From Defluviitaleaceae bacterium (GTDB lineage: Bacteria > Bacillota > Clostridia > Lachnospirales > WQUN01), in contig WRAH01000007.1 of assembly GCA_009780315.1 (NCBI GenBank), forward strand, positions 1 through 64,000: DNA of 64,000 nt, read 5' to 3'. Under the pieces are notes generated by a model. The model searched no databases and had not been told where the DNA came from. It saw only the letters and a list, made by a program, of their open reading frames with translations. The position numbers were made by a program, and so were the translations under genes. This document shows, one piece after another, positions 1 through 64,000 of this stretch. Numbering within the stretch: position 1 is the first letter of the stretch; the number at the start of each line of letters is the position of its first letter.

Positions 1-802
1 CCTGTCCTATCTCCTTGGGTGAAAGATTGTGATAACGTAACGCTTCCACAAACTCCATCTGCATCCCATGGATTTTCTTCCTCTGCCTTAACAAATATTT
101 GTCATAGCTTTCTTGTCTTTCATGCTCTTTTTCCTTCCGCTTTTTAATGTCCCCAAAAAAGTTCGTGATGGAAAAGATAATGCTGACGGTCATTGCCGAC
201 GCACTCATGAGTACAAACAAGCCCCGCCCAAGAAGTACCCCCATGGCAACTGTCACCATCACCATGGCCAGGGGCGGAAGAATCACTTTGACCAACCCGC
301 CTTTTTTAAAAGCTTCCTTTTTTTCTGGCGCAACAATGTCTATCGTGTCAGTGGGTTCACGCTTGATAATGCGAGGGGAGCGTTTATAGATAGGAAACTC
401 ATCATAGGGTTTGGGTGTGAATGGTGAAATGTTAAGATTCGACAAGTATCCTGTGCCAAAACAAGTGATGTATCCCTCATGGACAACAAAGTGGGTGGTG
501 CTTGCCCAAATACTATCTCCATAAGTAATGGAATGCTGTCCTGTGTTTATTTTGTTGCCGTTAAGATATAAGTCTGTGGCATCAATGGCATGGAGATAAT
601 CCTCATATAAAGTGAATACAGCCTTTGTATCTTGAAGCTGGATATGGTCGCCATACCCACTGCCAATACGCACTGGCACGATGCCTTTGGTGGAATAGTG
701 CTTTTCCTCTCCACGAAGGTGAACTCCTTTTGGATACTTCTCTTTTTCCCCTACCGAATACTCCCTCACGTACCCGTCTCTGTATTCTATCAGTTTTTCC
801 AT
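1..802 (-). CDS. essC: EssC, T7SS FtsK/SpoIIIE-type ATPase (N-terminal part, cut by window edge)
   Basis: The reading frame stays open from the ATG at 802 to the left edge, giving 267 residues of an unfinished protein. Residues 1-150 look like the forkhead-associated (FHA) region of EssC/YukB: beta-rich, with a YLNGNKI segment typical of FHA loops. Residues about 171-216 form two closely spaced membrane helices, followed by a basic stretch and YDKYLL, as in EssC just after its membrane segments. The FtsK-type ATPase domains would lie outside the window. An AAGAGGGG ribosome site precedes the start. The gene sits 12 bp after essB, last visible gene of the Ess operon. In the known family EssC is the motor that exports WXG100 proteins. 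The start falls inside a stretch without a complete ORF, so length filters miss it. Confidence 0.88.
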   Translation of the reverse strand, partial: MEKLIEYRDGYVREYSVGEKEKYPKGVHLRGEEKHYSTKGIVPVRIGSGYGDHIQLQDTKAVFTLYEDYLHAIDATDLYLNGNKINTGQHSITYGDSIWASTTHFVVHEGYITCFGTGYLSNLNISPFTPKPYDEFPIYKRSPRIIKREPTDTIDIVAPEKKEAFKKGGLVKVILPPLAMVMVTVAMGVLLGRGLFVLMSASAMTVSIIFSITNFFGDIKKRKEKEHERQESYDKYLLRQRKKIHGMQMEFVEALRYHNLSPKEIGQ

Positions 803-814
803 GAATTACCCCTC

Positions 815-1909
815 TTAGTATCCGCCCATCGCTTCATCACGCGCGCGGTTTATGCGGTCTATATGATTCTCTAAATCAGCCAGCAATGCCGCCCGTTCTT
901 CTCCGGGCATAGACATATCCTGTCTTATAAAAGCCTCTTGTTTAAGATAGGCAAAAAGTAAAAGTTCTTCATCCCCCAGACGTAGGGCAATATCTACCGC
1001 TTCGTCAAAATACAACCGCCCCAGCAATATCCAATAATCAAAAATGATAGGGTCTGTGCGTTGCGCAAGCCCTACGAGGATATTTGCCCTTTGGGTTTCC
1101 GTAAGGGCTTCGGTGGATACATATGAACGGGATAGAAAGTATCGTGTCTCTACAGACAGTTCAGATACATCAAAAGGTCTAAGTGCCTGTTGTACTGCAA
1201 GAAAGTTTGTGTTGATATATGCCGTATTGGCGGCAATGACACTGTCTCTAAAAGGAATGTCAAACAGAAACATCTGTCCTGCAAAAAATGTCATGACCCC
1301 AAGGGCAATAGACAACACAGGGATTGCAATACGGGTAAACCACACATTGCTTTTACGCACCAGCTTTTTTGTTTCGGCTGTTTCTCTTATAAGCCCGTGA
1401 TATTCCTCAATTAAACGATGGCTTATGGCATCTACAGTCTCTAGTGATATAAGCTCGGACAAAAATTTACTTTTTTTATGATTGTTGATACCCCCATAGA
1501 TATAGTCTCCATAGGTGTATTTGGGCAGCAAAACACTGCCTATCAGGGCTTTATAGGTGTCTATAAATGCTATACTTTCGCTGGTTTTTACATCTCTAAT
1601 CATGATTTTAGGCACAAGGTTTATATCTATCAGTAAATTGTCTAGGGACAAAGCATATGCATACTCTGTACTCATGACCTCAAGTGCCGCACAATTGATT
1701 AAAAAACGTAGTTGTATTTCTTTAGATTGATGAAGTATGGTGTCTGCTTGTTCCATGTGATGGGTGTTAAAAATGAAATTGACGCTGTCGTCCATTTCTT
1801 CCAAGATACATTGCGCCATATCTCTTGCAGGATATGTTAAAAAAGGGCGGTTTTCTTTAGATACATTTAACTCACTGTTACGCACTGTCCTTTGTATGGT
1901 GGCATCCAT
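815..1909 (-). CDS. essB: EssB/YukC, T7SS membrane pseudokinase-like component
   Basis: The 364-residue protein has the EssB layout: a cytoplasmic region of about 190 residues (pseudokinase-like in the family), one membrane helix at about 191-211, and a helical extracytoplasmic domain at the C-terminus. It lies between esaB and essC in the order normal for Firmicutes T7SS loci, with 17 bp to esaB. EssB is known to bridge the secreted substrate complex and EssC at the membrane. Identity rests on length, topology and position; I see no kinase catalytic motif, as expected for this family. Confidence 0.87.
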   Translation of the reverse strand: MDATIQRTVRNSELNVSKENRPFLTYPARDMAQCILEEMDDSVNFIFNTHHMEQADTILHQSKEIQLRFLINCAALEVMSTEYAYALSLDNLLIDINLVPKIMIRDVKTSESIAFIDTYKALIGSVLLPKYTYGDYIYGGINNHKKSKFLSELISLETVDAISHRLIEEYHGLIRETAETKKLVRKSNVWFTRIAIPVLSIALGVMTFFAGQMFLFDIPFRDSVIAANTAYINTNFLAVQQALRPFDVSELSVETRYFLSRSYVSTEALTETQRANILVGLAQRTDPIIFDYWILLGRLYFDEAVDIALRLGDEELLLFAYLKQEAFIRQDMSMPGEERAALLADLENHIDRINRARDEAMGGY

Positions 1910-1926
1910 TGTTTCCCTCCGAGTTT

Positions 1927-2157
1927 TTAAGAAATAGTCACAAGCTTATCGCCGTCAAAAATATTTTCTTCTGCAAAAGTTTTATGGGCACTGACTAAGT
2001 TTTGGTTTAGCATAGAGCGGAAATAGTCTGGTGTTGTACCCATAGGCAACTTACCCCTTTGGCGCAAAACATCCAATGCGCTTTTGATTTTTTGTTCCGA
2101 GTCAATTCTAATATCCAAGTTGTGGCCGCTTATTTCCATGGTTATGTTAATAAACAT
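1927..2157 (-). CDS. esaB: EsaB/YukD, ubiquitin-like T7SS accessory protein
   Basis: A 76-residue cytoplasmic protein of the size of EsaB/YukD, which folds like ubiquitin. It begins with a short beta-type segment (INITMEISGHNLDIRI), has a central helix (IKSALDVLRQRG) and ends in a beta-type segment (IFDGDKLVTIS), matching the ubiquitin-like pattern. Its first 11 bases overlap the end of essA, indicating translational coupling. EsaB is required for or modulates Ess secretion in Staphylococcus and Bacillus, but its mechanism is unclear. The product is small and the call leans partly on context. Confidence 0.82.
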   Translation of the reverse strand: MFINITMEISGHNLDIRIDSEQKIKSALDVLRQRGKLPMGTTPDYFRSMLNQNLVSAHKTFAEENIFDGDKLVTIS

Positions 2158-2617
2158 CAGCTGATTGACCTTTCTTTTTTGTTTTCATCACCATTGCCAA
2201 TACAAAGCCAGCAATAGCACAAACCCCTAATGTGAATACGATTATCCATGTTGATAAAGTTTCCCCTTCCAGAGGGATATTGATGTGACTAAAATCCCTT
2301 GGTGCAGAAAATAAAGCCAAATGATAACCGGTATTGGTTAAATGCTCAAACATGTCCACTTCATATGCAAAAGGTATATTGCTAAACAAGTCATAAGACG
2401 TTTCTTGTCTGCGGTTGACTTGCTCCGCTCGTGCTGCGTTGACACGCATAGCATCTTCTGTAAAAAGATTAGTACTAAAATGATGACCGAATTGAGGGTG
2501 AAGATTGCCCTCACGCCCAATGGCAGTAATATCAATGGGCAAATCTGCCCCATATGCGGGGGTGTTTAATGAAAATGCAGTGAGTAATATTAAAATTATA
2601 TATAGTATTTTAAACAT
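2147..2617 (-). CDS. essA: EssA-like T7SS membrane protein
   Basis: A 156-residue protein with an N-terminal signal peptide or helix (residues 1-24, ending TPAYGA), an extracytoplasmic region of about 100 residues, a membrane helix near residues 122-145 (from STWIIVFTL), and a lysine-rich cytoplasmic tail. This is the arrangement of the EssA family, a poorly conserved but obligatory T7SS component. It follows esxA after an intrinsic terminator and overlaps esaB by 11 bp. Sequence similarity to EssA cannot be scored here; topology and gene order support the name. Confidence 0.75.
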   Translation of the reverse strand: MFKILYIILILLTAFSLNTPAYGADLPIDITAIGREGNLHPQFGHHFSTNLFTEDAMRVNAARAEQVNRRQETSYDLFSNIPFAYEVDMFEHLTNTGYHLALFSAPRDFSHINIPLEGETLSTWIIVFTLGVCAIAGFVLAMVMKTKKKGQSADVY

Positions 2618-2634
2618 ATACTACCTTTCCTTTT

Positions 2635-2673
2635 TAAAAAAGGGGCTGCAAACAACCTATGCTTACAGCCCCT
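2635..2673 (-). terminator. Intrinsic terminator/attenuator between esxA and essA
   Basis: On the minus strand an 8-bp perfect stem (arms 2641-2648 and 2666-2673, AGGGGCTG/CAGCCCCT) is followed by a run of six T. It lies between the WXG100 gene and the rest of the secretion operon. It would end most transcripts after esxA and let a minority read through into essA, giving more substrate than machinery. Confidence 0.8.
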
Positions 2674-2691
2674 AAGCACATCGTTATACAA

Positions 2692-2985
2692 CTAATTACT
2701 AAACATTCTTGCAATACTGCTGTCCATATCTTCAACAGCATTTGCAGTCTGGTTAAGTTGCATACCTATGTTGTCAATAAGCTCGCGCATCTCATTAAAC
2801 GCTGGTTGTAGTCTTTGAAACTGGTCTGCAAAAGCTCTGCTTGCTTGACCTTCCCATTCAGACTGCAACTCGTTGATGATACCGCCCATGCGGGTGATTA
2901 CATCTTGAAATGCTTGACCTTGCCCATTCACTTCACCTGCACGAATGCGCATGGTTTCTGGGGTCATACGAATTTGATTTGACAT
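2692..2985 (-). CDS. esxA: WXG100 protein EsxA, T7SS substrate
   Basis: A 97-residue, all-helical, WXG100-family protein. The diagnostic W-x-G turn is present as SEWEGQAS near the middle, between two amphipathic helices, and there is no signal peptide. The start at 2985 is chosen because AGGAGGA lies 7 bp upstream; an in-frame ATG at 3006 lies before that site. The family forms helical-hairpin dimers exported by EssC. The C-terminal tail (DMDSSIARMF) lacks an obvious YxxxD/E export motif, as is usual for EsxA-type homodimers. It is the first gene of the Ess operon and has its own strong promoter. Confidence 0.95.
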   Translation of the reverse strand: MSNQIRMTPETMRIRAGEVNGQGQAFQDVITRMGGIINELQSEWEGQASRAFADQFQRLQPAFNEMRELIDNIGMQLNQTANAVEDMDSSIARMFSN

Positions 2986-3041
2986 GATAAACGTCCTCCT
3001 TTCCATGTGTCAGATTTTTTTGGTGGTTTTATTGCAAATTT

Positions 3042-3069
3042 AGTATACTTCAACACTTGAAGGTGTCAA
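3042..3069 (-). promoter_or_regulatory. SigA-type promoter of esxA with a palindrome filling the spacer
   Basis: On the minus strand TTGACA (3069-3064) and TATACT (3047-3042) are separated by 16 bp. The spacer holds a perfect inverted repeat, CTTCAA-GTG-TTGAAG (3048-3062). A protein bound there would cover both promoter boxes, so this looks like a repressor operator for the T7SS operon. Confidence 0.75.
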
Positions 3070-3146
3070 CAGTTTTCGTCAAAAAAATATGAATTTTTAA
3101 TATTTTCAAAAAGCCCCGTTGCCTTAATATCTATATTTATTGCAAT

Positions 3147-3180
3147 AAAAAAACCGCCGAATGCCTTAGCATTCAAGCGG
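3147..3180 (-). terminator. Intrinsic terminator after the MFS gene
   Basis: On the minus strand an interrupted GC-rich stem (arms 3154-3164 and 3169-3180, CCGC and GAATGC pairing with GCATTC and GCGG) is followed by a run of seven T. It closes the MFS transporter transcript, upstream of the esxA promoter. Confidence 0.8.
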
Positions 3181-3201
3181 ATTTTACTTTCTTACAAAAG
3201 T

Positions 3202-4479
3202 TTATTCTGCTGTATTCACTTTATTTTTAACACAGGCGCGGATTAGAATTTCATTGCAGATACATACAAGTATAACAAACGCCAACACAATAGGGAAAAG
3301 TGACATATAGGTGGTGAAGGTAAGCACCATACTGGTGATAAAGAATAATACCGCAATGCCTGCACCAAAGGCGGCAAGTTCATAACCTACAAGTTTTGAA
3401 ATCACCCTTGGTGCAAAGCGGTTTGACGTGTCACTGACTAGGGTTGGAAGCAACGGCCCAAGCCCAAAACCTGCAATAGCCATACCCACAATGCCTATAG
3501 CTTGTGGCCCAATGCCTAACGCTGTGATAATGCCGCTGGCAAACCACAACACCAAAATCCCAGTGGCAGCAATCACAATCCCAATGCGAATAATGGTAAT
3601 CTCCTTCATAAACTTTGCAGACCAGCCGAATATTAAACGGCCAAGGGTCATGCCAACATAATAAACAGTAGAAAATATTGCAACATGGGCAATAGAAAGC
3701 CCGTGTTCAACCATAAATACTGTGCTGGTAAAGAATACAACCGTGTAATCTGTGCCGCCTAAGAAGAAGAAAGTTAAAACTTCTACAACTTGGTGCCACT
3801 TTTTTACCAAGTATCTTTTTTTATCAACCACATTGTCAATCTTGTCTGTTGTTGAGGCAATGCCATCATCACTAATCCAAATCTTTCTATACATACTGAG
3901 CAGAAGCACAACACCAACAACCCCCACGATGACGGCAATGGTTAAGTATCCTGCTGTCCAGCCATATTCAAGGGCGTAGCCATATCCTGGGGTGTAAATA
4001 TCTTCTAAAATAAGTAAACGCCCCATAATGAGTGGGCTTATTGCCGCACCTGCCCCCCAGAAGAAGTGCATCCAGTTGTTTTGTGACGCAGTAAAATGCT
4101 TTGCCATGTAGGCATTCATGCTGGATGCCATTGCGCCTGTACCAAAACCGTAAATGGTTACAGTGGCAAGTACCAGTGGGAAATTTATAGAAAATGCAAG
4201 CCCAACAAAACCCAGTGCCATGATGACAAGCCCCATCAAATAAACCGATTGGAGTTTCATAAAACGGTTAAGCCATGAAAGCATAACCCCTGCAAGTGTA
4301 TATGTGACAGAGTATCCTACCAGAATAATGCCTGAATGAAATGTGACAAGGCCTAACCCTTGCTGCATCGCATCCCAAGAAATCGTAAACGCCCCGTCTG
4401 GGAAACCTACAACCAAGTAACTAAACAAAATCAATGGCAGTAAGAACGCACTTATCTTTTTTACATTTTGGGTACGCAT
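3202..4479 (-). CDS. MFS transporter, 12 TM
   Basis: A 425-residue, strongly hydrophobic protein with about 12 membrane helices in two halves joined by a cytoplasmic loop (residues about 200-240, rich in Lys and Asp). Motifs such as GYGFGTGAMASSMNAY and HFFWGAGAAISPL resemble the fucose/glucose permease branch of the major facilitator superfamily. AAGGAG lies 9 bp before the ATG. The substrate is not evident. The next gene upstream on the same strand is an RpiR-type sugar-phosphate-responsive regulator, which suggests a sugar or amino sugar substrate; that is inference. Confidence 0.85.
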   Translation of the reverse strand: MRTQNVKKISAFLLPLILFSYLVVGFPDGAFTISWDAMQQGLGLVTFHSGIILVGYSVTYTLAGVMLSWLNRFMKLQSVYLMGLVIMALGFVGLAFSINFPLVLATVTIYGFGTGAMASSMNAYMAKHFTASQNNWMHFFWGAGAAISPLIMGRLLILEDIYTPGYGYALEYGWTAGYLTIAVIVGVVGVVLLLSMYRKIWISDDGIASTTDKIDNVVDKKRYLVKKWHQVVEVLTFFFLGGTDYTVVFFTSTVFMVEHGLSIAHVAIFSTVYYVGMTLGRLIFGWSAKFMKEITIIRIGIVIAATGILVLWFASGIITALGIGPQAIGIVGMAIAGFGLGPLLPTLVSDTSNRFAPRVISKLVGYELAAFGAGIAVLFFITSMVLTFTTYMSLFPIVLAFVILVCICNEILIRACVKNKVNTAE

Positions 4480-4581
4480 AATAAAAACTCCTTCAAATTT
4501 ATTTTGCTATGAGCCTAATTGTAGCCCAAAACGTGATAAAAATAAAGGAGTTTAGCACATATTGTATAGATGATTCTTATT

Positions 4582-4615
4582 AAGTAACATGTTACTTTTT
4601 TCGTAATAATATTAC
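4582..4615. repeat. Two adjacent palindromes between the RpiR gene and the MFS gene
   Basis: A perfect 16-bp palindrome (4582-4597, AAGTAACATGTTACTT) lies 5 bp from a second one (4603-4615, GTAATA-A-TATTAC). They lie just past the regulator's stop codon and about 100 bp upstream of the MFS start. They could be operators for the regulator or a weak terminator. Confidence 0.5.
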
Positions 4616-5412
4616 TACTTTTCCCGGGCAATGTACATGTACACAAGAATTTCTAAAATCATAAGCATAGACACACCAGACGTTAAGTCCATTCCCCCAC
4701 GCCGCACTTCTTCTGCAAATACATAAAAATTTGCATCAGAAAGGCTTTCTAACGTGTTGTTATCTGCACGTGTAATACTCAGCAAAAAGGGGCGTTCTCT
4801 AAGGAACACCCTTTCTATAAAGTCAATCATTTCTTTATCTTGCCCAGAATAGGATAGGGCAATCAGCATATCATCACTGGTAATATGATTGACAAGATTT
4901 TGCCTTTGATAGCTAATTTCTGGCCCGTAAGCGTCTAAGCCCAGCCCTATAAATAATTTTTCGCTATAGTGTGTAATAGGGCGTGCGCAATCATCTGTTA
5001 GGATATAGATACTTGGACGGCGCGCCAAAAGTGCCATGACCTTGCTTACTTGGGTTTCACTCATGACACGTATCGTTTCTATGGTATTTTTTAAATACCC
5101 TTCAGGATAACCTTGTTTCATCAGTGCTGTAGGCAGTATATCCTCAGGTTGATTAAAAGATGTCACCAGCAGACTGTTAATAAATTCAGAATAGCCTGAA
5201 AAGCCCAGCTTTTGCGTAAACCGAAATATAGATGTGGTAGATAGGAACATTTCTGCCGCAAACTTTTGAATACTCATTTGCTTTACATCTTCCATATTTT
5301 TCACCACAAAGTCAAAAATGCCCCGCTCGGTTTTGTTTAATTCCCGCACTGTATCTTGTGTAGCTTCAAAAAAGTCAATGGCCAAAATGCAACACCCATT
5401 CAATAATATCAA
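4615..5412 (-). CDS. MurR/RpiR family transcriptional regulator
   Basis: The 265-residue protein has an N-terminal HTH_6 domain (about residues 20-95; MSIQKFAAEMFLSTTSIFR is the recognition region, followed by FTQKLGFSGYSEF) and a C-terminal SIS sugar-isomerase domain (about 125-255; includes ALSYSGQDKEMIDFIE, a phosphosugar-binding loop). RpiR proteins sense sugar phosphates. The start is uncertain: the frame opens with TTG at 5412 and no good ribosome site is visible; an internal TTG at LAIDFFEA is possible. The adjacent downstream MFS gene on the same strand is the likely target. Confidence 0.85.
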   Translation of the reverse strand: MILLNGCCILAIDFFEATQDTVRELNKTERGIFDFVVKNMEDVKQMSIQKFAAEMFLSTTSIFRFTQKLGFSGYSEFINSLLVTSFNQPEDILPTALMKQGYPEGYLKNTIETIRVMSETQVSKVMALLARRPSIYILTDDCARPITHYSEKLFIGLGLDAYGPEISYQRQNLVNHITSDDMLIALSYSGQDKEMIDFIERVFLRERPFLLSITRADNNTLESLSDANFYVFAEEVRRGGMDLTSGVSMLMILEILVYMYIAREK

Positions 5413-5429
5413 TTGTTATGCTATTAAGG

Positions 5430-5550
5430 GGCTTGAGGAAACAAGCCTACTAAAACACATGGCTGTCGGCTCATTTACGGCATAAATAAGGCGATTTGTC
5501 ATGCGAGAAGGAGTTAAAAGAAACGGGATGCCCAATCGGGCATCCTTTTT
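5430..5550 (+). ncRNA. Candidate structured RNA between the RpiR gene and the TA module
   Basis: A gene-poor stretch contains a perfect GGCTTG/CAAGCC hairpin (5430-5447), a region with several short complementary segments (5458-5510), and a strong terminator-like hairpin with a T run on the plus strand. The order hairpin, structured core, terminator suggests a short transcript of about 120 nt. No promoter is clear. A 35-codon plus-strand ORF (5378-5485) overlaps it but has no ribosome site. The family is not recognised. Confidence 0.3.
5526..5550. terminator. Strong intrinsic terminator hairpin, bidirectional
   Basis: A perfect 8-bp stem, GGATGCCC/GGGCATCC, with a 4-nt loop. On the plus strand it is followed by TTTTTG; on the minus strand by a T-rich stretch (CGTTTCTTTT). 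It closes the toxin-antitoxin operon on the minus strand and would also end any plus-strand RNA from 5430. Confidence 0.75.
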
Positions 5551-5558
5551 GTATTACT

Positions 5559-5942
5559 TTACCAAATCCATGGAACATCATATTTTTGTATGTTTTCATC
5601 TATCGTCATTATAGTTAAGCCTTCCGATAATGCTGTAGTTATAATTAATCTGTCGAATGGGTCTTTGTGAATAAATGGTATTTTCAAAAGCCTTTTCAAA
5701 TAGTCGTTTTCTATTGGGATTACAGACAATTCGCTACTTTCTATGGTATCCAGAAGCTCATCAAAAGACAGCTGCATATCCAATTTCCCTATGTTGGATT
5801 TAATTGCAATTTCCCACAAAGAAGCAATACAGATAAATTTTTGGCATATGGGATTATCAATAATGCGTGCTATCTTTATCGGTAGGTCTTTTGAATCTTC
5901 AAAATACCATATCAAGGCGTGCGTATCTAACAAGTAACTCAT
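5559..5942 (-). CDS. PIN-domain toxin, VapC type
   Basis: A 127-residue PIN-domain RNase. Acidic catalytic residues are visible: Asp in LLDTHALIW at the N-terminus, Glu in ASLWEIAIK, and Asp residues in KDPFDRLI and TIDE near the C-terminus. LLDTHALIW is the hallmark of the VapC branch close to PIN-Sll0205-like proteins. The start at 5942 overlaps the antitoxin stop by 4 bp (ATGA), typical of TA pairs; an upstream in-frame start is not needed. VapC toxins cleave tRNA or rRNA when the antitoxin is lost. Confidence 0.9.
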   Translation of the reverse strand: MSYLLDTHALIWYFEDSKDLPIKIARIIDNPICQKFICIASLWEIAIKSNIGKLDMQLSFDELLDTIESSELSVIPIENDYLKRLLKIPFIHKDPFDRLIITTALSEGLTIMTIDENIQKYDVPWIW

Positions 5943-6178
5943 TCCATGTACTCTCTCATTTCCTCTAAAGGTCCATTGAAATCGTCTGCCATCCAAACCT
6001 TGCCCTTCAAAAACCCTCTTAATTCTGAAAGTGGACGTTTTTTAGACTGTGCATCACCAACAATATCGTCTTCTACTGGTTCAAGAAATGTAATAACTAC
6101 TTCGTATTTCCCGCTCACAGAAATCGGCTGTCTTGGTTTGAAATTAACACCATCGTAAATTGCTTTTACAGCATACAT
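5939..6178 (-). CDS. Antitoxin of the VapC-type pair
   Basis: A 79-residue protein directly upstream of, and overlapping, the PIN toxin gene. It starts MYAVKAIYDG and contains FKPRQPISVSGKYEVVITFLEP, a short beta-type N-terminus like DUF2281/Phd-like antitoxins, and ends in an acidic helical tail (EEMREYME) suited to wrapping the toxin. AGGAGG sits 7 bp before the chosen ATG. The C-terminal segment PLSELRGFLKGKVWMADDF resembles the toxin-binding region of VapB-like partners. DNA binding and autoregulation are expected from the family, not seen. Confidence 0.8.
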   Translation of the reverse strand: MYAVKAIYDGVNFKPRQPISVSGKYEVVITFLEPVEDDIVGDAQSKKRPLSELRGFLKGKVWMADDFNGPLEEMREYME

Positions 6179-6454
6179 ACTTTTCCTCCTCATAGTTTAA
6201 CCAACAGGGCAATCTGCACACTTATACACCAGCAAAGTCGGTGTAGTGGGCTTTGCCAAGGGCTTCCTCTCCTATCGGCGCGGAAATATGGCTAAAATAT
6301 AAATTATATTCGTTCGGTTACTTACCATTATGGTGATTATAACACTTGTATAACAATAATTATAGTGCTACCCTCTGCAAGCCCCTTGACGGAGGCGTAA
6401 TCAATGAGCGTACATCCATTATACGTTGTTTAATGTAGTATGAAAAGGTGGTTT
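6179..6454. other. Intergenic region between radC and the TA pair
   Basis: About 275 bp with no convincing ORF. Two TATAAT-like boxes on the minus strand near 6330-6370 could serve the antitoxin promoter, but no -35 at good spacing is clear. Short GC-rich inverted segments (GCAAAG/CTTTGC near 6225-6255, and CCCCTTGACGGAGGCG near 6382-6397) resemble worn intergenic repeats seen in Clostridia. I assign no function. Confidence 0.3.
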
Positions 6455-7192
6455 TTAACGATAACCATTCACCACAAGCATATGGGAAGGGATACTTGCC
6501 CAGCTTCTATATCTGCGCTCCAGCACATTAGCATATGAGTAGTACATATCACCGGCAACAATAATATGGTCTATCAGTTTTATTTTTATGGCTGTCATGC
6601 CTTCAAATATGGTGCGTGTGACTTCATTGTCAGCAGGTGAAGGTTTAATCGTTCCTCCGGGGTGGTTGTGGGCTAAAATGACGTTAACTGCATTGTTTTG
6701 CAATGCTACGCTGATGATTTCACGAGGATATGCGGCAGTTTCGTTCACTGTACCCACAGAAACTTGTGCCGCATGAATAAGCCGATATCTTACATCTAAG
6801 CAGAGTACATAAAAGCTTTCAACTGTGTAGCCTACAAATAAATCCATTGCATATGCGGCGGCACGTTGACAAGTATCCAGAAATATTTTATCACCCCACC
6901 GATTGTTAAAGTAACGGTTTGCAACTTTGGGAAGCATGTTTATGAAAATTGCAATATTTTCTGTACATTTTAATTTTGCCATAAGCGTAGGAATATCCGC
7001 TTCTAAAAGATTATGAAACGAACCAAATTCATTAAGCATTTTATGGGCTATTTCATTGGTGTCTTGGCGAGGATAGCAATAATATAGTAAAAACTCCAAA
7101 ACTTCATGGTCAGCAAAGCCGTCAAAGCTTTGCTTTTTATATCGTTGCCGCATTCTGCCACGGTGTCCTTTATGCGGGTTCATATTTTTCAT
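6455..7192 (-). CDS. radC: RadC-family JAB/MPN domain protein
   Basis: A 245-residue protein. The N-terminal part contains a helix-hairpin-helix-like region (residues about 20-85). The C-terminal JAB domain carries the zinc site HNHPGG with a downstream Asp (LAHNHPGGTIKPSPAD), i.e. the HxHPxG...D pattern of RadC. The start at 7192 follows AAAGGGGGG; an upstream in-frame start is not supported. Despite the historical name, a DNA repair role for RadC is doubtful in the literature; the family often lies in mobile or accessory DNA. Here it sits upstream of a toxin-antitoxin pair. Confidence 0.9.
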   Translation of the reverse strand: MKNMNPHKGHRGRMRQRYKKQSFDGFADHEVLEFLLYYCYPRQDTNEIAHKMLNEFGSFHNLLEADIPTLMAKLKCTENIAIFINMLPKVANRYFNNRWGDKIFLDTCQRAAAYAMDLFVGYTVESFYVLCLDVRYRLIHAAQVSVGTVNETAAYPREIISVALQNNAVNVILAHNHPGGTIKPSPADNEVTRTIFEGMTAIKIKLIDHIIVAGDMYYSYANVLERRYRSWASIPSHMLVVNGYR

Positions 7193-7295
7193 GTATAGCC
7201 CCCCCTTTGTATTGGATTGTTTGAATGTATTAAACTTTATCATATTTCGCACAATACGAGTATTCACAATGAGTCTGTATCCGATGGACAATCAG

Positions 7296-7324
7296 TTGAC
7301 AAAGTCACAGGAAAAGGATATATT
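7296..7324 (+). promoter_or_regulatory. SigA-type promoter for the YibE/F genes
   Basis: TTGACA at 7296-7301 and TATATT at 7319-7324 with an ideal 17-bp spacer, about 45 bp before the YibE/F start at 7370. Confidence 0.75.
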
Positions 7325-7369
7325 TATTACGTTATCGCCAGTATGTATTTGAATGAAAAGAGGTACACT

Positions 7370-8557
7370 ATGGCGAAGATAAAATCAGTCGGACAATTGA
7401 AGCAAATGCCCCATAAACTGGTAAGGTCAGGGCGATTTTGGCTTGGTTTCATTGGGCTTATTTTTTGTTTTATTATCATTTACATATCAGACTTTCCATC
7501 CCTTGGCTTGTCACCCCAGTTTTATGTTGAAGAAGCCCGTGTCATTTCTGTTTGGGATACGAATATTTGGCCCGATTATTATATTCCTGGGGTGTATGTA
7601 GGCACACAACGGGTAGAAGTGGAGATTTTGTCCGGCACATTTGCTGGGGAGCGGTTGGAACTTATAAACCATATGGCGCGTTTTTCAAACTTATATATGG
7701 GTGAGGGTATGAATATTTTAGTTTCTGTCATGCCGGGTCTGGAATATCTTGATGCAGATTTTATGAATATTTATGGGCCTTCCCGCGGGCGTGTGCTGAT
7801 TGGAGCTGTGGTATTTCTCATTGTCAGTATGCTCATTATGGGACGGCGTAAAGGATTTTATGCCGTCATTACTTTAGGGTTTACACTGATTACTGTATTG
7901 TTTTTTATGGTTGCATTTATTGTGCAGGGATATAGTCCTATAGTGTTTTCTCTTTTGACAGCGGTGATTACCACCTCATTTACACTGCTTATGGTTAGCG
8001 GATTTAGCCGCCAAAGTTTTTCTGCCATTGCAGGCACATGGACTGGCCTTATCTTTGCAGGGTTGCTTAGTGTGATATTGGGGCGCATGGGGCATGTTTC
8101 AGGCTTACATTTAGAAGATGCAAGGCAAATGCTTTATAATGCGCCAAATGATATTTTCCTGCGTATTCCTGATATGTTTTTTGCTGGCGTGATTATTGCG
8201 GCTTCTGGTGTGGTGGTTGATGCGGCAATGTCCATTTCCTCTGCCGTGTTTGAAATTAAAGCCCAAAGCCCAGGAATGACTGCACGCCGTCTTTATAAAA
8301 GCGGCATGACCATTGGTGGGGATATTCTTGGCGCAAATTCAGACACACTCATACTTGCGCTAACGGGCGCGTCTTTGCCTACAATTATATTGGTTGTATT
8401 ATTCGGCTTCCCGCAGTTGAGAATACTTAATTTAGATATTGTAGCCATTGAGATTATTCAAGGCGTTTCTGCAACGATGGGTTTGATTTTTACCATACCT
8501 GCCACAGCTATATTTTCTGCTTTGCTTGCCGCACGTAAAGGTCAGGTGTCCCTATGA
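7370..8557 (+). CDS. YibE/F family multipass membrane protein (first copy)
   Basis: A 395-residue protein of the YibE/F family. A membrane helix at about 23-42 is followed by an extracytoplasmic beta-rich domain (about 45-140, with GTQRVEVEILSGTFAGE), then about seven membrane helices. DAAMSISSAVFEI and GGDILGANSDTLILALTGA match the conserved second half of the family. The start at 7370 has AAAGAGG upstream; the longer frame runs into the radC promoter. Function is unknown in the family. The ATGA overlap with the next gene shows that the two homologous copies are co-translated, so they may form a heteromer. Confidence 0.85.
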   Translation: MAKIKSVGQLKQMPHKLVRSGRFWLGFIGLIFCFIIIYISDFPSLGLSPQFYVEEARVISVWDTNIWPDYYIPGVYVGTQRVEVEILSGTFAGERLELINHMARFSNLYMGEGMNILVSVMPGLEYLDADFMNIYGPSRGRVLIGAVVFLIVSMLIMGRRKGFYAVITLGFTLITVLFFMVAFIVQGYSPIVFSLLTAVITTSFTLLMVSGFSRQSFSAIAGTWTGLIFAGLLSVILGRMGHVSGLHLEDARQMLYNAPNDIFLRIPDMFFAGVIIAASGVVVDAAMSISSAVFEIKAQSPGMTARRLYKSGMTIGGDILGANSDTLILALTGASLPTIILVVLFGFPQLRILNLDIVAIEIIQGVSATMGLIFTIPATAIFSALLAARKGQVSL

Positions 8558-9693
8558 GGATGCGTGACTTTTTTAATGCCCAAAGGGTTTTTTATATTTT
8601 TGTTTCACTTGCAATGATTGGGATAATTATTTTTGGTGTTTATGCCAACAGTCAAAATCAGCAGCATAGTGAAAGTGTTTCCTTTGTTTCTGGGCGTGTT
8701 GTTGAAATTGTTGAAGACAGGACAGCCATAAATCATGTAGGGGTACGCACTGGCACCCAAGAACTGCGTGTGAGGTTATTATCAGGGGCAAGGCGGGGGG
8801 ATATTATTGAAGCACGCAATATGCTTTTTCCTATAGAAAATGCGGTGTATGCTCAAGTTGGACAAAGGGTAATTTTATTTTTTGAGCAACATCCAAATGC
8901 TGAATTAGATGATTATTTTGCGCATGTGCAAAGTGATGACCGCACTTGGTCTATATATGTGATTATTGCAGCTTTTTTTGGATTATTGGCATTGGTTTTT
9001 GGGCGGACAGGTATAAAGTCTGCATTTAGTCTGGTATTTACTTTTGTTGTGATTATATTCTTATTATTGCCATTGATTGTTGGTGGTGCTTCTCCTGCTT
9101 TACTAACAATTTTGCTTTCTCTTTGTATTGTGGTGGTTTCCCTTATTGCTATCATGGGGTTTGGAAAAAAGACTTATGTAAGCATTGCAGGAACCTGTAT
9201 TGGTATTGTATTTTATGGCATTTTTTACTTACTGATTAGTGTTGCATTGGGTATTACGGGTTTCAATGTACAAGAAATTGATTTGCTGATTGTGGCTGGA
9301 TTTAATGCAAGTGTGGGCGAGTTGTTGTTTTGTGCAATTCTTATCGCCTCATTGGGGGCTTTAATGGATGTGGCGGTTTCACTTGCGTCTGTCACTGCGG
9401 AGCTTAGTGAAACCACTAAAAATGCTAGTTTTAAAACATTGTATACATCAGCAATGAAAATTGGGCGGGATATTATTGGCTCGTCATCAAATACCCTCAT
9501 TCTTGCATTTACAGGGACGTTTTTTATTACCCTCATTGTATTCAACATCAACAACCTGCCATACAATGTACTCATCAATAGAGTGGATATTGGAATAGAA
9601 GTTATGCGTGCCATTTCTGCATCATCCGCAATGGTTTTGTGCGCACCGGCAACGGCATTTATAGGCTCACGGGCCTTTGCATATAAAAAGTAG
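8554..9693 (+). CDS. YibE/F family multipass membrane protein (second copy)
   Basis: A 379-residue paralogue of the preceding protein with the same plan: an N-terminal helix (about 11-30), an extracytoplasmic domain with GTQELRVRLLSGARRGD, and then a helical bundle that contains GALMDVAVSLAS and GRDIIGSSSNTLILAFTG. It overlaps the first copy by 4 bp and stops 43 bp before the large secreted phosphoesterase gene, which has its own strong ribosome site but no clear promoter, so all three may share a transcript. Function unknown. Confidence 0.85.
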   Translation: MRMRDFFNAQRVFYIFVSLAMIGIIIFGVYANSQNQQHSESVSFVSGRVVEIVEDRTAINHVGVRTGTQELRVRLLSGARRGDIIEARNMLFPIENAVYAQVGQRVILFFEQHPNAELDDYFAHVQSDDRTWSIYVIIAAFFGLLALVFGRTGIKSAFSLVFTFVVIIFLLLPLIVGGASPALLTILLSLCIVVVSLIAIMGFGKKTYVSIAGTCIGIVFYGIFYLLISVALGITGFNVQEIDLLIVAGFNASVGELLFCAILIASLGALMDVAVSLASVTAELSETTKNASFKTLYTSAMKIGRDIIGSSSNTLILAFTGTFFITLIVFNINNLPYNVLINRVDIGIEVMRAISASSAMVLCAPATAFIGSRAFAYKK

Positions 9694-9736
9694 TCGTACA
9701 AAATACGACCCCATAGCAAAGTAAAGGAGAATGACG

Positions 9737-12700
9737 ATGAAAAGAATGATTCATTCCGCAAGCCGTATGATGGCTTTAGTGCTTGTCTTCATCATGGTTT
9801 TTGGTGTGGCGACATCAGAACGCCGTGTTGAAGTAGCCGCTCAAGAAAGCAGACACGTAACAGCGTCACCTGCTTCGGTTACAGCAGGCTCAAATTACAG
9901 AAATTTGAGTTTAAATCCTGGGGCGAATAATGCCGAGATGCGGTTCACTTGGCATTCTGGTTCGCCCACAGGCAGTATTGTAATCACTGCGCCCAATGGG
10001 GATACTTGGGTGCTTGTGTCCAGCAGCCGTCCTGCGGAAGCGCATATGGGTGTTGGTGCCATGGGTGTGACAAGCAATATGCAACCAACACGCCCGGGCT
10101 TTAGGTATTATGTACATCAAGTGTCTGTATATGACCTTCCCCACGATACAACATTGACTTACATCGTCACTTGGGACGGTGGGCAGTCTGACCTAAAAAC
10201 TTTCCGCACAGGGGGAAGTGACAATTTTCAATTTATCATTGCAGGCGACCCGCAAATTGGAACGGGTGATGGTTTACAGCCAATAGGCACGGCAGATGCA
10301 ACAGTGGATGGCAGACAATGGGCAAATGCGCTTGATATTGCAGTGGCGGCTTATCCACGCAGTGACTTTGTATTGGCCCTTGGCGACCAAGTGCAGACTT
10401 CTAGTTATATTGCAGGTGCAAATCATGTGTCGATTGCCCAGTATAGACATGACCGTATGTTTTCTCCGCAACGGTTACAATCACTGCCTATTATGGGTGT
10501 TGTGGGCAACCATGATGGTTGGTCTTTTGACGATAATAATGCCAATATCAGATTATGGCCAATGCATTACAATATTCCTGCACCTGATAATGTTGGTGAA
10601 ATAGGCGGCTATAATCAAAATGTTTTTAGACATCGCGGGGACTTTTATACCCAATTTGATTATTGGGTACGTTGGGGCAATGTACTATTTATTGTCCTTG
10701 ATTCCAACGGTGCTAATGCTGGTATTGAAAGGGTAATGAGTGGTGAAAGACTTGAATTTTTAGAGGATGCAGTGGCACAAAATTTAGATGCTGAATGGCG
10801 TGTAGCTACATTTCATCATCCTGCATACTCTGTATATCGTATTACAGGTATTCCCGAAAAGACACAAATTATCAACAACTTCTTGCCCCATTTTGAGCGT
10901 CTTGATTTTGATATTGTGCTGACCGGACACGCCCATGTGTACAACCGCACACATCAAATGCTTGCAAATGTTCCCCAACTCCATCAAAACTGGCTGGATG
11001 CATCTGCAAACATTGTCCCAGGCACAGAAGCAACCAATGCAGTGCTTGACCCTACAGGGCTTGTGCATATTACATTTAACTCTGCCTCTGGCAGTGGGTT
11101 TTACAATGTGGCACAAATGCCCAGAAGCTATGTGTCATTTTACAACCAAAATTTCCGTAGAAACTTCTCTGTGGTAGATGTTACTCCTTACACTTTTTCT
11201 GTAAGAACATATCAAATTAACAATGACGAGTCTCATACACTGCTGGATGTCTATACAATCGTACGTTCAGATGCTTCTGGTGGTGTGCCTGGGGCAGTGA
11301 CTTCATTACCGCAAATGGGTGAGCAAATTTTTGAGCGTATCACCACCCCTGAAGATATGGTTGTGCCTAACCCTGGTTTGGGTGTTGTGCCAACGGCCGA
11401 AGCGTTCAGATTACCTGAAACCGTTGGCATAGAAACAAATTTGTTCAACAATGTAGGCGGTAACTTAGCAAATCTCCGCCCACCCAATGCACAAGCTGCC
11501 CCATATTATTATGGAACTGTGGTGAGAACACCCCGTGGGCCTGTTGTGTGGGATATGGATAGTTTAGGTTTTGACCCATATAATGAATTTACACAACGTC
11601 TTACGGTTACAGGTACAGTGAGCTTACCTGCAAACATTGGCAATCCCAATGGCATACCGCTGACTGTTGAAATGAATGTACTAGTTATGCGCTATGGCGT
11701 TGTTGAACCTGGTGCAATTGCGCGATGGATGCAAGGGGATGGTATGGAAACATACTTCGTCGGTCATGGCGGTATCAATGCGCGCCGTCCTGCTGTGCCT
11801 ACAACCTATGGCACGGTGATTGAGCCTTTGCAATTCTTTGTAGGCAATACACCGCGAATGCTTCAATGGAATGCTGGTGCGCCAACCATTACAACAGGTA
11901 CAGTGCCCAACAGCGGCAGTGCTATCGATGGTGTGACTGGTGGACTTCATAATCTTGACCTTGATACAGACCAACCACGCTGGCAAACAACGATTTCAAC
12001 CACAGGACGTGCGGGTATTCAAGTAGAATTTGACATGCGTTCTGACCCTGGGGGAACAGGCAATAACAATAATGGCCCTCGTGACTGGCAATTGCAATTT
12101 AGCCTTGACGGCATTACATGGCAAGATGCTGGTGCGCCTATTGTCATGGGCGGCACTTGGAACCCTACCCATTTAAGAACATTGCCGGAGACAGCAAATG
12201 ACCAAGACATTTTATATATTCGCTGGCTAATGACAAGTAATATAGCCGTTGGCGGCGGTGCAATTTCTGCCACTGCCCGTCATCATATGCGAAACATTAC
12301 CATTCGCTCTACCATTCCCTTACTTCCTGACTGTGAATGTAGGGATGATGGTTTATGTTCTGATGGCAATTGCCTTGTTTGCAGATGTTGCCAATGTCCG
12401 CCTTCAGCGGATTGTTCAGACAATGGATGCGGTAATTGCTTAAACTGCTTCTGTAATGAGCCCCTTCGTATTGACGTGCTTATGTTTAATGATTTTCATG
12501 GGCATGTAGAATTTGCTGAACCTGTTGATGAAAACCCAGGCGCAGCAAGACTTGTTGCTTATATCGAGTATCAACGCAGTCAAAATCATAACCCTAACAA
12601 TGTTATCGTTGTAGGCGGCGGTGACGAATTTCACGGATATGCCGTATCCACCCTTACTCAGGGTAATCCAGTGATTTCTATGATGGAATATCTGGCAAGT

Positions 12701-15700
12701 AACAGCCCTGCACAACAGGATTCAGGTATTCATGTGGCTTTTGGTAATCATGAGTTTTCATTTGGATATAATCGTGCAACTCAAATAGGGCATGACCCAA
12801 GTGTTACACTTTTGGCGGCAGATTTATTCTATGGTCATGGGCATCCGATGGCAGGGCAAAGGCCTTCATTTGTACGCCCATATGATATTATCGAATTTCC
12901 TGACCATGATATCACTATTGCATTGGTAGGACTAATGACCAGTAATATGCATACAGTGGTTGGCGGCTGGGGTACACTTGGGCTGGAAAACAGAACACCC
13001 TCTCCTGGCTCACCAACGGCATATCGCCATGCCATCAACGACTTGGTGACTTACTTGCGTGATGAACGTGGTGTAGGCGCGGTGATTGGTGTGACGCACA
13101 AGGGGGGTAACAGTGCGTCTATGACCTATATTGCAACACACATTGACTTTGATGCAATTGTAGGTGGGCATGTTCATGTGCGTGTACAACGTGAAGTGAA
13201 TGGGACACCCATTATTGAAGCACAACATCATGGACGTGCAATGGGAAGATTTAGCTTATTCTTTGACGATAACGGGGAACTTGAAAGTGTTGATGCATGG
13301 TTAAGCCCTCCAGGTGCAATTGCAGAATTTAATCGTTCGGCGGCAGTAGTCGCAGGGGTTGGACACCATTATGATGCAATGACTGCAATTATTTCGCCAT
13401 ATCTTGCAGACACATTTGATGAACTGCGCGGGCCGCGTGGCCCCCATGGTATTTATTTCTCAAACCGTACTGAGCGTGATGTGTGGTCTAGCCGCCTTGT
13501 GCTTGACTATGTTGTGCGTTGGGCAGAAGCCCATGGAGAACCTACAGATTGGATTGGTGTATCTAACAGCGGCGGTTGGCGTAATACTGGCTTTTGGCCA
13601 AGAAGTGCAGATGACCCAACAAATTTTGCTGAGTTGCTTTCTACGATGCCATTTGACAATGCGATGATGCTGTTTGAAATGCATGGGCAGGATGTTCATA
13701 CGATGCTTAACTCAACAGGGCTAGGCGGCGGCAGTAGTATTGTCATGGCAGGTGTACACCGTGTAGGCGACGATTGGTATGTGACTGCCACAGAAGAAAG
13801 AATCACCAATGACCGTTCCAGAATCTATAATGTTATTGCCGCAAACTCTATCTTTGGCGGCAGAAATGTCACTGGCATTGACAACTTCCCATTACCGGGA
13901 AATAACCGTGGCAATGCGTTGGGCATGGAATTTATCAGCTATCCACGGGCCATCATGCAAGACGGCTCAACCATGGGGTGGATTGAACTAAATGCAATGT
14001 CAGAATCTAATGCAGAGTGGGAAAACTTTGGTGTCAGTATGGTACGTACTGCATTACTTGCATCTACAGAGTTTAGAGGAATAACACCTGCTTCCCAGTG
14101 GCAAGCAGAGCTTCTGGTATCCTCTACGGTAGGCGGCACCGCAGTCATTACGTCTCCATTTGCGCCGAATGACCGTTCCCGTAATATGAATATCATTCCT
14201 CAATGGGTGATAGTCACAGCGAATCCCAACCCTGGTTATCAATTTGTAGGATGGTTTAACACAGGCGACCCAGCAAATGCCGACCCTCTATCTGAAAGTG
14301 CAGTGTATGGATTTGCTATACGAGAAAATACAAGCTTGGAAGCCCGCTTTGAAGTTGATGAGGGTGAGCCTATAACCGTCACCGAAGCCAATGCACTACC
14401 TGGAAATACAGCTGTGAGGGTGCGGGGTGTTGTCACTGCAACGTATTTGCCTGGTACTTCTGGTAGTGGTCTATTTATCCAAGACCCTGACACTGTGCCA
14501 ATTGAATCAGGCGCAGAAGCCAGCCGTGGAATATTGGTGCGTTTGCCTGTTTCAAGTGCGGCAGTCCTTGACCCATTTGTCGGGCAATTAGTTGATGTCA
14601 TAGGTACACGTGATGGTAATGTAGCAGGCAATGGCTTTGTCAATGTGCCAAATGTTACCGCAGTAGGTACAATAGCCGTTAGAGTTATAGAGCCGGCAAC
14701 CATACCTGCACCGGTGCAGGTGACATTGCAAGAATTAAGCACAAGAGATTTCCAAAGTATGTTAGTTTCCATTCTTGACCCTGTGCAAATTGCAAGTGTC
14801 ACCACTGGTGCTGGCGGTGACCCCAATAGAAATCTTGCAGACCCTGCCACAGGCGATGTGTTGGCATTTGACGCGAGTGGAAATATTGTCGAAAACGTAA
14901 ACGCAGTCAACGCAGTAACAAGCTTTATTGTTTGGCCTGACCCTGTAGGCAGGATTCCGGCAGGGCAACAAGGGGAGTTAAACCGTGCCATCGTCCACTT
15001 TTGGGATGCACGTACCGAAATTCAACTACGTCTGCTAAACCCTGTAGCGGATTTAACCCCAGTTGTCCCTTCCACAGTCATATCCATTGCAGACGCACGT
15101 GCCGAAGCTGGAACAGGTACACAAGTAACGATTGAAGGACGTGTTACGGGTACACTTACAGCAAGTGCAGCATTTGTTCAAGCACTTAATGCAGATGCAA
15201 ACACGCCAAACGCTGGAGTGATTGTTCAAATGACAGCTGCGGGTACCCATGTTGGTCAACATATTCGTGTGACAGGATATGTAAGAAATGTTGGCGGGAA
15301 CTTGCGGCTTCATGCAACAAATACAGATGGAACAGGCGCAGGGAATAATATAGTGCCTTATATTGTCAACAGTTCTGTGACAGCTTTAGCACCGATACCC
15401 ATTACAATAGCGCAAGCTGCTACAGGGTTTGACGGAATGCATGTAACTATAATAAATCCTGTAACCATTGAAGCAAGAAACCCACTAAATACACTACAAA
15501 ATCATGAATTAGCAGGAACTGCTGTACACTTGCGTATAAACCTAGGCTTCCCAGCTGCCGCAGGTTTTGGCACAGCTGTCCAAAATGGAACGTCGTTGTA
15601 TATACGCAGGGGACATCTTGCTTACACCGACGCAGTGCGTCATGTTTATTCATCATCATTTAATGAGCCTGCAACAATAACCATGACAGGTATAAACAAT

Positions 15701-17137
15701 GCATCAAGAATCGAGATTTTGCCATCTTCTATCTCTGAACCTATCATACCGTCGCCAGTAGTAACCCCTGCCGCCCTTGCAATCACAGGCATAAACACTG
15801 GTATAGGTTCAGTCAATATTGGCTCAACAAATATAAGACACGCACCGTCAGCGATTGTATCTGGAAATCCGCGTATCATAAATGTTCCAGTGAACAGAAG
15901 CCATAGACTTACCATTGTCTTTAGTGAGCCGATTGTTCAAAGGGATGGCACCGTGTCAGTCAGTGGTGGAACCCGTTACCTTTCTTCTTCACCTACGTGG
16001 ACAAATGACAGAACCGCAGTTTTAACCCTTGCCAGCCTTGCACATGGAACAACCTTTACTTTAACCCTTGCAGATTTTGTTGGACTCAGCGGCAACACAT
16101 TGCGTCACAGTCATACTTTCAGAACGGCTCATCCTTCTCCAGATTTAGATAATGACTCTGGGTCAGATTCTGATGATGAGCCAAGACCTGTATCACATTC
16201 AACGCAAGTACAAACACCGCCGCCGCCACAACCTGCAACATCTGAAGATAATCACAGCCAAATTCTTTCTCAGCTTGAAAATCGTGGTGAAGAGGATGAA
16301 CACCTCTATGTCCTCATTGCAATGCCAAAGGACACAACATATGTGTACATTGGTTTAAATACCATTGATTTGCTGGTGAATGAAGCAATCGGGCTTGTTG
16401 TATCACAGGGATATAGCACTGTCGCATTCCCATCAGAATTATTTGTAGAATTGCAGGTATTATTGGACGAAGATTCAGTTGTGGTTATCGCCATTGATAT
16501 TTTAACGCCAACATCTGCTGTGGGTATGTTGAATGTCATGGCAGTTGTTAATGTTTCTATTCATCTGGACGGCGTAGCTATAACCGACTATGTGAGTGGT
16601 ACACTAATAGAAATCCTTGTAGATTTTAGCGAAATAGACATTGGCACGTTAAACCCATACAGACTGATTGCCCTTAATAATCTGGGTATTGTAGGTGGAG
16701 TATTTGACCCAGAATTAAATGCTTTCATATTAACAACACATCTTGGCAATTACTCAATCGCCTATATTCCAAATCTTAATAGGGTCGTTATGCAAATTGG
16801 TTCAAATCAAATACACGACCTTGCACAAGATACAAACATGTTGATGGATGTATCTCCCATCATTGCTTACGACAGAACCCTGTTGCCGATACGCTTCCTT
16901 GCAGAATCTTTAGGCGGAGATGTTTCATGGAATGGAGAAACCCAAACCGTAAGTATCACTATGGGCAATGACCAATTATCATTTGTTATTGGCGAGCTAG
17001 AGAATGGTATGGATGTGCCAGCAGTAATTTTCAATGACCGCACTTTCGTCCCTATCCGCTTCGTAGCTGAAACTTTTGGCGCACTGGTTGTTTGGGAAGA
17101 AGAAACAAGTACCATAAGCATTATCTATATTGGCTAG
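9737..17137 (+). CDS. Giant secreted protein with a metallophosphatase and a 5'-nucleotidase module
   Basis: A 2466-residue exported protein. In order: signal peptide (1-35); Fn3-like purple acid phosphatase N-domain and calcineurin-type metallophosphatase (about 60-430; GDPQIG, GDQVQ, GNHDGW, GHAHVYNR); a beta-rich region; a short Cys-rich knot (about 865-908, 15 or more Cys); a UshA-type 5'-nucleotidase (about 910-1450; FNDFHGH, GNHEFSF, GGHVHV); an InlB-type repeat (about 1491-1541); two OB-fold-like modules (about 1541-1650 and 1778-1875); a SbsA-like Ig domain (about 2015-2128); an Asp/Pro-rich linker; and a C-terminal copper amine oxidase N-like stalk pair (about 2348-2466, with LLPIRFLAE and FVPIRFVAE). 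The ATG at 9737 is 7 bp from AAAGGAG. It likely scavenges phosphate or nucleosides at the surface; no sortase motif is seen. Confidence 0.9.
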   Translation: MKRMIHSASRMMALVLVFIMVFGVATSERRVEVAAQESRHVTASPASVTAGSNYRNLSLNPGANNAEMRFTWHSGSPTGSIVITAPNGDTWVLVSSSRPAEAHMGVGAMGVTSNMQPTRPGFRYYVHQVSVYDLPHDTTLTYIVTWDGGQSDLKTFRTGGSDNFQFIIAGDPQIGTGDGLQPIGTADATVDGRQWANALDIAVAAYPRSDFVLALGDQVQTSSYIAGANHVSIAQYRHDRMFSPQRLQSLPIMGVVGNHDGWSFDDNNANIRLWPMHYNIPAPDNVGEIGGYNQNVFRHRGDFYTQFDYWVRWGNVLFIVLDSNGANAGIERVMSGERLEFLEDAVAQNLDAEWRVATFHHPAYSVYRITGIPEKTQIINNFLPHFERLDFDIVLTGHAHVYNRTHQMLANVPQLHQNWLDASANIVPGTEATNAVLDPTGLVHITFNSASGSGFYNVAQMPRSYVSFYNQNFRRNFSVVDVTPYTFSVRTYQINNDESHTLLDVYTIVRSDASGGVPGAVTSLPQMGEQIFERITTPEDMVVPNPGLGVVPTAEAFRLPETVGIETNLFNNVGGNLANLRPPNAQAAPYYYGTVVRTPRGPVVWDMDSLGFDPYNEFTQRLTVTGTVSLPANIGNPNGIPLTVEMNVLVMRYGVVEPGAIARWMQGDGMETYFVGHGGINARRPAVPTTYGTVIEPLQFFVGNTPRMLQWNAGAPTITTGTVPNSGSAIDGVTGGLHNLDLDTDQPRWQTTISTTGRAGIQVEFDMRSDPGGTGNNNNGPRDWQLQFSLDGITWQDAGAPIVMGGTWNPTHLRTLPETANDQDILYIRWLMTSNIAVGGGAISATARHHMRNITIRSTIPLLPDCECRDDGLCSDGNCLVCRCCQCPPSADCSDNGCGNCLNCFCNEPLRIDVLMFNDFHGHVEFAEPVDENPGAARLVAYIEYQRSQNHNPNNVIVVGGGDEFHGYAVSTLTQGNPVISMMEYLASNSPAQQDSGIHVAFGNHEFSFGYNRATQIGHDPSVTLLAADLFYGHGHPMAGQRPSFVRPYDIIEFPDHDITIALVGLMTSNMHTVVGGWGTLGLENRTPSPGSPTAYRHAINDLVTYLRDERGVGAVIGVTHKGGNSASMTYIATHIDFDAIVGGHVHVRVQREVNGTPIIEAQHHGRAMGRFSLFFDDNGELESVDAWLSPPGAIAEFNRSAAVVAGVGHHYDAMTAIISPYLADTFDELRGPRGPHGIYFSNRTERDVWSSRLVLDYVVRWAEAHGEPTDWIGVSNSGGWRNTGFWPRSADDPTNFAELLSTMPFDNAMMLFEMHGQDVHTMLNSTGLGGGSSIVMAGVHRVGDDWYVTATEERITNDRSRIYNVIAANSIFGGRNVTGIDNFPLPGNNRGNALGMEFISYPRAIMQDGSTMGWIELNAMSESNAEWENFGVSMVRTALLASTEFRGITPASQWQAELLVSSTVGGTAVITSPFAPNDRSRNMNIIPQWVIVTANPNPGYQFVGWFNTGDPANADPLSESAVYGFAIRENTSLEARFEVDEGEPITVTEANALPGNTAVRVRGVVTATYLPGTSGSGLFIQDPDTVPIESGAEASRGILVRLPVSSAAVLDPFVGQLVDVIGTRDGNVAGNGFVNVPNVTAVGTIAVRVIEPATIPAPVQVTLQELSTRDFQSMLVSILDPVQIASVTTGAGGDPNRNLADPATGDVLAFDASGNIVENVNAVNAVTSFIVWPDPVGRIPAGQQGELNRAIVHFWDARTEIQLRLLNPVADLTPVVPSTVISIADARAEAGTGTQVTIEGRVTGTLTASAAFVQALNADANTPNAGVIVQMTAAGTHVGQHIRVTGYVRNVGGNLRLHATNTDGTGAGNNIVPYIVNSSVTALAPIPITIAQAATGFDGMHVTIINPVTIEARNPLNTLQNHELAGTAVHLRINLGFPAAAGFGTAVQNGTSLYIRRGHLAYTDAVRHVYSSSFNEPATITMTGINNASRIEILPSSISEPIIPSPVVTPAALAITGINTGIGSVNIGSTNIRHAPSAIVSGNPRIINVPVNRSHRLTIVFSEPIVQRDGTVSVSGGTRYLSSSPTWTNDRTAVLTLASLAHGTTFTLTLADFVGLSGNTLRHSHTFRTAHPSPDLDNDSGSDSDDEPRPVSHSTQVQTPPPPQPATSEDNHSQILSQLENRGEEDEHLYVLIAMPKDTTYVYIGLNTIDLLVNEAIGLVVSQGYSTVAFPSELFVELQVLLDEDSVVVIAIDILTPTSAVGMLNVMAVVNVSIHLDGVAITDYVSGTLIEILVDFSEIDIGTLNPYRLIALNNLGIVGGVFDPELNAFILTTHLGNYSIAYIPNLNRVVMQIGSNQIHDLAQDTNMLMDVSPIIAYDRTLLPIRFLAESLGGDVSWNGETQTVSITMGNDQLSFVIGELENGMDVPAVIFNDRTFVPIRFVAETFGALVVWEEETSTISIIYIG

Positions 17138-17150
17138 TTTGTAAGCATGA

Positions 17151-17185
17151 AAGGAGTTGTACAACACTGTACAGCTCCTTTTTTA
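17151..17185 (+). terminator. Intrinsic terminator after the giant phosphoesterase gene
   Basis: A 13-bp stem (17151-17163 with 17168-17180, one G-T pair, loop ACAC) runs into six T. It separates the secreted protein from the yfcE-recJ-radA cluster. Confidence 0.88.
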
Positions 17186-17219
17186 TGTGTTAATATCAGA
17201 AAAAAACTAAGGAAGTTCA

Positions 17220-17708
17220 ATGAGACTTTTACTAATCAGCGATACCCATGGCAGAACTTCTGCCCTAGAAGCCCTCTTAATCCAATATGCTTTCGAGGTT
17301 GACTTAGTATGCCATATGGGCGACCATGCCAAAGACATGCTAAAATTCCAGTCTAAATACCCATCTTTACAAATGGTTGTTGTGGCAGGAAATTGTGATT
17401 ATGAACACGGGCTTTTTAGCGAGCAAATTATAAATATAGGGAACAAACGTATTTTAATAACTCACGGGCATTTTCAAAATGTAAAAAGCAATCTACAAAA
17501 CTTAGTCTACTATGCCCAAGAAAAAAACGTTGATGGATGTTTCTTTGGGCATACACACCAGCCCATTTGCGATAGAATCAATGAGATTTTTATAATCAAC
17601 CCCGGCAGTCTCACCGAGCCGCGGGGCGGGGTAAAACGCCCATCCTATGGTATTGTAAACATTGATGAAGACACAGGCGAAATTAAAGGAGAGATAATCA
17701 ACATATGA
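17220..17708 (+). CDS. yfcE: YfcE/MJ0936-type metallophosphodiesterase
   Basis: A 162-residue cytoplasmic calcineurin-like phosphoesterase of the YfcE/MJ0936 family. Metal ligands are visible: SDTHG (residues 7-11), MGDH (33-36), GNCD (59-62; the usual GNHD/GNCD), THGH (81-84), and GHTHQP near residue 117. Length is normal for the family. It overlaps recJ by 4 bp (ATGA). The physiological substrate of this family is not settled; homologues hydrolyse phosphodiesters in vitro. Confidence 0.88.
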   Translation: MRLLLISDTHGRTSALEALLIQYAFEVDLVCHMGDHAKDMLKFQSKYPSLQMVVVAGNCDYEHGLFSEQIINIGNKRILITHGHFQNVKSNLQNLVYYAQEKNVDGCFFGHTHQPICDRINEIFIINPGSLTEPRGGVKRPSYGIVNIDEDTGEIKGEIINI

Positions 17709-19444
17709 ACGTCTTAACCGAATCACGTTGGATAATGCAGTCAACAGACGCGAACATACCTTTGATGGCAGAAACGTTAAAAATAAGTGAAATCACTGCC
17801 AATGTCATGGCAATCCGTGGCATTCGTACAAAAAATACAGCCCTCACATTCTTATCTCCATCCATTGACCGCCTGCATGATACACTTAAAATGAAAGATG
17901 CGGAAAAAGCAATCATACGCATAGCATCGGCAATACCCTCTGAAAAAATTACAATTTATGGGGATTATGATGCAGACGGCATCATGAGTACTGCAATTAT
18001 GTACAAATTATTAAAGCGTCTAGGTGCAAATGTTCAATACTACATACCTCACCGTATAGAAGAAGGTTATGGTTTAAATAAAAATGCGGTGCAAAAATTA
18101 GCTGAATCAGGAACACAACTACTCATCACTGTAGATAATGGTATTGCCGCTGTAGAAGAAGTTGCACTGGCTAATCAACTTGGCATGGCTACTGTAATAA
18201 TTGACCACCACGCCCCGCCAGAAATACTGCCTCCTGCTGACGCTATTGTAGACCCTCATCAGCAGGAGTGTGAATATCCTTTTAAAGACATGTGTGCGGC
18301 AGGGCTTGCATTCAAAATGGCAGCCGCCCTTTGCGAATACTTAAATACGCCTTTTGTTGAGAAAGATGAGCTTTTAGTGTTTGCTGCAATAGCTACCCTT
18401 TGTGACATTGTCAATCTTTCTGATGAAAACCGCATTTTAGTAAATTGTGGGTTAACCATCATCAATAAGAATAAACTCATCAATGCGGGGTTAGGTAGTT
18501 TAATCTCCATTCGTGGCTATTTAGAAAAACCCATTGACGCATTTACCATTGGCTTTGTCATTGGCCCATGCTTAAATGCCGCAGGCCGCCTAAAAAGTGC
18601 AACTCTTGCAATGGAACTACTGCTTTGCCATGAAAATGACGCTGAAAAAAGAATAAACTTAGCCCAAGAACTAATGGAACTCAATGATGCCAGAAAAAAT
18701 TTAACGACAGGCAGTGTAACACGTGCTTTAGCCGCTTTGCCTCAAGCAGATGAACTCCCTAACGTGCTTGTTATCACAGATGAAGAAGCCCATGAAAGTG
18801 TGGCGGGTATCGTGGCAGGTAAAATCCGCGAAGCCACAAACCGCCCTACAATTTTGTTAACCCAAGGTGATGGTGCAATGAAAGGTTCTGGGCGTTCTAT
18901 AGAGGCATATAACCTGTTTGAAGCACTTTACACCCATCGTAAACTTTTCACCCGCTTTGGCGGTCATGCTATGGCGGCTGGCTTAACAATACCTGCTGAA
19001 AATATCCCATTGCTTCGTACGCTACTTAACCGCGACAATGCTTTAACCCAGGACGACTTTCTGCCAATTATTCAAATTGACCGTGAATTAAAGCCTGAAG
19101 AAATAACCTTAAAGTTATCCATTGAATTATCTCATTTAGCCCCATTTGGCAAAGGTAACTTGGAACCGATTTTCATTACAAGCAATTTGTATGCAGAGTC
19201 CGTTCGTGTGTTAAATGAAAAAAATACTTTAATCTTCACATTCGCCTACAATGGACGACGTTTAAAAGGCATAGCCTTTGGATTAAATGAAGCCTATGAA
19301 GCAAAAATAAAAGCCGCCAATGGTGATAAGTATGGCGGTATATATATGGATGTGGTTTATGGCATAGAAACAAATGTGTGGAACAACAAAGCAGAAGTGC
19401 AAATAAGGATTCGCGATTTTCAAGTATTGAAGGGACTATATTAA
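17705..19444 (+). CDS. recJ: Single-strand DNA exonuclease RecJ
   Basis: A 579-residue protein with the DHH/DHHA1 plan of RecJ. Motif I is YGDYDADG (about residues 80-87), motif III is IIDHHAPP (about 165-172), the DHHA1 region contains GSGRSIEAYNL and RFGGHAMAAGL (about 395-425), and an OB-like C-terminal domain follows. RecJ degrades single strands 5' to 3' in recombination and mismatch repair. The length matches the short Clostridial form. It is coupled to yfcE and is followed 1 bp later by radA, so this is a small repair operon. Confidence 0.95.
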   Translation: MNVLTESRWIMQSTDANIPLMAETLKISEITANVMAIRGIRTKNTALTFLSPSIDRLHDTLKMKDAEKAIIRIASAIPSEKITIYGDYDADGIMSTAIMYKLLKRLGANVQYYIPHRIEEGYGLNKNAVQKLAESGTQLLITVDNGIAAVEEVALANQLGMATVIIDHHAPPEILPPADAIVDPHQQECEYPFKDMCAAGLAFKMAAALCEYLNTPFVEKDELLVFAAIATLCDIVNLSDENRILVNCGLTIINKNKLINAGLGSLISIRGYLEKPIDAFTIGFVIGPCLNAAGRLKSATLAMELLLCHENDAEKRINLAQELMELNDARKNLTTGSVTRALAALPQADELPNVLVITDEEAHESVAGIVAGKIREATNRPTILLTQGDGAMKGSGRSIEAYNLFEALYTHRKLFTRFGGHAMAAGLTIPAENIPLLRTLLNRDNALTQDDFLPIIQIDRELKPEEITLKLSIELSHLAPFGKGNLEPIFITSNLYAESVRVLNEKNTLIFTFAYNGRRLKGIAFGLNEAYEAKIKAANGDKYGGIYMDVVYGIETNVWNNKAEVQIRIRDFQVLKGLY

Positions 19445-19445
19445 A

Positions 19446-20852
19446 ATGCCGGCACCTAAGACCCGTTTTGTCTGCGATGTATGTGGATATGACCAACCTA
19501 AATGGATGGGAAAATGCCCAGATTGTAATAAGTACAATACAATGAAAGAAATCGTCATTGCACCAAGCTTACCTGGCGGCGCAGGTGCAGCAGCTTCTAA
19601 AAAAAATACAAAATTAGCTTCTATAAAAACGCCTGTACACAATGCCCAGCTTTTGCAAAATGTCACCGTTGATGATGACAGCGGAAGCCGCAAGGCCACA
19701 GGCATAAAAGAACTGGACAGAGTGCTTGGGGGCGGTATTGTGGCAGGAAGTATGCTTTTATTAGGTGGCGACCCGGGTATAGGTAAATCCACATTACTAC
19801 TGCAAATTTGCCGTCATATGGCAAGTGAGGATTTTCCCATACTATATGTATCTGGTGAAGAAAGTGCAGTACAGATAAAACTGCGTGCCAATCGTCTGCA
19901 AGTAGATGTTCCTGGTTGTTATTTGCTTGCAGAGACAGACGTTTATGGGATTCGCGACGCAGTAGAAGCCATCAAACCTGCAATGCTTTTAATAGACTCC
20001 ATTCAAACCATGCGCCTTTCAGACCTCACATCCTTGCCTGGAAGTGTAACCCAAGTACGCGAATGCGCCGCCTTTTTTACATACATGGCAAAATCAGGTA
20101 TACGTGATATGTCTGTACTGCTTGTTGGTCATGTGACAAAAGAGGGCAGTTTTGCAGGCCCTCGTGTCTTGGAACACATGGTAGATACAGTATTATATTT
20201 TGAAGGCGAAGGCAAAGACGCTCACCGACTGATTCGCGCAGTGAAAAATCGCTTTGGCTCAACCCATGAAATTGGTGTGTTTGAAATGGACGAGCGTGGG
20301 CTTACAGGCATAGATGACCCATCAGCATATATGCTTGCAGGTCGTCCTGCCGGTGCGTCTGGCTCGGTGGTTATTTGTAGCTTAGAAGGTACACGCCCTA
20401 TGCTTACGGAAGTGCAAGCCCTCGTTTCCTATACTAATTTTGGCACACCCCGCCGCACATCCACAGGTATGGACTATAATCGCATGGTGATGCTGATGGC
20501 TGTGTTAGAAAAACGCGCAGGCTATAAATTGCAAAATTATGACGCATATGTAAATATTGCAGGAGGCTTGCGCATAGATGAACCTGCCGCTGATGCAGGT
20601 GTAATTGCCGCTCTTGCGTCCTGCTATAAAAATAAGCCTGTAGACCCACAAATGATGGTCATGGGCGAAGTTGGTCTTTCTGGCGAATTGCGCGCCATTG
20701 CCCAGCCAGAACGCCGTGCAATAGAAGCTGCCCGTCAAGGCTTTACAGGTTGTATTTTACCTTTAGCCAATAAGAAAAAAATTCGTGTGCCAGAGGGCTT
20801 TCGTGTGCTTGGTGCCGCAAATATCGGCGAAATGCTCAATGCACTCATGTAA
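19446..20852 (+). CDS. radA: DNA repair protein RadA
   Basis: A 468-residue protein. The N-terminal zinc finger is CDVCGYDQPKWMGKCPDC; the Walker A motif is GGDPGIGKST (about residues 107-116); Walker B ends LLIDSIQT; the RadA signature KNRFGST follows near residue 259; and the C-terminal Lon-like domain includes GGLRIDEPAADAG. RadA is a DnaB-like motor for branch migration in recombination. Start ATG lies 1 bp after the recJ stop, with only a weak ribosome site, so coupling is likely. Confidence 0.96.
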   Translation: MPAPKTRFVCDVCGYDQPKWMGKCPDCNKYNTMKEIVIAPSLPGGAGAAASKKNTKLASIKTPVHNAQLLQNVTVDDDSGSRKATGIKELDRVLGGGIVAGSMLLLGGDPGIGKSTLLLQICRHMASEDFPILYVSGEESAVQIKLRANRLQVDVPGCYLLAETDVYGIRDAVEAIKPAMLLIDSIQTMRLSDLTSLPGSVTQVRECAAFFTYMAKSGIRDMSVLLVGHVTKEGSFAGPRVLEHMVDTVLYFEGEGKDAHRLIRAVKNRFGSTHEIGVFEMDERGLTGIDDPSAYMLAGRPAGASGSVVICSLEGTRPMLTEVQALVSYTNFGTPRRTSTGMDYNRMVMLMAVLEKRAGYKLQNYDAYVNIAGGLRIDEPAADAGVIAALASCYKNKPVDPQMMVMGEVGLSGELRAIAQPERRAIEAARQGFTGCILPLANKKKIRVPEGFRVLGAANIGEMLNALM

Positions 20853-20928
20853 ATTTGCATGAACGCTGGTCTAATTGGAAAAAATCGTATATAATAGACC
20901 CATTCAAATGAAAGGGAGTGCTTGTAAC

Positions 20929-21669
20929 ATGCGTTGGGTCATGGGATATGCAACAGCATTGTGTATATTAGTGCTTATAATCAGTCAAAGCGTAATCATA
21001 CCCACATTTTTTATGCCCTTTTATGATTGGCATTATAGCCGCCCTGTTGTAACTTATGAAGGAATGCTTGGCGGCATGACTATTCCTGAATCACTGGGTA
21101 TGACCCATGATGACTTGATGGATGTCACCCGTGGGCTTCTGGATTATATGATAGGTCGCCGTGATTCGCTTGAAGGAATAACTGCCCATGCAGAAGACTT
21201 GCGCATATATGGAGAGGATTTTTTTACCCAGCGGGAAATAGACCACATGATAGATGTGCGAATGCTCTTTGATATTTTATTTATTGTGCGCAATGTGGCA
21301 TTTTTTCTACTTGTCGCACTTATTTTGGGCATGATTTTGCTTAAATTAAACCCATTATTTCTAATGGCGCGTTGCAGTCGTGAGGTTATGGTTGGTTTTC
21401 TTATCATAACGGTTATTATGGCAATACTTATTTCTATTGATTTTGAACGCTCGTGGGATTTGTTTCATTATATATTCTTTTTCTTTGATTATGAAATGTT
21501 GTGGCGGCTTACACCTTATCGTGACTTGATGATTAACATGGTACCATTGCATTTCTTCCTTCATATCTCTATTTTTGTTGGTGTACTTCTGGTCGTTGCG
21601 TCGGCTGTAGTGATAGTCATATCTACAATGTATTTAAGATTAAAAAAAGCGGAGTTTGAAAGACTATGA
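20929..21669 (+). CDS. TIGR01906/DUF1461 family membrane protein
   Basis: A 246-residue protein with four membrane segments: near residues 5-27, about 122-145, about 155-175 and about 208-238. An extracytoplasmic segment between the first and second contains Y-E-G-M-L and LLDYMIGRR, typical of the TIGR01906 (DUF1461) integral membrane family. AAAGGGAG precedes the chosen ATG; the longer frame lacks one. A TATAAT box (20890-20895) suggests a local promoter. The function of the family is unknown. Confidence 0.8.
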   Translation: MRWVMGYATALCILVLIISQSVIIPTFFMPFYDWHYSRPVVTYEGMLGGMTIPESLGMTHDDLMDVTRGLLDYMIGRRDSLEGITAHAEDLRIYGEDFFTQREIDHMIDVRMLFDILFIVRNVAFFLLVALILGMILLKLNPLFLMARCSREVMVGFLIITVIMAILISIDFERSWDLFHYIFFFFDYEMLWRLTPYRDLMINMVPLHFFLHISIFVGVLLVVASAVVIVISTMYLRLKKAEFERL

Positions 21670-22442
21670 CAGTGCTTTTAATCATACTGCAAATCATTAT
21701 GTGGATTCTCGTTGGCATAATAGGGCTAATACTTATATTAGTCCTTTTGGTACTTTTTCTATGTGCTATGCCCATTCGTTATAAGGTGAACGGGAACATC
21801 GGCGGGTCGGCTGATGTTTCAGCTAAAGTGAGTTATTTGCTTAGACTCGTTACATTTTCATATGAATACCATGATGGAAAAGGCATTTCTATATTACGAA
21901 TTGCAGGAATACGTTGGCGCAAAAAGAAAAAAAAACCTAAGCTCAAGAAGAAAGAAGTATTGAAGCAGGAAGTCTCCCAAGTGAGCAACCCAAAAAGAAA
22001 ACCTGAACCATCCAATTCAAACATTAAACCAGATATTAAGGAGGAAAAACCCGAAGGCATCCTCCAAAAAATTAAAAACATTATAAATAAAATCAAGACG
22101 GTCTTGACATATCCTCAGGGAAAAACTATCATTAAATTGGTATATGTGGCACTTCGCAAATTAGGTAAGCTCATTTGGCCAAAATACTTGCGAATTTCTG
22201 GGGAAGTTGGGTTTGCTGACCCTTCCCAAACAGGATTATTTGTTGGGGCTTATGAAGGGATAGCAGGCGCACTAGGCTTGCGTCATGCTATCTGTCTGAC
22301 TGGTGATTTTACAGCAGAAAGCACAGTTGTTTGTCTTGATATTGCAGCACGGGGAAGCACCAGTATTTTGCGTCTATCTATACCTATTATATGGCTGTTA
22401 TTAAAAAAACCGATTAGAACATTGATAAAAGACCTCTTGTGA
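21666..22442 (+). CDS. DUF2953 protein (YtfI-like, sporulation-linked)
   Basis: A 258-residue protein with an N-terminal membrane helix (about 5-36), a short beta segment, a very basic linker (about 80-125, many Lys), and a C-terminal DUF2953 region containing GLFVGAYEGIAGALG. It overlaps the previous gene by 4 bp and precedes gerW. In Bacillus the DUF2953 gene ytfI is next to gerW (ytfJ), so the pairing supports both calls. The role is presumed spore-related but is not established. Confidence 0.8.
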   Translation: MTVLLIILQIIMWILVGIIGLILILVLLVLFLCAMPIRYKVNGNIGGSADVSAKVSYLLRLVTFSYEYHDGKGISILRIAGIRWRKKKKKPKLKKKEVLKQEVSQVSNPKRKPEPSNSNIKPDIKEEKPEGILQKIKNIINKIKTVLTYPQGKTIIKLVYVALRKLGKLIWPKYLRISGEVGFADPSQTGLFVGAYEGIAGALGLRHAICLTGDFTAESTVVCLDIAARGSTSILRLSIPIIWLLLKKPIRTLIKDLL

Positions 22443-22456
22443 AAGGAAGAGCTTAA

Positions 22457-22852
22457 ATGAACAATGGCGTTAATGAAAATTTAAAAACACTTTTTTCCAA
22501 AATGGAGGACTTTGTTACTACGAAAACTGTCGTGGGTGACCCTGTGCATATTGGGGATGTTATTCTTGTGCCTTTAGTAGATGTTGTCTTTGGCATGGGA
22601 ACAGGCGGTGGCGGTGTTAGTGAAGAAAAAAAATCCAGCGGCGGTGGCGGTGTTGGCGCAAAAATGTCGCCTTCGGCTGTGATTGTGATTGTCAATGGTT
22701 CTGCACAGTTGATTAACGTAAAAGGGCAAGACAGCGTTAATAAACTGATAGACATGGTTCCCGGAATCTTATCAAAGTTTAATTTGGGTGCGATGTTTGG
22801 CAATAAAGATGCTGACGAAAGTTCTACTCCTGCAGAAAGTGCAGGCGATTAA
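22457..22852 (+). CDS. gerW: GerW/YtfJ family sporulation protein
   Basis: A 131-residue protein that matches the GerW (YtfJ) family. It has an N-terminal helix (LKTLFSKMEDF), DPVHIGDVILVPLVDV, a long Gly-rich segment (about residues 54-78), and the conserved SPSAVIVIVNGSAQLI. In Bacillus subtilis GerW is made in the forespore under SigG and affects germination. It lies 14 bp after the DUF2953 gene and 3 bp before a cheX-like gene. The tail after residue 110 is low complexity. Confidence 0.88.
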   Translation: MNNGVNENLKTLFSKMEDFVTTKTVVGDPVHIGDVILVPLVDVVFGMGTGGGGVSEEKKSSGGGGVGAKMSPSAVIVIVNGSAQLINVKGQDSVNKLIDMVPGILSKFNLGAMFGNKDADESSTPAESAGD

Positions 22853-22855
22853 AAC

Positions 22856-23329
22856 ATGGATGCTTCTTATATAAATCCCTTTGTGCAGGGCGCGCAAAAG
22901 GTTTTTGCTACAATATGCCAAGAAACACCTTCGCTGGGCAAGGTGTTTGTAAAGCCGCATCCATATGCGGCTTCGGCTGTTTCGGTTTCGGTTAACATAA
23001 TTGGTGCGTTTGAGGGGGAAGTTGTTTACAGTATGGGTGAGGCAACAGGTTGCTTTATTGTGTCAAGCATGATGATGGGTATGCCTGTAGATTCTCTGCA
23101 AGACGACATGGCAAAGTCGGCAGTAAGCGAACTTGCGAACATAATCTCCGGAAACGTGGCAACGATTTTTTCAGGGAAGGAAATTCTTGTAGATATTAAA
23201 CCACCGCAACTTAGATTTAGTGCAAAAACGGAAGATTTTCCGACAGCTTCAAAAGTGTCTAAAATTGTTTGCGTCCCGCTTAAATTCAAGAATGGACATG
23301 AATTTCAAGTTGATGTGTTGATTCCATAG
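22856..23329 (+). CDS. cheX: CheX-like chemotaxis phosphatase domain protein
   Basis: A 157-residue single-domain protein of the CheC/CheX/FliY phosphatase superfamily. The active-site helix pattern E-x2-N is visible as SELANIISGNVA, with a second region (MYS-MGEATGCFI then SSMMMGMPVD) typical of CheX. CheX dephosphorylates CheY-P. No chemotaxis gene is nearby; it sits directly after gerW. Its last 44 bp overlap the convergent S66 peptidase gene. It could act on another response regulator. Confidence 0.82.
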   Translation: MDASYINPFVQGAQKVFATICQETPSLGKVFVKPHPYAASAVSVSVNIIGAFEGEVVYSMGEATGCFIVSSMMMGMPVDSLQDDMAKSAVSELANIISGNVATIFSGKEILVDIKPPQLRFSAKTEDFPTASKVSKIVCVPLKFKNGHEFQVDVLIP

Positions 23330-24191
23330 TATCTTCTGCGGTAATTTTTGCAAGGCTTCCTAGGGCAAGTGTGATGTTTGGTGTGGTATGCCCACAGGGT
23401 AGCCCATAAATCGTTGGCTTTCCTTCGGGGATAATTAGTTCTTCAATTGAGGTTTTTAATGTTTCTGATGTTTCAGGTGAAAAATCCCCAATCACTATGC
23501 CTGAGGCATCTTGAAATTTACCTGCTTGTTTTAATTGTAAAAATAATCTATCGACCCGGTAAGGCGGTTCATTTGTTTCTTCCAGAAACAAAATCCGCCC
23601 CCGGGTTTTTATTTCGTAAGGTGTGCCAAGTGATGCTGCGATGATACTTAAATTTCCGCCGGTGAGCATACCTGTGACACGTCCAGGGACTAAAGTTTTT
23701 GTAGGCGGTGCGATGATGGGCTTGCTTTCAAATAAGTTTGTATACAGGGATTCTAATGTCATGGTGTCTGTGTTATTAAAAGATGTGGCTGGCATTGGCC
23801 CATGATAAGTGATAATGCGGCAAAATTGGTTTATTGCAATGTGAAGGGCTGTTACATCGCTAAAACCTATAAATATTTTGGGATTTTTACATATAAAATG
23901 ATAGTCCAGATACGGTAATAGACGCGCTGCACCATAACCGCCACGGGCTAGAAAAATGGCACGAATTTCTTTTGACCCAAAAGCTTCGTGTAGGTCAGCA
24001 AGACGTTCTGTGTCTGTTCCTGCCAGATAGTCATGACGTGTGTGACAACTTGGCATTATTTTTACTTTAAGCCCCAGACTTTCAAGTATGCGTACTCCAT
24101 TTTCTAGCTTCGCCCCATCACAATATCCTGATGCGGCAGTTATGGCTACGATGTCGCCTTTTTGTAAACGGTTTGGCACTTTCATGTACAT
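23286..24191 (-). CDS. S66 family LD-carboxypeptidase/MccF-like peptidase
   Basis: A 301-residue cytoplasmic serine peptidase of family S66. Conserved features: N-terminal GDIVAITAASG; FLARGGYGAARLLPYLD; the nucleophile region FIGFSDVTALHIAI; the Glu region LFLEETNEPPYRVDR; and the His region GLPCGHTTPN. Members remove the terminal D-Ala from murein tetrapeptides or cleave microcin C-type compounds; which one applies here is unclear. The gene stands alone on the minus strand and its 3' end overlaps cheX by 44 bp, so the two transcripts are antisense. Confidence 0.88.
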   Translation of the reverse strand: MYMKVPNRLQKGDIVAITAASGYCDGAKLENGVRILESLGLKVKIMPSCHTRHDYLAGTDTERLADLHEAFGSKEIRAIFLARGGYGAARLLPYLDYHFICKNPKIFIGFSDVTALHIAINQFCRIITYHGPMPATSFNNTDTMTLESLYTNLFESKPIIAPPTKTLVPGRVTGMLTGGNLSIIAASLGTPYEIKTRGRILFLEETNEPPYRVDRLFLQLKQAGKFQDASGIVIGDFSPETSETLKTSIEELIIPEGKPTIYGLPCGHTTPNITLALGSLAKITAEDTMESTHQLEIHVHS

Positions 24192-24243
24192 ATTTTATCA
24201 CCCTGTATAGTTTATTCCTCATAAAATACTTATGTGCAGTATA

Positions 24244-24267
24244 TAAAAAAACCGCCGAAGCGGTTTC
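24244..24267 (-). terminator. Intrinsic terminator after the Gly/Cys-rich gene
   Basis: Minus-strand stem AACCGC/GCGGTT (24250-24255, 24260-24265) with a TTCG loop, extended by an A-T pair and followed by seven T. It is the classic UUCG tetraloop type. Confidence 0.88.
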
Positions 24268-24292
24268 TTGTAACTTTTGAGATTTTTTGCAA

Positions 24293-24652
24293 CTAAATTG
24301 CATTGTGTGTGAAGCTTGCGATTCTGTCTACTGGAATAACGGTTACAGAGCCTAGCCAGTTTCCGTATCCATAGCCAAATCCATAGCCACGTCTGCCATA
24401 GCCGCAACCGCAGCCGTCACCGCAACCACCATAATTGCGTCTGCCTTCAAATTCAGGGTATCCGCCGCAACATGCGCTGCCTATTGGACAAGCTGGGGGT
24501 GCGCCAATGTCTGTGATAAGTTTGACATTGCCGTCACAAATGGCTGCAAGAACGCCTGTAAAGCCATTGCCTGAAAGCCCGCCGCTTGTGGTAAAGATTG
24601 TAACAGTTTGGCCGATATAACGTGCCATGCTTTCTACTAAAAATCCTCCCAT
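24293..24652 (-). CDS. Small Gly/Cys/Tyr-rich protein of unknown function
   Basis: A 119-residue protein with two parts. The N-terminal two thirds (MARYIGQTVTIFTTSGG through VKLITDIG) look like a small beta-barrel that is resumed at the end (VTVIPVDRIASFTHNAI). An insert at residues 52-97 is extremely rich in Gly, Cys and Tyr (CGDGCGCGYG, then GYGFGYGYG). The insert resembles structural proteins of spore coats or exosporia, but I do not recognise the family. AAGGAGG lies 7 bp before the ATG. It has its own terminator and a hairpin over its ribosome site. Confidence 0.7.
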   Translation of the reverse strand: MGGFLVESMARYIGQTVTIFTTSGGLSGNGFTGVLAAICDGNVKLITDIGAPPACPIGSACCGGYPEFEGRRNYGGCGDGCGCGYGRRGYGFGYGYGNWLGSVTVIPVDRIASFTHNAI

Positions 24653-24657
24653 GTGAG

Positions 24658-24675
24658 AACCTCCTTCATAAGGTT
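24658..24675 (-). promoter_or_regulatory. Hairpin covering the ribosome site of the Gly/Cys-rich gene
   Basis: On the minus strand AACCT (24675-24671) can pair with AGGTT (24662-24658), placing AAGGAGG in the loop and arm. A second hairpin (GGGTG and CACCC arms, 24688-24708) lies just upstream. Both are in the 5' leader. Confidence 0.35.
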
Positions 24676-24772
24676 ATAGTTGACGCTGGGTGAGTGCGAA
24701 ACCCACCCTACGCCTAATCTATAGAAAAGGAACTGCTTGTTCCTGATACATACTATGATGCATGTTTGATTG

Positions 24773-24801
24773 TTGTGACACGCTCTGGGAAATGATATAC
24801 T
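24773..24801 (+). promoter_or_regulatory. SigA-type promoter of the PPK2 gene
   Basis: TTGTGA (24773-24778) and TATACT (24796-24801) with a 17-bp spacer, 21 bp before the start codon at 24823. Confidence 0.7.
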
Positions 24802-24822
24802 TAAATAAGGAAGGTGATTGAT

Positions 24823-26292
24823 ATGTTAAGCGAAGTCAATACGGATGTATTCATGGGAAAGCAGGAGTATAAAGAATCAATCAAGTTGCTTGAAAATAAA
24901 CTAACAGACTTGCAACAAAAAGTGATACAAGCAGGCTTGCCTGTGATAATCGTCTTCGAGGGCTGGGGTGCAGCTGGCAAAGGGACACATATTTCGCGGT
25001 TGGTTAACCCCCTTGACCCACGGCATTTTGATGTACGCACAACAGGTAAGATGAACGAAGAAAAGAAAATGCGTCCATTTTTGTGGAGTTATTGGACATA
25101 CCTTCCGCCAAAAGGTGAAATTGTTATCATGGACAAGTCTTGGCATAGGTTGATTTTGCCCGCAGTTCGGAATATTTGGGAACTGACAAACATGGAATCC
25201 CACGGTTTTTACTTTGATGTCAATGCATTTGAGCGACAACTCACAGATGCTGGATATCTGATAATCAAACTTTTCCTGCATATCAGTAAAGATGAGCAAC
25301 GCCGCCGCTTTAAAACCCTTGAAAAAGACCCAACAATGGCATGGCGAATCAAGGAACATGACTGGAAGCAAAATGAAAACTATGCCCAGCACGAGCGTCA
25401 ATTTGAAAAACTAATGAAAATGACCTCTACAGAATCCAATCCATGGCATGTCATAGAATCTAATGATAAACGTCACGCCACATGTAAGATAATGCGTACT
25501 ATCATAGATTCCATCGAAGACCGTCTCAATACTCCGGTAGTAGATGTTCCGCCAAAAATAGAAATCACCGACAAAATACCAAAACTACTGCAAAGTGTTT
25601 CCCCTGATGAAACCATAGACGATGCAGAATATAAAGATGCATTAAACTACTATCAAGACCGTATGAAGATGCTTACCAATAAAATGTTTATGAAGCGTCG
25701 TTCGGCAGTGATTGCCTTTGAAGGTTGGGATGCCGCAGGCAAAGGAGGGGCAATTAAACGGCTGACTTCGGAAGTTGACCCTCGTTGTTACACCGTTGTG
25801 CCTATTGCTGCGCCGCGCCCTCAAGAGTTATCGCGCCAATATTTATGGAGATTTATGGTGAAGATGCCCAAGGATGGACACTTGACAATTTTTGACCGCT
25901 CATGGTTTGGGCGGGTGCTGATTGAGCGTGTAGACGCGCTTACGCCAGAGCATATTTGGCGCAAAGCATATCGTGAAATCAACGAAATGGAGCAGCACCT
26001 TGTTGCTCATGGCACAATCATCCTAAAATTTTGGATGCATATTGACAAGGATGAGCAGTTAAAGCGTTTTGAAAGCCGTCGAGACGACCCTTTAAAGCAA
26101 CACAAGCTTACCGAAGATGACTGGCATAACCGCAGTAAATGGGATGATTATGTAGAAGCTGTGAATGAAATGCTTTTGCGTACCCATACTCCCCACGCTC
26201 CATGGATTATTGTGGAGTCTAACAGCAAAAAATTTGCACGTATAAAAGTCTTGCAAACCGTAACAGACGCGCTGGACGATGCGTTAAGATAA
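24823..26292 (+). CDS. Two-domain PPK2, polyphosphate:AMP phosphotransferase type
   Basis: A 489-residue protein made of two PPK2 domains in tandem, as in class II PPK2 (Pap), which makes ADP from AMP with polyphosphate. The C-terminal domain has a complete Walker A (GWDAAGKGG, about residue 302) and lid/Walker B region (FDRSWFGRVLIERV). The N-terminal domain is altered: GWGAAGKGT and MDKSWHRLILPAV, which lacks the usual WYGRV. In the known enzyme the C-terminal half is catalytic. AGGAAGG lies before the ATG at 24823; the frame also has a GTG at 24814. It is a single-gene unit with its own promoter and terminator. Confidence 0.92.
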   Translation: MLSEVNTDVFMGKQEYKESIKLLENKLTDLQQKVIQAGLPVIIVFEGWGAAGKGTHISRLVNPLDPRHFDVRTTGKMNEEKKMRPFLWSYWTYLPPKGEIVIMDKSWHRLILPAVRNIWELTNMESHGFYFDVNAFERQLTDAGYLIIKLFLHISKDEQRRRFKTLEKDPTMAWRIKEHDWKQNENYAQHERQFEKLMKMTSTESNPWHVIESNDKRHATCKIMRTIIDSIEDRLNTPVVDVPPKIEITDKIPKLLQSVSPDETIDDAEYKDALNYYQDRMKMLTNKMFMKRRSAVIAFEGWDAAGKGGAIKRLTSEVDPRCYTVVPIAAPRPQELSRQYLWRFMVKMPKDGHLTIFDRSWFGRVLIERVDALTPEHIWRKAYREINEMEQHLVAHGTIILKFWMHIDKDEQLKRFESRRDDPLKQHKLTEDDWHNRSKWDDYVEAVNEMLLRTHTPHAPWIIVESNSKKFARIKVLQTVTDALDDALR

Positions 26293-26309
26293 AAATGTAA
26301 TGATATATT

Positions 26310-26350
26310 AAAACCTCGCAACCAAACTCATGGTGCGAGGTTTTATTTTT
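26310..26350 (+). terminator. Intrinsic terminator after the PPK2 gene
   Basis: An 11-bp perfect stem (26310-26320 with 26334-26344, AAAACCTCGCA/TGCGAGGTTTT) ends in T-rich sequence. The A run on the other side may also serve the convergent gene ending at 26390. Confidence 0.88.
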
Positions 26351-26389
26351 GCTAAATATCTTTAGCTATGGTAAAGGAATAGTTGAATG

Positions 26390-28219
26390 TTAGTAAGACA
26401 AAGCGTAAATCAAATTGTGTACAAGTAAACCAAAAAACCAAGATTCGAGAGTAAAATTATCTCGATAATTTTCATATTCAACGAGGTCATGAATATATGG
26501 ATTGGCAAAGAAATATCCTCCGTTGTAGCCTCTGTAAGTACTTAAAGATATCATTGCATCTTCTACACTTAACTCAATATCCAGATTAAACATTTCCGCT
26601 AAACGAAGCATTCGGAATGTTGATAAAATATTGACCCCATCTGGGCTATGCGTAACCAACGAAAATACACCTTCACTTACATGATACTCATTGAGGATTT
26701 TTTGCATCCAAGCGAGTTCCAGCTCTAAATTCAGCATATCTCTAAGCATAACATTGTAAAAAAAGTGTTCGTCTGTCAAATGAGCGTCATCTAGGTTACT
26801 AACAGCGTATACTATCCTTTCATAATCGCTTTCAAGAAGAGGTGTATCCATCAAAATTAGAACGTTAAGCAAGCGATAAATTGCTATTGAGTCAAGACTA
26901 TGAACTTGTGTTAAATTTTCGTCAATTAGCCTTGATATTTCATATTTATGTTCGTCTCCTATCGGAGAATGTAATTCATTACTAATTAACAGAAAAAAAT
27001 AAGCTTCACGAATGTTTCTTAATGTTGCTAATTTAATATGATTCATAAAAGTATATTCATCTATATTGAATCCTAAAGTTTTAGATATTAAAAGTCCGAA
27101 AAATTGTTCACCAATATCGGAAAAATTAGTGCGGAGCGAAATTAAATTTCCGAAGTTTCTTGCATTTGCTAAGTATCTTTCAATATAATACAAATTTTCA
27201 TCTTTTAACAAAGACAATCCGCTATATACAAATGAGTATGTGTAAAAAAATATTTCATTAAAGTCTGTCATTTTTAGCCGATTAACAAAATGACTATAAG
27301 CATGTTCATCAAAGTCTATAGAATAAAAATCATTTAAACATTGCATAAAGACTGTTACAATAGAGCTTAAAACAATTAAATCAATTTCATCTGAATATAA
27401 TAAACTAGACATTATATCGACTTGGTCTGAATACCATTCTTTATATTGGTTTAAATCTATATATTTATGTCCATCACTAATCCTGTTGAAAATAATACTT
27501 GAACTAAGTAACTCCAGCTCAGATAGGCTAAACTTTATTGAATTTGCTCCAAAGTAATCCTCACTATTCATCAGACTTACTAGCCTGTTATAAAAAAAGT
27601 CTTGAAGTTCATCAGAAAAATAACCTATTACATCCAATGTTCTAATCAATACTCTTATTTCAAAGGTGTCCATATATACACCCGTATATTCTTCAAGTTT
27701 AATCAGTTCATAGATTGTTGATATATAGAACGCTAGGTTAGATTCATTTTCTATCCAAAAATCAATCTTTGATAAAAAATAGATTTCCTCGTTTGAAAAT
27801 CTTAATTGTAATACTCCATCATCTTCTATTTCGTTAATGCGATTGGATATAAATATCTCTATACGTGGTATAAGCTCTTCATCAATTTCTTCTTGAAGGA
27901 TGTTTTGTGTGAATTTGATGTAGTAATACAACATGGGTAAACTAAAGTTGGTACTAAGCCTATTGTATTTATTACTTGCCATAAAATAGCTAAACTCAGG
28001 ATCAGTTACATACAAGACATTGATAAGCGAGAGGTCTTTATCAAAATCAAAAAAATGGTCAATATCTTTATTAAATACTTCGATGCTCTCAATAGCTTCA
28101 ACGCTCTTAATGTCGAAATTGTATATATTCGTATTATTAAAATTTATTATTAAAACAACTGCCACAATTATAAGCACAACCGACAATGCGATAATTAGTT
28201 TCTTTTTGTTTTTGAACAT
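26390..28219 (-). CDS. Membrane-anchored helical protein of unknown family
   Basis: A 609-residue protein, AT-rich compared with its neighbours. A short basic N-terminus and one membrane helix (residues about 7-26) are followed by about 580 mostly helical residues outside the membrane, rich in Ile, Asp, Glu and Tyr and with no Cys-rich or catalytic motif I can identify. The last 50 residues (GYNGGYFFANP, then FTLESWFFGL) faintly recall the GGF...S-x-E-S-T/W-F repeats of alpha/alpha-toroid proteins such as prenyltransferases. The start at 28219 follows GAAGGA by 8 bp. It lies downstream of the secreted protein gene, separated by a strong hairpin; the two are probably co-transcribed. Function unknown. 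Confidence 0.7.
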   Translation of the reverse strand: MFKNKKKLIIALSVVLIIVAVVLIINFNNTNIYNFDIKSVEAIESIEVFNKDIDHFFDFDKDLSLINVLYVTDPEFSYFMASNKYNRLSTNFSLPMLYYYIKFTQNILQEEIDEELIPRIEIFISNRINEIEDDGVLQLRFSNEEIYFLSKIDFWIENESNLAFYISTIYELIKLEEYTGVYMDTFEIRVLIRTLDVIGYFSDELQDFFYNRLVSLMNSEDYFGANSIKFSLSELELLSSSIIFNRISDGHKYIDLNQYKEWYSDQVDIMSSLLYSDEIDLIVLSSIVTVFMQCLNDFYSIDFDEHAYSHFVNRLKMTDFNEIFFYTYSFVYSGLSLLKDENLYYIERYLANARNFGNLISLRTNFSDIGEQFFGLLISKTLGFNIDEYTFMNHIKLATLRNIREAYFFLLISNELHSPIGDEHKYEISRLIDENLTQVHSLDSIAIYRLLNVLILMDTPLLESDYERIVYAVSNLDDAHLTDEHFFYNVMLRDMLNLELELAWMQKILNEYHVSEGVFSLVTHSPDGVNILSTFRMLRLAEMFNLDIELSVEDAMISLSTYRGYNGGYFFANPYIHDLVEYENYRDNFTLESWFFGLLVHNLIYALSY

Positions 28220-28244
28220 ATTACTCATCCTTCTTTCTTCTAAG

Positions 28245-28277
28245 AAGGGGCTTCCAGTAATCTGGAAGCCCTTCTGC
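28245..28277 (-). other. Intercistronic stem-loop without T run
   Basis: A long hairpin (AGAAGGG-CTTCCAG pairing with CTGGAAG-CCCTTCT, TAAT loop, one bulged G) lies between the secreted protein gene and the membrane-anchored gene. There is no T run on either side, so it is more likely an mRNA stabiliser or processing site than a terminator. Confidence 0.55.
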
Positions 28278-28288
28278 CATGACAGTCT

Positions 28289-29020
28289 TTATAATCCGAA
28301 GTTTACAGAGTCATTGGTATTTACAAAGTGATTCCGCCCCGCAGTGCGGAATACACCCTCTGTTCTTTTATTAACGCTGAATAGACCGACGTTAGAGGTT
28401 GCTTGAAGATTGCTGTAGAAATTCTGAATTATCCACGCATTATTCTCTCCGCTTCTCATTTCAACAGTTCGAGCAGTCCCAGAACCAGAAACACTTCCAC
28501 CACCATTTCCTATGCTTGCAGAAACTGCCATTCCGTTAAAGGTTACAAAGTCATTAAGCTCTAGTCTATCCATAGTCCATGGATTGAAGCCTGTCCACAT
28601 TGCACGTGACCAGCCATCATAAAAAATTGTCACTGTTGTAAATCCTCTATCACGGCTAGAAGTGTCACTGAATACCACCTCAAATGCTCCATCACCAAAA
28701 TTTTGCGTTCTGGAATCATGCAACCAGCGCGCAGACCTAGGTGCTATTCCATTAGCCCCAGTAAGTTCACTTGTTAAAGTATCAAGTGCTCTGATGACAT
28801 CAGCCCTATCAACATCAGGATTGTTTACTGGTGAAACTGTCCTAAAAGTAAATTGGTCGTTTTGACCGCTTCGGGATAGATTTGGTTCACCTGTGATTTC
28901 AAACACTATGCCGTTTACATCAATTATGCGCCCATTAGAAGCCGCATTGGCATGTAATGGGGTTATTGCGGTAAACAACATTACCATAGAAATCATTAAG
29001 CCAATTACACTTTTCTTCAT
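28289..29020 (-). CDS. Secreted protein of unknown family
   Basis: A 243-residue exported protein with a clear signal peptide (MKKSVIGLMISMVMLFTAIT, cleavage likely after HANA). The mature part is beta-rich and polar (NGRIIDVNGIVFEITGE near the start, VTIFYDGWSRAMWTGFNPW in the middle, a Gly/Ser segment GNGGGSVSGSGTA) and has no Cys and no sortase or membrane anchor, so it should be released. A good AGAGAGGGAAG site lies before the ATG. The family is not recognised. The leader of about 120 nt and flanking inverted repeats suggest tight regulation, possibly by the regulator encoded at 29461-31383. Confidence 0.75.
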   Translation of the reverse strand: MKKSVIGLMISMVMLFTAITPLHANAASNGRIIDVNGIVFEITGEPNLSRSGQNDQFTFRTVSPVNNPDVDRADVIRALDTLTSELTGANGIAPRSARWLHDSRTQNFGDGAFEVVFSDTSSRDRGFTTVTIFYDGWSRAMWTGFNPWTMDRLELNDFVTFNGMAVSASIGNGGGSVSGSGTARTVEMRSGENNAWIIQNFYSNLQATSNVGLFSVNKRTEGVFRTAGRNHFVNTNDSVNFGL

Positions 29021-29134
29021 AATTCTCTTCCCTCTCTAATAACTTAGTCAATAGTTGACTGGAAATGTTTTTCTGACGGGTTGCCTATTTCCCGCGGTAT
29101 GTAGGCCACCTGTCGCTTCATTTACGGGGCGTCC

Positions 29135-29165
29135 CCCGATAAATAGAGTATAGCTTTTTATCGGG
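29135..29165 (-). promoter_or_regulatory. Inverted repeat around the -10 box of the secreted-protein gene
   Basis: A perfect 9-bp inverted repeat (29135-29143 CCCGATAAA, 29157-29165 TTTATCGGG) flanks a minus-strand TATACT box (29152-29147). No consensus -35 is present 17 bp upstream (only T6). This suggests an activator- or repressor-controlled promoter. Confidence 0.45.
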
Positions 29166-29171
29166 AAATAA

Positions 29172-29217
29172 AAAATATCCAACTGCCCGACATATTTGTT
29201 GAGCCGTTGGATATTTT
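29172..29217 (-). terminator. 12-bp inverted repeat; probable terminator of the HTH-TPR regulator
   Basis: Arms AAAATATCCAAC (29172-29183) and GTTGGATATTTT (29206-29217) are perfectly complementary with a 22-nt loop. On the minus strand the stem runs into further T (TTTTTTA), so it can end the regulator transcript after it has crossed the peptide gene. It also abuts the peptide gene promoter and could be an operator. Confidence 0.5.
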
Positions 29218-29239
29218 ACTTTAGGGTAACTTATCTTAA

Positions 29240-29245
29240 TATAAT
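29240..29245 (+). promoter_or_regulatory. -10 box of the small secreted peptide gene
   Basis: A consensus TATAAT lies 36 bp before the ATG. The -35 position (about 29216-29222, TTACTT) is poor and overlaps the arm of the 12-bp inverted repeat, which suggests control by a DNA-binding protein. Confidence 0.5.
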
Positions 29246-29281
29246 ATTACACAATTTACCAAATTTATGGAGGTGTTTTGA

Positions 29282-29452
29282 ATGTTTAAAAAGTTGTTGG
29301 CGGGCTTGGCCTGCGCGGGGATGGTTTGTTTAATGGCAATATCTGTGGTGATTGCACAGCCACATATTGAGCTATATTGCTATGAGTACAGCGACGATGT
29401 TGTAGAGAGTAACCCATTCATAATCGGCAGTAACAAAACCACCGAAGATTAG
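29282..29452 (+). CDS. Small secreted peptide, candidate Phr-like signal
   Basis: A 56-codon gene below usual length cut-offs. GGAGGT lies 8 bp before the ATG. The product begins MFKKLLAGLACAGMVCLMAI, an ideal export signal, with a likely cleavage site after VVIA, and leaves about 31 polar residues (QPHIELYCYEYSDD ... FIIGSNKTTED). Its stop is 8 bp from the stop of the convergent HTH plus helical-repeat gene. Small exported propeptides next to such regulators are the hallmark of RRNPP quorum-sensing pairs (Rap-Phr, PlcR-PapR, Rgg-SHP). The link is inferred; the peptide family is not recognised. Confidence 0.65.
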   Translation: MFKKLLAGLACAGMVCLMAISVVIAQPHIELYCYEYSDDVVESNPFIIGSNKTTED

Positions 29453-29460
29453 TTGTGTGA

Positions 29461-31383
29461 CTATCTAAAGTCTATACTATGGCGCTTCTTTACGTGAAGC
29501 CTGACAATATCTTGGTCTAAAGTATTATCAACTAGACCTAGAGCATGAAAGGCTTGTGCGAAAATGGAAACGCCTTTTTTCTTATCTCCGGACTCAAGTT
29601 CAACATACGCCCTATTTATGGCAAAACTAGCCGACATATTTAAATTACCATGCTTTATACACATTTCGCTGCCTTCTATAGAAAGTTGGAGCGCGTCATC
29701 CAATGCACCCATTAGCCCAATATGCTTTGACAAATTGTACTTCAACGTTGGCATGGTACGCACCAGTGCCATTTCATCTACATAATGGCGATTTATGCTA
29801 GTGTGCAAGTTTTCAAGCAATCTAACACCTCTTCGCCGCTGACCTGTTTCGCATAAATTAATCCCTATTTGATTTAGGGTTGAAATCTCGCTGTATGTCA
29901 GCCGCAATGTGGAAACGTGATCTTCGTCATACTTTCTGCCTGTGGCGTACCATGCATCCTTTAACATTTCCATGTGCTTGGTATCATATTTTTTCTCCCT
30001 GCAATAAATTTGTGCATCCAAATATTTAATGTATTGCAAACCTATACCCTTTTGCATAAAAAAGGGTATTTTCGACAATTCGCTATGCAATGGCTTAACT
30101 TTTGCATAGCATCCTTGTGCAATCAGTGCGTTAACATTGTTGCGCAATTTGTGTATCTGTCCGTCTTTAAAGGAGTAGAATACAGTGAAATATTTTTCGC
30201 CGCATCGTCCGTAGCGGTCAAAAAGTCCTTCGTAGATGAATATGCTAGTTGGTTTCGATTTGTTTTCCAAGTCGTTTAATGTAGATTTGTCGCATATACC
30301 TTCACATACAGCTCTAAGTGATATATTGACTCCGTCGCAAAGACTGGCTTCTTTACGAAAGCCATAAAATAGCCCTCCCATGTCTGTACAAGGTATCGTG
30401 GTTCCATATTTTATAGATAGGTCGGGTACATCAGTGGCTAGATTTTCTATGTCATAGGTTTCAAAACTGATGCCCTTTTGGCTGGCAAATTCTTTTACTT
30501 CAATTGCCATACCCTGCTTCCGCATTAGTGAATAACTTGCATATGCGGGTAAGAGCAAGTTTGCACACTCTTTTTTGTCATAAGAATACACGGTCTTGGC
30601 TTTAATAAATGTAAAATCGGGTGTGTATTTGCCTCGGTTGCGTCTGTTGGATACTATTCTGCCTTCATCGCACATTTTTATTGCTTTATCATATTCACCG
30701 GCATCCAAATACATTTGTGCTAGTCCTAAAAGTACAGGAGCGAAAAGTCTTTCCTTGCTGCGGCTGTCTTGAGGCAGAGCAATAAGCCCTGCTAGCATTT
30801 GCTCAAGCAAGCTAACACCTTTTTGCAAATCACCACTTCTGTGATACACAAGTGCTAGTAACAATATCAACTCCGACTCAGGTAAAAATAGCATATCACC
30901 TCTCAAATTGTCAGGTTTAAATTCTGGATATGTGATAGAAATAGCATCTTTTATCATGTCTACGATTTCGTTTGTTTGCCGCCCTTGAAGTTCATGCAGT
31001 TTTGCAGTGCAGTATAAAATAAATTGGAGATTTATGCCATTGTCGAATCCATCCATTCCTTTTAGTTTAGTAATTAAGGTCTCTGTACTTATTAGCAGAT
31101 GAGGATAATGCCTTGCCCATTCCAATTCAAAAAGAAGCTGATTTCTTATCTCAAATACAAATGTATTTTGCACATTTAAATAAGAGTAAAAACATGTATC
31201 TATAGGCAAGCCTAGTGAGTTCATATAATTATTAAAATCCTTTTCTCTGGGGCTTCGCAATTTTTTATCATAACGAAAAAGGTTAAAATTATCAATCGAA
31301 CTAAATTTTGAAAAATAGGCTTGTGTCCATCCCTTTCTCTTCCGCATCAAGCCAAGCGAGTCTTCCCTTATTATTCCAAACAT
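29461..31383 (-). CDS. HTH (XRE-like) regulator with long TPR-like helical domain, RRNPP-like
   Basis: A 640-residue cytoplasmic protein. Residues about 6-60 form an XRE-type helix-turn-helix (LGLMRKRKGWTQAYFSKF, then LFRYDKKLRSP). The rest is a long array of helices with TPR-like spacing, e.g. LLALVYHRSGDLQKGVSLLE, GLAQMYLDAGEYDKAIKMC, IGINLCETGQRRRGVRLLE and INRAYVELESGDKKKGVSIF. This is the plan of RRNPP-family peptide receptors, though longer than classical ones (about 300-380 residues). GGAGG lies 6 bp before the ATG at 31383. It converges on the small secreted peptide gene and probably shares overlapping 3' transcripts with it. Confidence 0.8.
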   Translation of the reverse strand: MFGIIREDSLGLMRKRKGWTQAYFSKFSSIDNFNLFRYDKKLRSPREKDFNNYMNSLGLPIDTCFYSYLNVQNTFVFEIRNQLLFELEWARHYPHLLISTETLITKLKGMDGFDNGINLQFILYCTAKLHELQGRQTNEIVDMIKDAISITYPEFKPDNLRGDMLFLPESELILLLALVYHRSGDLQKGVSLLEQMLAGLIALPQDSRSKERLFAPVLLGLAQMYLDAGEYDKAIKMCDEGRIVSNRRNRGKYTPDFTFIKAKTVYSYDKKECANLLLPAYASYSLMRKQGMAIEVKEFASQKGISFETYDIENLATDVPDLSIKYGTTIPCTDMGGLFYGFRKEASLCDGVNISLRAVCEGICDKSTLNDLENKSKPTSIFIYEGLFDRYGRCGEKYFTVFYSFKDGQIHKLRNNVNALIAQGCYAKVKPLHSELSKIPFFMQKGIGLQYIKYLDAQIYCREKKYDTKHMEMLKDAWYATGRKYDEDHVSTLRLTYSEISTLNQIGINLCETGQRRRGVRLLENLHTSINRHYVDEMALVRTMPTLKYNLSKHIGLMGALDDALQLSIEGSEMCIKHGNLNMSASFAINRAYVELESGDKKKGVSIFAQAFHALGLVDNTLDQDIVRLHVKKRHSIDFR

Positions 31384-31687
31384 GTTTGCCTCCATTCCCC
31401 ACACATGATAAACTTTTATATCATAATTTGTATAATCTTAAAAAGTTTACATAAATGTTGTTTTTATACTTAACTCTTTTTTCCCATTTTTTAGCTCCTT
31501 TGTCCTTCAAAGCTATTTTACCATGCTTGACATAGTTTTAGAAAGTAGCTATATCTCGCAAAGTGCCGAACACATTTGTATGGTTAGATTCAAGAAAACA
31601 CTGAGAACATGCTTGTAATATACTATTGAGTAATGCAAACACAAAAAAAGCTGATTGAAATACATCAGCTTTTTTTGAATAGGAAAA
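31384..31687. other. Intergenic region upstream of the RRNPP-like regulator
   Basis: About 300 bp, very AT-rich. It holds the regulator's leader and, on the plus strand, a promoter-like pair TTGACA (31527-31532) and TATATC (31550-31555) with a 17-bp spacer that points towards the terminator at 31643-31677. A transcript of about 115 nt could result; its only ORF is 12 codons and lacks a ribosome site. No other feature is seen. Confidence 0.35.
31643..31677. terminator. Bidirectional intrinsic terminator after the M50 protease gene
   Basis: A 13-bp stem (AAAAAAAGCTGAT at 31643-31655 with ATCAGCTTTTTTT at 31664-31676) gives T runs on both strands. It ends the tagA-yitT-M50 operon on the minus strand. 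Confidence 0.85.
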
Positions 31688-32332
31688 TTAAAAAATGAGA
31701 AAAGAATAAATACTATATGCGATTGAAATAAACCCAGTCATCACTGCTTCAACGATAGGTGATAAAATACGTCCTGTAAAACCTAAAAGCATAAGAACCA
31801 GTAATACTAACATGCCATATCGCCCCACAGGCGGCAATGCCCTGTATATACGCTCGGGCAAAATCCCTGCAATAACTTTTGAGCCGTCCAACGGAGGTAT
31901 GGGTATCAGATTGAAAACACCCAGCACAATATTAAGTTGGGCAAAAGTTAAGGTTGCTCTAATGACTGTCGGCGGCATTCCATCCCAAAAGTATAATAGC
32001 GGAACAAAAATCATCAATGATACAAATGCCATAATAAAATTTGACAAAGGCCCGGCAATTGCAATAAGTGCCATATCAACCTTAGGGTTTTTTAAATTAT
32101 GTGGGTTTACCATCACTGGTTTTGCCCAGCCAAATCCTGCAACCAGAATAAAAATCAATCCCAAAGGGTCTATGTGGCGGATGGGGTTTATAGACAACCG
32201 CCCGTCACGCTTGGCAGTAGAATCACCCAGTCCATATGCCGCGAGCCCGTGGCATAACTCATGAATGGTAAAGGCGATAATTAAAGCAGGTAGTAAAATC
32301 ACAATCTCTAAAGGTGATGAAGTTAATATCAT
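31688..32332 (-). CDS. Site-2 protease family (M50) membrane metalloprotease
   Basis: A 214-residue polytopic protein. The zinc-binding HELCHG sits in the first membrane helix (about residues 24-29) and the third ligand motif in NLIPIPPLDGSK (about 141-152). The length fits the short YwhC-like site-2 protease group with no PDZ domain. The start overlaps the yitT stop by 1 bp. The natural substrate is unknown; members cleave membrane-embedded peptides or anti-sigma factors. Confidence 0.9.
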   Translation of the reverse strand: MILTSSPLEIVILLPALIIAFTIHELCHGLAAYGLGDSTAKRDGRLSINPIRHIDPLGLIFILVAGFGWAKPVMVNPHNLKNPKVDMALIAIAGPLSNFIMAFVSLMIFVPLLYFWDGMPPTVIRATLTFAQLNIVLGVFNLIPIPPLDGSKVIAGILPERIYRALPPVGRYGMLVLLVLMLLGFTGRILSPIVEAVMTGFISIAYSIYSFLIF

Positions 32333-33228
32333 TACAACGTGTCCTTTCCTATTTTAAAACCTTCACCCAATACCTCGCGTACATCAGCCACAATGACAAA
32401 TGCTTTTTCGTCATGGGCGTATACAATGTCTTTAAGATGAACAATTTGCTTTGCAGGTACAACGCAAAGTAACATGGTTTGGGGTGTTTTGGTAAACATA
32501 CCATGGCTATCTATTGCAGTACATCCCCTGTTCATTTCCCGCAAGATAGCCTGTGAAATAATGTCTGCGTCTTTAGAAATGATAAAGGTTGCTTTTGAAA
32601 AGCTCATCCCCTCAATCATCACATCGGTCACACGTGCGCATACAAAAATACCAATGATTGCATACATGGTGTTGATTGGGCCAAATACCAAAAAACCAAT
32701 CAAGATAATGGTCGTATCCACGCCAAATAAAATGGTCGCTAGGGAAACATGTTTTAAAATTTTGCGCTTTATAATTTCAGCCATTAGGGTTGTACCTCCG
32801 GTTGTTCCGTTGGCACGGAAAACAAGCCCAAGCCCAATACCCGCCACAACACCGCCAAAAACTGTACCCAATAACATATTAGATTCAGGTACAGGCAAAA
32901 ACTCTGATACCCACAGGGCAAATGTTAAAAACTGTGACGCATAAACCGTGCGTAAAAAATATCGCATGGGAATGATAAAATATCCAAGTACAAGCAAGGG
33001 AATATTCAGTGCAAAGTTGGTCAGCCAAATAGGAATATAAAATCCAACCTGATAGGAATACTCTGCAACAATAATCGCAAGTCCTGAAAGCCCCCCTGTA
33101 ACCAAGCTCCATTCATCCCAAAACGCAATAATTGCATAACCAAGCAAAAATGTACCAATAGAAAGCAGAAAATAATCCCACCAAGTTTTTTTGTTGAAAA
33201 TTTGTGCTTTAATTGCCTCTGTGTTCAC
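32332..33228 (-). CDS. YitT family membrane protein (DUF161 plus DUF2179)
   Basis: A 298-residue protein with about five or six membrane helices, containing GGLSGLAIIVAEYS and GIGLGLVFRANGTTGGT, the YitT signature, and a soluble C-terminal DUF2179 domain (about 218-298; GCTAIDSHGMFT and LLCVVPAKQIVHLKDIV). It begins with GTG just after the tagA stop, with GGAG inside the tagA end. Function of the family is not established; a transporter role is often guessed. It is the middle gene of a three-gene operon. Confidence 0.9.
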   Translation of the reverse strand: MNTEAIKAQIFNKKTWWDYFLLSIGTFLLGYAIIAFWDEWSLVTGGLSGLAIIVAEYSYQVGFYIPIWLTNFALNIPLLVLGYFIIPMRYFLRTVYASQFLTFALWVSEFLPVPESNMLLGTVFGGVVAGIGLGLVFRANGTTGGTTLMAEIIKRKILKHVSLATILFGVDTTIILIGFLVFGPINTMYAIIGIFVCARVTDVMIEGMSFSKATFIISKDADIISQAILREMNRGCTAIDSHGMFTKTPQTMLLCVVPAKQIVHLKDIVYAHDEKAFVIVADVREVLGEGFKIGKDTL

Positions 33229-33230
33229 GT

Positions 33231-33974
33231 TTAATCCCGCTCCTTTTTAGTCAATGCATGTATGATAACTGCTACTACAAACCGTGGAATATCCAGCATC
33301 CGCATAAATCGGCTGGGTTGACTTGCAAGCCTGTACAGCCACTCAAGTCCCAATTTGCGAAAAATCGGCGGGGCAAGCTTTACACTGCCGCCCATAATAT
33401 CCAACGTGCCGCCAAGTGACAATGTCAAACGACAGTTGATTGCACGGTGCTTTGTTGCCCAAATTTCTGCCCGTGGCATTCCTGTACATATCAGCAAAAT
33501 ATCAGGGGCGCATTCATTGATTTCTGCAATGATTTTAGGTTCATCCCCTTCAGTAAAAAATCCGTGGTGATACCCTACCACCTTCATGTAAGGAAAGCGG
33601 GCTTCCATGTTGGTTTTTGCCGCTTCGGCTATCCCAGGGGCTGCACCCAAAAAATAAGCCGTGAAGGCTTTTTCCTTATCTGTAAGCCGTTTAAATAGTG
33701 CGAAAATAGTATCTACCCCACGCACTCTTTCTGGTAGACGGGGCTTTAGCATATAAGATGCCAGTACGATACCTGTGCCGTCTGCCAAAGATAAGTCCGC
33801 TGTTTTTAAGGCTATTGCAAAGTCGGTATTACGCCGTGCTTGCATGACACCCTCAGGGTTTGGTGTGACAATAATATGGTTTCGGCTCGTGTCAAGCCAG
33901 CCTTCTAAAATGGCTAATGCTTCGTCAGTTGTCACCACTGCGAAGGGTATGTCTAAGATTTTAGTTGTTTGCAT
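33231..33974 (-). CDS. tagA: WecG/TagA/CpsF family glycosyltransferase
   Basis: A 247-residue soluble or membrane-associated GT26 enzyme. Conserved motifs: TPNPEGVMQARR, LADGTGIVLAS (catalytic Asp region), RVRGVDTI, FLGAAPGIAE and CTGMPRAEIW. TagA adds N-acetylmannosamine to the teichoic acid linkage unit; the tagO-like gene lies 6 kb away. The ATG at 33974 is only 6 bp from an extended -10 box and has no ribosome site, so the mRNA is probably leaderless. The longer upstream frame would extend past the promoter. Confidence 0.9.
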   Translation of the reverse strand: MQTTKILDIPFAVVTTDEALAILEGWLDTSRNHIIVTPNPEGVMQARRNTDFAIALKTADLSLADGTGIVLASYMLKPRLPERVRGVDTIFALFKRLTDKEKAFTAYFLGAAPGIAEAAKTNMEARFPYMKVVGYHHGFFTEGDEPKIIAEINECAPDILLICTGMPRAEIWATKHRAINCRLTLSLGGTLDIMGGSVKLAPPIFRKLGLEWLYRLASQPSRFMRMLDIPRFVVAVIIHALTKKERD

Positions 33975-33980
33975 GGCGAA

Positions 33981-33989
33981 ATTATAGCA
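33981..33989 (-). promoter_or_regulatory. Extended -10 promoter element of tagA; leaderless start predicted
   Basis: On the minus strand TGCTATAAT (33989-33981) ends 6 bp before the tagA ATG, which puts transcription initiation at or next to the A of the start codon. No ribosome site is possible in that space. Confidence 0.6.
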
Positions 33990-34016
33990 TAATATAGACG
34001 AAAGGGGATATAGTGA

Positions 34017-34856
34017 ATGAAGAAAATTAAACGGGCGGCGGCGATTCATGATATTTCATGCTTTGGACGGTGTTCTCTAACGGTTGCATTGCCTATTCTT
34101 TCGGCGGCGGGGGTGAATTGTTCAGTCGTACCAACCGCAGTACTTTCCACACATACAGGTGGGTTTGACGGGTTTACATACCGCGATTTGACCGAGGATA
34201 TTTTGCCCATTGCAAGACACTGGCAAAGCCTAAGGTTGAAATTTGATGCACTGTATAGCGGATTTTTAGGCTCAACTGCCCAAGTGGATATTTTACGGGA
34301 ATTTTTTAAATTATTTCATCGCCCTGAAACCATCATTTTAATTGACCCTGTGATGGGGGATAATGGAAAACTATATAAAACTTTTTCACAAGACTTTCCT
34401 CATGAAATGGCAAAGCTTTGCCATATGGCAGATTTAATCACACCAAATATGACCGAAGCCGCGCTGCTTTTAAATGAACCCTATCACAAGGGCCCTCATA
34501 CACAAGCATATATTGAAACCACAATAAAAAAACTTGCAGCACTTGGAGGCAAAAGCAAGCAGGTTGTACTCACAGGGGTATATTTTTGCGAAAATGAACT
34601 TGGCGCGGCAGCATATGATGGCTCAAAAGTATATTATGCAATGGCAGAAAAAATATCACAACACTATCCTGGAACAGGGGATGTTTTTGCAAGTGTTTTA
34701 CTGGCGGCTTTGCTGAATGGGGCAAATTTATCCACTGGAATGGAACAAGCCGTTGCATTCGTTTCAGATTGTATTAAGGACACCCATGAATCAGGTGCAG
34801 ACCCCCGCTTTGGCGTTCATTTTGAGCATATGTTAATGTCTCCAAAAAACATCTAA
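34017..34856 (+). CDS. pdxK: Pyridoxamine/pyridoxal kinase
   Basis: A 279-residue ribokinase-like kinase. AAIHDISCFGRCSLTVALP at the N-terminus and VPTAVLSTHTGGFDGF are typical of the Clostridial pyridoxamine kinase branch; DPVMGDNGKLY and the GTGDVFAS anion-hole/catalytic Asp motif are intact. It makes pyridoxal 5'-phosphate by salvage. AAAGGGG precedes the ATG. It diverges from tagA across 42 bp, and its last 24 bp overlap the convergent membrane protein gene. Confidence 0.9.
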   Translation: MKKIKRAAAIHDISCFGRCSLTVALPILSAAGVNCSVVPTAVLSTHTGGFDGFTYRDLTEDILPIARHWQSLRLKFDALYSGFLGSTAQVDILREFFKLFHRPETIILIDPVMGDNGKLYKTFSQDFPHEMAKLCHMADLITPNMTEAALLLNEPYHKGPHTQAYIETTIKKLAALGGKSKQVVLTGVYFCENELGAAAYDGSKVYYAMAEKISQHYPGTGDVFASVLLAALLNGANLSTGMEQAVAFVSDCIKDTHESGADPRFGVHFEHMLMSPKNI

Positions 34857-36443
34857 AGACACGATACCAAAAGCTTCCCCATTATCTGCAAAGTATAAAT
34901 TATACATTTCAAGCCCTTCCCTTATCTCAATCTCACGTACTTGCAAGTCTGAATCAATGGCAAATAAATGATGTTCTGCAAAATCAGGGCGCAGCCTTTG
35001 CCCATTCATGACAGGCACAATTTCATGATGCTGGTCGGTACCTAATAAACCATTGCGGCTGGCATGTACATATCTATAGTGGGCATTGGCTGCCCAATCA
35101 ATGCGAAGCTGGCTGGTTAAACGTGGGCTGATTGTAGGCGCGTAAGTCCATCTAAGCCCTAAAAGCCAAACTTCTTCTGTGGTATCAATCGCTAGTTCCT
35201 CAATCCTGTCTGCCAATTGCTGAATGATTTTATCATCGTAATAATGGATACTGCGTAGGCTGTGTACTTCCAAAATATATCCGCTGATAAATACAAAAAT
35301 ACATAACCCGGCTAAAATACCCCGCCAAATGCGAAACCACCATTTGGAAAAATCAGTTGCCCGTGCCAAAAGTTCAAACAAAACTGCAAATCCAAGAAGC
35401 AGAAAATAAAAATTTCTTACCCAAACCCATCCATCAGCCAATACAAAAAACACAGCCATTGTGCTTAATCCCAGCACAACCCCTGCAAACAAAGATAATG
35501 GCAGATTTTTGGGGGATTCATATTTTTCAAAAATTAAAAATGTAGCCAATGCAACGGATAATACCACCGCAATTATAAACAGCACTGGATATTCCCGCCC
35601 AAGTATTAAAATTCCCCCTCGCAAAGTGTTGGTAAACGTGGGCAATTGCTCGTGTACAAAAACACGGGCTATCCTTTGGGTAACAATAGGTATATGCCTG
35701 ATGAAGTTAAAGTCAACCTCACTATCAACCCGCGCCCCAAGCCAGCCAACATTCCTAAATATGAAATAATGTAAGCCAATCATACCCACGTTTACAAAGG
35801 GCAAAGCAAACAGCACCTTATGTTTCACTTTGTCACGATGTAGAATTAAAACACCAAGGGTAAGTACAAATGTAAAAATAATACCCTGCTCATAAAATCC
35901 TTGGGCTAAAATTCCGCTAATGATTACAAGTATTAACCATTTGTGTCCATACTCATGTAAAAATTTCAAGAGTGCATACGCCGTTAAAACCCCTAAAAAC
36001 CCAGAAGGTACAATACGCACCGAGGCACTAAGCCAGTAAGTAGATTCTGTTAAAGTGGGAAAAAACGCAAAAAAAACAATGGCAACCCGTCCCCATGTAA
36101 TATTGCAGTGGATAAAAACATCTTCAAGTAAAACCATTGTAAAAAATCTTAAAAGGGTAATGGCAAGTAAAATAATCCACATGGAAGGCCAAAAAGCAGA
36201 AACAATATAAACCTCCAAAAGCCCTGCCAAAGGTCTAAATCCGTGAAGTCCATAACTTAAAACTGCATCACGCCAAATATTTTCAGTATAAAGAGAAAAT
36301 ATGCCAAGAGAAAACCAGTCGTCAGAAAAAGCAAAATATCTAAAGCCAAATGGAAATGTTGTGAATATCATCGCCAAAAGTAAAACCCCGTAAAAAGCGG
36401 TTTTACTCTCAAAAAATCCACGGAACTTATTTAAAATATCCAA
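34833..36443 (-). CDS. Polytopic membrane protein, GT-C glycosyltransferase-like
   Basis: A 536-residue protein with about 11 membrane helices over residues 1-410 and a soluble C-terminal domain of about 130 residues. An early extracytoplasmic loop with FSDDWFSLG follows the first helix, at the place where GT-C enzymes keep acidic catalytic residues. That is a topological resemblance only; I do not recognise a specific family. The start is a TTG with a weak ribosome site. It is the last gene of an operon with the flavodoxin-SCP2 fusion and the M1-like lipoprotein. Confidence 0.65.
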   Translation of the reverse strand: MDILNKFRGFFESKTAFYGVLLLAMIFTTFPFGFRYFAFSDDWFSLGIFSLYTENIWRDAVLSYGLHGFRPLAGLLEVYIVSAFWPSMWIILLAITLLRFFTMVLLEDVFIHCNITWGRVAIVFFAFFPTLTESTYWLSASVRIVPSGFLGVLTAYALLKFLHEYGHKWLILVIISGILAQGFYEQGIIFTFVLTLGVLILHRDKVKHKVLFALPFVNVGMIGLHYFIFRNVGWLGARVDSEVDFNFIRHIPIVTQRIARVFVHEQLPTFTNTLRGGILILGREYPVLFIIAVVLSVALATFLIFEKYESPKNLPLSLFAGVVLGLSTMAVFFVLADGWVWVRNFYFLLLGFAVLFELLARATDFSKWWFRIWRGILAGLCIFVFISGYILEVHSLRSIHYYDDKIIQQLADRIEELAIDTTEEVWLLGLRWTYAPTISPRLTSQLRIDWAANAHYRYVHASRNGLLGTDQHHEIVPVMNGQRLRPDFAEHHLFAIDSDLQVREIEIREGLEMYNLYFADNGEAFGIVSLDVFWRH

Positions 36444-36454
36444 AGCAAATATCC

Positions 36455-37624
36455 CTAACTTTCAATTTTAAATAATATATCAAATTTTGTAAGCAATACA
36501 AAATCACCGCGTACCTTTATACCGCCAATCATAAATGCTTTTTGTGCGGTTTGTTTATTTTTTAACACATCCATCCACACGGCTGTATCTGCCATTATGG
36601 TGACATCAGGTGCAGGGGCTTGTCCTTCGGCGTAAGAACATTCTGTGCTGTGAATATATAAAAAGCCTTCAAAGGGTTCATCCCCGCTGATATTGATTTG
36701 AATAACCGCTTGCAGCCCCGCAGAAAGTTGAGGTTGAAAATAATGAGGTAAGTTCTGGGTAATCTGCCTTGCTGTTTTTGCACGATGTTCCACAGGCGCG
36801 TAGGCTGATTGAGGTATAAGGGGTTGAGAAAGTGATGGAGGTACAGAAACAAAATCAAAATCATCTGTGTCAGACACAGTAAAATCTCCGTTGTTATATT
36901 TTTTTGAAAAGAGTTGAGAAAGTTCATCAACTTCTTTTTCCTGCTGGTCAGTTAAATAATTGCGCCCAGTTTGCAAGTGGCTGGCAGCGGTGTGTAAAAG
37001 CGGGTCGGTTATGACTGTACTACTTTCTTGAATCATTGCTGCTGACGTGGGGGGGACTTCCATTTCTAACACTGTTGCAGTCTTTCCATGAACATCTTGT
37101 GGAATGATATATTTTCTGGCAGAGCGTGTTGCTCTATAAAAGTCTTCGGCAGTTTTGTCAATAAAATCCTTCACTTCATCCATATTTTCCATGTGAAAAG
37201 CCTGCAAACCAATGTGGGCTACGGCATATCCACCCAAATGCTGAACAACACGGGTAAGATACGCTAACGCAGATTTTTCTCCCCCATGTTGAGAAATAGA
37301 AATGAGTAAGCAGTACTTTTCCTTTAACGCTTGGTCATAGTCAGGGTGTTGTAAATATTCTAGGAAATTTTGCATAAGCGCACTTGGGGCAAATAGTTGT
37401 GCTGTACTTGCCAGAACGATTCCATCGGATTCTTTTATGCTATCAACTATTTTATCTATGCCTTGGGTGGTATCCCCATCAAAATAAGGCGGATGTACTA
37501 CACTCAAGTCGATATTTTCAACATGAACATCAAGCTCTGTAAAAACTTTTTCCACGCGTTTTTCTACAATGCCAAGCCCATAGTCGTTTTGTTGCATATT
37601 TCCGTTAATTTGTAATATCTTCAT
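36455..37624 (-). CDS. Flavodoxin-like protein fused to an SCP2 domain
   Basis: A 389-residue protein with two domains. Residues 1-170 have a flavodoxin or NADPH-dependent FMN reductase fold: MKILQINGN at the N-terminus, DGIVLASTAQLFAPSALMQNF as the flavin-binding loop, and LISISQHGG. Residues about 285-389 look like a sterol carrier protein 2 (SCP2) domain: GLQAVIQINISGDEPFEGF, PDVTIMADTAVWMDVL and FMIGGIKVRGDFVLL. SCP2 domains bind lipids. The linker (about 225-285) is acidic. Fusion suggests flavin-dependent chemistry on a hydrophobic substrate; that is inference. Confidence 0.75.
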   Translation of the reverse strand: MKILQINGNMQQNDYGLGIVEKRVEKVFTELDVHVENIDLSVVHPPYFDGDTTQGIDKIVDSIKESDGIVLASTAQLFAPSALMQNFLEYLQHPDYDQALKEKYCLLISISQHGGEKSALAYLTRVVQHLGGYAVAHIGLQAFHMENMDEVKDFIDKTAEDFYRATRSARKYIIPQDVHGKTATVLEMEVPPTSAAMIQESSTVITDPLLHTAASHLQTGRNYLTDQQEKEVDELSQLFSKKYNNGDFTVSDTDDFDFVSVPPSLSQPLIPQSAYAPVEHRAKTARQITQNLPHYFQPQLSAGLQAVIQINISGDEPFEGFLYIHSTECSYAEGQAPAPDVTIMADTAVWMDVLKNKQTAQKAFMIGGIKVRGDFVLLTKFDILFKIES

Positions 37625-37627
37625 GAC

Positions 37628-39025
37628 TCACACCATCCATTCGTCAAAAAACCACTGCAAGCTTTCACCGTGATGTGTTTCCGCCAAGCGTTTAAAATCT
37701 TCTGCCGTGGCAAAATTGAAAGAAAATTCATGATAGTACTGGTTTATAAACTGCCAAAATACATCTGCCCCCATGAGACGGTAAAGGTCATACATCATAA
37801 GCATTGCCATACGTCCATGGGTTTGTTCATAGTCAGTAAAATACTCAAATGTACGTAATCCATTGGTAAGCTTTAAATCATCACGGTGGGCGATAGATGC
37901 GTACACGCGCTCCATATAATCTGTAAGTGTTTCTTCATCATAAAAGATACCTGCGTGTACAAAACGTGTCAGCCCATTGGCAAGCCATGGCTCATCAATA
38001 CGATTGGTTCCCACAATATGGGCAAACCACTGTTCAGTCAGCCCATGACTAAGTGCCCATAAATCGCCAAACTGTAAATGCAGGGAGTTCATTAAAATCA
38101 TTTGAGAAAACACGGCAATATCCCGCTGTGCATCGGCTTCAACAATGGTCATATGTCCAAAGGGGAAACTTCCCACATGATACTCAAGATATTCCATACT
38201 TTGTCTGGCATGTTCTAAAATATGGTCTATTTCCAATGCTTCTGTGTAATAATATAAGTGAATTTCAATGCCGCTTTCTGTTGATATGTGGGCATGATTA
38301 AAATATGCCGACACTGCAAAGGCAAAATCCCGTGTCGTGTGCGCCGTAAAACGTGTAATACGTGTGTCCGTATCTTCAATAATTTCCTCCGAGCGAAAGC
38401 CTGTGCCTACAACCATGTATCTAAGGGGTGTTGTGATTGCCACTTGATAATTTGCAGTGTCAATCAAAAATGGTGAACCAATGGGATGAAATTCCTCAAC
38501 ATGCCAACTGTCATTTTGGTGTGTGGCAAGTACCGGCAAAAACATACCAAACCACATGGCTTCTTCATTACCCCCCGTGCGGTTCGTGGACATGGGAATG
38601 GTTGCATCATATTGTAAAAGCAATTCGATGGTTACATCAGGCAAAAGGGGTTCTGGCAAGTGAATGGTTAGCACCGTCCCCTCAAAGTCGTATGCAAGTG
38701 CTTCACTGTCCAAAGATGCGTACAATAAATTAAACTCCCCGTCAATTCCGCCCAAATAGACCTTGAAAACAACAGTGTCCAACAGCTTGCCTGTGCGGTT
38801 TGTAAAGGCAATGTGAGAAATACCTTCAACTGTGCGTAATTCAGGATTCACTTCCAGTGAAATGCGGTAACTATCATATGCAGGAATCGTGACAGACTCT
38901 TCATAGTCATACCCGTCATATGCAACTTCAGCATATTCCGCTATGGCTTCATGATGGCGTTCATTCTGCCCGCAAGATGCCAGCAATAGCAAAGCCATAA
39001 GCAATAACATAATTATTTTTATCAT
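37628..39025 (-). CDS. M1 aminopeptidase-like lipoprotein, zinc site lost
   Basis: A 465-residue lipoprotein: a signal peptide ending LLLLASCGQ gives a lipid-anchored Cys near residue 19. The fold follows gluzincin M1 peptidases: an N-terminal beta domain (SYRISLEVNPELRTVEGISH) and a catalytic-like domain. The region that should read HExxHxW is HGLTEQW (about residue 326), so the catalytic Glu and second His are gone; the third-ligand motif WLxEG is replaced by WLANGL. It is therefore likely a non-catalytic binding protein. The ATG at 39025 is preferred over an upstream TTG. It diverges from murG over a shared palindromic promoter. Confidence 0.75.
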   Translation of the reverse strand: MIKIIMLLLMALLLLASCGQNERHHEAIAEYAEVAYDGYDYEESVTIPAYDSYRISLEVNPELRTVEGISHIAFTNRTGKLLDTVVFKVYLGGIDGEFNLLYASLDSEALAYDFEGTVLTIHLPEPLLPDVTIELLLQYDATIPMSTNRTGGNEEAMWFGMFLPVLATHQNDSWHVEEFHPIGSPFLIDTANYQVAITTPLRYMVVGTGFRSEEIIEDTDTRITRFTAHTTRDFAFAVSAYFNHAHISTESGIEIHLYYYTEALEIDHILEHARQSMEYLEYHVGSFPFGHMTIVEADAQRDIAVFSQMILMNSLHLQFGDLWALSHGLTEQWFAHIVGTNRIDEPWLANGLTRFVHAGIFYDEETLTDYMERVYASIAHRDDLKLTNGLRTFEYFTDYEQTHGRMAMLMMYDLYRLMGADVFWQFINQYYHEFSFNFATAEDFKRLAETHHGESLQWFFDEWMV

Positions 39026-39062
39026 AGGACAGCCAGCCCTTCCCAACTGTATCTAAGACCTA

Positions 39063-39091
39063 GTATAATGATTATATCATACTCATTATAC
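39063..39091. promoter_or_regulatory. Palindromic bidirectional promoter region between murG and the M1-like gene
   Basis: A perfect 9-bp inverted repeat (GTATAATGA 39063-39071, TCATTATAC 39083-39091) with an 11-bp spacer contains a TATAAT box on each strand. It sits midway between the divergent starts (39025 and 39116). One protein bound here would control both genes. Confidence 0.55.
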
Positions 39092-39115
39092 CAAATTCAA
39101 AATTCGGGGGACAAT

Positions 39116-40186
39116 GTGAAAAAAATTATTCTAACCGGCGGCGGAACTGCTGGGCACGTTATTCCAAACTTAGCCCTTTTGCCATCGCTTAAAGAGGCTG
39201 GATTTGATGTACACTATATCGGAAGTCACAATGGTATTGAACGGGGGTTAGTCGAAGCCGCAGGCATTCCGTACTATGGAATCTCCAGCGGAAAACTTAG
39301 ACGATATTTTGACATGAAAAATGTCACTGATATATTTCGTATAGTCAAGGGTTTGACAGACGCTCACAAAATTATGGGCAAAATTAAGCCGGATATTATT
39401 TTTTCTAAAGGTGGGTTTGTGGTTGTACCTGTTATTGCCGCCGCAAAAATGCGTGGTGTAAAAAGTGTGATTCATGAGTCAGATATTACACCAGGGCTTG
39501 CCAATCGGTTAGTTTTACCCTTTTCAGCAAAGGTGTGTACTTCTTTTCCAGAGACACTCACACATTTGCCCCAAAATAAATCTGTACTCACAGGCAGTCC
39601 AATTCGCGTAGATTTACTAAAGGGCAGTGTTGCAAAGGGTTTATATTATGTAGGTTTTAAGCCAATGGGGAAGCCTGTTTTACTTGTAACGGGGGGAAGC
39701 CAAGGCGCGGTAGCAATCAATACTTGTGTTAGAGAAACTTTACCAAAATTGCTGGAAAAATTCCGTGTGATTCATCTTTGCGGTAAAAATAATCTTTCAG
39801 GAATTGCTCAAAAAAACTATGTAGAGTTTGAATATTTAAGCAATGAAATGCCGGATGTCATGGCGGCGGCAGATGTTGTCATATCCCGCGCAGGAGCCAA
39901 TACGATTTTTGAACTTTTGGCAATGAAAAAGCCCCATTTGCTTATTCCGCTACCCAAAGGAAAAAGCCGTGGTGACCAAATTTTAAATGCCGCATCATTT
40001 GAAAAACAAGGCTTTTCCGCTGTGCTTCCAGAAGAAGCAATGACCCCAGCAAGTTTGGTGGATGCACTTTGCAAACTGTATGATATGCGGGAAAACTTTG
40101 TGACAAAAATGTCATCACACAAAACCGCCGATGGCATACAAGGTATAATGCATGTCATCACACACACACTTGAGATGAAAATGTAA
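39116..40186 (+). CDS. murG: MurG, lipid II-forming GlcNAc transferase
   Basis: A 356-residue GT28 glycosyltransferase. N-terminal TGGGTAGHVIPNLAL, then FSKGGFVVVP, HESDITPGLANR, LVTGGSQGA and SRAGANTIFEL are the expected MurG motifs. It adds GlcNAc to lipid I in peptidoglycan synthesis. The GTG at 39116 follows GGGGGAC; the frame's upstream ATG at 39068 lies inside the promoter palindrome. The gene stands outside a dcw cluster, beside tagO, as in some Clostridia that carry more than one MurG-like gene. Confidence 0.92.
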   Translation: MKKIILTGGGTAGHVIPNLALLPSLKEAGFDVHYIGSHNGIERGLVEAAGIPYYGISSGKLRRYFDMKNVTDIFRIVKGLTDAHKIMGKIKPDIIFSKGGFVVVPVIAAAKMRGVKSVIHESDITPGLANRLVLPFSAKVCTSFPETLTHLPQNKSVLTGSPIRVDLLKGSVAKGLYYVGFKPMGKPVLLVTGGSQGAVAINTCVRETLPKLLEKFRVIHLCGKNNLSGIAQKNYVEFEYLSNEMPDVMAAADVVISRAGANTIFELLAMKKPHLLIPLPKGKSRGDQILNAASFEKQGFSAVLPEEAMTPASLVDALCKLYDMRENFVTKMSSHKTADGIQGIMHVITHTLEMKM

Positions 40187-40256
40187 TATATTTTGCCGAT
40201 TTTACGGGTATAATGAAAGTACCTAAGATTATGTCGTTAACAAGTGAGGTTTATAC

Positions 40257-41240
40257 ATGATGCATTTTTATGGAATCGCCTTTGCGGCAGTATTTGTACT
40301 GGTGTTGGTGTTAATGCCCCAAATGGCAAAGCTCGCCCACAAACTAGACTTTACGGACAAGCCTACAGAACGTAAAAAACATAAAGCTCCTATGCCTCTT
40401 TCCGGCGGAGTGTCTATGTTTATTGCTGTTTTTGTGGGCTTTATAATATTTGTGTTTACAACAGATTTATTTGTTGAAGGCGTAGACATTGAGATGATTG
40501 CCGTCCTTGGAGGTGCTGCACTTATCGTGGCAGTGGGTGTTGTAGATGACTATTCTAAGTCAAAGGGTAAGGAATTTCCTGTGTGGCCAAGGCTTCTTAT
40601 ACACATTGTTTCAGCCTCTATTGCTTTTGCCGCAGGTGTACGTTTTACAGGATTTTTCAATCCATTGATAGACCAATATGTATATCTTCCTTTTGTTTTG
40701 CAATATGTCTTGACTGTACTTTGGTTTGTGGGACTTGTCACTGCGTTTAACTTTATGGATGGTTTAGATGGACTTAGCGGCTTACTGGCGTTAATTTCAG
40801 GCTCAACATTTTTTATAGTGGCTTTGCACATGGGTCAGCCAGAATCTGCAATTCTTGCTGTGGTTTTAGTTGCCGCAATTGCAGGCTTCCTGCGCTCAAA
40901 TTTGCCCCCTGCAAGGGTATATATGGGGGATTCGGGCGCATATTTACTGGGCTTTATGCTTGCCGCAATTTCTTTGCATGGTGCATTTAAGCAAGCCACG
41001 GTCATTTCACTGATTATTCCAATGCTGGCTATGGGTGTTCCTATTTTTGATAGTATGCTGGTTGTGGTTCGCCGCATTCTTGCAAGAAAACCAGCCCATG
41101 TTGCAGATTCTACGAATATAACACATTTGCATTTCCGTTTGCTTCGTGAGGGCATGAAACCAGCCCATGCAGTTGCGCTTATTATCCTTTTAAGCGCGTG
41201 CTTGAACTTGGCATCCATTATTCTTATGCTGGTATTTTAG
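40257..41240 (+). CDS. tagO: TagO/WecA-type undecaprenyl-phosphate GlcNAc-1-phosphate transferase
   Basis: A 327-residue membrane enzyme with about 10 helices. Conserved motifs of the MraY/WecA/TagO family: DKPTERKKHKAPMPLSGG, GVVDDYSKSKGK, NFMDGLDGLSG, YMGDSGAYLLG, and the basic His-rich loop HVADSTNITHLHFRLL. The NFMDGLDGL form and Pro-rich N-terminal loop fit TagO/WecA rather than MraY. It starts wall teichoic acid or other polymer synthesis. GAGGT lies 8 bp before the ATG. It fits with tagA in the same window. Confidence 0.92.
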   Translation: MMHFYGIAFAAVFVLVLVLMPQMAKLAHKLDFTDKPTERKKHKAPMPLSGGVSMFIAVFVGFIIFVFTTDLFVEGVDIEMIAVLGGAALIVAVGVVDDYSKSKGKEFPVWPRLLIHIVSASIAFAAGVRFTGFFNPLIDQYVYLPFVLQYVLTVLWFVGLVTAFNFMDGLDGLSGLLALISGSTFFIVALHMGQPESAILAVVLVAAIAGFLRSNLPPARVYMGDSGAYLLGFMLAAISLHGAFKQATVISLIIPMLAMGVPIFDSMLVVVRRILARKPAHVADSTNITHLHFRLLREGMKPAHAVALIILLSACLNLASIILMLVF

Positions 41241-41855
41241 TTGAGGGCAGTCATAATAAGTGGCGGTGCAGTGGTTGACTATGATTTTGTAAAGTCACAA
41301 ATATGCGCCCATGATACGGTCATTTGTGCTGACAGCGGATATGACCACGCTGTAAAAATGGGGCTTGAAGTAAATATTGTAGTAGGGGATTTAGACTCAA
41401 TTAGCACAGTGCCAAAGGATGTAGAATATGTAAAGTATCCCACAAGAAAAGACTTGACGGATACCGAGATTGCCATAACATATGCCCGAAGCAGAGGGTT
41501 TAAGAATTTTTTATTATTGGCTGCAACGGGTACACGGTTAGACCACACGCTTACAAATATTTTTCTGCTAAAGAGCTTCTTAGACTATGGTGAAAATGCT
41601 GTACTTGTGGATGAACATAATAAAATAATGCTAACCGATTCACATATAAACTTACATGAGTCAAAAGGTTCAATTGTATCACTGATACCATTGAACCTTT
41701 GCACGAGTGTAACCACCATGAATTTAGAATACCCTTTACAAAACGCAACCATGCAAGTTGGCAAAGGACTTGGCGTAAGCAACATCATCACTTCTGAAAC
41801 TGCAAGTATAACCATAAAAAGCGGGTTAATGCTTATCATCATTGCAAGAGATTAA
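41241..41855 (+). CDS. thiN: Thiamine diphosphokinase
   Basis: A 204-residue protein with the thiamine pyrophosphokinase plan: ICADSGYDHAVKMGLEVNIVVGDLDSI, KYPTRKDLTDTEIAI and GTRLDHTLTNIFLL all match the conserved catalytic domain; a beta-rich thiamine-binding domain follows (about 125-204). It makes thiamine diphosphate from thiamine and ATP. The start is a TTG immediately after the tagO stop, so the genes are coupled. It overlaps the convergent WYL regulator gene by 4 bp. Confidence 0.92.
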   Translation: MRAVIISGGAVVDYDFVKSQICAHDTVICADSGYDHAVKMGLEVNIVVGDLDSISTVPKDVEYVKYPTRKDLTDTEIAITYARSRGFKNFLLLAATGTRLDHTLTNIFLLKSFLDYGENAVLVDEHNKIMLTDSHINLHESKGSIVSLIPLNLCTSVTTMNLEYPLQNATMQVGKGLGVSNIITSETASITIKSGLMLIIIARD

Positions 41856-42745
41856 GGGTATTTTTCGGAAATTTTTAATCCTTTCGCTTTTATAAGTTCT
41901 CGAATATGGGCAGGTTCTAAGACTTCGGCATATTCACCAAAGGACAAAATATAACCATATACCCAGTTATCCTCTGCCCAATGGACTGTTATGATAAAAC
42001 TGCCGTCTGGTTGTTGCTTTACATCAGTTTCATCAAAATCATCAAAAATTCGATATTTCATTTCTGGTGAAATACGCATTTTAATCGTTACATAATTTTC
42101 TTTATTCGTGCTTTCAAATGAAGTGTCCTCTGGGTGTGTTCGAGGAATAAAACGCTCATGGGTTATACGCAAGTTTTTTACCCGTGTCAGTTTGTATAAT
42201 CGTACACCTTCTTTGGTTAGGCAGTAGCCTTTGAGATACCATGCACGAGACTTGAATAAAAGTTGAATCGGCTCAATACGGCGGAAGGTTTTTTCTCCAT
42301 AACTATTAAAATAATCAAATTCTGCAATACGACATTCTAATATTGCTGTTTTGAAATCCTCAAAATAATGATTTGCATAGCTCCAGTCAGAAAAATCTAC
42401 TTCCAGCCAATTGACAGCAGTTTTGTTAAACATCGTTGATAGCTTGTTGAGTATATTATTTTTTTCAGAAGCTTTAAGATGTGCAAGGCCATGCAATGCA
42501 GTTAAAATTTCATTTTGCTCTTGCTCGCTTAACGCAGATTGACTCAACACACTTTCTGCCATTATTCTAATGCCGCCGTGATGACCATGCTCTGTATATA
42601 TTGGAATGCCGGCTGCGCTTAATATATCAATGTAGCGATAAATTGTTCGCATTGACACGTTAAGTTGCTCTGCTAATTGTCTTGCTGTAATATGTTTTCT
42701 ATGAATTAAAATATACACCATTTCTAGTAATCTGTTTATTTTCAC
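41852..42745 (-). CDS. YafY-type HTH plus WYL domain transcriptional regulator
   Basis: A 297-residue protein. The N-terminal HTH_11 is clear (RKHITARQLAEQLNVSMRTI, then YRYIDILSAAGIPIY). The central WYL domain (about 128-200) includes RIEPIQLLFKSRAWYLKGYC. A C-terminal WCX-like region follows (about 215-297). WYL domains bind nucleotides or other small ligands. The start is 103 bp from the divergent aminotransferase gene, which may be regulated with it. Confidence 0.88.
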   Translation of the reverse strand: MKINRLLEMVYILIHRKHITARQLAEQLNVSMRTIYRYIDILSAAGIPIYTEHGHHGGIRIMAESVLSQSALSEQEQNEILTALHGLAHLKASEKNNILNKLSTMFNKTAVNWLEVDFSDWSYANHYFEDFKTAILECRIAEFDYFNSYGEKTFRRIEPIQLLFKSRAWYLKGYCLTKEGVRLYKLTRVKNLRITHERFIPRTHPEDTSFESTNKENYVTIKMRISPEMKYRIFDDFDETDVKQQPDGSFIITVHWAEDNWVYGYILSFGEYAEVLEPAHIRELIKAKGLKISEKYP

Positions 42746-42848
42746 GCTATATCACCATATTGGATTATACATGAAATTTTCTAAAAACAAAACCTTGTGC
42801 TTTGATAAAATCCATGGTATAAGTACGATTGATGGAGGCGTTTTAAAA

Positions 42849-43925
42849 ATGATTTACTTTGACAATAGTTCAACAACATTAACAAAACCCCCCGAAGTTG
42901 CAGAAGCCATGGTTTATGCTTTAAAAAACTTTGGCAACGCAGGGCGTTCTTTTTATGATGCCGCATGGATTGCCAACCGTGAAATTTACAATACCCGTGC
43001 AGAAATTGCAAAGTTAATCGGTCATGACGACCCTCTTCAAGTTGCATTTACATCATCTGCAACAGAAAGCTTAAACTTGGTCATAGGCGGGTTGATTAAC
43101 AAAAATGATTCTGTAGCTACAACGGTCAATGAGCATAACTCTGTGTTGCGTCCACTGTATCTGAGTGGTTGTGAATTAACCTTTGACTTAACACCTGATA
43201 CAAAGTTTCTGGTGTGTACTCATGGTTCTAATGTGACAGGGGAAATAGTAGATGCACAGCGGCTTTACAATGCTTGTAAAGCACGTGGCATTACAATGAT
43301 TTTAGATATTTCCCAAACCTTTGGTACAGTGCCGGTGAGTGTGGATATGGCTGATATTTTTTGCTTTACAGGGCATAAAGGACTTTTGGGACCCCAAGGC
43401 ACAGGCGGAATTATTGTTAATGGTGCGTTTGACTTTAAGATGACAAAAACTGGCGGTTCTGGCGTGAATACCTTTGACACTTTTCAAACCACAGAAATGC
43501 CTGATATTTTTGAAGTAGGCACAATCAATAGCCATAGTATTTACGGTTTGCAAAAGGGTGTGCAATTTATCAATGAAATTGGTGTTGAGAAAATTCATGA
43601 AAAAGAATTACACCTTTTAAAAATGTTTCATGAAGGCGTAAAAAACTACGCAACAATTTATGGTGACATGACTGTCAGCCATAGGCTACCCATTGTTTCA
43701 TTAAATATCAAGGGTTTAACATCATCAGAACTTGCTGAACGGCTTTGGCAAGATTACGCAATAGCTACACGTGCAGGCAGTCATTGCGCGCCCTTGCTTC
43801 ACAAACATTATAAAACAGATGGGATGGTCAGGTTTTCATTCTCATATTTTAATACTGAAAATGAAATTCAAAAAGGCATTGACGCAATTAAACATATATC
43901 AGGAGGATGTCATGGCAAACAATAA
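42849..43925 (+). CDS. Class V aminotransferase, cysteine desulfurase/selenocysteine lyase-like
   Basis: A 358-residue fold-type I PLP enzyme of the cysteine-desulfurase-like family (TIGR01977 type). MIYFDNSSTTLTKPPEV at the N-terminus, TSSATESLNLVIGG, the PLP lysine in FTGHKGLLGPQG, and the C-terminal active-site Cys loop TRAGSHCAP are present. The ATG at 42849 is chosen because GGAGG lies 10 bp upstream. It overlaps the YedF-like gene by 14 bp. In known genomes this enzyme pairs with YedF in selenium metabolism, so it may supply sulfur or selenium rather than feed iron-sulfur assembly. Confidence 0.88.
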   Translation: MIYFDNSSTTLTKPPEVAEAMVYALKNFGNAGRSFYDAAWIANREIYNTRAEIAKLIGHDDPLQVAFTSSATESLNLVIGGLINKNDSVATTVNEHNSVLRPLYLSGCELTFDLTPDTKFLVCTHGSNVTGEIVDAQRLYNACKARGITMILDISQTFGTVPVSVDMADIFCFTGHKGLLGPQGTGGIIVNGAFDFKMTKTGGSGVNTFDTFQTTEMPDIFEVGTINSHSIYGLQKGVQFINEIGVEKIHEKELHLLKMFHEGVKNYATIYGDMTVSHRLPIVSLNIKGLTSSELAERLWQDYAIATRAGSHCAPLLHKHYKTDGMVRFSFSYFNTENEIQKGIDAIKHISGGCHGKQ

Positions 43926-44256
43926 TGTAGTGGTAACAATCAGTGCAGATACAATGGGAAACGGCGCAGAGGAACTTGGAAAAATTTTAATTAAAAGTTT
44001 TATCTACTCACTCACAGAGCTTCCTAAACCGCCAAAAAGTGTGCTTTTTTTCAATGGGGGTGCATTATTAACCACCGAAGGTGCAAATACAATTGATGAC
44101 CTTAAAACATTGGAATCAAAGGGTACTGAAATTCTAACTTGCGGTACTTGTATAAATTATTACGGGTTGCAAGATAAACTGACTGTAGGTGCAGTTACTA
44201 ATATGTATGAAATAAGTACGCGCATGGCATCGGCTGATAATGTGATAAATATATAA
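43912..44256 (+). CDS. yedF: YedF-like DsrE-family protein, lacking the TusA/SirA domain
   Basis: A 114-residue DsrE-fold protein. NNVVVTISADTMGNGAEELG, FFNGGALLTTEGA and CGTCINYYGLQDKL, then VGAVTNMYEI, match the C-terminal half of the selenium metabolism protein YedF. The usual N-terminal SirA/TusA-like domain of about 75 residues is absent: AGGAGG and the ATG lie immediately before this half, inside the end of the aminotransferase gene. The two Cys of CGTC (about 77 and 80) are the likely persulfide or perselenide carriers. Translational coupling with the aminotransferase supports a shared pathway. Confidence 0.85.
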   Translation: MANNNVVVTISADTMGNGAEELGKILIKSFIYSLTELPKPPKSVLFFNGGALLTTEGANTIDDLKTLESKGTEILTCGTCINYYGLQDKLTVGAVTNMYEISTRMASADNVINI

Positions 44257-44300
44257 CATATTATCATTAACTAAAAAGCAGGTAAAAGTAGTAAAATATC

Positions 44301-44350
44301 CTTTCTAAATCAATCTGAAAATATCAGAATTTTAGAAAGAATGTTTTTTT
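44301..44350 (+). terminator. Intrinsic terminator after the YedF-like gene
   Basis: An outer 9-bp stem (CTTTCTAAA 44301-44309 with TTTAGAAAG 44331-44339) encloses an inner 5-bp hairpin (TCTGA/TCAGA). A run of seven T follows. Confidence 0.75.
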
Positions 44351-44352
44351 AT

Positions 44353-44380
44353 TTGACAAATTCTAAAACTGTAATATAAT
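44353..44380 (+). promoter_or_regulatory. Consensus SigA promoter of the alpha-2-macroglobulin gene
   Basis: TTGACA (44353-44358) and TATAAT (44375-44380), both perfect matches, with a 16-bp spacer, 58 bp before the start codon. It starts just past the preceding terminator. Confidence 0.85.
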
Positions 44381-44438
44381 TGTAACATAAAACAGCTTGA
44401 CAACTATTCCCACGTTCTAATTTCCAAGGAGGATAACC

Positions 44439-47400
44439 ATGAAAAAGAGAAACGCAAACTATGGGCTGTACATATTGGCGGCGATGATTATGTTAATATC
44501 GGCGCGTTATGTATTTGTCCGTGCAAATAACCACATTGAAGCAATGCAAGCAAGGGCAGAAGCGGCATTGACCGAATCCAGACATCAATTATTTCTTGTC
44601 ACAAACGACATTTACTATGTTGATTCTAATTTTATTGCTACAGTTCAATTAAGCGATTTACAAGGACAGCCTATGTCCGCAAATTTGAATGTATCGCTAA
44701 GACAAAATGATGATGTTATCAACTCCGAATCCTTCTACACCAATGATTTGGGTCAAGCTATCATTGAATTTTCATTAAATGATGCCGAGGGCGGCATGTA
44801 TAATCTGCTTATGGTAGTAGATTCAGACTTAGGCATTGAGCATTTTCAGCGGGATATCCGCATAACATCAGATGCAGGGCAGAACTTTATCATTAACTTT
44901 GACAAGGGGCTGTATAATCCTGGAGATGATGTACTGTTTAGAATACTTGCAATCACTGGTGCAACAGCAGAACCCCTTGCCAACCAACCATTTACCATTT
45001 CAATTTTTGATGGCAATGATAATCGTGTTTATGTTGAGCATGTGCAAGCCTCTGACTTTGGCATTATTAGCGGGCGATTTAGGCTGGCTGATGAAGTAAA
45101 CAGCGGTTTTTATCGTTTAGTGGTAGAGCAATACGGTGTGCTTCAAGCTGAATCCATGTTTGAAGTCAGTCCTTTTGTACTGCCAAGATTTGAAGTGATT
45201 TTGGAAACAGACAAAAGTGAATACCACGTAGGCGAAACCATTTATTTAACTGGCCGCGTCATGTACTTTTTTGGTGAACCTGTAAACCAAGGTATAGCCA
45301 ATATATATGTAAATAATAATCCTGTATTAACCAATGTTGCATTGGATGAAAATGGTGAGTTTACACTAAGTTACGTCACCTATGATTCAGGGCAATATAG
45401 CATTTGGGTTGAGGTGATAGATAATTCTAATTTTAGGATAGAATCGACGACAAGTGTGTGGGCAGCAGACGGCGTATTTGAAATAGATGTCATGCCAGAG
45501 CATGGATATCTTGTACAAGGAATGCCCAACACAGTGTACATTTTCACCCACACACCAAGTGGAGAACCTGTACGTGCTTTTTTACAAATTAGTGGACGGG
45601 GCTTTAGCCGTCAGGTTGCCACAGATGACAATGGTATAGGCATGTTCATATTAGAAGATGTAGAACCACAAAATGATATTTTTGTTCGTGCTGTAGATAT
45701 GGATGATAATATGGTTGAGCATGAGTTTACATTTGAAGGTATTGCCCGTAACGTGACTTTAAGTACAAATCGCCCCCGCTATGAAATGGGAGAAACTATT
45801 TATTTAACCCTCAACAGCCGTGGACGCGATGGTATGTTTGTGGTTTATGCCTATAGAAATGCCAATCTTCTTCAAATCATTAAAACGGAACAAGATAGTG
45901 TGACACTTAATCTAGGTGACGTTTTTGGGCTTATAGATATTTACGCAGTATGGATGCCCGCAGGAACTGAAATGCGGTTTGAAACCCTCCCAAATCTTGC
46001 GCCTGCACACAGAACAATATTTATCGACCCTGGGAATTACATGCAATTAACAGTACAAAGTGACGCAGCGGAATATAGACCGGGTGCGTTTGTACACTTA
46101 GATTTTGATGTAACCGACCGTGGTGGTAATCCCTTAGAAGCCGCACTTTTAGTAAGTATCGTGGATGAAGCCATGTTAAGCCTTGCCGCCAATGACCTGT
46201 CTATAGACAATATAAGACTTGCGCTGGATGATATACGCTTTGGTGATGACCTTGATGCTGCCACTTTGTATGCATCCCTTATTGCAGGTGCTTCCGAGCA
46301 AGCCATTACACGCTTGTTATTGCGCCAAGGCGATACTGCTCCACGGATTCAAACGACAAATCTAACCAATCATTCCCTAGATGGTTGGTTAGATGATTGG
46401 GGGCACAGCGGGACAGATTTTGAGTCATTTTTTCAATCAGTGCTTAATGCATGGAGTATTTTTGCGATTGTTGGTTTTTCAATTGCCTTCTTCTTCATAT
46501 TGCTTCGGAAGAAAAATGAGCCGTCTCCACCTTTGATGTCTTCTGGAAACCTTCCAAATGCGCCAAGTTTGACGGAGACTTCATCTTCCAATACAATGGG
46601 AAGAAATGGTGCGGCATGGGTTGTCATTATCTCTCTTATTATTTTTGCATTGTCATTGATGTTTTTGACCTCATGCGGCGGCAACGATGATGGGGATTTT
46701 AGCCCTGCACCTTCATTTGACTTTGCTTCAGAATCAGCGGTTGCAGATTTTGCGCCAGCAGAGATTCCACAAAATGTTCCTGCACCAGTAGCACCGCCTT
46801 CAACTGCGGATGTTTTCACACCGGGTATACAAGAAGAGTCTGCTGCCGTCCCTGATGAAATAGAAACACAAACAGCAAGGGTACGCCGATTATTCTTAGA
46901 AACCATGCTTTTTGTGCCGGAACTCATTGTACGGGATGGTCATGCAGACTTATCATTTATGCTTGCCGACAATATCACCACTTGGAATATACAAGTCGTG
47001 GGTAATACCCAAGATGGGTTAATAGGGCATACCCAAGGCAGCATTCGCGCTTTTCAGCCTTTCTTCGTAGACTTTGAATTGCCGCGCAACAGTATTCGCT
47101 ACGACCAAGTAAGTATTCCAGTTACTGTCTTTAACTATACCGAAGCAGAGCAAACAGTCATCTTAACCATTGCAGAAATGGACTGGTTTACTTTGCATGA
47201 TAATGCTGTACAAACCCTCATTGTTCCGTCAAATCATTCACAAATGGTGTATGTACCCATCACTATTACGCAATTTGGTGACTTTGTTTTCCGTGCATAT
47301 GCCGACACCTATGGCTTTGCAGATGCCGCAGAAAGACCTATTCGGGTAAACCCCGAGGGCTTTAGAATCCGCCAAGTTGTATCCAGCGGCAGTATAGAAA

Positions 47401-48941
47401 ACAGTACACAGCAACACTTGTTATTCATGGACGAAGACATCCCCGATACAAGAAATGTATTCATTACATTTTATCCGTCTGTCATGGCACAGGTTATTGA
47501 AGGTATGGAAAATATATTCCGTATGCCCTTTGGCTGTTTCGAGCAAACCTCATCAATACTGTACCCCAATATTCTGGCATTGCAATATATGCAGGAAAAT
47601 GGAATTGATAATCCTGAACTAACAGAAAGGGCTTTAAGATATATTAGTTCAGGTTATCAGCGGTTGCTTACTTTTGAAGTGACACGAGGCAGTGGTGGAT
47701 TCTCACTCTTTGGCAACGCACCTGCCGAAACCTTGCTTACTGCCTATGGACTAATGCAACTACATGACTTGACCAATGTATACACCATAGACGAGCGTGT
47801 CCTAGACAGAATGGCAGACTTTTTATTTAGCCATCAAAATTCAAATGGAACATTTGAAATAACAGGGCGAAATATGAATAGGATTTCTGATAGTCAGTTG
47901 CTTGCATTTAATGCATATATAACATGGGCATTGTCCGAAGCCGTACCCAATGATTATCGCCTAATACGTTCCATTGATTATTTAATTTCAATGCTGGATA
48001 TGGTGGATGATAATTATACTTTAGCACTCATTGCCAATGCGCTGGTAAACACAGGAAACCCAAATGGACGGGAAGCCATTGATAGGCTGGCAAGCAATGT
48101 CGTCATAACAGGTGATACTGCATATATAACCTCTACCACACGAGATTATTTTGGCGCGTTTGGAAGAATCCAATATCTACAAGCCACTGCGCTTACTTCA
48201 CTTGCATTGTCAAACCACGGCACTCATGGGGATGTAAATAATTTGCTAATCAACTATATCATCAGTCAAAGAGATTCTTGGGGAACATGGCACAGCACGC
48301 AAGCAACAATACTTTCACTAAAGGCACTGACAAACCACGCCTCACAATCGCCCTTGGAAGATGGGCAAATTACAATAACCATTGGAGATGAACAGCGGAT
48401 TATAGATATTCGCAATGACAATACGTTAGACCTTTATCAAGTATCTTTTACAGGTTTAGAGAGAGAAAATATCATGGATATTAACTTTCCAAACCTAGGG
48501 CGCATGACATTCAAAGTGGTTCAAGAGTTTTTTGCTCCATATGATTCAGTACAGCTTGACCGAGGTTTTGAAATATCTTCCCAAATGAATACGGCTCTTG
48601 AAGTGCATGAACTGGTTACCCAAGAAATCAGAATCATCAACACATCAGGTGATATCGTAAAAAATGGGTTAGTCGCTGTATCAATTCCCCAAGGGTTTAG
48701 GGTAGAGCGTAGCAGTTTAGCAATGCTTGTCCACAATGGTATCATTGAAAGGTATGAAATGCGATTTGATAATATCAATTTATACCTGCGTGATACAGAA
48801 CCAGGGGAAATTATAGACCTAGTTATAGCATATCGCCCTGCTTTTCCTGTGAATGTCATTGGCGGTCATGCAAGAGTTTTTGACTATTACAATCCTATGA
48901 TTGAAGGATATCTCATGCCCATGAGGATTGTTGTAGCGTAA
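44439..48941 (+). CDS. Bacterial alpha-2-macroglobulin with thioester and a central double membrane segment
   Basis: A 1500-residue protein of the alpha-2-macroglobulin family, a protease trap that links covalently to its target. An N-terminal helix (about 9-27) anchors it. MG-type beta domains follow (about 50-640). The thioester motif CFEQ lies at 1033-1036 in FGCFEQTSS, inside an alpha-toroid TED (about 1010-1310), then a receptor-like C-terminal domain. Unusual is a central insert: a helix at about 671-695, a short polar loop (KKNEPSPP), another helix at about 725-745 ending LTSCGG, and a Pro/Ala-rich linker. This would cross the membrane twice in mid-protein. AGGAGG precedes the ATG. It has a strong own promoter and terminator. 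Confidence 0.9.
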   Translation: MKKRNANYGLYILAAMIMLISARYVFVRANNHIEAMQARAEAALTESRHQLFLVTNDIYYVDSNFIATVQLSDLQGQPMSANLNVSLRQNDDVINSESFYTNDLGQAIIEFSLNDAEGGMYNLLMVVDSDLGIEHFQRDIRITSDAGQNFIINFDKGLYNPGDDVLFRILAITGATAEPLANQPFTISIFDGNDNRVYVEHVQASDFGIISGRFRLADEVNSGFYRLVVEQYGVLQAESMFEVSPFVLPRFEVILETDKSEYHVGETIYLTGRVMYFFGEPVNQGIANIYVNNNPVLTNVALDENGEFTLSYVTYDSGQYSIWVEVIDNSNFRIESTTSVWAADGVFEIDVMPEHGYLVQGMPNTVYIFTHTPSGEPVRAFLQISGRGFSRQVATDDNGIGMFILEDVEPQNDIFVRAVDMDDNMVEHEFTFEGIARNVTLSTNRPRYEMGETIYLTLNSRGRDGMFVVYAYRNANLLQIIKTEQDSVTLNLGDVFGLIDIYAVWMPAGTEMRFETLPNLAPAHRTIFIDPGNYMQLTVQSDAAEYRPGAFVHLDFDVTDRGGNPLEAALLVSIVDEAMLSLAANDLSIDNIRLALDDIRFGDDLDAATLYASLIAGASEQAITRLLLRQGDTAPRIQTTNLTNHSLDGWLDDWGHSGTDFESFFQSVLNAWSIFAIVGFSIAFFFILLRKKNEPSPPLMSSGNLPNAPSLTETSSSNTMGRNGAAWVVIISLIIFALSLMFLTSCGGNDDGDFSPAPSFDFASESAVADFAPAEIPQNVPAPVAPPSTADVFTPGIQEESAAVPDEIETQTARVRRLFLETMLFVPELIVRDGHADLSFMLADNITTWNIQVVGNTQDGLIGHTQGSIRAFQPFFVDFELPRNSIRYDQVSIPVTVFNYTEAEQTVILTIAEMDWFTLHDNAVQTLIVPSNHSQMVYVPITITQFGDFVFRAYADTYGFADAAERPIRVNPEGFRIRQVVSSGSIENSTQQHLLFMDEDIPDTRNVFITFYPSVMAQVIEGMENIFRMPFGCFEQTSSILYPNILALQYMQENGIDNPELTERALRYISSGYQRLLTFEVTRGSGGFSLFGNAPAETLLTAYGLMQLHDLTNVYTIDERVLDRMADFLFSHQNSNGTFEITGRNMNRISDSQLLAFNAYITWALSEAVPNDYRLIRSIDYLISMLDMVDDNYTLALIANALVNTGNPNGREAIDRLASNVVITGDTAYITSTTRDYFGAFGRIQYLQATALTSLALSNHGTHGDVNNLLINYIISQRDSWGTWHSTQATILSLKALTNHASQSPLEDGQITITIGDEQRIIDIRNDNTLDLYQVSFTGLERENIMDINFPNLGRMTFKVVQEFFAPYDSVQLDRGFEISSQMNTALEVHELVTQEIRIINTSGDIVKNGLVAVSIPQGFRVERSSLAMLVHNGIIERYEMRFDNINLYLRDTEPGEIIDLVIAYRPAFPVNVIGGHARVFDYYNPMIEGYLMPMRIVVA

Positions 48942-48973
48942 GATATATAATTGAATAGTTTTTGTTTCTTGAC

Positions 48974-49016
48974 ATCATCTTGGAAGTAGCCTAATCTATT
49001 TCCAAGATGATTTTAT
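48974..49016 (+). terminator. Intrinsic terminator after the alpha-2-macroglobulin gene
   Basis: A perfect 12-bp stem (ATCATCTTGGAA with TTCCAAGATGAT, loop of about 14 nt) ends in TTTTATATT. It lies 24 bp before the S41-like lipoprotein start, so that gene depends on read-through or a promoter I cannot see. Confidence 0.75.
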
Positions 49017-49039
49017 ATTAAGAGGGGAGGGGGATATTA

Positions 49040-50719
49040 TTGAAAAGTTGTGTATGTAAGTCATATCACATCATTTTTCTTTTGAGTATGGCAGGAGTAC
49101 TTGCACTACTCATCACATCTTGTTCTCATGCTTATTCAGAAACGGCACAGGATGTATTGTATGAAGTAAAATATATTCGTGATGGATTTGAAAATATTGA
49201 ATACGCTTATTTTTTTAATAAAACCTATAGCGAATATGCCCCTTATATAGAAGAGATTTATGTTTATGTACCTGAACCAATCATGTTGTTACCCGATGAA
49301 TTAACATTTGAAAATGTACTCACCCTAACAAATGAACGTCGCCAAGTTGTCCACGTGCCGAATATGAAGCGTATCCAGTCTTGGATAAATGCACGTGACC
49401 CCATAATTCTTGACGGAACAAATTTGTTTAATTCCACGCGGGCGAGTAGTTTATCAAAAGAAGAAGCCATCTATGATATGGAAATGCTTTTTAGACTATT
49501 AAGGCATATGTATGCTGCATATCATTACTTTGGGGGGGATGAAATTTTTTTGCCTATGCAAGAAGCCATGCTAGAAGAAATAGCCTTGCAAGAAAGATGG
49601 TCTTATAACCAATTGGCTCAATTAGTACAAAACAATCTTGGGGAAGTTATTATTGACAATCATTTTATTATCAATGGATATAGCGGTAGCACTTTCAATA
49701 ACCCTCATCACACCTTCATTTGGAATACACCATTTGACAGAAGTGAAAGAGGGTTTCGTGAAAGAGAAACAGGTCTGTATGTTGCATATGTAGAAGGATA
49801 TGATGTAAACACACTTTTTCGCTTGACGGTGAATGAAGCAGGGGAGTTTTACTATGCGCCTGTTATTTTTAGGCGTACAGCAGAAGGCATATACTATACC
49901 CTTCATATCACCTTTGAAAATGGTGAACATAGAGCTATAAATCTAGTAAGAACCATTCATAATCGTGCCCATGCCAACGGCGCAAGCAGTTCACTGCGCT
50001 TTGTAAATAACATACCTATCGTATCCATCAGAAGAATGGGCGATTCATTTAACCCATATACCCATCGTCACCAAGAAGCATTACAAGTATTGGCTTATGC
50101 CGAAGCCCTACGAAATGAGCCTGTGTTTATACTGGATATTCGCTCAAATGAGGGTGGTGCTTCATCTTTTTCATACCAATGGCTATATAAATTGATGGGA
50201 GAGGTTGTTCCGCCTAACTTTAATTGGTTGGGATTTTTTGATGCGTATATTCATGTTCCAGAAGGCATACGCCGTCCAGAACGCTGGTATGTTGGTTTTG
50301 GAAGTAGGGCTGGATTTGATTTTGAATATCCTCCTGAACTTTTTGGGCATTATCTGCACATGACACCTATTGCAAATAATATTTTCTTCACCCCAGAAGA
50401 AGCGCAAGACCGAGTGATTGCAAATGACCAGTTTATTATCATTTTAATAGACAGATTTACCTTATCATCAGGTGAAACATTTGCAGACCAGTTTACTAAT
50501 ATAGAAAATACTTTAATCATTGGGCAAAATACCATGGGCATGTTGCTTACAAGCTCTGGTTTACCCTTATATCTTCCCCATTCTGGTATGCCTGTAAGTA
50601 TGGGCAGGCATATGCTCGTCCACCCAGACGATGGATGGGAAGAGGGGATAGGCATATCACCAGATGTGTGGGTTGTAGGCGATGCTTTAACCGCGGCACT
50701 GGCTATGCTTTATCCATAA
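49040..50719 (+). CDS. S41 peptidase-like lipoprotein
   Basis: A 559-residue protein with a lipoprotein signal (VLALLITSCSHA; lipid Cys near residue 29). The C-terminal half resembles family S41 proteases: PVFILDIRSNEGG is the core strand-loop, and DRFTLSSGETFADQF holds the likely nucleophile Ser, followed by GQNTMGM. No PDZ domain is obvious and the N-terminal 250 residues match nothing I recognise. A catalytic Lys is not clear, so activity is uncertain. The start is a TTG with GGGGAGGGGGA upstream. It follows the macroglobulin gene; a surface protease beside a protease trap is suggestive. Confidence 0.78.
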   Translation: MKSCVCKSYHIIFLLSMAGVLALLITSCSHAYSETAQDVLYEVKYIRDGFENIEYAYFFNKTYSEYAPYIEEIYVYVPEPIMLLPDELTFENVLTLTNERRQVVHVPNMKRIQSWINARDPIILDGTNLFNSTRASSLSKEEAIYDMEMLFRLLRHMYAAYHYFGGDEIFLPMQEAMLEEIALQERWSYNQLAQLVQNNLGEVIIDNHFIINGYSGSTFNNPHHTFIWNTPFDRSERGFRERETGLYVAYVEGYDVNTLFRLTVNEAGEFYYAPVIFRRTAEGIYYTLHITFENGEHRAINLVRTIHNRAHANGASSSLRFVNNIPIVSIRRMGDSFNPYTHRHQEALQVLAYAEALRNEPVFILDIRSNEGGASSFSYQWLYKLMGEVVPPNFNWLGFFDAYIHVPEGIRRPERWYVGFGSRAGFDFEYPPELFGHYLHMTPIANNIFFTPEEAQDRVIANDQFIIILIDRFTLSSGETFADQFTNIENTLIIGQNTMGMLLTSSGLPLYLPHSGMPVSMGRHMLVHPDDGWEEGIGISPDVWVVGDALTAALAMLYP

Positions 50720-52329
50720 AATACGCCAATATAAACAAGCAAAATGGCAAAGAAAATGCCGATAGAAACGCAAATTTTTTGAAAGCTGAGGTTCAGTCCG
50801 TTTAATTTAGACAAGAATGTTCTCTTAGCTAATACATATTTGTAAAGCAGAACTGCAATAATCACACTGACGAAGAATATTCCGATTTTCTCCATGTATC
50901 CCCCAAATGTTAGTGTAACGGGAACATCAAATAAAAAGTAAATCGCTTGAACGCCGCCAATACCAAGGACAATACACATTGCGCCAAGTGCAAAAACCAC
51001 CCCGCGCCTATTCGTATCTGATACAAGTGTTTCTTCTTCCCGTACCTTAGTCAATGGCTTGCCAAAGAAAATTGTAGCATACTTTACAAAAACTAAAATG
51101 GTTCCAAGATTGATTAAAATAATAATCCATTCCAAAGGCCCATCAGCCCCATATACAAGAAAGTATTTAGATATACTTCCGTTAAAGAGCGGTGCGCCAA
51201 CGATACCCAAAATAGCAATAATATTAGCAACGGCAATCAGAGGTGTCTGCTTAAAAGCCCCTCGTATTTTCTGAATGTTCTTTGTTTGGTAAAGATAAGA
51301 AATTTGACTGGCACAAAGGAATAAGGCGACCTTAAATAACGAGTGATTTACAATATGAAATAATGAACCTACTCGGGAATATTCATAATCTAAATTAAGC
51401 CCGACAATAATCAGCCCCACCTGTGCAATGGTGCTGTATGCCAATAGTAAACGGATTTCTGTCTGTGAAAGTGCCAGAATAACACCAGCTACCGCAGTAA
51501 CCACGCCAATGACAAGGAAAAAATCCATACCAATGTCACCAAAAACATCTTGAAAGCGCATAAATAGATAAACGCCGGCTTTAATATGCAAGCCTGACAT
51601 AATTGCGGCAATAGTAAATCGAGAACCTGTTAGGGAGTTAACCTTTGGTAGCCATGTAATCATTGGTAAAAGTGAACATTTTGATGCAATACTCGTCATA
51701 ATCAGTGCATATGGCAATGCAAGTTGATTGCTGTCCATGGTGGCGATGACTACACTAGCCCCTTCCATATCCATTACACCTGTAAGCATATAAAGGTAGC
51801 CCAGGCCAAAAAGATACATCTGCATTACGACAATATTGACCATCAGAAACATCATACCTGCAAACATATTTCTTCGGGTGCGGTCGTACATAAGCAAGAT
51901 AGTTACAACAACTGTACTAACTTCTACGAGAACAAAAATATTAAAGAAATCTCTAGTAAGGAAAAGCCCAATCAACACGCCTTCAAGGAGAAAGATGAGA
52001 AATAAATATAATCGTTTTGTGCGGTCATATGGGGTTTGATATGTGTAAATTCCCACCATCAAGAAAATGAAGACGGTTAAAAATACAAAAACCGCAGCCA
52101 ATAAGTCTGCCCGCAAAATAATGCCCAACAAGCCGTCATAGTCACCAACACTTACAAGTACATCTGTCTCTCGCGCCGACATAAGCAACCATCCCGCTGG
52201 AATCATAAACGCCGCTTGAACTGTAATTGCAATAATACGTACAATTTTTAGCGAGAAAAATACATACAAGAACACGGCAATAAGCACCGGTGTAATTACA
52301 AAAAAGGGAAGTAGTTGCGATATCATCAT
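50710..52329 (-). CDS. mnhD: MnhD/MrpD-like proton-conducting antiporter subunit
   Basis: A 539-residue protein with about 14 membrane helices, of the NuoL/M/N antiporter family. LIMTSIASKCSLLPMITWLPKV and LLAYSTIAQVGLIIVGLNL are the conserved lysine- and histidine-containing core motifs of MrpD. It is the last gene of the mnhEFGBCD cluster, with a ribosome site GGAG just before. No second NuoL-like subunit (MnhA N-terminal part) is encoded, so MnhD is the only large conduit here. It overlaps the convergent S41-like gene by 10 bp. Confidence 0.9.
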   Translation of the reverse strand: MMISQLLPFFVITPVLIAVFLYVFFSLKIVRIIAITVQAAFMIPAGWLLMSARETDVLVSVGDYDGLLGIILRADLLAAVFVFLTVFIFLMVGIYTYQTPYDRTKRLYLFLIFLLEGVLIGLFLTRDFFNIFVLVEVSTVVVTILLMYDRTRRNMFAGMMFLMVNIVVMQMYLFGLGYLYMLTGVMDMEGASVVIATMDSNQLALPYALIMTSIASKCSLLPMITWLPKVNSLTGSRFTIAAIMSGLHIKAGVYLFMRFQDVFGDIGMDFFLVIGVVTAVAGVILALSQTEIRLLLAYSTIAQVGLIIVGLNLDYEYSRVGSLFHIVNHSLFKVALFLCASQISYLYQTKNIQKIRGAFKQTPLIAVANIIAILGIVGAPLFNGSISKYFLVYGADGPLEWIIILINLGTILVFVKYATIFFGKPLTKVREEETLVSDTNRRGVVFALGAMCIVLGIGGVQAIYFLFDVPVTLTFGGYMEKIGIFFVSVIIAVLLYKYVLAKRTFLSKLNGLNLSFQKICVSIGIFFAILLVYIGVFYG

Positions 52330-52722
52330 TTACATCTCCGGTTTTTCGTCTTCAAAAGCCTGTGCTTGCATAGGCTCCCACTCGACGGTCTTATATTTTC
52401 TAAATAATGCGTTTAACACAGTAATATTGATGGCAGTCACCGCAACGCCAATGATGATTGCTGTAAGCATTAAAGCTTGGGGAAGCGGGTCTGCAATCAT
52501 ACTTGGGTCGTCAATATAAGTGCCATATTCAAAAATTGGCGGCAAATTACTAATACGCGCGCCAAGACCTAACCAAAACAAAATAACAGCAGTTTGCATT
52601 AAAATAATACAAACAATAGATTTAACGATATTTCGGCTTGTAATAATACCAAAAAAACTAATGAAAAATAAAATTATCGGAAAAATCTCTAAAACATGAA
52701 TGCCGCCGATATACCCAATCAT
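52330..52722 (-). CDS. mnhC: MnhC/MrpC (NuoK-like) subunit
   Basis: A 130-residue protein with three membrane helices; the middle one has MLTAIIIGVAVTAINITVLNAL, typical of MrpC/NuoK. It is directly downstream of the fused MnhB gene (overlapping TGA/ATGA) and directly upstream of mnhD. Confidence 0.9.
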   Translation of the reverse strand: MIGYIGGIHVLEIFPIILFFISFFGIITSRNIVKSIVCIILMQTAVILFWLGLGARISNLPPIFEYGTYIDDPSMIADPLPQALMLTAIIIGVAVTAINITVLNALFRKYKTVEWEPMQAQAFEDEKPEM

Positions 52723-53726
52723 CTGATATCTTCCCCTTCGTCTGTAAACTCTACAACGTCTATTTCGCCTTCATCCGGCAAGCGTTCAATGGCAATATAT
52801 CTATAGAACAACACGAAAAATCCAAAAGCGACTTTAAGACCAACAAGGGCATTCATCGCTATCAAATAAATATTTTGGAAAAGTTCTCTTGCATCCCATG
52901 CAATATAGATAACCCCTGTAAATATAGCCAAAATCGGCAGGATAATAATATTGATAAATACCAATTCTTCAAGCTTCATGGCCTTTTCAATAGGCAGGTC
53001 ATAAACACCAAGCACTAGGAAACGGCATATGACAAAGCCCGCAAATGCCAACCCGCCAAGGAAACCGCCACCTGCTGAAATATGTCCGTTTAGCACAAGG
53101 TACATGCCAAAAAGCAGTATCACAGGACAAATGATACGCATAGCAAACTTGGTCATGCGTGATTGTTCGACTTCACTATGTCGTCCGTCTGAAACTTTGT
53201 TTTGGTCAAACCATGACAAGTGAACAACAGCAACAACAGCAATAACAAGTAATAATGCTTCAAAAAGCGTATCGTAAACACGATAGCCTAAATAAATTGC
53301 AGTAACCGCATTAAATCCACCAACATCACTCATAAACATAAGTAAATATTGGTCACGCAATTCGTTGACAATATATTCTGGTTGAACTGGCGCAAAAAAT
53401 ACAAATAATACACAAAGCCCTATGGTAAATAGCAAGGCAGGTATCACTTTAAAATGGTTTTTTGGTTTAGCATCCGTTTCCATTTCAGCCTTTAATCCAC
53501 CGCCACGGCTATAATACTTCTCTATACACACAATAAAAAATATTGTGGTAAAGGCAGAAATACCTGCTTCTGCCATGGCAACATCAGGTGCGCCAAGGAA
53601 AAGATATATAACGGAAGTAATAAGGGAAAAAACGCCAAAAAAAATCATTACACGATATGTTTTCTTAGCCAAGACAATCCAAATGGCAGTGATTATCCAA
53701 AAAATCAACAAAATTTCAGTTGTCAC
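52719..53726 (-). CDS. mnhB: Fused MnhA-C-terminal/MnhB subunit (MbhD-MbhE-MbhF type)
   Basis: A 335-residue protein with about ten membrane helices. The first part (1-70) carries FLGAPDVAMAEAGISAFTTIFF, the DUF4040/MbhD segment that in Mrp systems lies at the end of MrpA. The middle part (about 90-170) is MbhE-like (FFAPVQPEYIVNELRDQ). The last part (about 190-320) is MrpB/MbhF-like (NGHISAGGGFLGGLAFAG). In Mbh hydrogenases these are three separate genes; here they are one. It starts with GTG, overlapping the mnhG stop. Confidence 0.85.
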   Translation of the reverse strand: MTTEILLIFWIITAIWIVLAKKTYRVMIFFGVFSLITSVIYLFLGAPDVAMAEAGISAFTTIFFIVCIEKYYSRGGGLKAEMETDAKPKNHFKVIPALLFTIGLCVLFVFFAPVQPEYIVNELRDQYLLMFMSDVGGFNAVTAIYLGYRVYDTLFEALLLVIAVVAVVHLSWFDQNKVSDGRHSEVEQSRMTKFAMRIICPVILLFGMYLVLNGHISAGGGFLGGLAFAGFVICRFLVLGVYDLPIEKAMKLEELVFINIIILPILAIFTGVIYIAWDARELFQNIYLIAMNALVGLKVAFGFFVLFYRYIAIERLPDEGEIDVVEFTDEGEDIR

Positions 53727-54055
53727 TTTTCTTCACCATCCTCAAGCATAACGGCATCAGCGTCTGAACATATAGACTCATATCCGCTGCGGTAAGCCGC
53801 TTGGGCGATAATATGCGCAACCAGTGGGTTGAGAATCATAATGATGACGATAATGAGCAAAATTTTCCCACTAAAGAAAGTAAACCCATGGCGAATCATA
53901 AGTCCAATTCCTACAGTTAAAAGTCCAACAGTATCAACTTTACAAGCCACAAGCAATCTATAATAAAAATCTTTCTTAGGCTGAAAAATGCCAACAATGC
54001 CAATAAGCATGAAGGCAATTCCAATGCCAATGATTATAAAACTAAGAATTTCCAT
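53723..54055 (-). CDS. mnhG: MnhG/MrpG subunit
   Basis: A 110-residue protein with three membrane helices and the MrpG core (FMLIGIVGIFQPKKDFYYRL, then KVDTVGLLTVGIG). The start at 54055 is fixed by AAAGGAGG about 10 bp upstream, inside the mnhF end; longer in-frame starts lie inside mnhF. The acidic C-terminal tail is cytoplasmic. Confidence 0.9.
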   Translation of the reverse strand: MEILSFIIIGIGIAFMLIGIVGIFQPKKDFYYRLLVACKVDTVGLLTVGIGLMIRHGFTFFSGKILLIIVIIMILNPLVAHIIAQAAYRSGYESICSDADAVMLEDGEEK

Positions 54056-54326
54056 TTTCCTTGCCTCCTTTGTCTTTTTTACGATTACGTTCGCTAAGGA
54101 ATAATGCAATAAAAATTGTTCCGATAAAGCCAGACAATGCGTAAATAATAGCAAAGTCCAACAAGAACGTCATTTCATTTACAGATGAAAAAATAATGAT
54201 AATAACAATGATTTTGGACGCAATTAAATTCATACCCAAGAGTCTGTCCCATACACTAGGGCCTAACATGACGCGTATTCCATAGGGCACAAGAAGCCCA
54301 AGCATTATTGCAAGTACTACATACAT
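54042..54326 (-). CDS. mnhF: MnhF/MrpF subunit
   Basis: A 94-residue protein with three membrane helices and the conserved GPSVWDRLLGMNLIASKII and LLDFAIIYALSGFIGTIF segments of MrpF. It lies between mnhE and mnhG and overlaps mnhG by 14 bp. Confidence 0.92.
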   Translation of the reverse strand: MYVVLAIMLGLLVPYGIRVMLGPSVWDRLLGMNLIASKIIVIIIIFSSVNEMTFLLDFAIIYALSGFIGTIFIALFLSERNRKKDKGGKENGNS

Positions 54327-54331
54327 TGGAC

Positions 54332-54838
54332 TCAGTCCTCCGCCTTTTCAAGATTCGCTTGCTTATTTGTTTCAGATTTGACAAGTTGCTTCTCAATCGC
54401 TCTAAGTCCATCAACGGAAGCAGGGTATCCATTTAAGTCTCGCCTGCCTATACATAGCAACACAATTGTTTTTTTGGTGCGCTCGAGAAAAACCGAACCA
54501 GGCGTAAGCGTAATCGAATCTGCTAAAACTACTTTAAGAAAATCACTTTTGAGATGTAGATTGGTTTCCATAACACCCCATTTTGAATCAGAAAAAATAA
54601 GTTTAAGCAAAAAGAACGCATCCACATAAATTCGGCCTAACAGCCAAAATGGATACGTTAAAAGCTTGCGAAAACTTACATTTTCAATGATTTCAAAATT
54701 AAAAAACTTCGTCATAAAATGCATACTGACCATACTCATAAACATTCCAACAGCAACAATTTGCCAAGAGATGCCTTCCATAAGTATGCACCAAACAGCG
54801 GTCAGTATTAACACAACAAAAATGGTGTGTCTTCCCAT
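54332..54838 (-). CDS. mnhE: MnhE/MrpE subunit
   Basis: A 168-residue protein with two or three N-terminal helices and a cytoplasmic domain carrying NSITLTPG-type sequence (VLADSITLTPGSVFLE), the MrpE signature. The ATG at 54838 follows GGAG; a longer frame extends into the leader. It is the first gene of the antiporter operon, which has a good promoter upstream. Confidence 0.9.
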   Translation of the reverse strand: MGRHTIFVVLILTAVWCILMEGISWQIVAVGMFMSMVSMHFMTKFFNFEIIENVSFRKLLTYPFWLLGRIYVDAFFLLKLIFSDSKWGVMETNLHLKSDFLKVVLADSITLTPGSVFLERTKKTIVLLCIGRRDLNGYPASVDGLRAIEKQLVKSETNKQANLEKAED

Positions 54839-54897
54839 TTTGCCCCAACTCCAGAAAATATTATAGGTACAGTTCTTAGATTCTGTACATCCATAGA

Positions 54898-54925
54898 ATT
54901 GTAGCACTATCGCTTATTTTGTCAA
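54898..54925 (-). promoter_or_regulatory. SigA-type promoter of the mnhEFGBCD operon
   Basis: On the minus strand TTGACA (54925-54920) and TACAAT (54903-54898), spacer 16 bp. The leader of about 55 nt contains an inverted repeat, CTGTAC/GTACAG (arms 54883-54888 and 54867-54872), that may form a small hairpin. Confidence 0.75.
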
Positions 54926-55024
54926 GCGTTTGCATAAGAAAACAAGAAATATATATTGTTTTCTTATTGTAAAAGACAAATAAATAATGTAACATATTTG
55001 TAAGTAAATAATTTCAATAAACTA
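54926..55024. other. Centre of the mnhE/srtB divergent intergenic region
   Basis: AT-rich spacer between the two divergent promoters; no ORF, repeat or RNA signal is seen in it. Confidence 0.5.
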
Positions 55025-55053
55025 TTGCACTCATTTCAGAAATCGAATATAAT
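55025..55053 (+). promoter_or_regulatory. SigA-type promoter of srtB
   Basis: TTGCAC (55025-55030) and TATAAT (55048-55053) with a 17-bp spacer, about 32 bp before the start. It is likely the main promoter for srtB and perhaps for the pilus-like genes behind it. Confidence 0.75.
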
Positions 55054-55084
55054 ACCCTAATATACAAAAATAATATAGGAAAGT

Positions 55085-55906
55085 GTGGGGGACATGAAGG
55101 ATATTTCTAAACGTAAAATCAAAGTGCGAATCATGATTGCAATTTTAACGTTGAGTATAGTATCAATGATTGGTTTGGCTACAGCACTGGTGATGGAACT
55201 GCGGACAGATGCACAAGGGCAAGCATTTTATTCAGAATTTCAAATTGAATTTATGCCCCGCCCTGCGAATTTATACTTGCCATCCCGTGATACAAATGCT
55301 GTAGAGTTAACCGCCCAAAGTATGGATGAAGAAGAGGGCTTTGCTCCATTTCTTAATTTTGATGAAATGCGTTTAAGCTTTCCTAATATAGTAGGATGGA
55401 TTCAATCAGAAGGCACTGCCATAAACTACCCTATTGTGCAAGGCACAGACAATGACTTTTATCTTAATCATTTACCAGACGGAACAAGGCATAGGCTAGG
55501 TTCAATATATCTTGATTATCGCAATGCATCAGATTTTTCAGACACTACAATATTTATCTACGGACACAATACACCAACAGGGGATATGTTTGCCGCATTG
55601 CACCATTATGCACGGCAAGGTCATTTTGAAGCACATCCAACCATGTTTATATTCACACCTGAACGTAATTTAATTATTGAACTATTTGCAGGATATGTAC
55701 TGGATTCAGCTTTTGAAGTGCCGCCTATGGGTTTTCTAGACTCTGATGATTTTTATGAGTATATTCATAACATTGAAAGCCGTTCTATTTTTACTGGAAG
55801 TATAAGCCCAAATTTTGGTGACCAACTCGTATTTCTTTGCACCTGTACAAATGGAGGTCCAGCAAGTGAGCGTCTCATTATTGTAGGGCGACTTATTGAA
55901 ATTTAA
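55085..55906 (+). CDS. srtB: Class B sortase
   Basis: A 273-residue membrane-anchored transpeptidase. One N-terminal helix (about 13-38) precedes the sortase B fold: WIQSEGTAINYPIVQGTDND is the class B signature; catalytic His is about residue 161 (IYGHNTPTG), catalytic Cys is 254 in LCTCTN, and Arg about 269 in IVGR. Start options are GTG at 55085 or ATG at 55094; neither has an ideal ribosome site. No protein in the window shows a clear NPQTN-type C-terminal signal, so the substrate is elsewhere or unusual. It heads the transglutaminase and pilus-like cluster. Confidence 0.92.
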   Translation: MGDMKDISKRKIKVRIMIAILTLSIVSMIGLATALVMELRTDAQGQAFYSEFQIEFMPRPANLYLPSRDTNAVELTAQSMDEEEGFAPFLNFDEMRLSFPNIVGWIQSEGTAINYPIVQGTDNDFYLNHLPDGTRHRLGSIYLDYRNASDFSDTTIFIYGHNTPTGDMFAALHHYARQGHFEAHPTMFIFTPERNLIIELFAGYVLDSAFEVPPMGFLDSDDFYEYIHNIESRSIFTGSISPNFGDQLVFLCTCTNGGPASERLIIVGRLIEI

Positions 55907-55920
55907 TATTGAAATTTAAT
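55895..55920 (+). repeat. 13-bp tandem duplication across the srtB stop codon
   Basis: ATTGAAATTTAAT occurs twice in direct succession (55895-55907, 55908-55920). The srtB TAA is in the first copy. It looks like a slippage duplication. Confidence 0.7.
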
Positions 55921-55959
55921 ATTTAATAACTAAAATAATAATTTCTAGGGGGAATTAAA

Positions 55960-56856
55960 ATGAAAAGAAAAATTGGTTTTGCATTGGCAATTTTGGCCGT
56001 GTATGGTATGATGTTCTACGGAGCAATAGAAGTTTATGCTTCTGGTTTTGAAATACCAATACCTGTTGCATCAGGTGTTAGTGTGAGCAGTACCGCTACA
56101 GCTGAAATTGACTATTCAAATGCTCGTGACGGTTATGTTATGGCAAGATTTACGGGCACTGCGTCAGCACAAGCCAGAGTTATGATTACTACCCCAAGAG
56201 GGGTTCAGTATCAATACCGTCTTAACACAAATGGCACGTGGGAAGTTTTCCCATTGTCTGGCGGCAATGGTGAGTATACAATTGGTGTATTCGAGCCAGT
56301 TGAAGGCAATCGCTTTGCAGTAGCAAATCGCATAACAATCAATGTCATTTTAGCCAATGAGTTTGCACCATTTTTGCGTCCTAATCAGTTTGTAAACTTT
56401 AATAGGAATAGCTCGGTTGTAACACTTGCAAATAGACTTGCACAAGGTTCAAGTTCTACACTTGAAACAGTGGGAATCGTTTATCAATATGTTATTGATA
56501 ATATTGAATATGATTTTCAATTAGCCGCTACTGTGCAGTCTGGTTATGTTCCGGATTTAGAAGAAGTGCTTAGAAGAAGACGCGGAATTTGCTTTGATTT
56601 TGCATCGCTAATGACTGCAATGTTAAGAAGTCAAGGCATACCTACACAGCTTGTTATTGGTTATGTTGGTGATGTGTTTCATGCATGGATAAGTGTACAC
56701 ACTCCTGAAACAGGTTGGATTAACAATATTATTTCTTTTGATGGCAGGACATGGCAAATTATGGACCCTACCTTTGCTGCCACTTCCAATCAAAGCGAGG
56801 AGTTTTTAAATTTAATTGGTGACGGTCAAAGTCATCAACCAACAAATTTGCACTGA
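55960..56856 (+). CDS. Secreted transglutaminase-like protein
   Basis: A 298-residue exported protein: signal peptide (about 1-28, ending EVYASG), a beta-type domain (about 40-130) and a transglutaminase-core domain (about 150-290). The triad is intact: Cys211 (RGICFDFASL), His241 (VFHAWI), Asp269 (QIMDPTF). Bacterial enzymes of this type act as cysteine proteases or crosslinkers; which is unknown here. AGGGGGA precedes the ATG. It lies between sortase B and the pilus-like genes, 53 bp and 71 bp away. Confidence 0.85.
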   Translation: MKRKIGFALAILAVYGMMFYGAIEVYASGFEIPIPVASGVSVSSTATAEIDYSNARDGYVMARFTGTASAQARVMITTPRGVQYQYRLNTNGTWEVFPLSGGNGEYTIGVFEPVEGNRFAVANRITINVILANEFAPFLRPNQFVNFNRNSSVVTLANRLAQGSSSTLETVGIVYQYVIDNIEYDFQLAATVQSGYVPDLEEVLRRRRGICFDFASLMTAMLRSQGIPTQLVIGYVGDVFHAWISVHTPETGWINNIISFDGRTWQIMDPTFAATSNQSEEFLNLIGDGQSHQPTNLH

Positions 56857-56869
56857 AAAACTAATTTGT

Positions 56870-56908
56870 GCATAAAAGTGCCGAAGTTTCTTTTCGGTAC
56901 TTTTATGC
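56870..56908 (+). other. Strong intercistronic stem-loop between the transglutaminase gene and pilC
   Basis: A 16-bp stem (GCATAAAAGTGCCGAA with TTCGGTACTTTTATGC, one G-T pair, 7-nt loop) lies 20 bp before the pilC ATG. No T run follows it, so it is probably a processing, stabilising or attenuation element. Confidence 0.7.
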
Positions 56909-56927
56909 CGTAAAACGGAGGATATAC

Positions 56928-57974
56928 ATGGGACGTAAAAGATTGACAAATACATACATGTCAACACTTTGTCTAGAAATATCAATGTTACTTCATTCAG
57001 GCATTACAATTAAAAATGGTGTCTTGATGATGCTTGATGATGAGCCTGATAAAGACGCAAAAAAAGTTTTGCAAAATCTACTTGATAATCTTGAAGGTGA
57101 TGTGCCTCTTTCTGTTGCTATGAAAAACGGGGCGTATTTCCCTAATTACATGGTAAGTATGATTGAAGTCGGTGAAAAAACAGGACGCATAACCGAAACC
57201 TTAACAGCCCTGGCGGCACATTATGATAGGCAAGATAGGTTGTTAAAGTCTATTAAGAGTGCAGCACTTTATCCGTCAGTTTTGCTCGGTATGATGTTGG
57301 TTGTGGTCATGATATTGATTACACAAGTATTGCCGATTTTTAATGATGTATTTGGGCGCATGGGTGCCCAGATGTCTCCAATTGCTACACAACTATTGCA
57401 GTTTGGTGCTTGGTTTAGAGGTGCATCTGTTGTCATTGCCATCATTGTGGGCATTATATTCCTATGTGCATTTTTAATGTGGGCAATACCTGCCTCACGT
57501 GAAGGTATTGTGAAGTTGCTTAAAAGCAAATTTGGCGGCAGTGGTTTGTTTGGACGTATCGCAACCTTTCAATTTGTGTCGTCTATGACACTGGCTATGT
57601 CTAGCGGACTGGGTGTTGAAGAGTCTATAAGCTTGGCAGCTTCTTTTAATCGTGATTCAAAAAGTTTGAGCCAAAAATATGAAAAATGTATGGCTATTAT
57701 TGGAGAAAGTAATAATTTATCAACAGCATTAAAAGACTCTGGTATATTGTCTGCACGAGACAGTAGAATGCTATCCATTGGTGAACAAAGCGGTATGGGT
57801 GATTCGGCAATGGAAGAAATTGCACGCCGAAGTGACCGTGCAGTTCAAGATGAAATCGCTGGCATTGTCGGACGCATTGAGCCTACCCTTGTCATCATAA
57901 CCTCCCTTATTGTGGGTACAATTTTGCTTTCAGTCATGTTGCCTTTGATTGGAATTATGACTTCTATAGGGTGA
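56928..57974 (+). CDS. pilC: PilC/GspF-type inner membrane platform protein
   Basis: A 348-residue type IV pilus/type II secretion platform protein. Two T2SSF domains (about 10-130 and 210-335) are visible: LEISMLLHSGITIKNGVLMM and MIEVGEKTGRITETL in the first, FVSSMTLAMSSGLGVEESI and MLSIGEQSGMGDSAME in the second. Membrane helices are near 105-130, 165-190 and 320-345. GGAGG lies 8 bp before the ATG; the longer frame runs through the hairpin. It leads a tight run of pilin-sized genes ending in pilT. Confidence 0.9.
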   Translation: MGRKRLTNTYMSTLCLEISMLLHSGITIKNGVLMMLDDEPDKDAKKVLQNLLDNLEGDVPLSVAMKNGAYFPNYMVSMIEVGEKTGRITETLTALAAHYDRQDRLLKSIKSAALYPSVLLGMMLVVVMILITQVLPIFNDVFGRMGAQMSPIATQLLQFGAWFRGASVVIAIIVGIIFLCAFLMWAIPASREGIVKLLKSKFGGSGLFGRIATFQFVSSMTLAMSSGLGVEESISLAASFNRDSKSLSQKYEKCMAIIGESNNLSTALKDSGILSARDSRMLSIGEQSGMGDSAMEEIARRSDRAVQDEIAGIVGRIEPTLVIITSLIVGTILLSVMLPLIGIMTSIG

Positions 57975-57980
57975 TAAAAT

Positions 57981-58319
57981 ATGAATATGAGCGGACGTGT
58001 TTTTAAGAAAAATTTTTTTGTTTCTTTAATTTCAGGCATGGGGTCAATCATCTTTACAGTGGCTATTGTGATTATAATTTTCTTTAGCTTGCGTCAAACA
58101 GAGTATTCCAGTAGAGCAGAGGGTGTCAGGATACTTGAAGAATCTATTATGCGTGTGGCAATACACAGCTTTGCCGTTGAAGGGCATTTTCCTGAAAGTA
58201 TTGCATATATAGAAGAAAATTATAATATTTTTATTGATAGAACGCGGTTTGTTGTACATTATGATGTATTTGCAGCTAATCTCTTACCCGATATTAGGGT
58301 ATTTGAATTGCACAGATAG
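57981..58319 (+). CDS. Pilin-sized single-pass protein 1
   Basis: A 112-residue protein with a short basic N-terminus (MNMSGRVFKKN), a hydrophobic helix (about 13-36), and a small extracytoplasmic domain with an amphipathic helix (EGVRILEESIMRVAIHSFAV). This is the plan of type IV pilins, but no clear G/xxxxE prepilin peptidase site is seen. It begins 6 bp after pilC. Family not recognised. Confidence 0.7.
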   Translation: MNMSGRVFKKNFFVSLISGMGSIIFTVAIVIIIFFSLRQTEYSSRAEGVRILEESIMRVAIHSFAVEGHFPESIAYIEENYNIFIDRTRFVVHYDVFAANLLPDIRVFELHR

Positions 58320-58328
58320 GTTGTTGTT

Positions 58329-58820
58329 ATGAAAAAAGTTCTTAGCACTTACAATAAAATTGATACGGTTTTTGTTTTAATGATTTTTTGCGTTTTTGCG
58401 GTGTCTGTATTTCTAGTACTGATGCTTAGCGGAAGCGTGTACAGAAATATGACAGATATCTCAACCCATGGGCAAAATGAACGTATTATGTTGTCTTATA
58501 TCCGAACAATGGTTAGAAACAATGATACAGCGGAAAGTATTTCTGTGCGGCATTTCAATGAAATATCCGCGCTTGCTATTGAAGAAAATATTGGCGGGCG
58601 AATTTTTGTGACATATATATATCTTTATGATGGGTGGGCGCGAGAGTTGTTTCATGAATCTATACACGACTTTGGGCCAAGTGCAGGTATACCCTTGATA
58701 AGGACAGACTTATTGTACTTTGAAGAAGTTGAATCAAATCTCATTCGTGTGTCAACAAATTATGGCAGTATGCTTATTTCCCCTAGAAGTGTCTCTAGTA
58801 TAGAAAGCGGGGGATTCTGA
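58329..58820 (+). CDS. Pilin-sized single-pass protein 2, DUF4860-like
   Basis: A 163-residue protein with one N-terminal helix (about 13-36) and an extracytoplasmic beta-type domain (IFVTYIYLYDGWARELF). It resembles DUF4860 proteins, which occur in pilus-like operons of Clostridia; I make that match by eye only. The end overlaps the next start by 1 bp. Confidence 0.7.
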   Translation: MKKVLSTYNKIDTVFVLMIFCVFAVSVFLVLMLSGSVYRNMTDISTHGQNERIMLSYIRTMVRNNDTAESISVRHFNEISALAIEENIGGRIFVTYIYLYDGWARELFHESIHDFGPSAGIPLIRTDLLYFEEVESNLIRVSTNYGSMLISPRSVSSIESGGF

Positions 58821-59260
58821 TGAAAGAGCGTTCAAAGTCAACACTTTTTTTGATGGAGCAAGTGGTTGTCATTGCCGTGTTTGCTTTTTTTGCAGCGGTT
58901 TGTGTTAAGATTCTTGTGTTTTCATATTTGACGACCGTTGATGCTGTGGATACGCGGATGGCACTTTTGGCGGCTGAAAGTGTTGCCGAAAGTTATAAGG
59001 CGTTTTCTGGTGATTTAGAAATGGTTGAGGAAACTTTATGTGGTGGCAATAGGCGACGGTATCACGATGAGAATAGCGTTGTTTTTTTCTATGATGATAA
59101 TTGGATACCAACCAGTGAATACTATGCTTACTTTGAGCTTCTATTAAGAAAGGAAAATCCTGAGGATATTGTGGTATTTGCGGATATAGCTGTGCGTAGA
59201 ATATCTGATAGTAATGAGTTAATCAATTTAAGGGTTGCAGCAAGGAGGCGTTTACAATGA
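58820..59260 (+). CDS. Pilin-sized single-pass protein 3
   Basis: A 146-residue protein. A basic start (MKERSKSTLFLMEQ) leads into a hydrophobic helix (about 15-35); LFLMEQVVVIAVFAFFAAV recalls the pilin F/xxxE start, with Glu at the expected place in the helix. The extracytoplasmic part has one Cys and ends in basic AARRRLQ. It overlaps its neighbours by 1 and 4 bp, so the genes are translationally coupled. Confidence 0.7.
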   Translation: MKERSKSTLFLMEQVVVIAVFAFFAAVCVKILVFSYLTTVDAVDTRMALLAAESVAESYKAFSGDLEMVEETLCGGNRRRYHDENSVVFFYDDNWIPTSEYYAYFELLLRKENPEDIVVFADIAVRRISDSNELINLRVAARRRLQ

Positions 59261-59700
59261 GCCGTGGCGGAATTGGTAGTGCTTCGATTGTGCTTGTCTT
59301 TGCTGTTTTAGGTTTAACGATTTTCGCCACCATTTCTTATATTTCGGCTTTAACAGACCAAGTGCTTATTGACTCAGAAGTTGAGTCTGTTGTTGCTTTT
59401 TATACAGCAGATGCGCAAGCGGAACTTATTGTGGCTGAAATTCTTAGTGCAGAGATTACTCCTGAATATGTGAATGGAATTGAAATAACCTCTTATTGGG
59501 ATTGGGACTTGATTGCAGAGTTAGTATCCTTTGCTTATCCTGTAACTGAAACGCGATTGCTTTATGTCGTGATAGCTATTGGACTTGATTCCTATGAAAT
59601 TATTACATGGCGTATGTACAATACATGGGAGTGGGAGGCTGACACCAGGCTCAATGTGTGGCAAGGCGGAGAAGATGATGACTTTAGGAGCAGTTGGTAG
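59257..59700 (+). CDS. Pilin-sized single-pass protein 4, PilX-like
   Basis: A 147-residue protein with an N-terminal helix (about 8-30; MSRGGIGSASIVLVFAVLGL) directly after the start, a feature of PilX/GspK-like minor pilins with G-x-A-L starts. The rest is acidic and Trp-rich, e.g. YWDWDLIAEL and WEWEADTRL. It lies 24 bp before pilT. Confidence 0.65.
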   Translation: MSRGGIGSASIVLVFAVLGLTIFATISYISALTDQVLIDSEVESVVAFYTADAQAELIVAEILSAEITPEYVNGIEITSYWDWDLIAELVSFAYPVTETRLLYVVIAIGLDSYEIITWRMYNTWEWEADTRLNVWQGGEDDDFRSSW

Positions 59701-59724
59701 AATTTTTGAGTAGGAGATTGGCTG

Positions 59725-60795
59725 ATGAGTAATGGGATACGAGATTGGTTAAAACTTGCGGTAGATAAAAATACTTCTGACATATTTATTGGTGCAGGGC
59801 GGCAAGTATCATTTAAAATCAATGGTGTTATTGTTGGAAATGGTGAGCCTTTGACTGTGGCTGAATCTAAAGCTATGGTTATGGAGTTATATGAAATTGC
59901 AAATAGACCAATTGAAAAATTTAGTGACAATGGTGACGATGATTTTCCAATAACCGTTGCTAATATGGCGCGTTTTAGAGTGTCAGCATATTATCAGCGG
60001 GGTTCTTATGCAGCTGTTATACGTGTAGTTTCCTTTGATTTGCCCAAGTATAAAGAACTGGGTATACCTGATGAAGTCATGAAAATATCAAATGAAAAAA
60101 ATGGTCTGGTGCTGGTCACTGGCCCAGCTGGAAGCGGAAAAACCACCACACTTGCATGTATCATTGATGCGATTAACAACGCAAGAAATAGTCACATTAT
60201 TACACTGGAAGACCCAATTGAATACTTGCATAGAGACCGTAAAAGTCTTATTAGCCAGCGTGAAATATCAACGGATACAAAATCTTATTTAACTGCTCTT
60301 AAAGCTTGTTTACGTCAAGCCCCTGACATTGTACTTCTTGGAGAAATGCGCGACCACGAAACGATAAAAACAGCAATGACTGCTGCTGAAACAGGACATT
60401 TAATTATTTCAACTTTGCACACAGTTGGTGCGGTGAATACAATAGACCGTATTGTTGATGTTTTTCCGTCAGGACAACAACAGCAAGTGCGTGTACAACT
60501 TTCCATGTTGCTTAGAACAGTTGTGTCTCAACAACTCTTGATTAAGAAGTCTGGCGGTATTGCCCCTGCTTTTGAAATTATGCATGTAAACAGTGCTATC
60601 CGAAACTTGATACGAGAATCTAAGACCCATCAGATAGATAATATTATTCAAACATCTGGAAGCGCGGGCATGGTGAGTATGGATTCATACATTGCCAACC
60701 TTGCGCAAAGCGGAGAAATTTCGGTAGATACAGCTATTGCACAAGCCGCAAATCCTGAACAAATGAGTAGAAATCTTGCGCGCTTAAAAGCGTAA
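59725..60795 (+). CDS. pilT: PilT-type retraction ATPase
   Basis: A 356-residue ATPase of the PilT branch. It has an N-terminal PAS-like domain (ASDIFI-like start in VDKNTSDIFIGAGRQ), Walker A GPAGSGKTTT (about 134), an Asp box (LEDPIEYLH), Walker B LGEMRDHETI and a His box (GHLIISTLHT), all intact. The AIRNLIRE segment is typical of PilT. No PilB-like extension ATPase is in the window. It closes the pilus-like operon, with a strong terminator just behind. Confidence 0.92.
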   Translation: MSNGIRDWLKLAVDKNTSDIFIGAGRQVSFKINGVIVGNGEPLTVAESKAMVMELYEIANRPIEKFSDNGDDDFPITVANMARFRVSAYYQRGSYAAVIRVVSFDLPKYKELGIPDEVMKISNEKNGLVLVTGPAGSGKTTTLACIIDAINNARNSHIITLEDPIEYLHRDRKSLISQREISTDTKSYLTALKACLRQAPDIVLLGEMRDHETIKTAMTAAETGHLIISTLHTVGAVNTIDRIVDVFPSGQQQQVRVQLSMLLRTVVSQQLLIKKSGGIAPAFEIMHVNSAIRNLIRESKTHQIDNIIQTSGSAGMVSMDSYIANLAQSGEISVDTAIAQAANPEQMSRNLARLKA

Positions 60796-60808
60796 ACCTT
60801 ACAATAAT

Positions 60809-60849
60809 AAAAAAACTGTTCGTTGAACATTCAACGGACAGTTTTTTTT
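60809..60849 (+). terminator. Intrinsic terminator after pilT
   Basis: A stem with CTGTTCGTTG and CAACGGACAG arms (one G-T pair) is flanked by A and T runs, with eight T after it. It ends the srtB-pilT region and may also act on the minus strand for selB. Confidence 0.88.
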
Positions 60850-60893
60850 GTGAATCGGTTTATGAATGGTTCGCCCAACATCAATGTAAGGTA

Positions 60894-62789
60894 TCATTTT
60901 AAAATGCGGGCATCGCCTATTTTACGGGTTACGCCGCTTCTGTCTAAAAATTCTAGGATGGATAGGGCGAATTTTCTTGAAGTGCCTGTTGCGTCACGAA
61001 ATTGTGCGAGGGTGACACCATCGCCTCCGCACGCTGCTTGGGTACGGAAAATGGCTTTTGCTTGCGCTATGGTTTCAGATGCAAAAATTATTGTTGGCTC
61101 GGTATAGGTGACTACACCTTCGGTGAGCATAGCGGCTAAAATGGATTCGGCAGTTTTTTTTGCGGCTTTTTGATATTGAGCTAGTAATTCCTCAGGGGAT
61201 GGGGGGGTGAATCCGTCTTTTTCTAGGCGGGATAGTAGTTCATTGCGGATGATAGACTGCTCTTTTGTATAGGTTATGGTGAAGTCAATAAGGGATATGC
61301 GTCCGTCTGATATGCGGAGTTTGTCATTGTAAATTTGCAAGAGTTTATCGAAGAATGCAGGTTTTTGCTCTGGAAGCATGTGACTGCGCAATTCTTCTTT
61401 TTTTATACCCGGTTGGAGAGGGTTTTCTTTGTGATAGGCTTTAATAAAGACTATCATTTTACTTTTTAATATTTCCCGATAATTTGCTTCTATTGCTGTT
61501 TGTGGGGTGATTATAGTGATACGATTGTCGGCGGTTAAGGTTTCTAGTTCCGTTTGCCAAGTATCTTTGTCTAAGCCGAAGCGTTTTTGGATTTCTTCCA
61601 GTTGGGCTACGCCTGCACTGGCAATGGCTTGTTGAATATTCTCAGTTAATCCCCCTTGCTCTAGGTTTTCTAATGTTTGGATTGTTTCAGAAGTTTTCAC
61701 TTTACGATGCTTTTTAGGGTGTTCATTGAGAATAATTCCGCCGCCTATAGTTTCTGTAGGGGAATAGAAGCGTAACACAAAGGAGTCACCGCGCTTTACG
61801 GCAACATCTTCTGTGAAGCGTAACTGGGCATATCCACTAGCACCAGGGGGGAGTTTTTCTGTGTCCATAAGTACTACCTTGCACAGGACATTGCATGTGC
61901 CATAGTAAAAATGTACCCGTGAACTTGTTTTTATTTCTCGGGGACTATCTTTTAAGGTGGTTAGTTTCACGTCAAGCATTCTGGTGGGTTGTATTGCCGC
62001 AGGTGGGGACAGGACATGACCCCGTTGGATTTCTTCCCGAGTGATACCTGAAAGATTGACAGCCGTGCGTTGTCCTGCATATGCAGTGTCTACTTGCCCG
62101 CCATGGACTTGTAAAGTGCGCACACGGGTTTGTTTGCCACTGGGGTAGACTTCTACCAAATCCCCTTGATTTAGCGCACCTTCAATCAATGTGCCTGTCA
62201 CGACTGTGCCAAATCCTTCTGCGGAAAATACACGGTCTACAGGAATGCGAAAGGGGGTGGCAATATTTTTTGATGTTGCAGTATCTACTTTTTCTGCAAT
62301 GATTTTTTTTAATGTATCAATGCCTAGCCCTGTGTGGGAGGATACGTTGATGAGGGATGCATTGGCTAGAAATGTATCTGCAACAGTTGCTTTAACATCT
62401 TCTTGAATGAGGGTGAGCCAGTCTTCATCTACCAAGTCACACTTTGTCAAAACAATAATGCCGTCTTTGGCATTTAAGAGTTGCAAAATGCCCAGGTGTT
62501 CGCGGGTTTGGGGCATTACGCCATCATCTGCGGCAATAACCAGAAGGACTAAGTCTATTCCGCCTGCGCCTGCCAGCATGTTTTTGACAAACTTTTCATG
62601 CCCAGGTACGTCCACTATAGAAGCCCGTTCTCCTGTTGGAAGCTCCATATGGGCAAAGCCCAGGTCTATGGTAATGCCGCGTTTTTTTTCTTCCTTTAGG
62701 CGGTCTGTTTCTATGCCTGTGAGTGCGCGGATAAGTGCAGTTTTGCCATGGTCTACATGTCCTGCGGTTCCTATGAGTATATGTTTCAT
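60894..62789 (-). CDS. selB: Selenocysteine-specific elongation factor SelB
   Basis: A 631-residue translation GTPase. N-terminal [19 protein letters not shown] (G1), VDVPGHEKF (G3) and LTKCDLVD (G4) are intact. EF-Tu-like domains II and III follow (about 175-345), then winged-helix domains (about 370-631) that bind the SECIS RNA. SelB brings selenocysteyl-tRNA to UGA codons. It overlaps selA by 4 bp (ATGA). Length is normal. It shows that the organism can make selenoproteins. Confidence 0.97.
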
Positions 62790-64000
62790 GCTTTTATCCC
62801 CTTTAAACGTTCGGCAATGGTTGAAAAGTCTGCTTCATTGATTGTGCGCACATCTAAGAGGAATTTGCCTTCTGCAATACGCCCAATGATTGGCAGTGGA
62901 TTAACACGAAAATGATGTTCCAGTGCTTGGGGCGAAACCCCTTCTAATGTAATGGATATGGCATAGCTTGCTAAATTTTCTTCAGGCATTGCGCCGCCCC
63001 CTGCTTGGCTTTGAGACACGAGCATGGACGCTGGACTGCCTATGACCTCCACTAGCTTACAGGCTTTTTCCAGCAGTTTTTCTGGGGAGATGGTGAGCAT
63101 TCTCAATGTGGGAATTTTTTGTACGGCAATGATTGGGTCTTGATAAAGTTTAAGGGTGGCTTCCAGTGCCGCAAGGCATAACTTGTCTATGCGGAATGCG
63201 CGGGTTAGGGGATGGGATTTGATTTTTCCAATAAGGTCTGCCCTGCCTACGATTATTCCCCCTTGGGGGCCGCCAAGGAGTTTGTCGCCACTGAATGTAA
63301 CCACATCCACCCCTGCTTTTATGCTGGCGGCAACTGTAGGTTGTCCGCAAATAGGTAGTATACATCCACTGCCTAGGTCTTCGATTAAGGGAATATCATG
63401 GACGCGGGCAATGTCTGCAAGCGCTTCAAGAGAGGGCTTTGCCACAAATCCGATAACGGTAAAGTTACTTGTATGCACACGGAGTAATGCCCTTGTTTTT
63501 TTAGGGGTGATTGCCCTTGTATAATCTTTAACATGGGTTTTATTGGTTGTACCCACTTCCACAAGCTTACAGCCAGATTGCGCCATCACATCAGGAATGC
63601 GGAATGAACCGCCAATTTCCACAAGTTCGCCACGGGAAACAATGACATGATTTTTAGCCTGTGGCTCTGTCACTGCGGCAAGTGCAAGGATAACAGCTGC
63701 CGCATTGTTGTTGACCACCATAGCGGCTTCTGCCCCTGTGAGTTGGGTGAGTAAATTTTCTACATGAACATAACGGCTGCTTCGTTTGCCGTTTTCTATA
63801 TCGTATTCTAAATTGGAATAATCATGGCTGGCTTCATGGATTGCATCTAGGGCTTCTTGTGCCAAGGGAGCGCGCCCTAAGTTTGTATGCAAAATAACAC
63901 CCGTGCCGTTAATCACTCGCTTTAAATTGGGCGATTGAAGGGTTTTATATGCTTGTGAAGCGGACTGTGCAAGGTTTGAAATGGGGGGGATTTCTGTTAT
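62786..64000 (-). CDS. selA: SelA, L-seryl-tRNA(Sec) selenium transferase (N-terminus cut by window edge)
   Basis: The frame is open to the right edge, so the first part of the gene lies outside; 404 codons are visible. [20 protein letters not shown] is the SelA signature, and [13 protein letters not shown] carries the PLP lysine. SelA converts seryl-tRNA(Sec) to selenocysteyl-tRNA(Sec) with selenophosphate. Full-length proteins are about 460 residues, so roughly 55-60 residues are missing. selA-selB order is common. No selD or tRNA(Sec) gene is in the window. Confidence 0.96.

Follow-up and report, generated by a model that had tools for sequence, protein, structure and literature searches.

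The predicted exported peptide of 56 residues and the convergent regulator of 640 residues encoded at positions 29282 to 31383 of the window (the whole 64,000-nucleotide stretch analysed) probably form an RRNPP-type peptide quorum-sensing system, closest to PlcR-PapR, in which the receptor is a covalent double unit; we put the probability of this reading at roughly 85%. RRNPP receptors, all of which except Rap carry an N-terminal XRE-type helix-turn-helix (HTH), mostly act as assemblies of two or more identical subunits, and the role of each subunit's peptide site is therefore hard to ask. A natural single-chain receptor that has kept one site and lost the other would separate the two subunit roles. 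The case is built on the computed recurrence of the pair, RRNPP homology, tandem fusion and unit asymmetry in the receptor, a motif in the nearest peptides and the recurrence of an upstream palindrome.

The putative pheromone precursor is encoded on the forward strand at 29282-29452 (MFKKLLAGLACAGMVCLMAISVVIAQPHIELYCYEYSDDVVESNPFIIGSNKTTED), and its ribosome-binding site, GGAGGT, lies at 29269-29274, 7 bases before the ATG; at this site ATTTATGGAGGTG is kept in a same-genus genome, G001. The product has a basic N-terminus and a hydrophobic core up to VIA, followed by a polar tail. Residues 1-25 (29282-29356) are predicted to be a Sec signal peptide, called from hydropathy (core 3.0-3.1), with cleavage after VIA judged by eye. 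The first-pass annotation had listed the ribosome-binding site, signal peptide and polar tail, and all are present on re-reading; its 8-bp distance between the stop codons of the two genes also agrees with the coordinates. G001 encodes an orthologous peptide, 45% identical to that of the window (E 3.6e-6), and an orthologous regulator (50% identity) separated from it by an identical 8-bp gap. Identity between the two peptide genes at the three codon positions is 0.63/0.65/0.44 over 52 codons, and a third position that is the most diverged is what would be expected of constrained coding sequence, 52 codons being a small sample.

The regulator gene occupies 29461-31383 on the reverse strand. An ATG at 31383, preceded by GGAGG, gives the 640 residues originally proposed; an alternative GTG at 31404 gives 647. 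Two profile comparisons point to PlcR. One, built from 20 single-unit relatives, matches it over nearly its full length with an E value of 1.9e-22, Rgg, ComR and PrgX ranking behind, and PlcR is the top profile match of the C-terminal half of the long-family profile (E 2.3e-15). Comparison of a predicted structure with RRNPP proteins, proposed as a check at the outset, gave the same answer. In an AlphaFold2 model of the window regulator (19 sequences; pLDDT 89, pTM 0.89), PlcR is Foldseek rank 1 and the top VIA match, with Z 17.5 and an rmsd of 2.6 Å over 215 residues at about 13% identity. Only PlcR stands out, since the lower fold matches include unrelated TPR proteins at Z 13-14. The single-unit model matches PlcR with Z 21.5, with an rmsd that is high for two full-length matches and 2.8 Å for a match of the TPR domain only.

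Domain models give a compatible picture. Among the relatives, Pfam RNPP_C is present in 12 of the 19 long ones and in 12 of the 20 with a single unit; Pfam did not find it in the window regulator alone at 0.01. A TPR at residues 218-242 of the window protein exceeds the Pfam cut-off. The XRE-like HTH of the first-pass annotation falls below the Pfam threshold in the window protein, whose second HTH has a six-residue insertion; the orthologue's HTH passes, scoring 30.1 bits with HTH_31 (cut-off 27), and the long-family profile matches HTH domains of solved structure. Profile and model evidence together indicate that the TPR domain of the receptor is homologous to those of known RRNPP members. 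The RRNPP reading made from the letters alone thus gains support from the PlcR profile and fold matches, from RNPP_C in relatives, from convergent exported peptides and from oligopeptide-binding proteins, of which the same genome encodes 7 (SBP_bac_5).

On profile and half-to-half alignment, the receptor is two complete PlcR-like HTH-TPR units fused in tandem, and this accounts for its unusual length. The N-terminal unit (HTH1 and TPR) covers approximately residues 1-330 (30394-31383, reverse strand) and the C-terminal unit (HTH2 and TPR) approximately residues 336-640 (29464-30378, reverse strand). Aligned with each other, the N- and C-terminal halves of the long family give an hhalign E value of 6e-39 over 286 columns; against the single-unit family they give 3e-50 and 1e-65, and the single-unit profile matches both halves in 27 of 27 long receptors. 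The many TPR-like helix pairs noticed earlier are there, arranged as two separate TPR domains with an HTH region before each. The earlier assignment to a divergent subgroup likewise stands, while the tandem fusion behind the receptor's length had been missed.

In a tree of 105 units, 25 N-terminal halves fall together with support 94, rising to 99 for 24 of them, and 25 C-terminal halves form a clade of their own (support 98), one receptor truncated at a contig end being included. This separation points to one main fusion, from which most of the long receptors stem. L124, a receptor from another family (G374), is a separate fusion, whose halves fall beside a pair of neighbouring unfused genes of G355 (L128). 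The L128 genes (contig 79, 1495-3368) are likely the unfused counterpart of L124 (contig 2, 1480-3297), which would give a before-and-after picture of a fusion.

Upstream of the peptide gene, ending 64 bp before its start codon, is a 46-bp palindrome (29172-29217), a candidate operator of the receptor that would be common to the peptide gene and the divergent gene. G001 has a palindrome of equal length at the matching place (L085, 307-352); between the two, 15 pairs are unchanged, 2 are changed on both sides and 6 are broken in one or both. Related palindromes are found with related receptors, namely those of contigs 10 and 15 and of G098. Palindrome scores of at least 12 were obtained at 18 of the 34 peptide genes recovered in the survey described below and at 12 of 129 intergenic control regions (p 1e-7), at least 4 of those 12 being the same palindromes viewed from the divergent gene. 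The intergenic control replaced a first set of upstream regions, often within operons, which at 2.3% was judged too lenient. Many of the palindromes at peptide genes are 50-67 bp long, and their sequences differ. At L019 (G023 contig 58, 3399-3700) a palindrome directly follows a fused receptor and is itself followed by a lipoprotein-like ORF. A promoter scan was uninformative (9 found, 10.2 expected). The idea that the palindrome is a repeat element was rejected when no second copy was found in its own genome. Nothing in the window reached an Rfam gathering score, and a sub-threshold match over the palindrome (SQ2397, E 0.066) was judged to be chance.

The palindrome could instead be a leader-RNA hairpin or a terminator of the peptide transcript and no operator at all, a possibility that we regard as doubtful but worth serious attention: it folds well as RNA (z -3.0), and the location of most copies, 48-76 bp upstream of start codons, would suit a leader. 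Yet the palindrome lies between two divergent 5′ ends and most copies have no T tract. Moreover, it remains beside the regulator in G023, where no peptide gene was found next to the fused receptor, and one matching arm is present at a related locus in G030. An operator is more in keeping with these observations, and long palindromes of this kind may offer a simple genomic handle on target genes.

The two units of the receptor differ at positions that bear on ligand binding. We took N159 and N201 of PlcR to be the relevant residues, a choice made from alignment and general knowledge of TPRs. At the positions aligned with them, the C-terminal units of 12 and 15 of 19 long receptors have Asn, and the window receptor keeps both (504 and 550, or 505 and 551 in a 641-residue translation). 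In the N-terminal units the N159-aligned position is His in 17 of 19, and the N201-aligned position is mostly T, D or S. From a reading of its sequence, the L124 fusion has the same Asn pattern as the main long family. A TPR asparagine that contacts the peptide backbone is common to RRNPP receptors; RapF N227A abolishes binding (PMC3601957), and the ComR counterpart is N208 (PMC5131891). The alignments therefore suggest that the C-terminal unit has the conserved asparagine of peptide-backbone binding and that other residues have taken its place in the N-terminal unit, from which we infer that the former binds peptide and the latter is its partner.

An RRNPP sensor in which the N-terminal unit reads a second ligand, so that the receptor integrates one peptide with a second or with some other molecule, would also fit two complete HTH-TPR units. 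The near-invariant His and an invariant N/Q pair (N119, Q121) show an N-terminal unit that is conserved and not decaying. We nonetheless consider a second ligand unlikely, since only one exported ORF is recognised per fused receptor in the cases seen, and the loss of Asn from the N-terminal unit is nearly universal and affects the residue type needed for backbone binding in RapF.

With a single peptide-reading unit, the system might work as follows; export, processing, import, peptide binding, DNA binding, the direction of regulation and the targets are all part of the proposal. The 56-residue precursor would be exported by Sec and its signal peptide removed, and proteases would cut the tail down to a short stretch around NPFII, which an oligopeptide permease could re-import. 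The peptide would then dock on the concave side of the C-terminal TPR unit, the one that has retained the anchoring Asn. The N-terminal unit, having lost them, would act as a dimer partner within the same chain and provide the second HTH. Binding would alter how the receptor sits on the palindrome that separates the peptide gene from the divergent gene for an exported protein, and peptide and target would thereby be switched together. For the clade as a whole, we lean by a small margin over even odds towards PlcR-like units fused as an asymmetric single-chain 'dimer', with one unit reading the peptide and the other, non-sensing, contributing its own HTH, an extended palindrome controlling peptide and divergent genes jointly, and the fusion having arisen independently at least one more time.

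The candidate signal core of the tail is VVESNPFIIG (residues 40-49; 29399-29428, forward strand), which aligns with VVTPFDIG, ITPFDIG, IAPFSIG and ITPFCIL of related peptides. The nearest peptides share PF(D/S/I)IG within a conserved segment, [VI]xPFxIG: the core is SNPFIIGSN in the window, VTPFDIGGN in G001, ITPFDIGET in G030, IAPFSIGDD in G001-C36 and ITPFCILDP in G028, and two paralogous peptides from the genome of the window have IETIPFDV and IESIPFDC. PapR7, the PlcR ligand, is ADLPFEF, and its Pro, Glu and Phe matter (PMC6568020). The resemblance to PapR is suggestive and rests on few residues, and the PF core is not universal across the wider family. It is also partial in position: PapR ends in PFEF, whereas the window tail continues for 10 residues past PF and several polar residues follow PF in related peptides. 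By eye, the alignments show no visible conservation of the receptor residues that bind the PapR glutamate. Of five patterns tried on the tails of the 34 peptides, P[FYLI][DESNC] was observed in 15 against 5.9 expected and PF in 8 against 3.1 (p 0.004); a generic P-aromatic/aliphatic motif across all tails was not significant (p 0.12). The conserved PapR-like segment favours the original suggestion that the C-terminal part of the peptide is the signal.

Recurrence of the pair was measured around 78 distinct homologous regulators (27 long, 51 single-unit), nearly all from the same family and order, and around 329 control genes from the same family and from the window. Strict criteria required a ribosome-binding site, a basic N-terminus, a hydrophobic core, a polar tail and a stop-to-stop gap between -60 and +130. 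A convergent exported mini-ORF of this kind stands beside 34 of the 78 regulators and 3 of the 329 controls; the 34 comprise 12 of the 27 long (Fisher p ~1e-12) and 22 of the 51 single-unit homologues (p ~1e-18). No such excess is seen for downstream ORFs on the same strand as the regulator (1/27 long, 1/51 single-unit, 2/329 controls). The pairing of peptide and regulator is thus not due to chance. Relaxed criteria were abandoned as a test because 47 of the 329 background genes passed them. The first-pass annotation had staked its proposal on neighbouring exported ORFs at homologues and on coding conservation, and in general both are found, although more than half of the regulators have no partner under the strict criteria (15/27 long, 29/51 single-unit). 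Among these are loci with odd starts (L018, L002, L071) and apparent true orphans such as L019. The genome itself carries about nine homologous regulators, and paralogues on contigs 10 and 15 each have a convergent exported ORF at a 6-bp gap.

A small hydrophobic ORF next to an HTH gene is an arrangement also known from some toxin modules, and the HTH parts of the relatives weakly match antitoxin HTH models. We nevertheless find it most improbable that the small ORF encodes an antagonist or a type I-like toxin/immunity peptide under a TPR repressor, with no intercellular signal, given peptides with cleavable-looking signals, variable polar tails and a PapR-like core, and partner proteins that are full-length PlcR homologues. 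It is scarcely credible that the convergent ORF is no more than intergenic sequence that happens to be open, even with so many homologues having no recognisable partner, in view of its rarity beside background genes and of an orthologous peptide whose codons have changed most at the third position.

When the window regulator alone was used as query against named genomes, no relative was found. An alignment of 19 rows was too diverse as a query; with one of five rows the nearest named relatives proved to be Defluviitaleaceae MAGs, which from isolate names and general knowledge are presumably of termite-gut origin. The family is mentioned in a paper on termite-gut MAGs (PMC7024585).

Among known systems, PlcR-PapR of the Bacillus cereus group is the closest, with an HTH and TPR receptor that is the best profile and fold match, an adjacent peptide gene, and an exported precursor (here predicted) with a P-F core near its C-terminus. 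PlcR, however, is a homodimer of one unit (HTH and five TPRs), unlike the two fused units of the window receptor, and the window peptide gene is convergent. Rgg/SHP and ComR/ComS of streptococci also combine a receptor of HTH-TPR type with a small peptide gene next to it, their receptors again having one unit; SHP peptides exit via PptAB, not Sec (PMC10075063, PMC7564271). PrgX and NprR share the HTH-TPR architecture, rank lower in profile or fold matches and differ in having one unit per chain and other TPR numbers. QssR/Qsr of Clostridium are RRNPP receptors with exported propeptides in Clostridia, and they fall within the detection range of 250-500 residues. That range is the limit set by RRNPP_detector, validated receptors having 285-473 residues (PMC10075063); the window receptor, at 640, lies outside what is a detection limit and not a mechanistic criterion. 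A limited search of the open literature found no fused form among QssR/Qsr and no report of a fused double RRNPP receptor. Fused double receptors are thus a form that would escape the published census tool through its size limit, and signalling systems of gut Clostridia are likely undercounted as a result, several of them adjoining radical-SAM peptide clusters.

Divergent from the peptide gene in the window is a gene for an exported protein of 243 residues (28289-29020, reverse strand), a candidate target. The next gene in the same direction (26390-28228, reverse strand) encodes a 612-residue protein with an N-terminal hydrophobic segment and is a possible co-target. Neither protein has a family match or a homologue among the loci compared. 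The pair and these divergent neighbours can be read as a cassette between polyphosphate-kinase-like and site-2-protease-like genes, and the cassette itself contains no radical-SAM gene.

Divergent neighbours at other loci include exported proteins and also radical-SAM peptide maturases or maturase-like genes, the latter on G000 contigs 10 and 29, on G001-C36, in G098 and near G011/G032, several with ABC transporters. The paralogous loci on G000 C10 and C29, G001 C36 and G098 C18 resemble Rgg/SHP at radical-SAM RiPP clusters in adjoining both maturases and transporters, and recall streptococcal Rgg/SHP control of RaS-RiPPs. At L167 (G000 contig 10, 3303-9531), L171 (G001 contig 36, 5630-11132) and L182 (G098 contig 18, 1261-9843) a PlcR-like receptor and an exported peptide are divergent from a radical-SAM/SPASM peptide maturase, after which come one or more ABC-transporter-like genes. 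The three maturases score below all NCBIfam equivalog cut-offs, and the loci are likely to be quorum-controlled peptide natural-product clusters. At L173 (G011 contig 17, 4551-11014) an S41-peptidase-like exported protein is present in two tandem copies beside a fused receptor. A maturase-like protein comes after each copy, and the first of these maturases is radical SAM by Pfam. A tandem pair of very small, similar ORFs that contain FVPFGGSGGPGC and ITPFGGSAGPGC lies upstream of a single-unit receptor at L003 (G000 contig 12, 219-326 and 435-536, reverse strand). Elsewhere in the window, 24293-24652 on the reverse strand encodes a 119-residue protein with a Gly/Tyr/Arg-rich C-terminal part that is possibly spore-coat-like.
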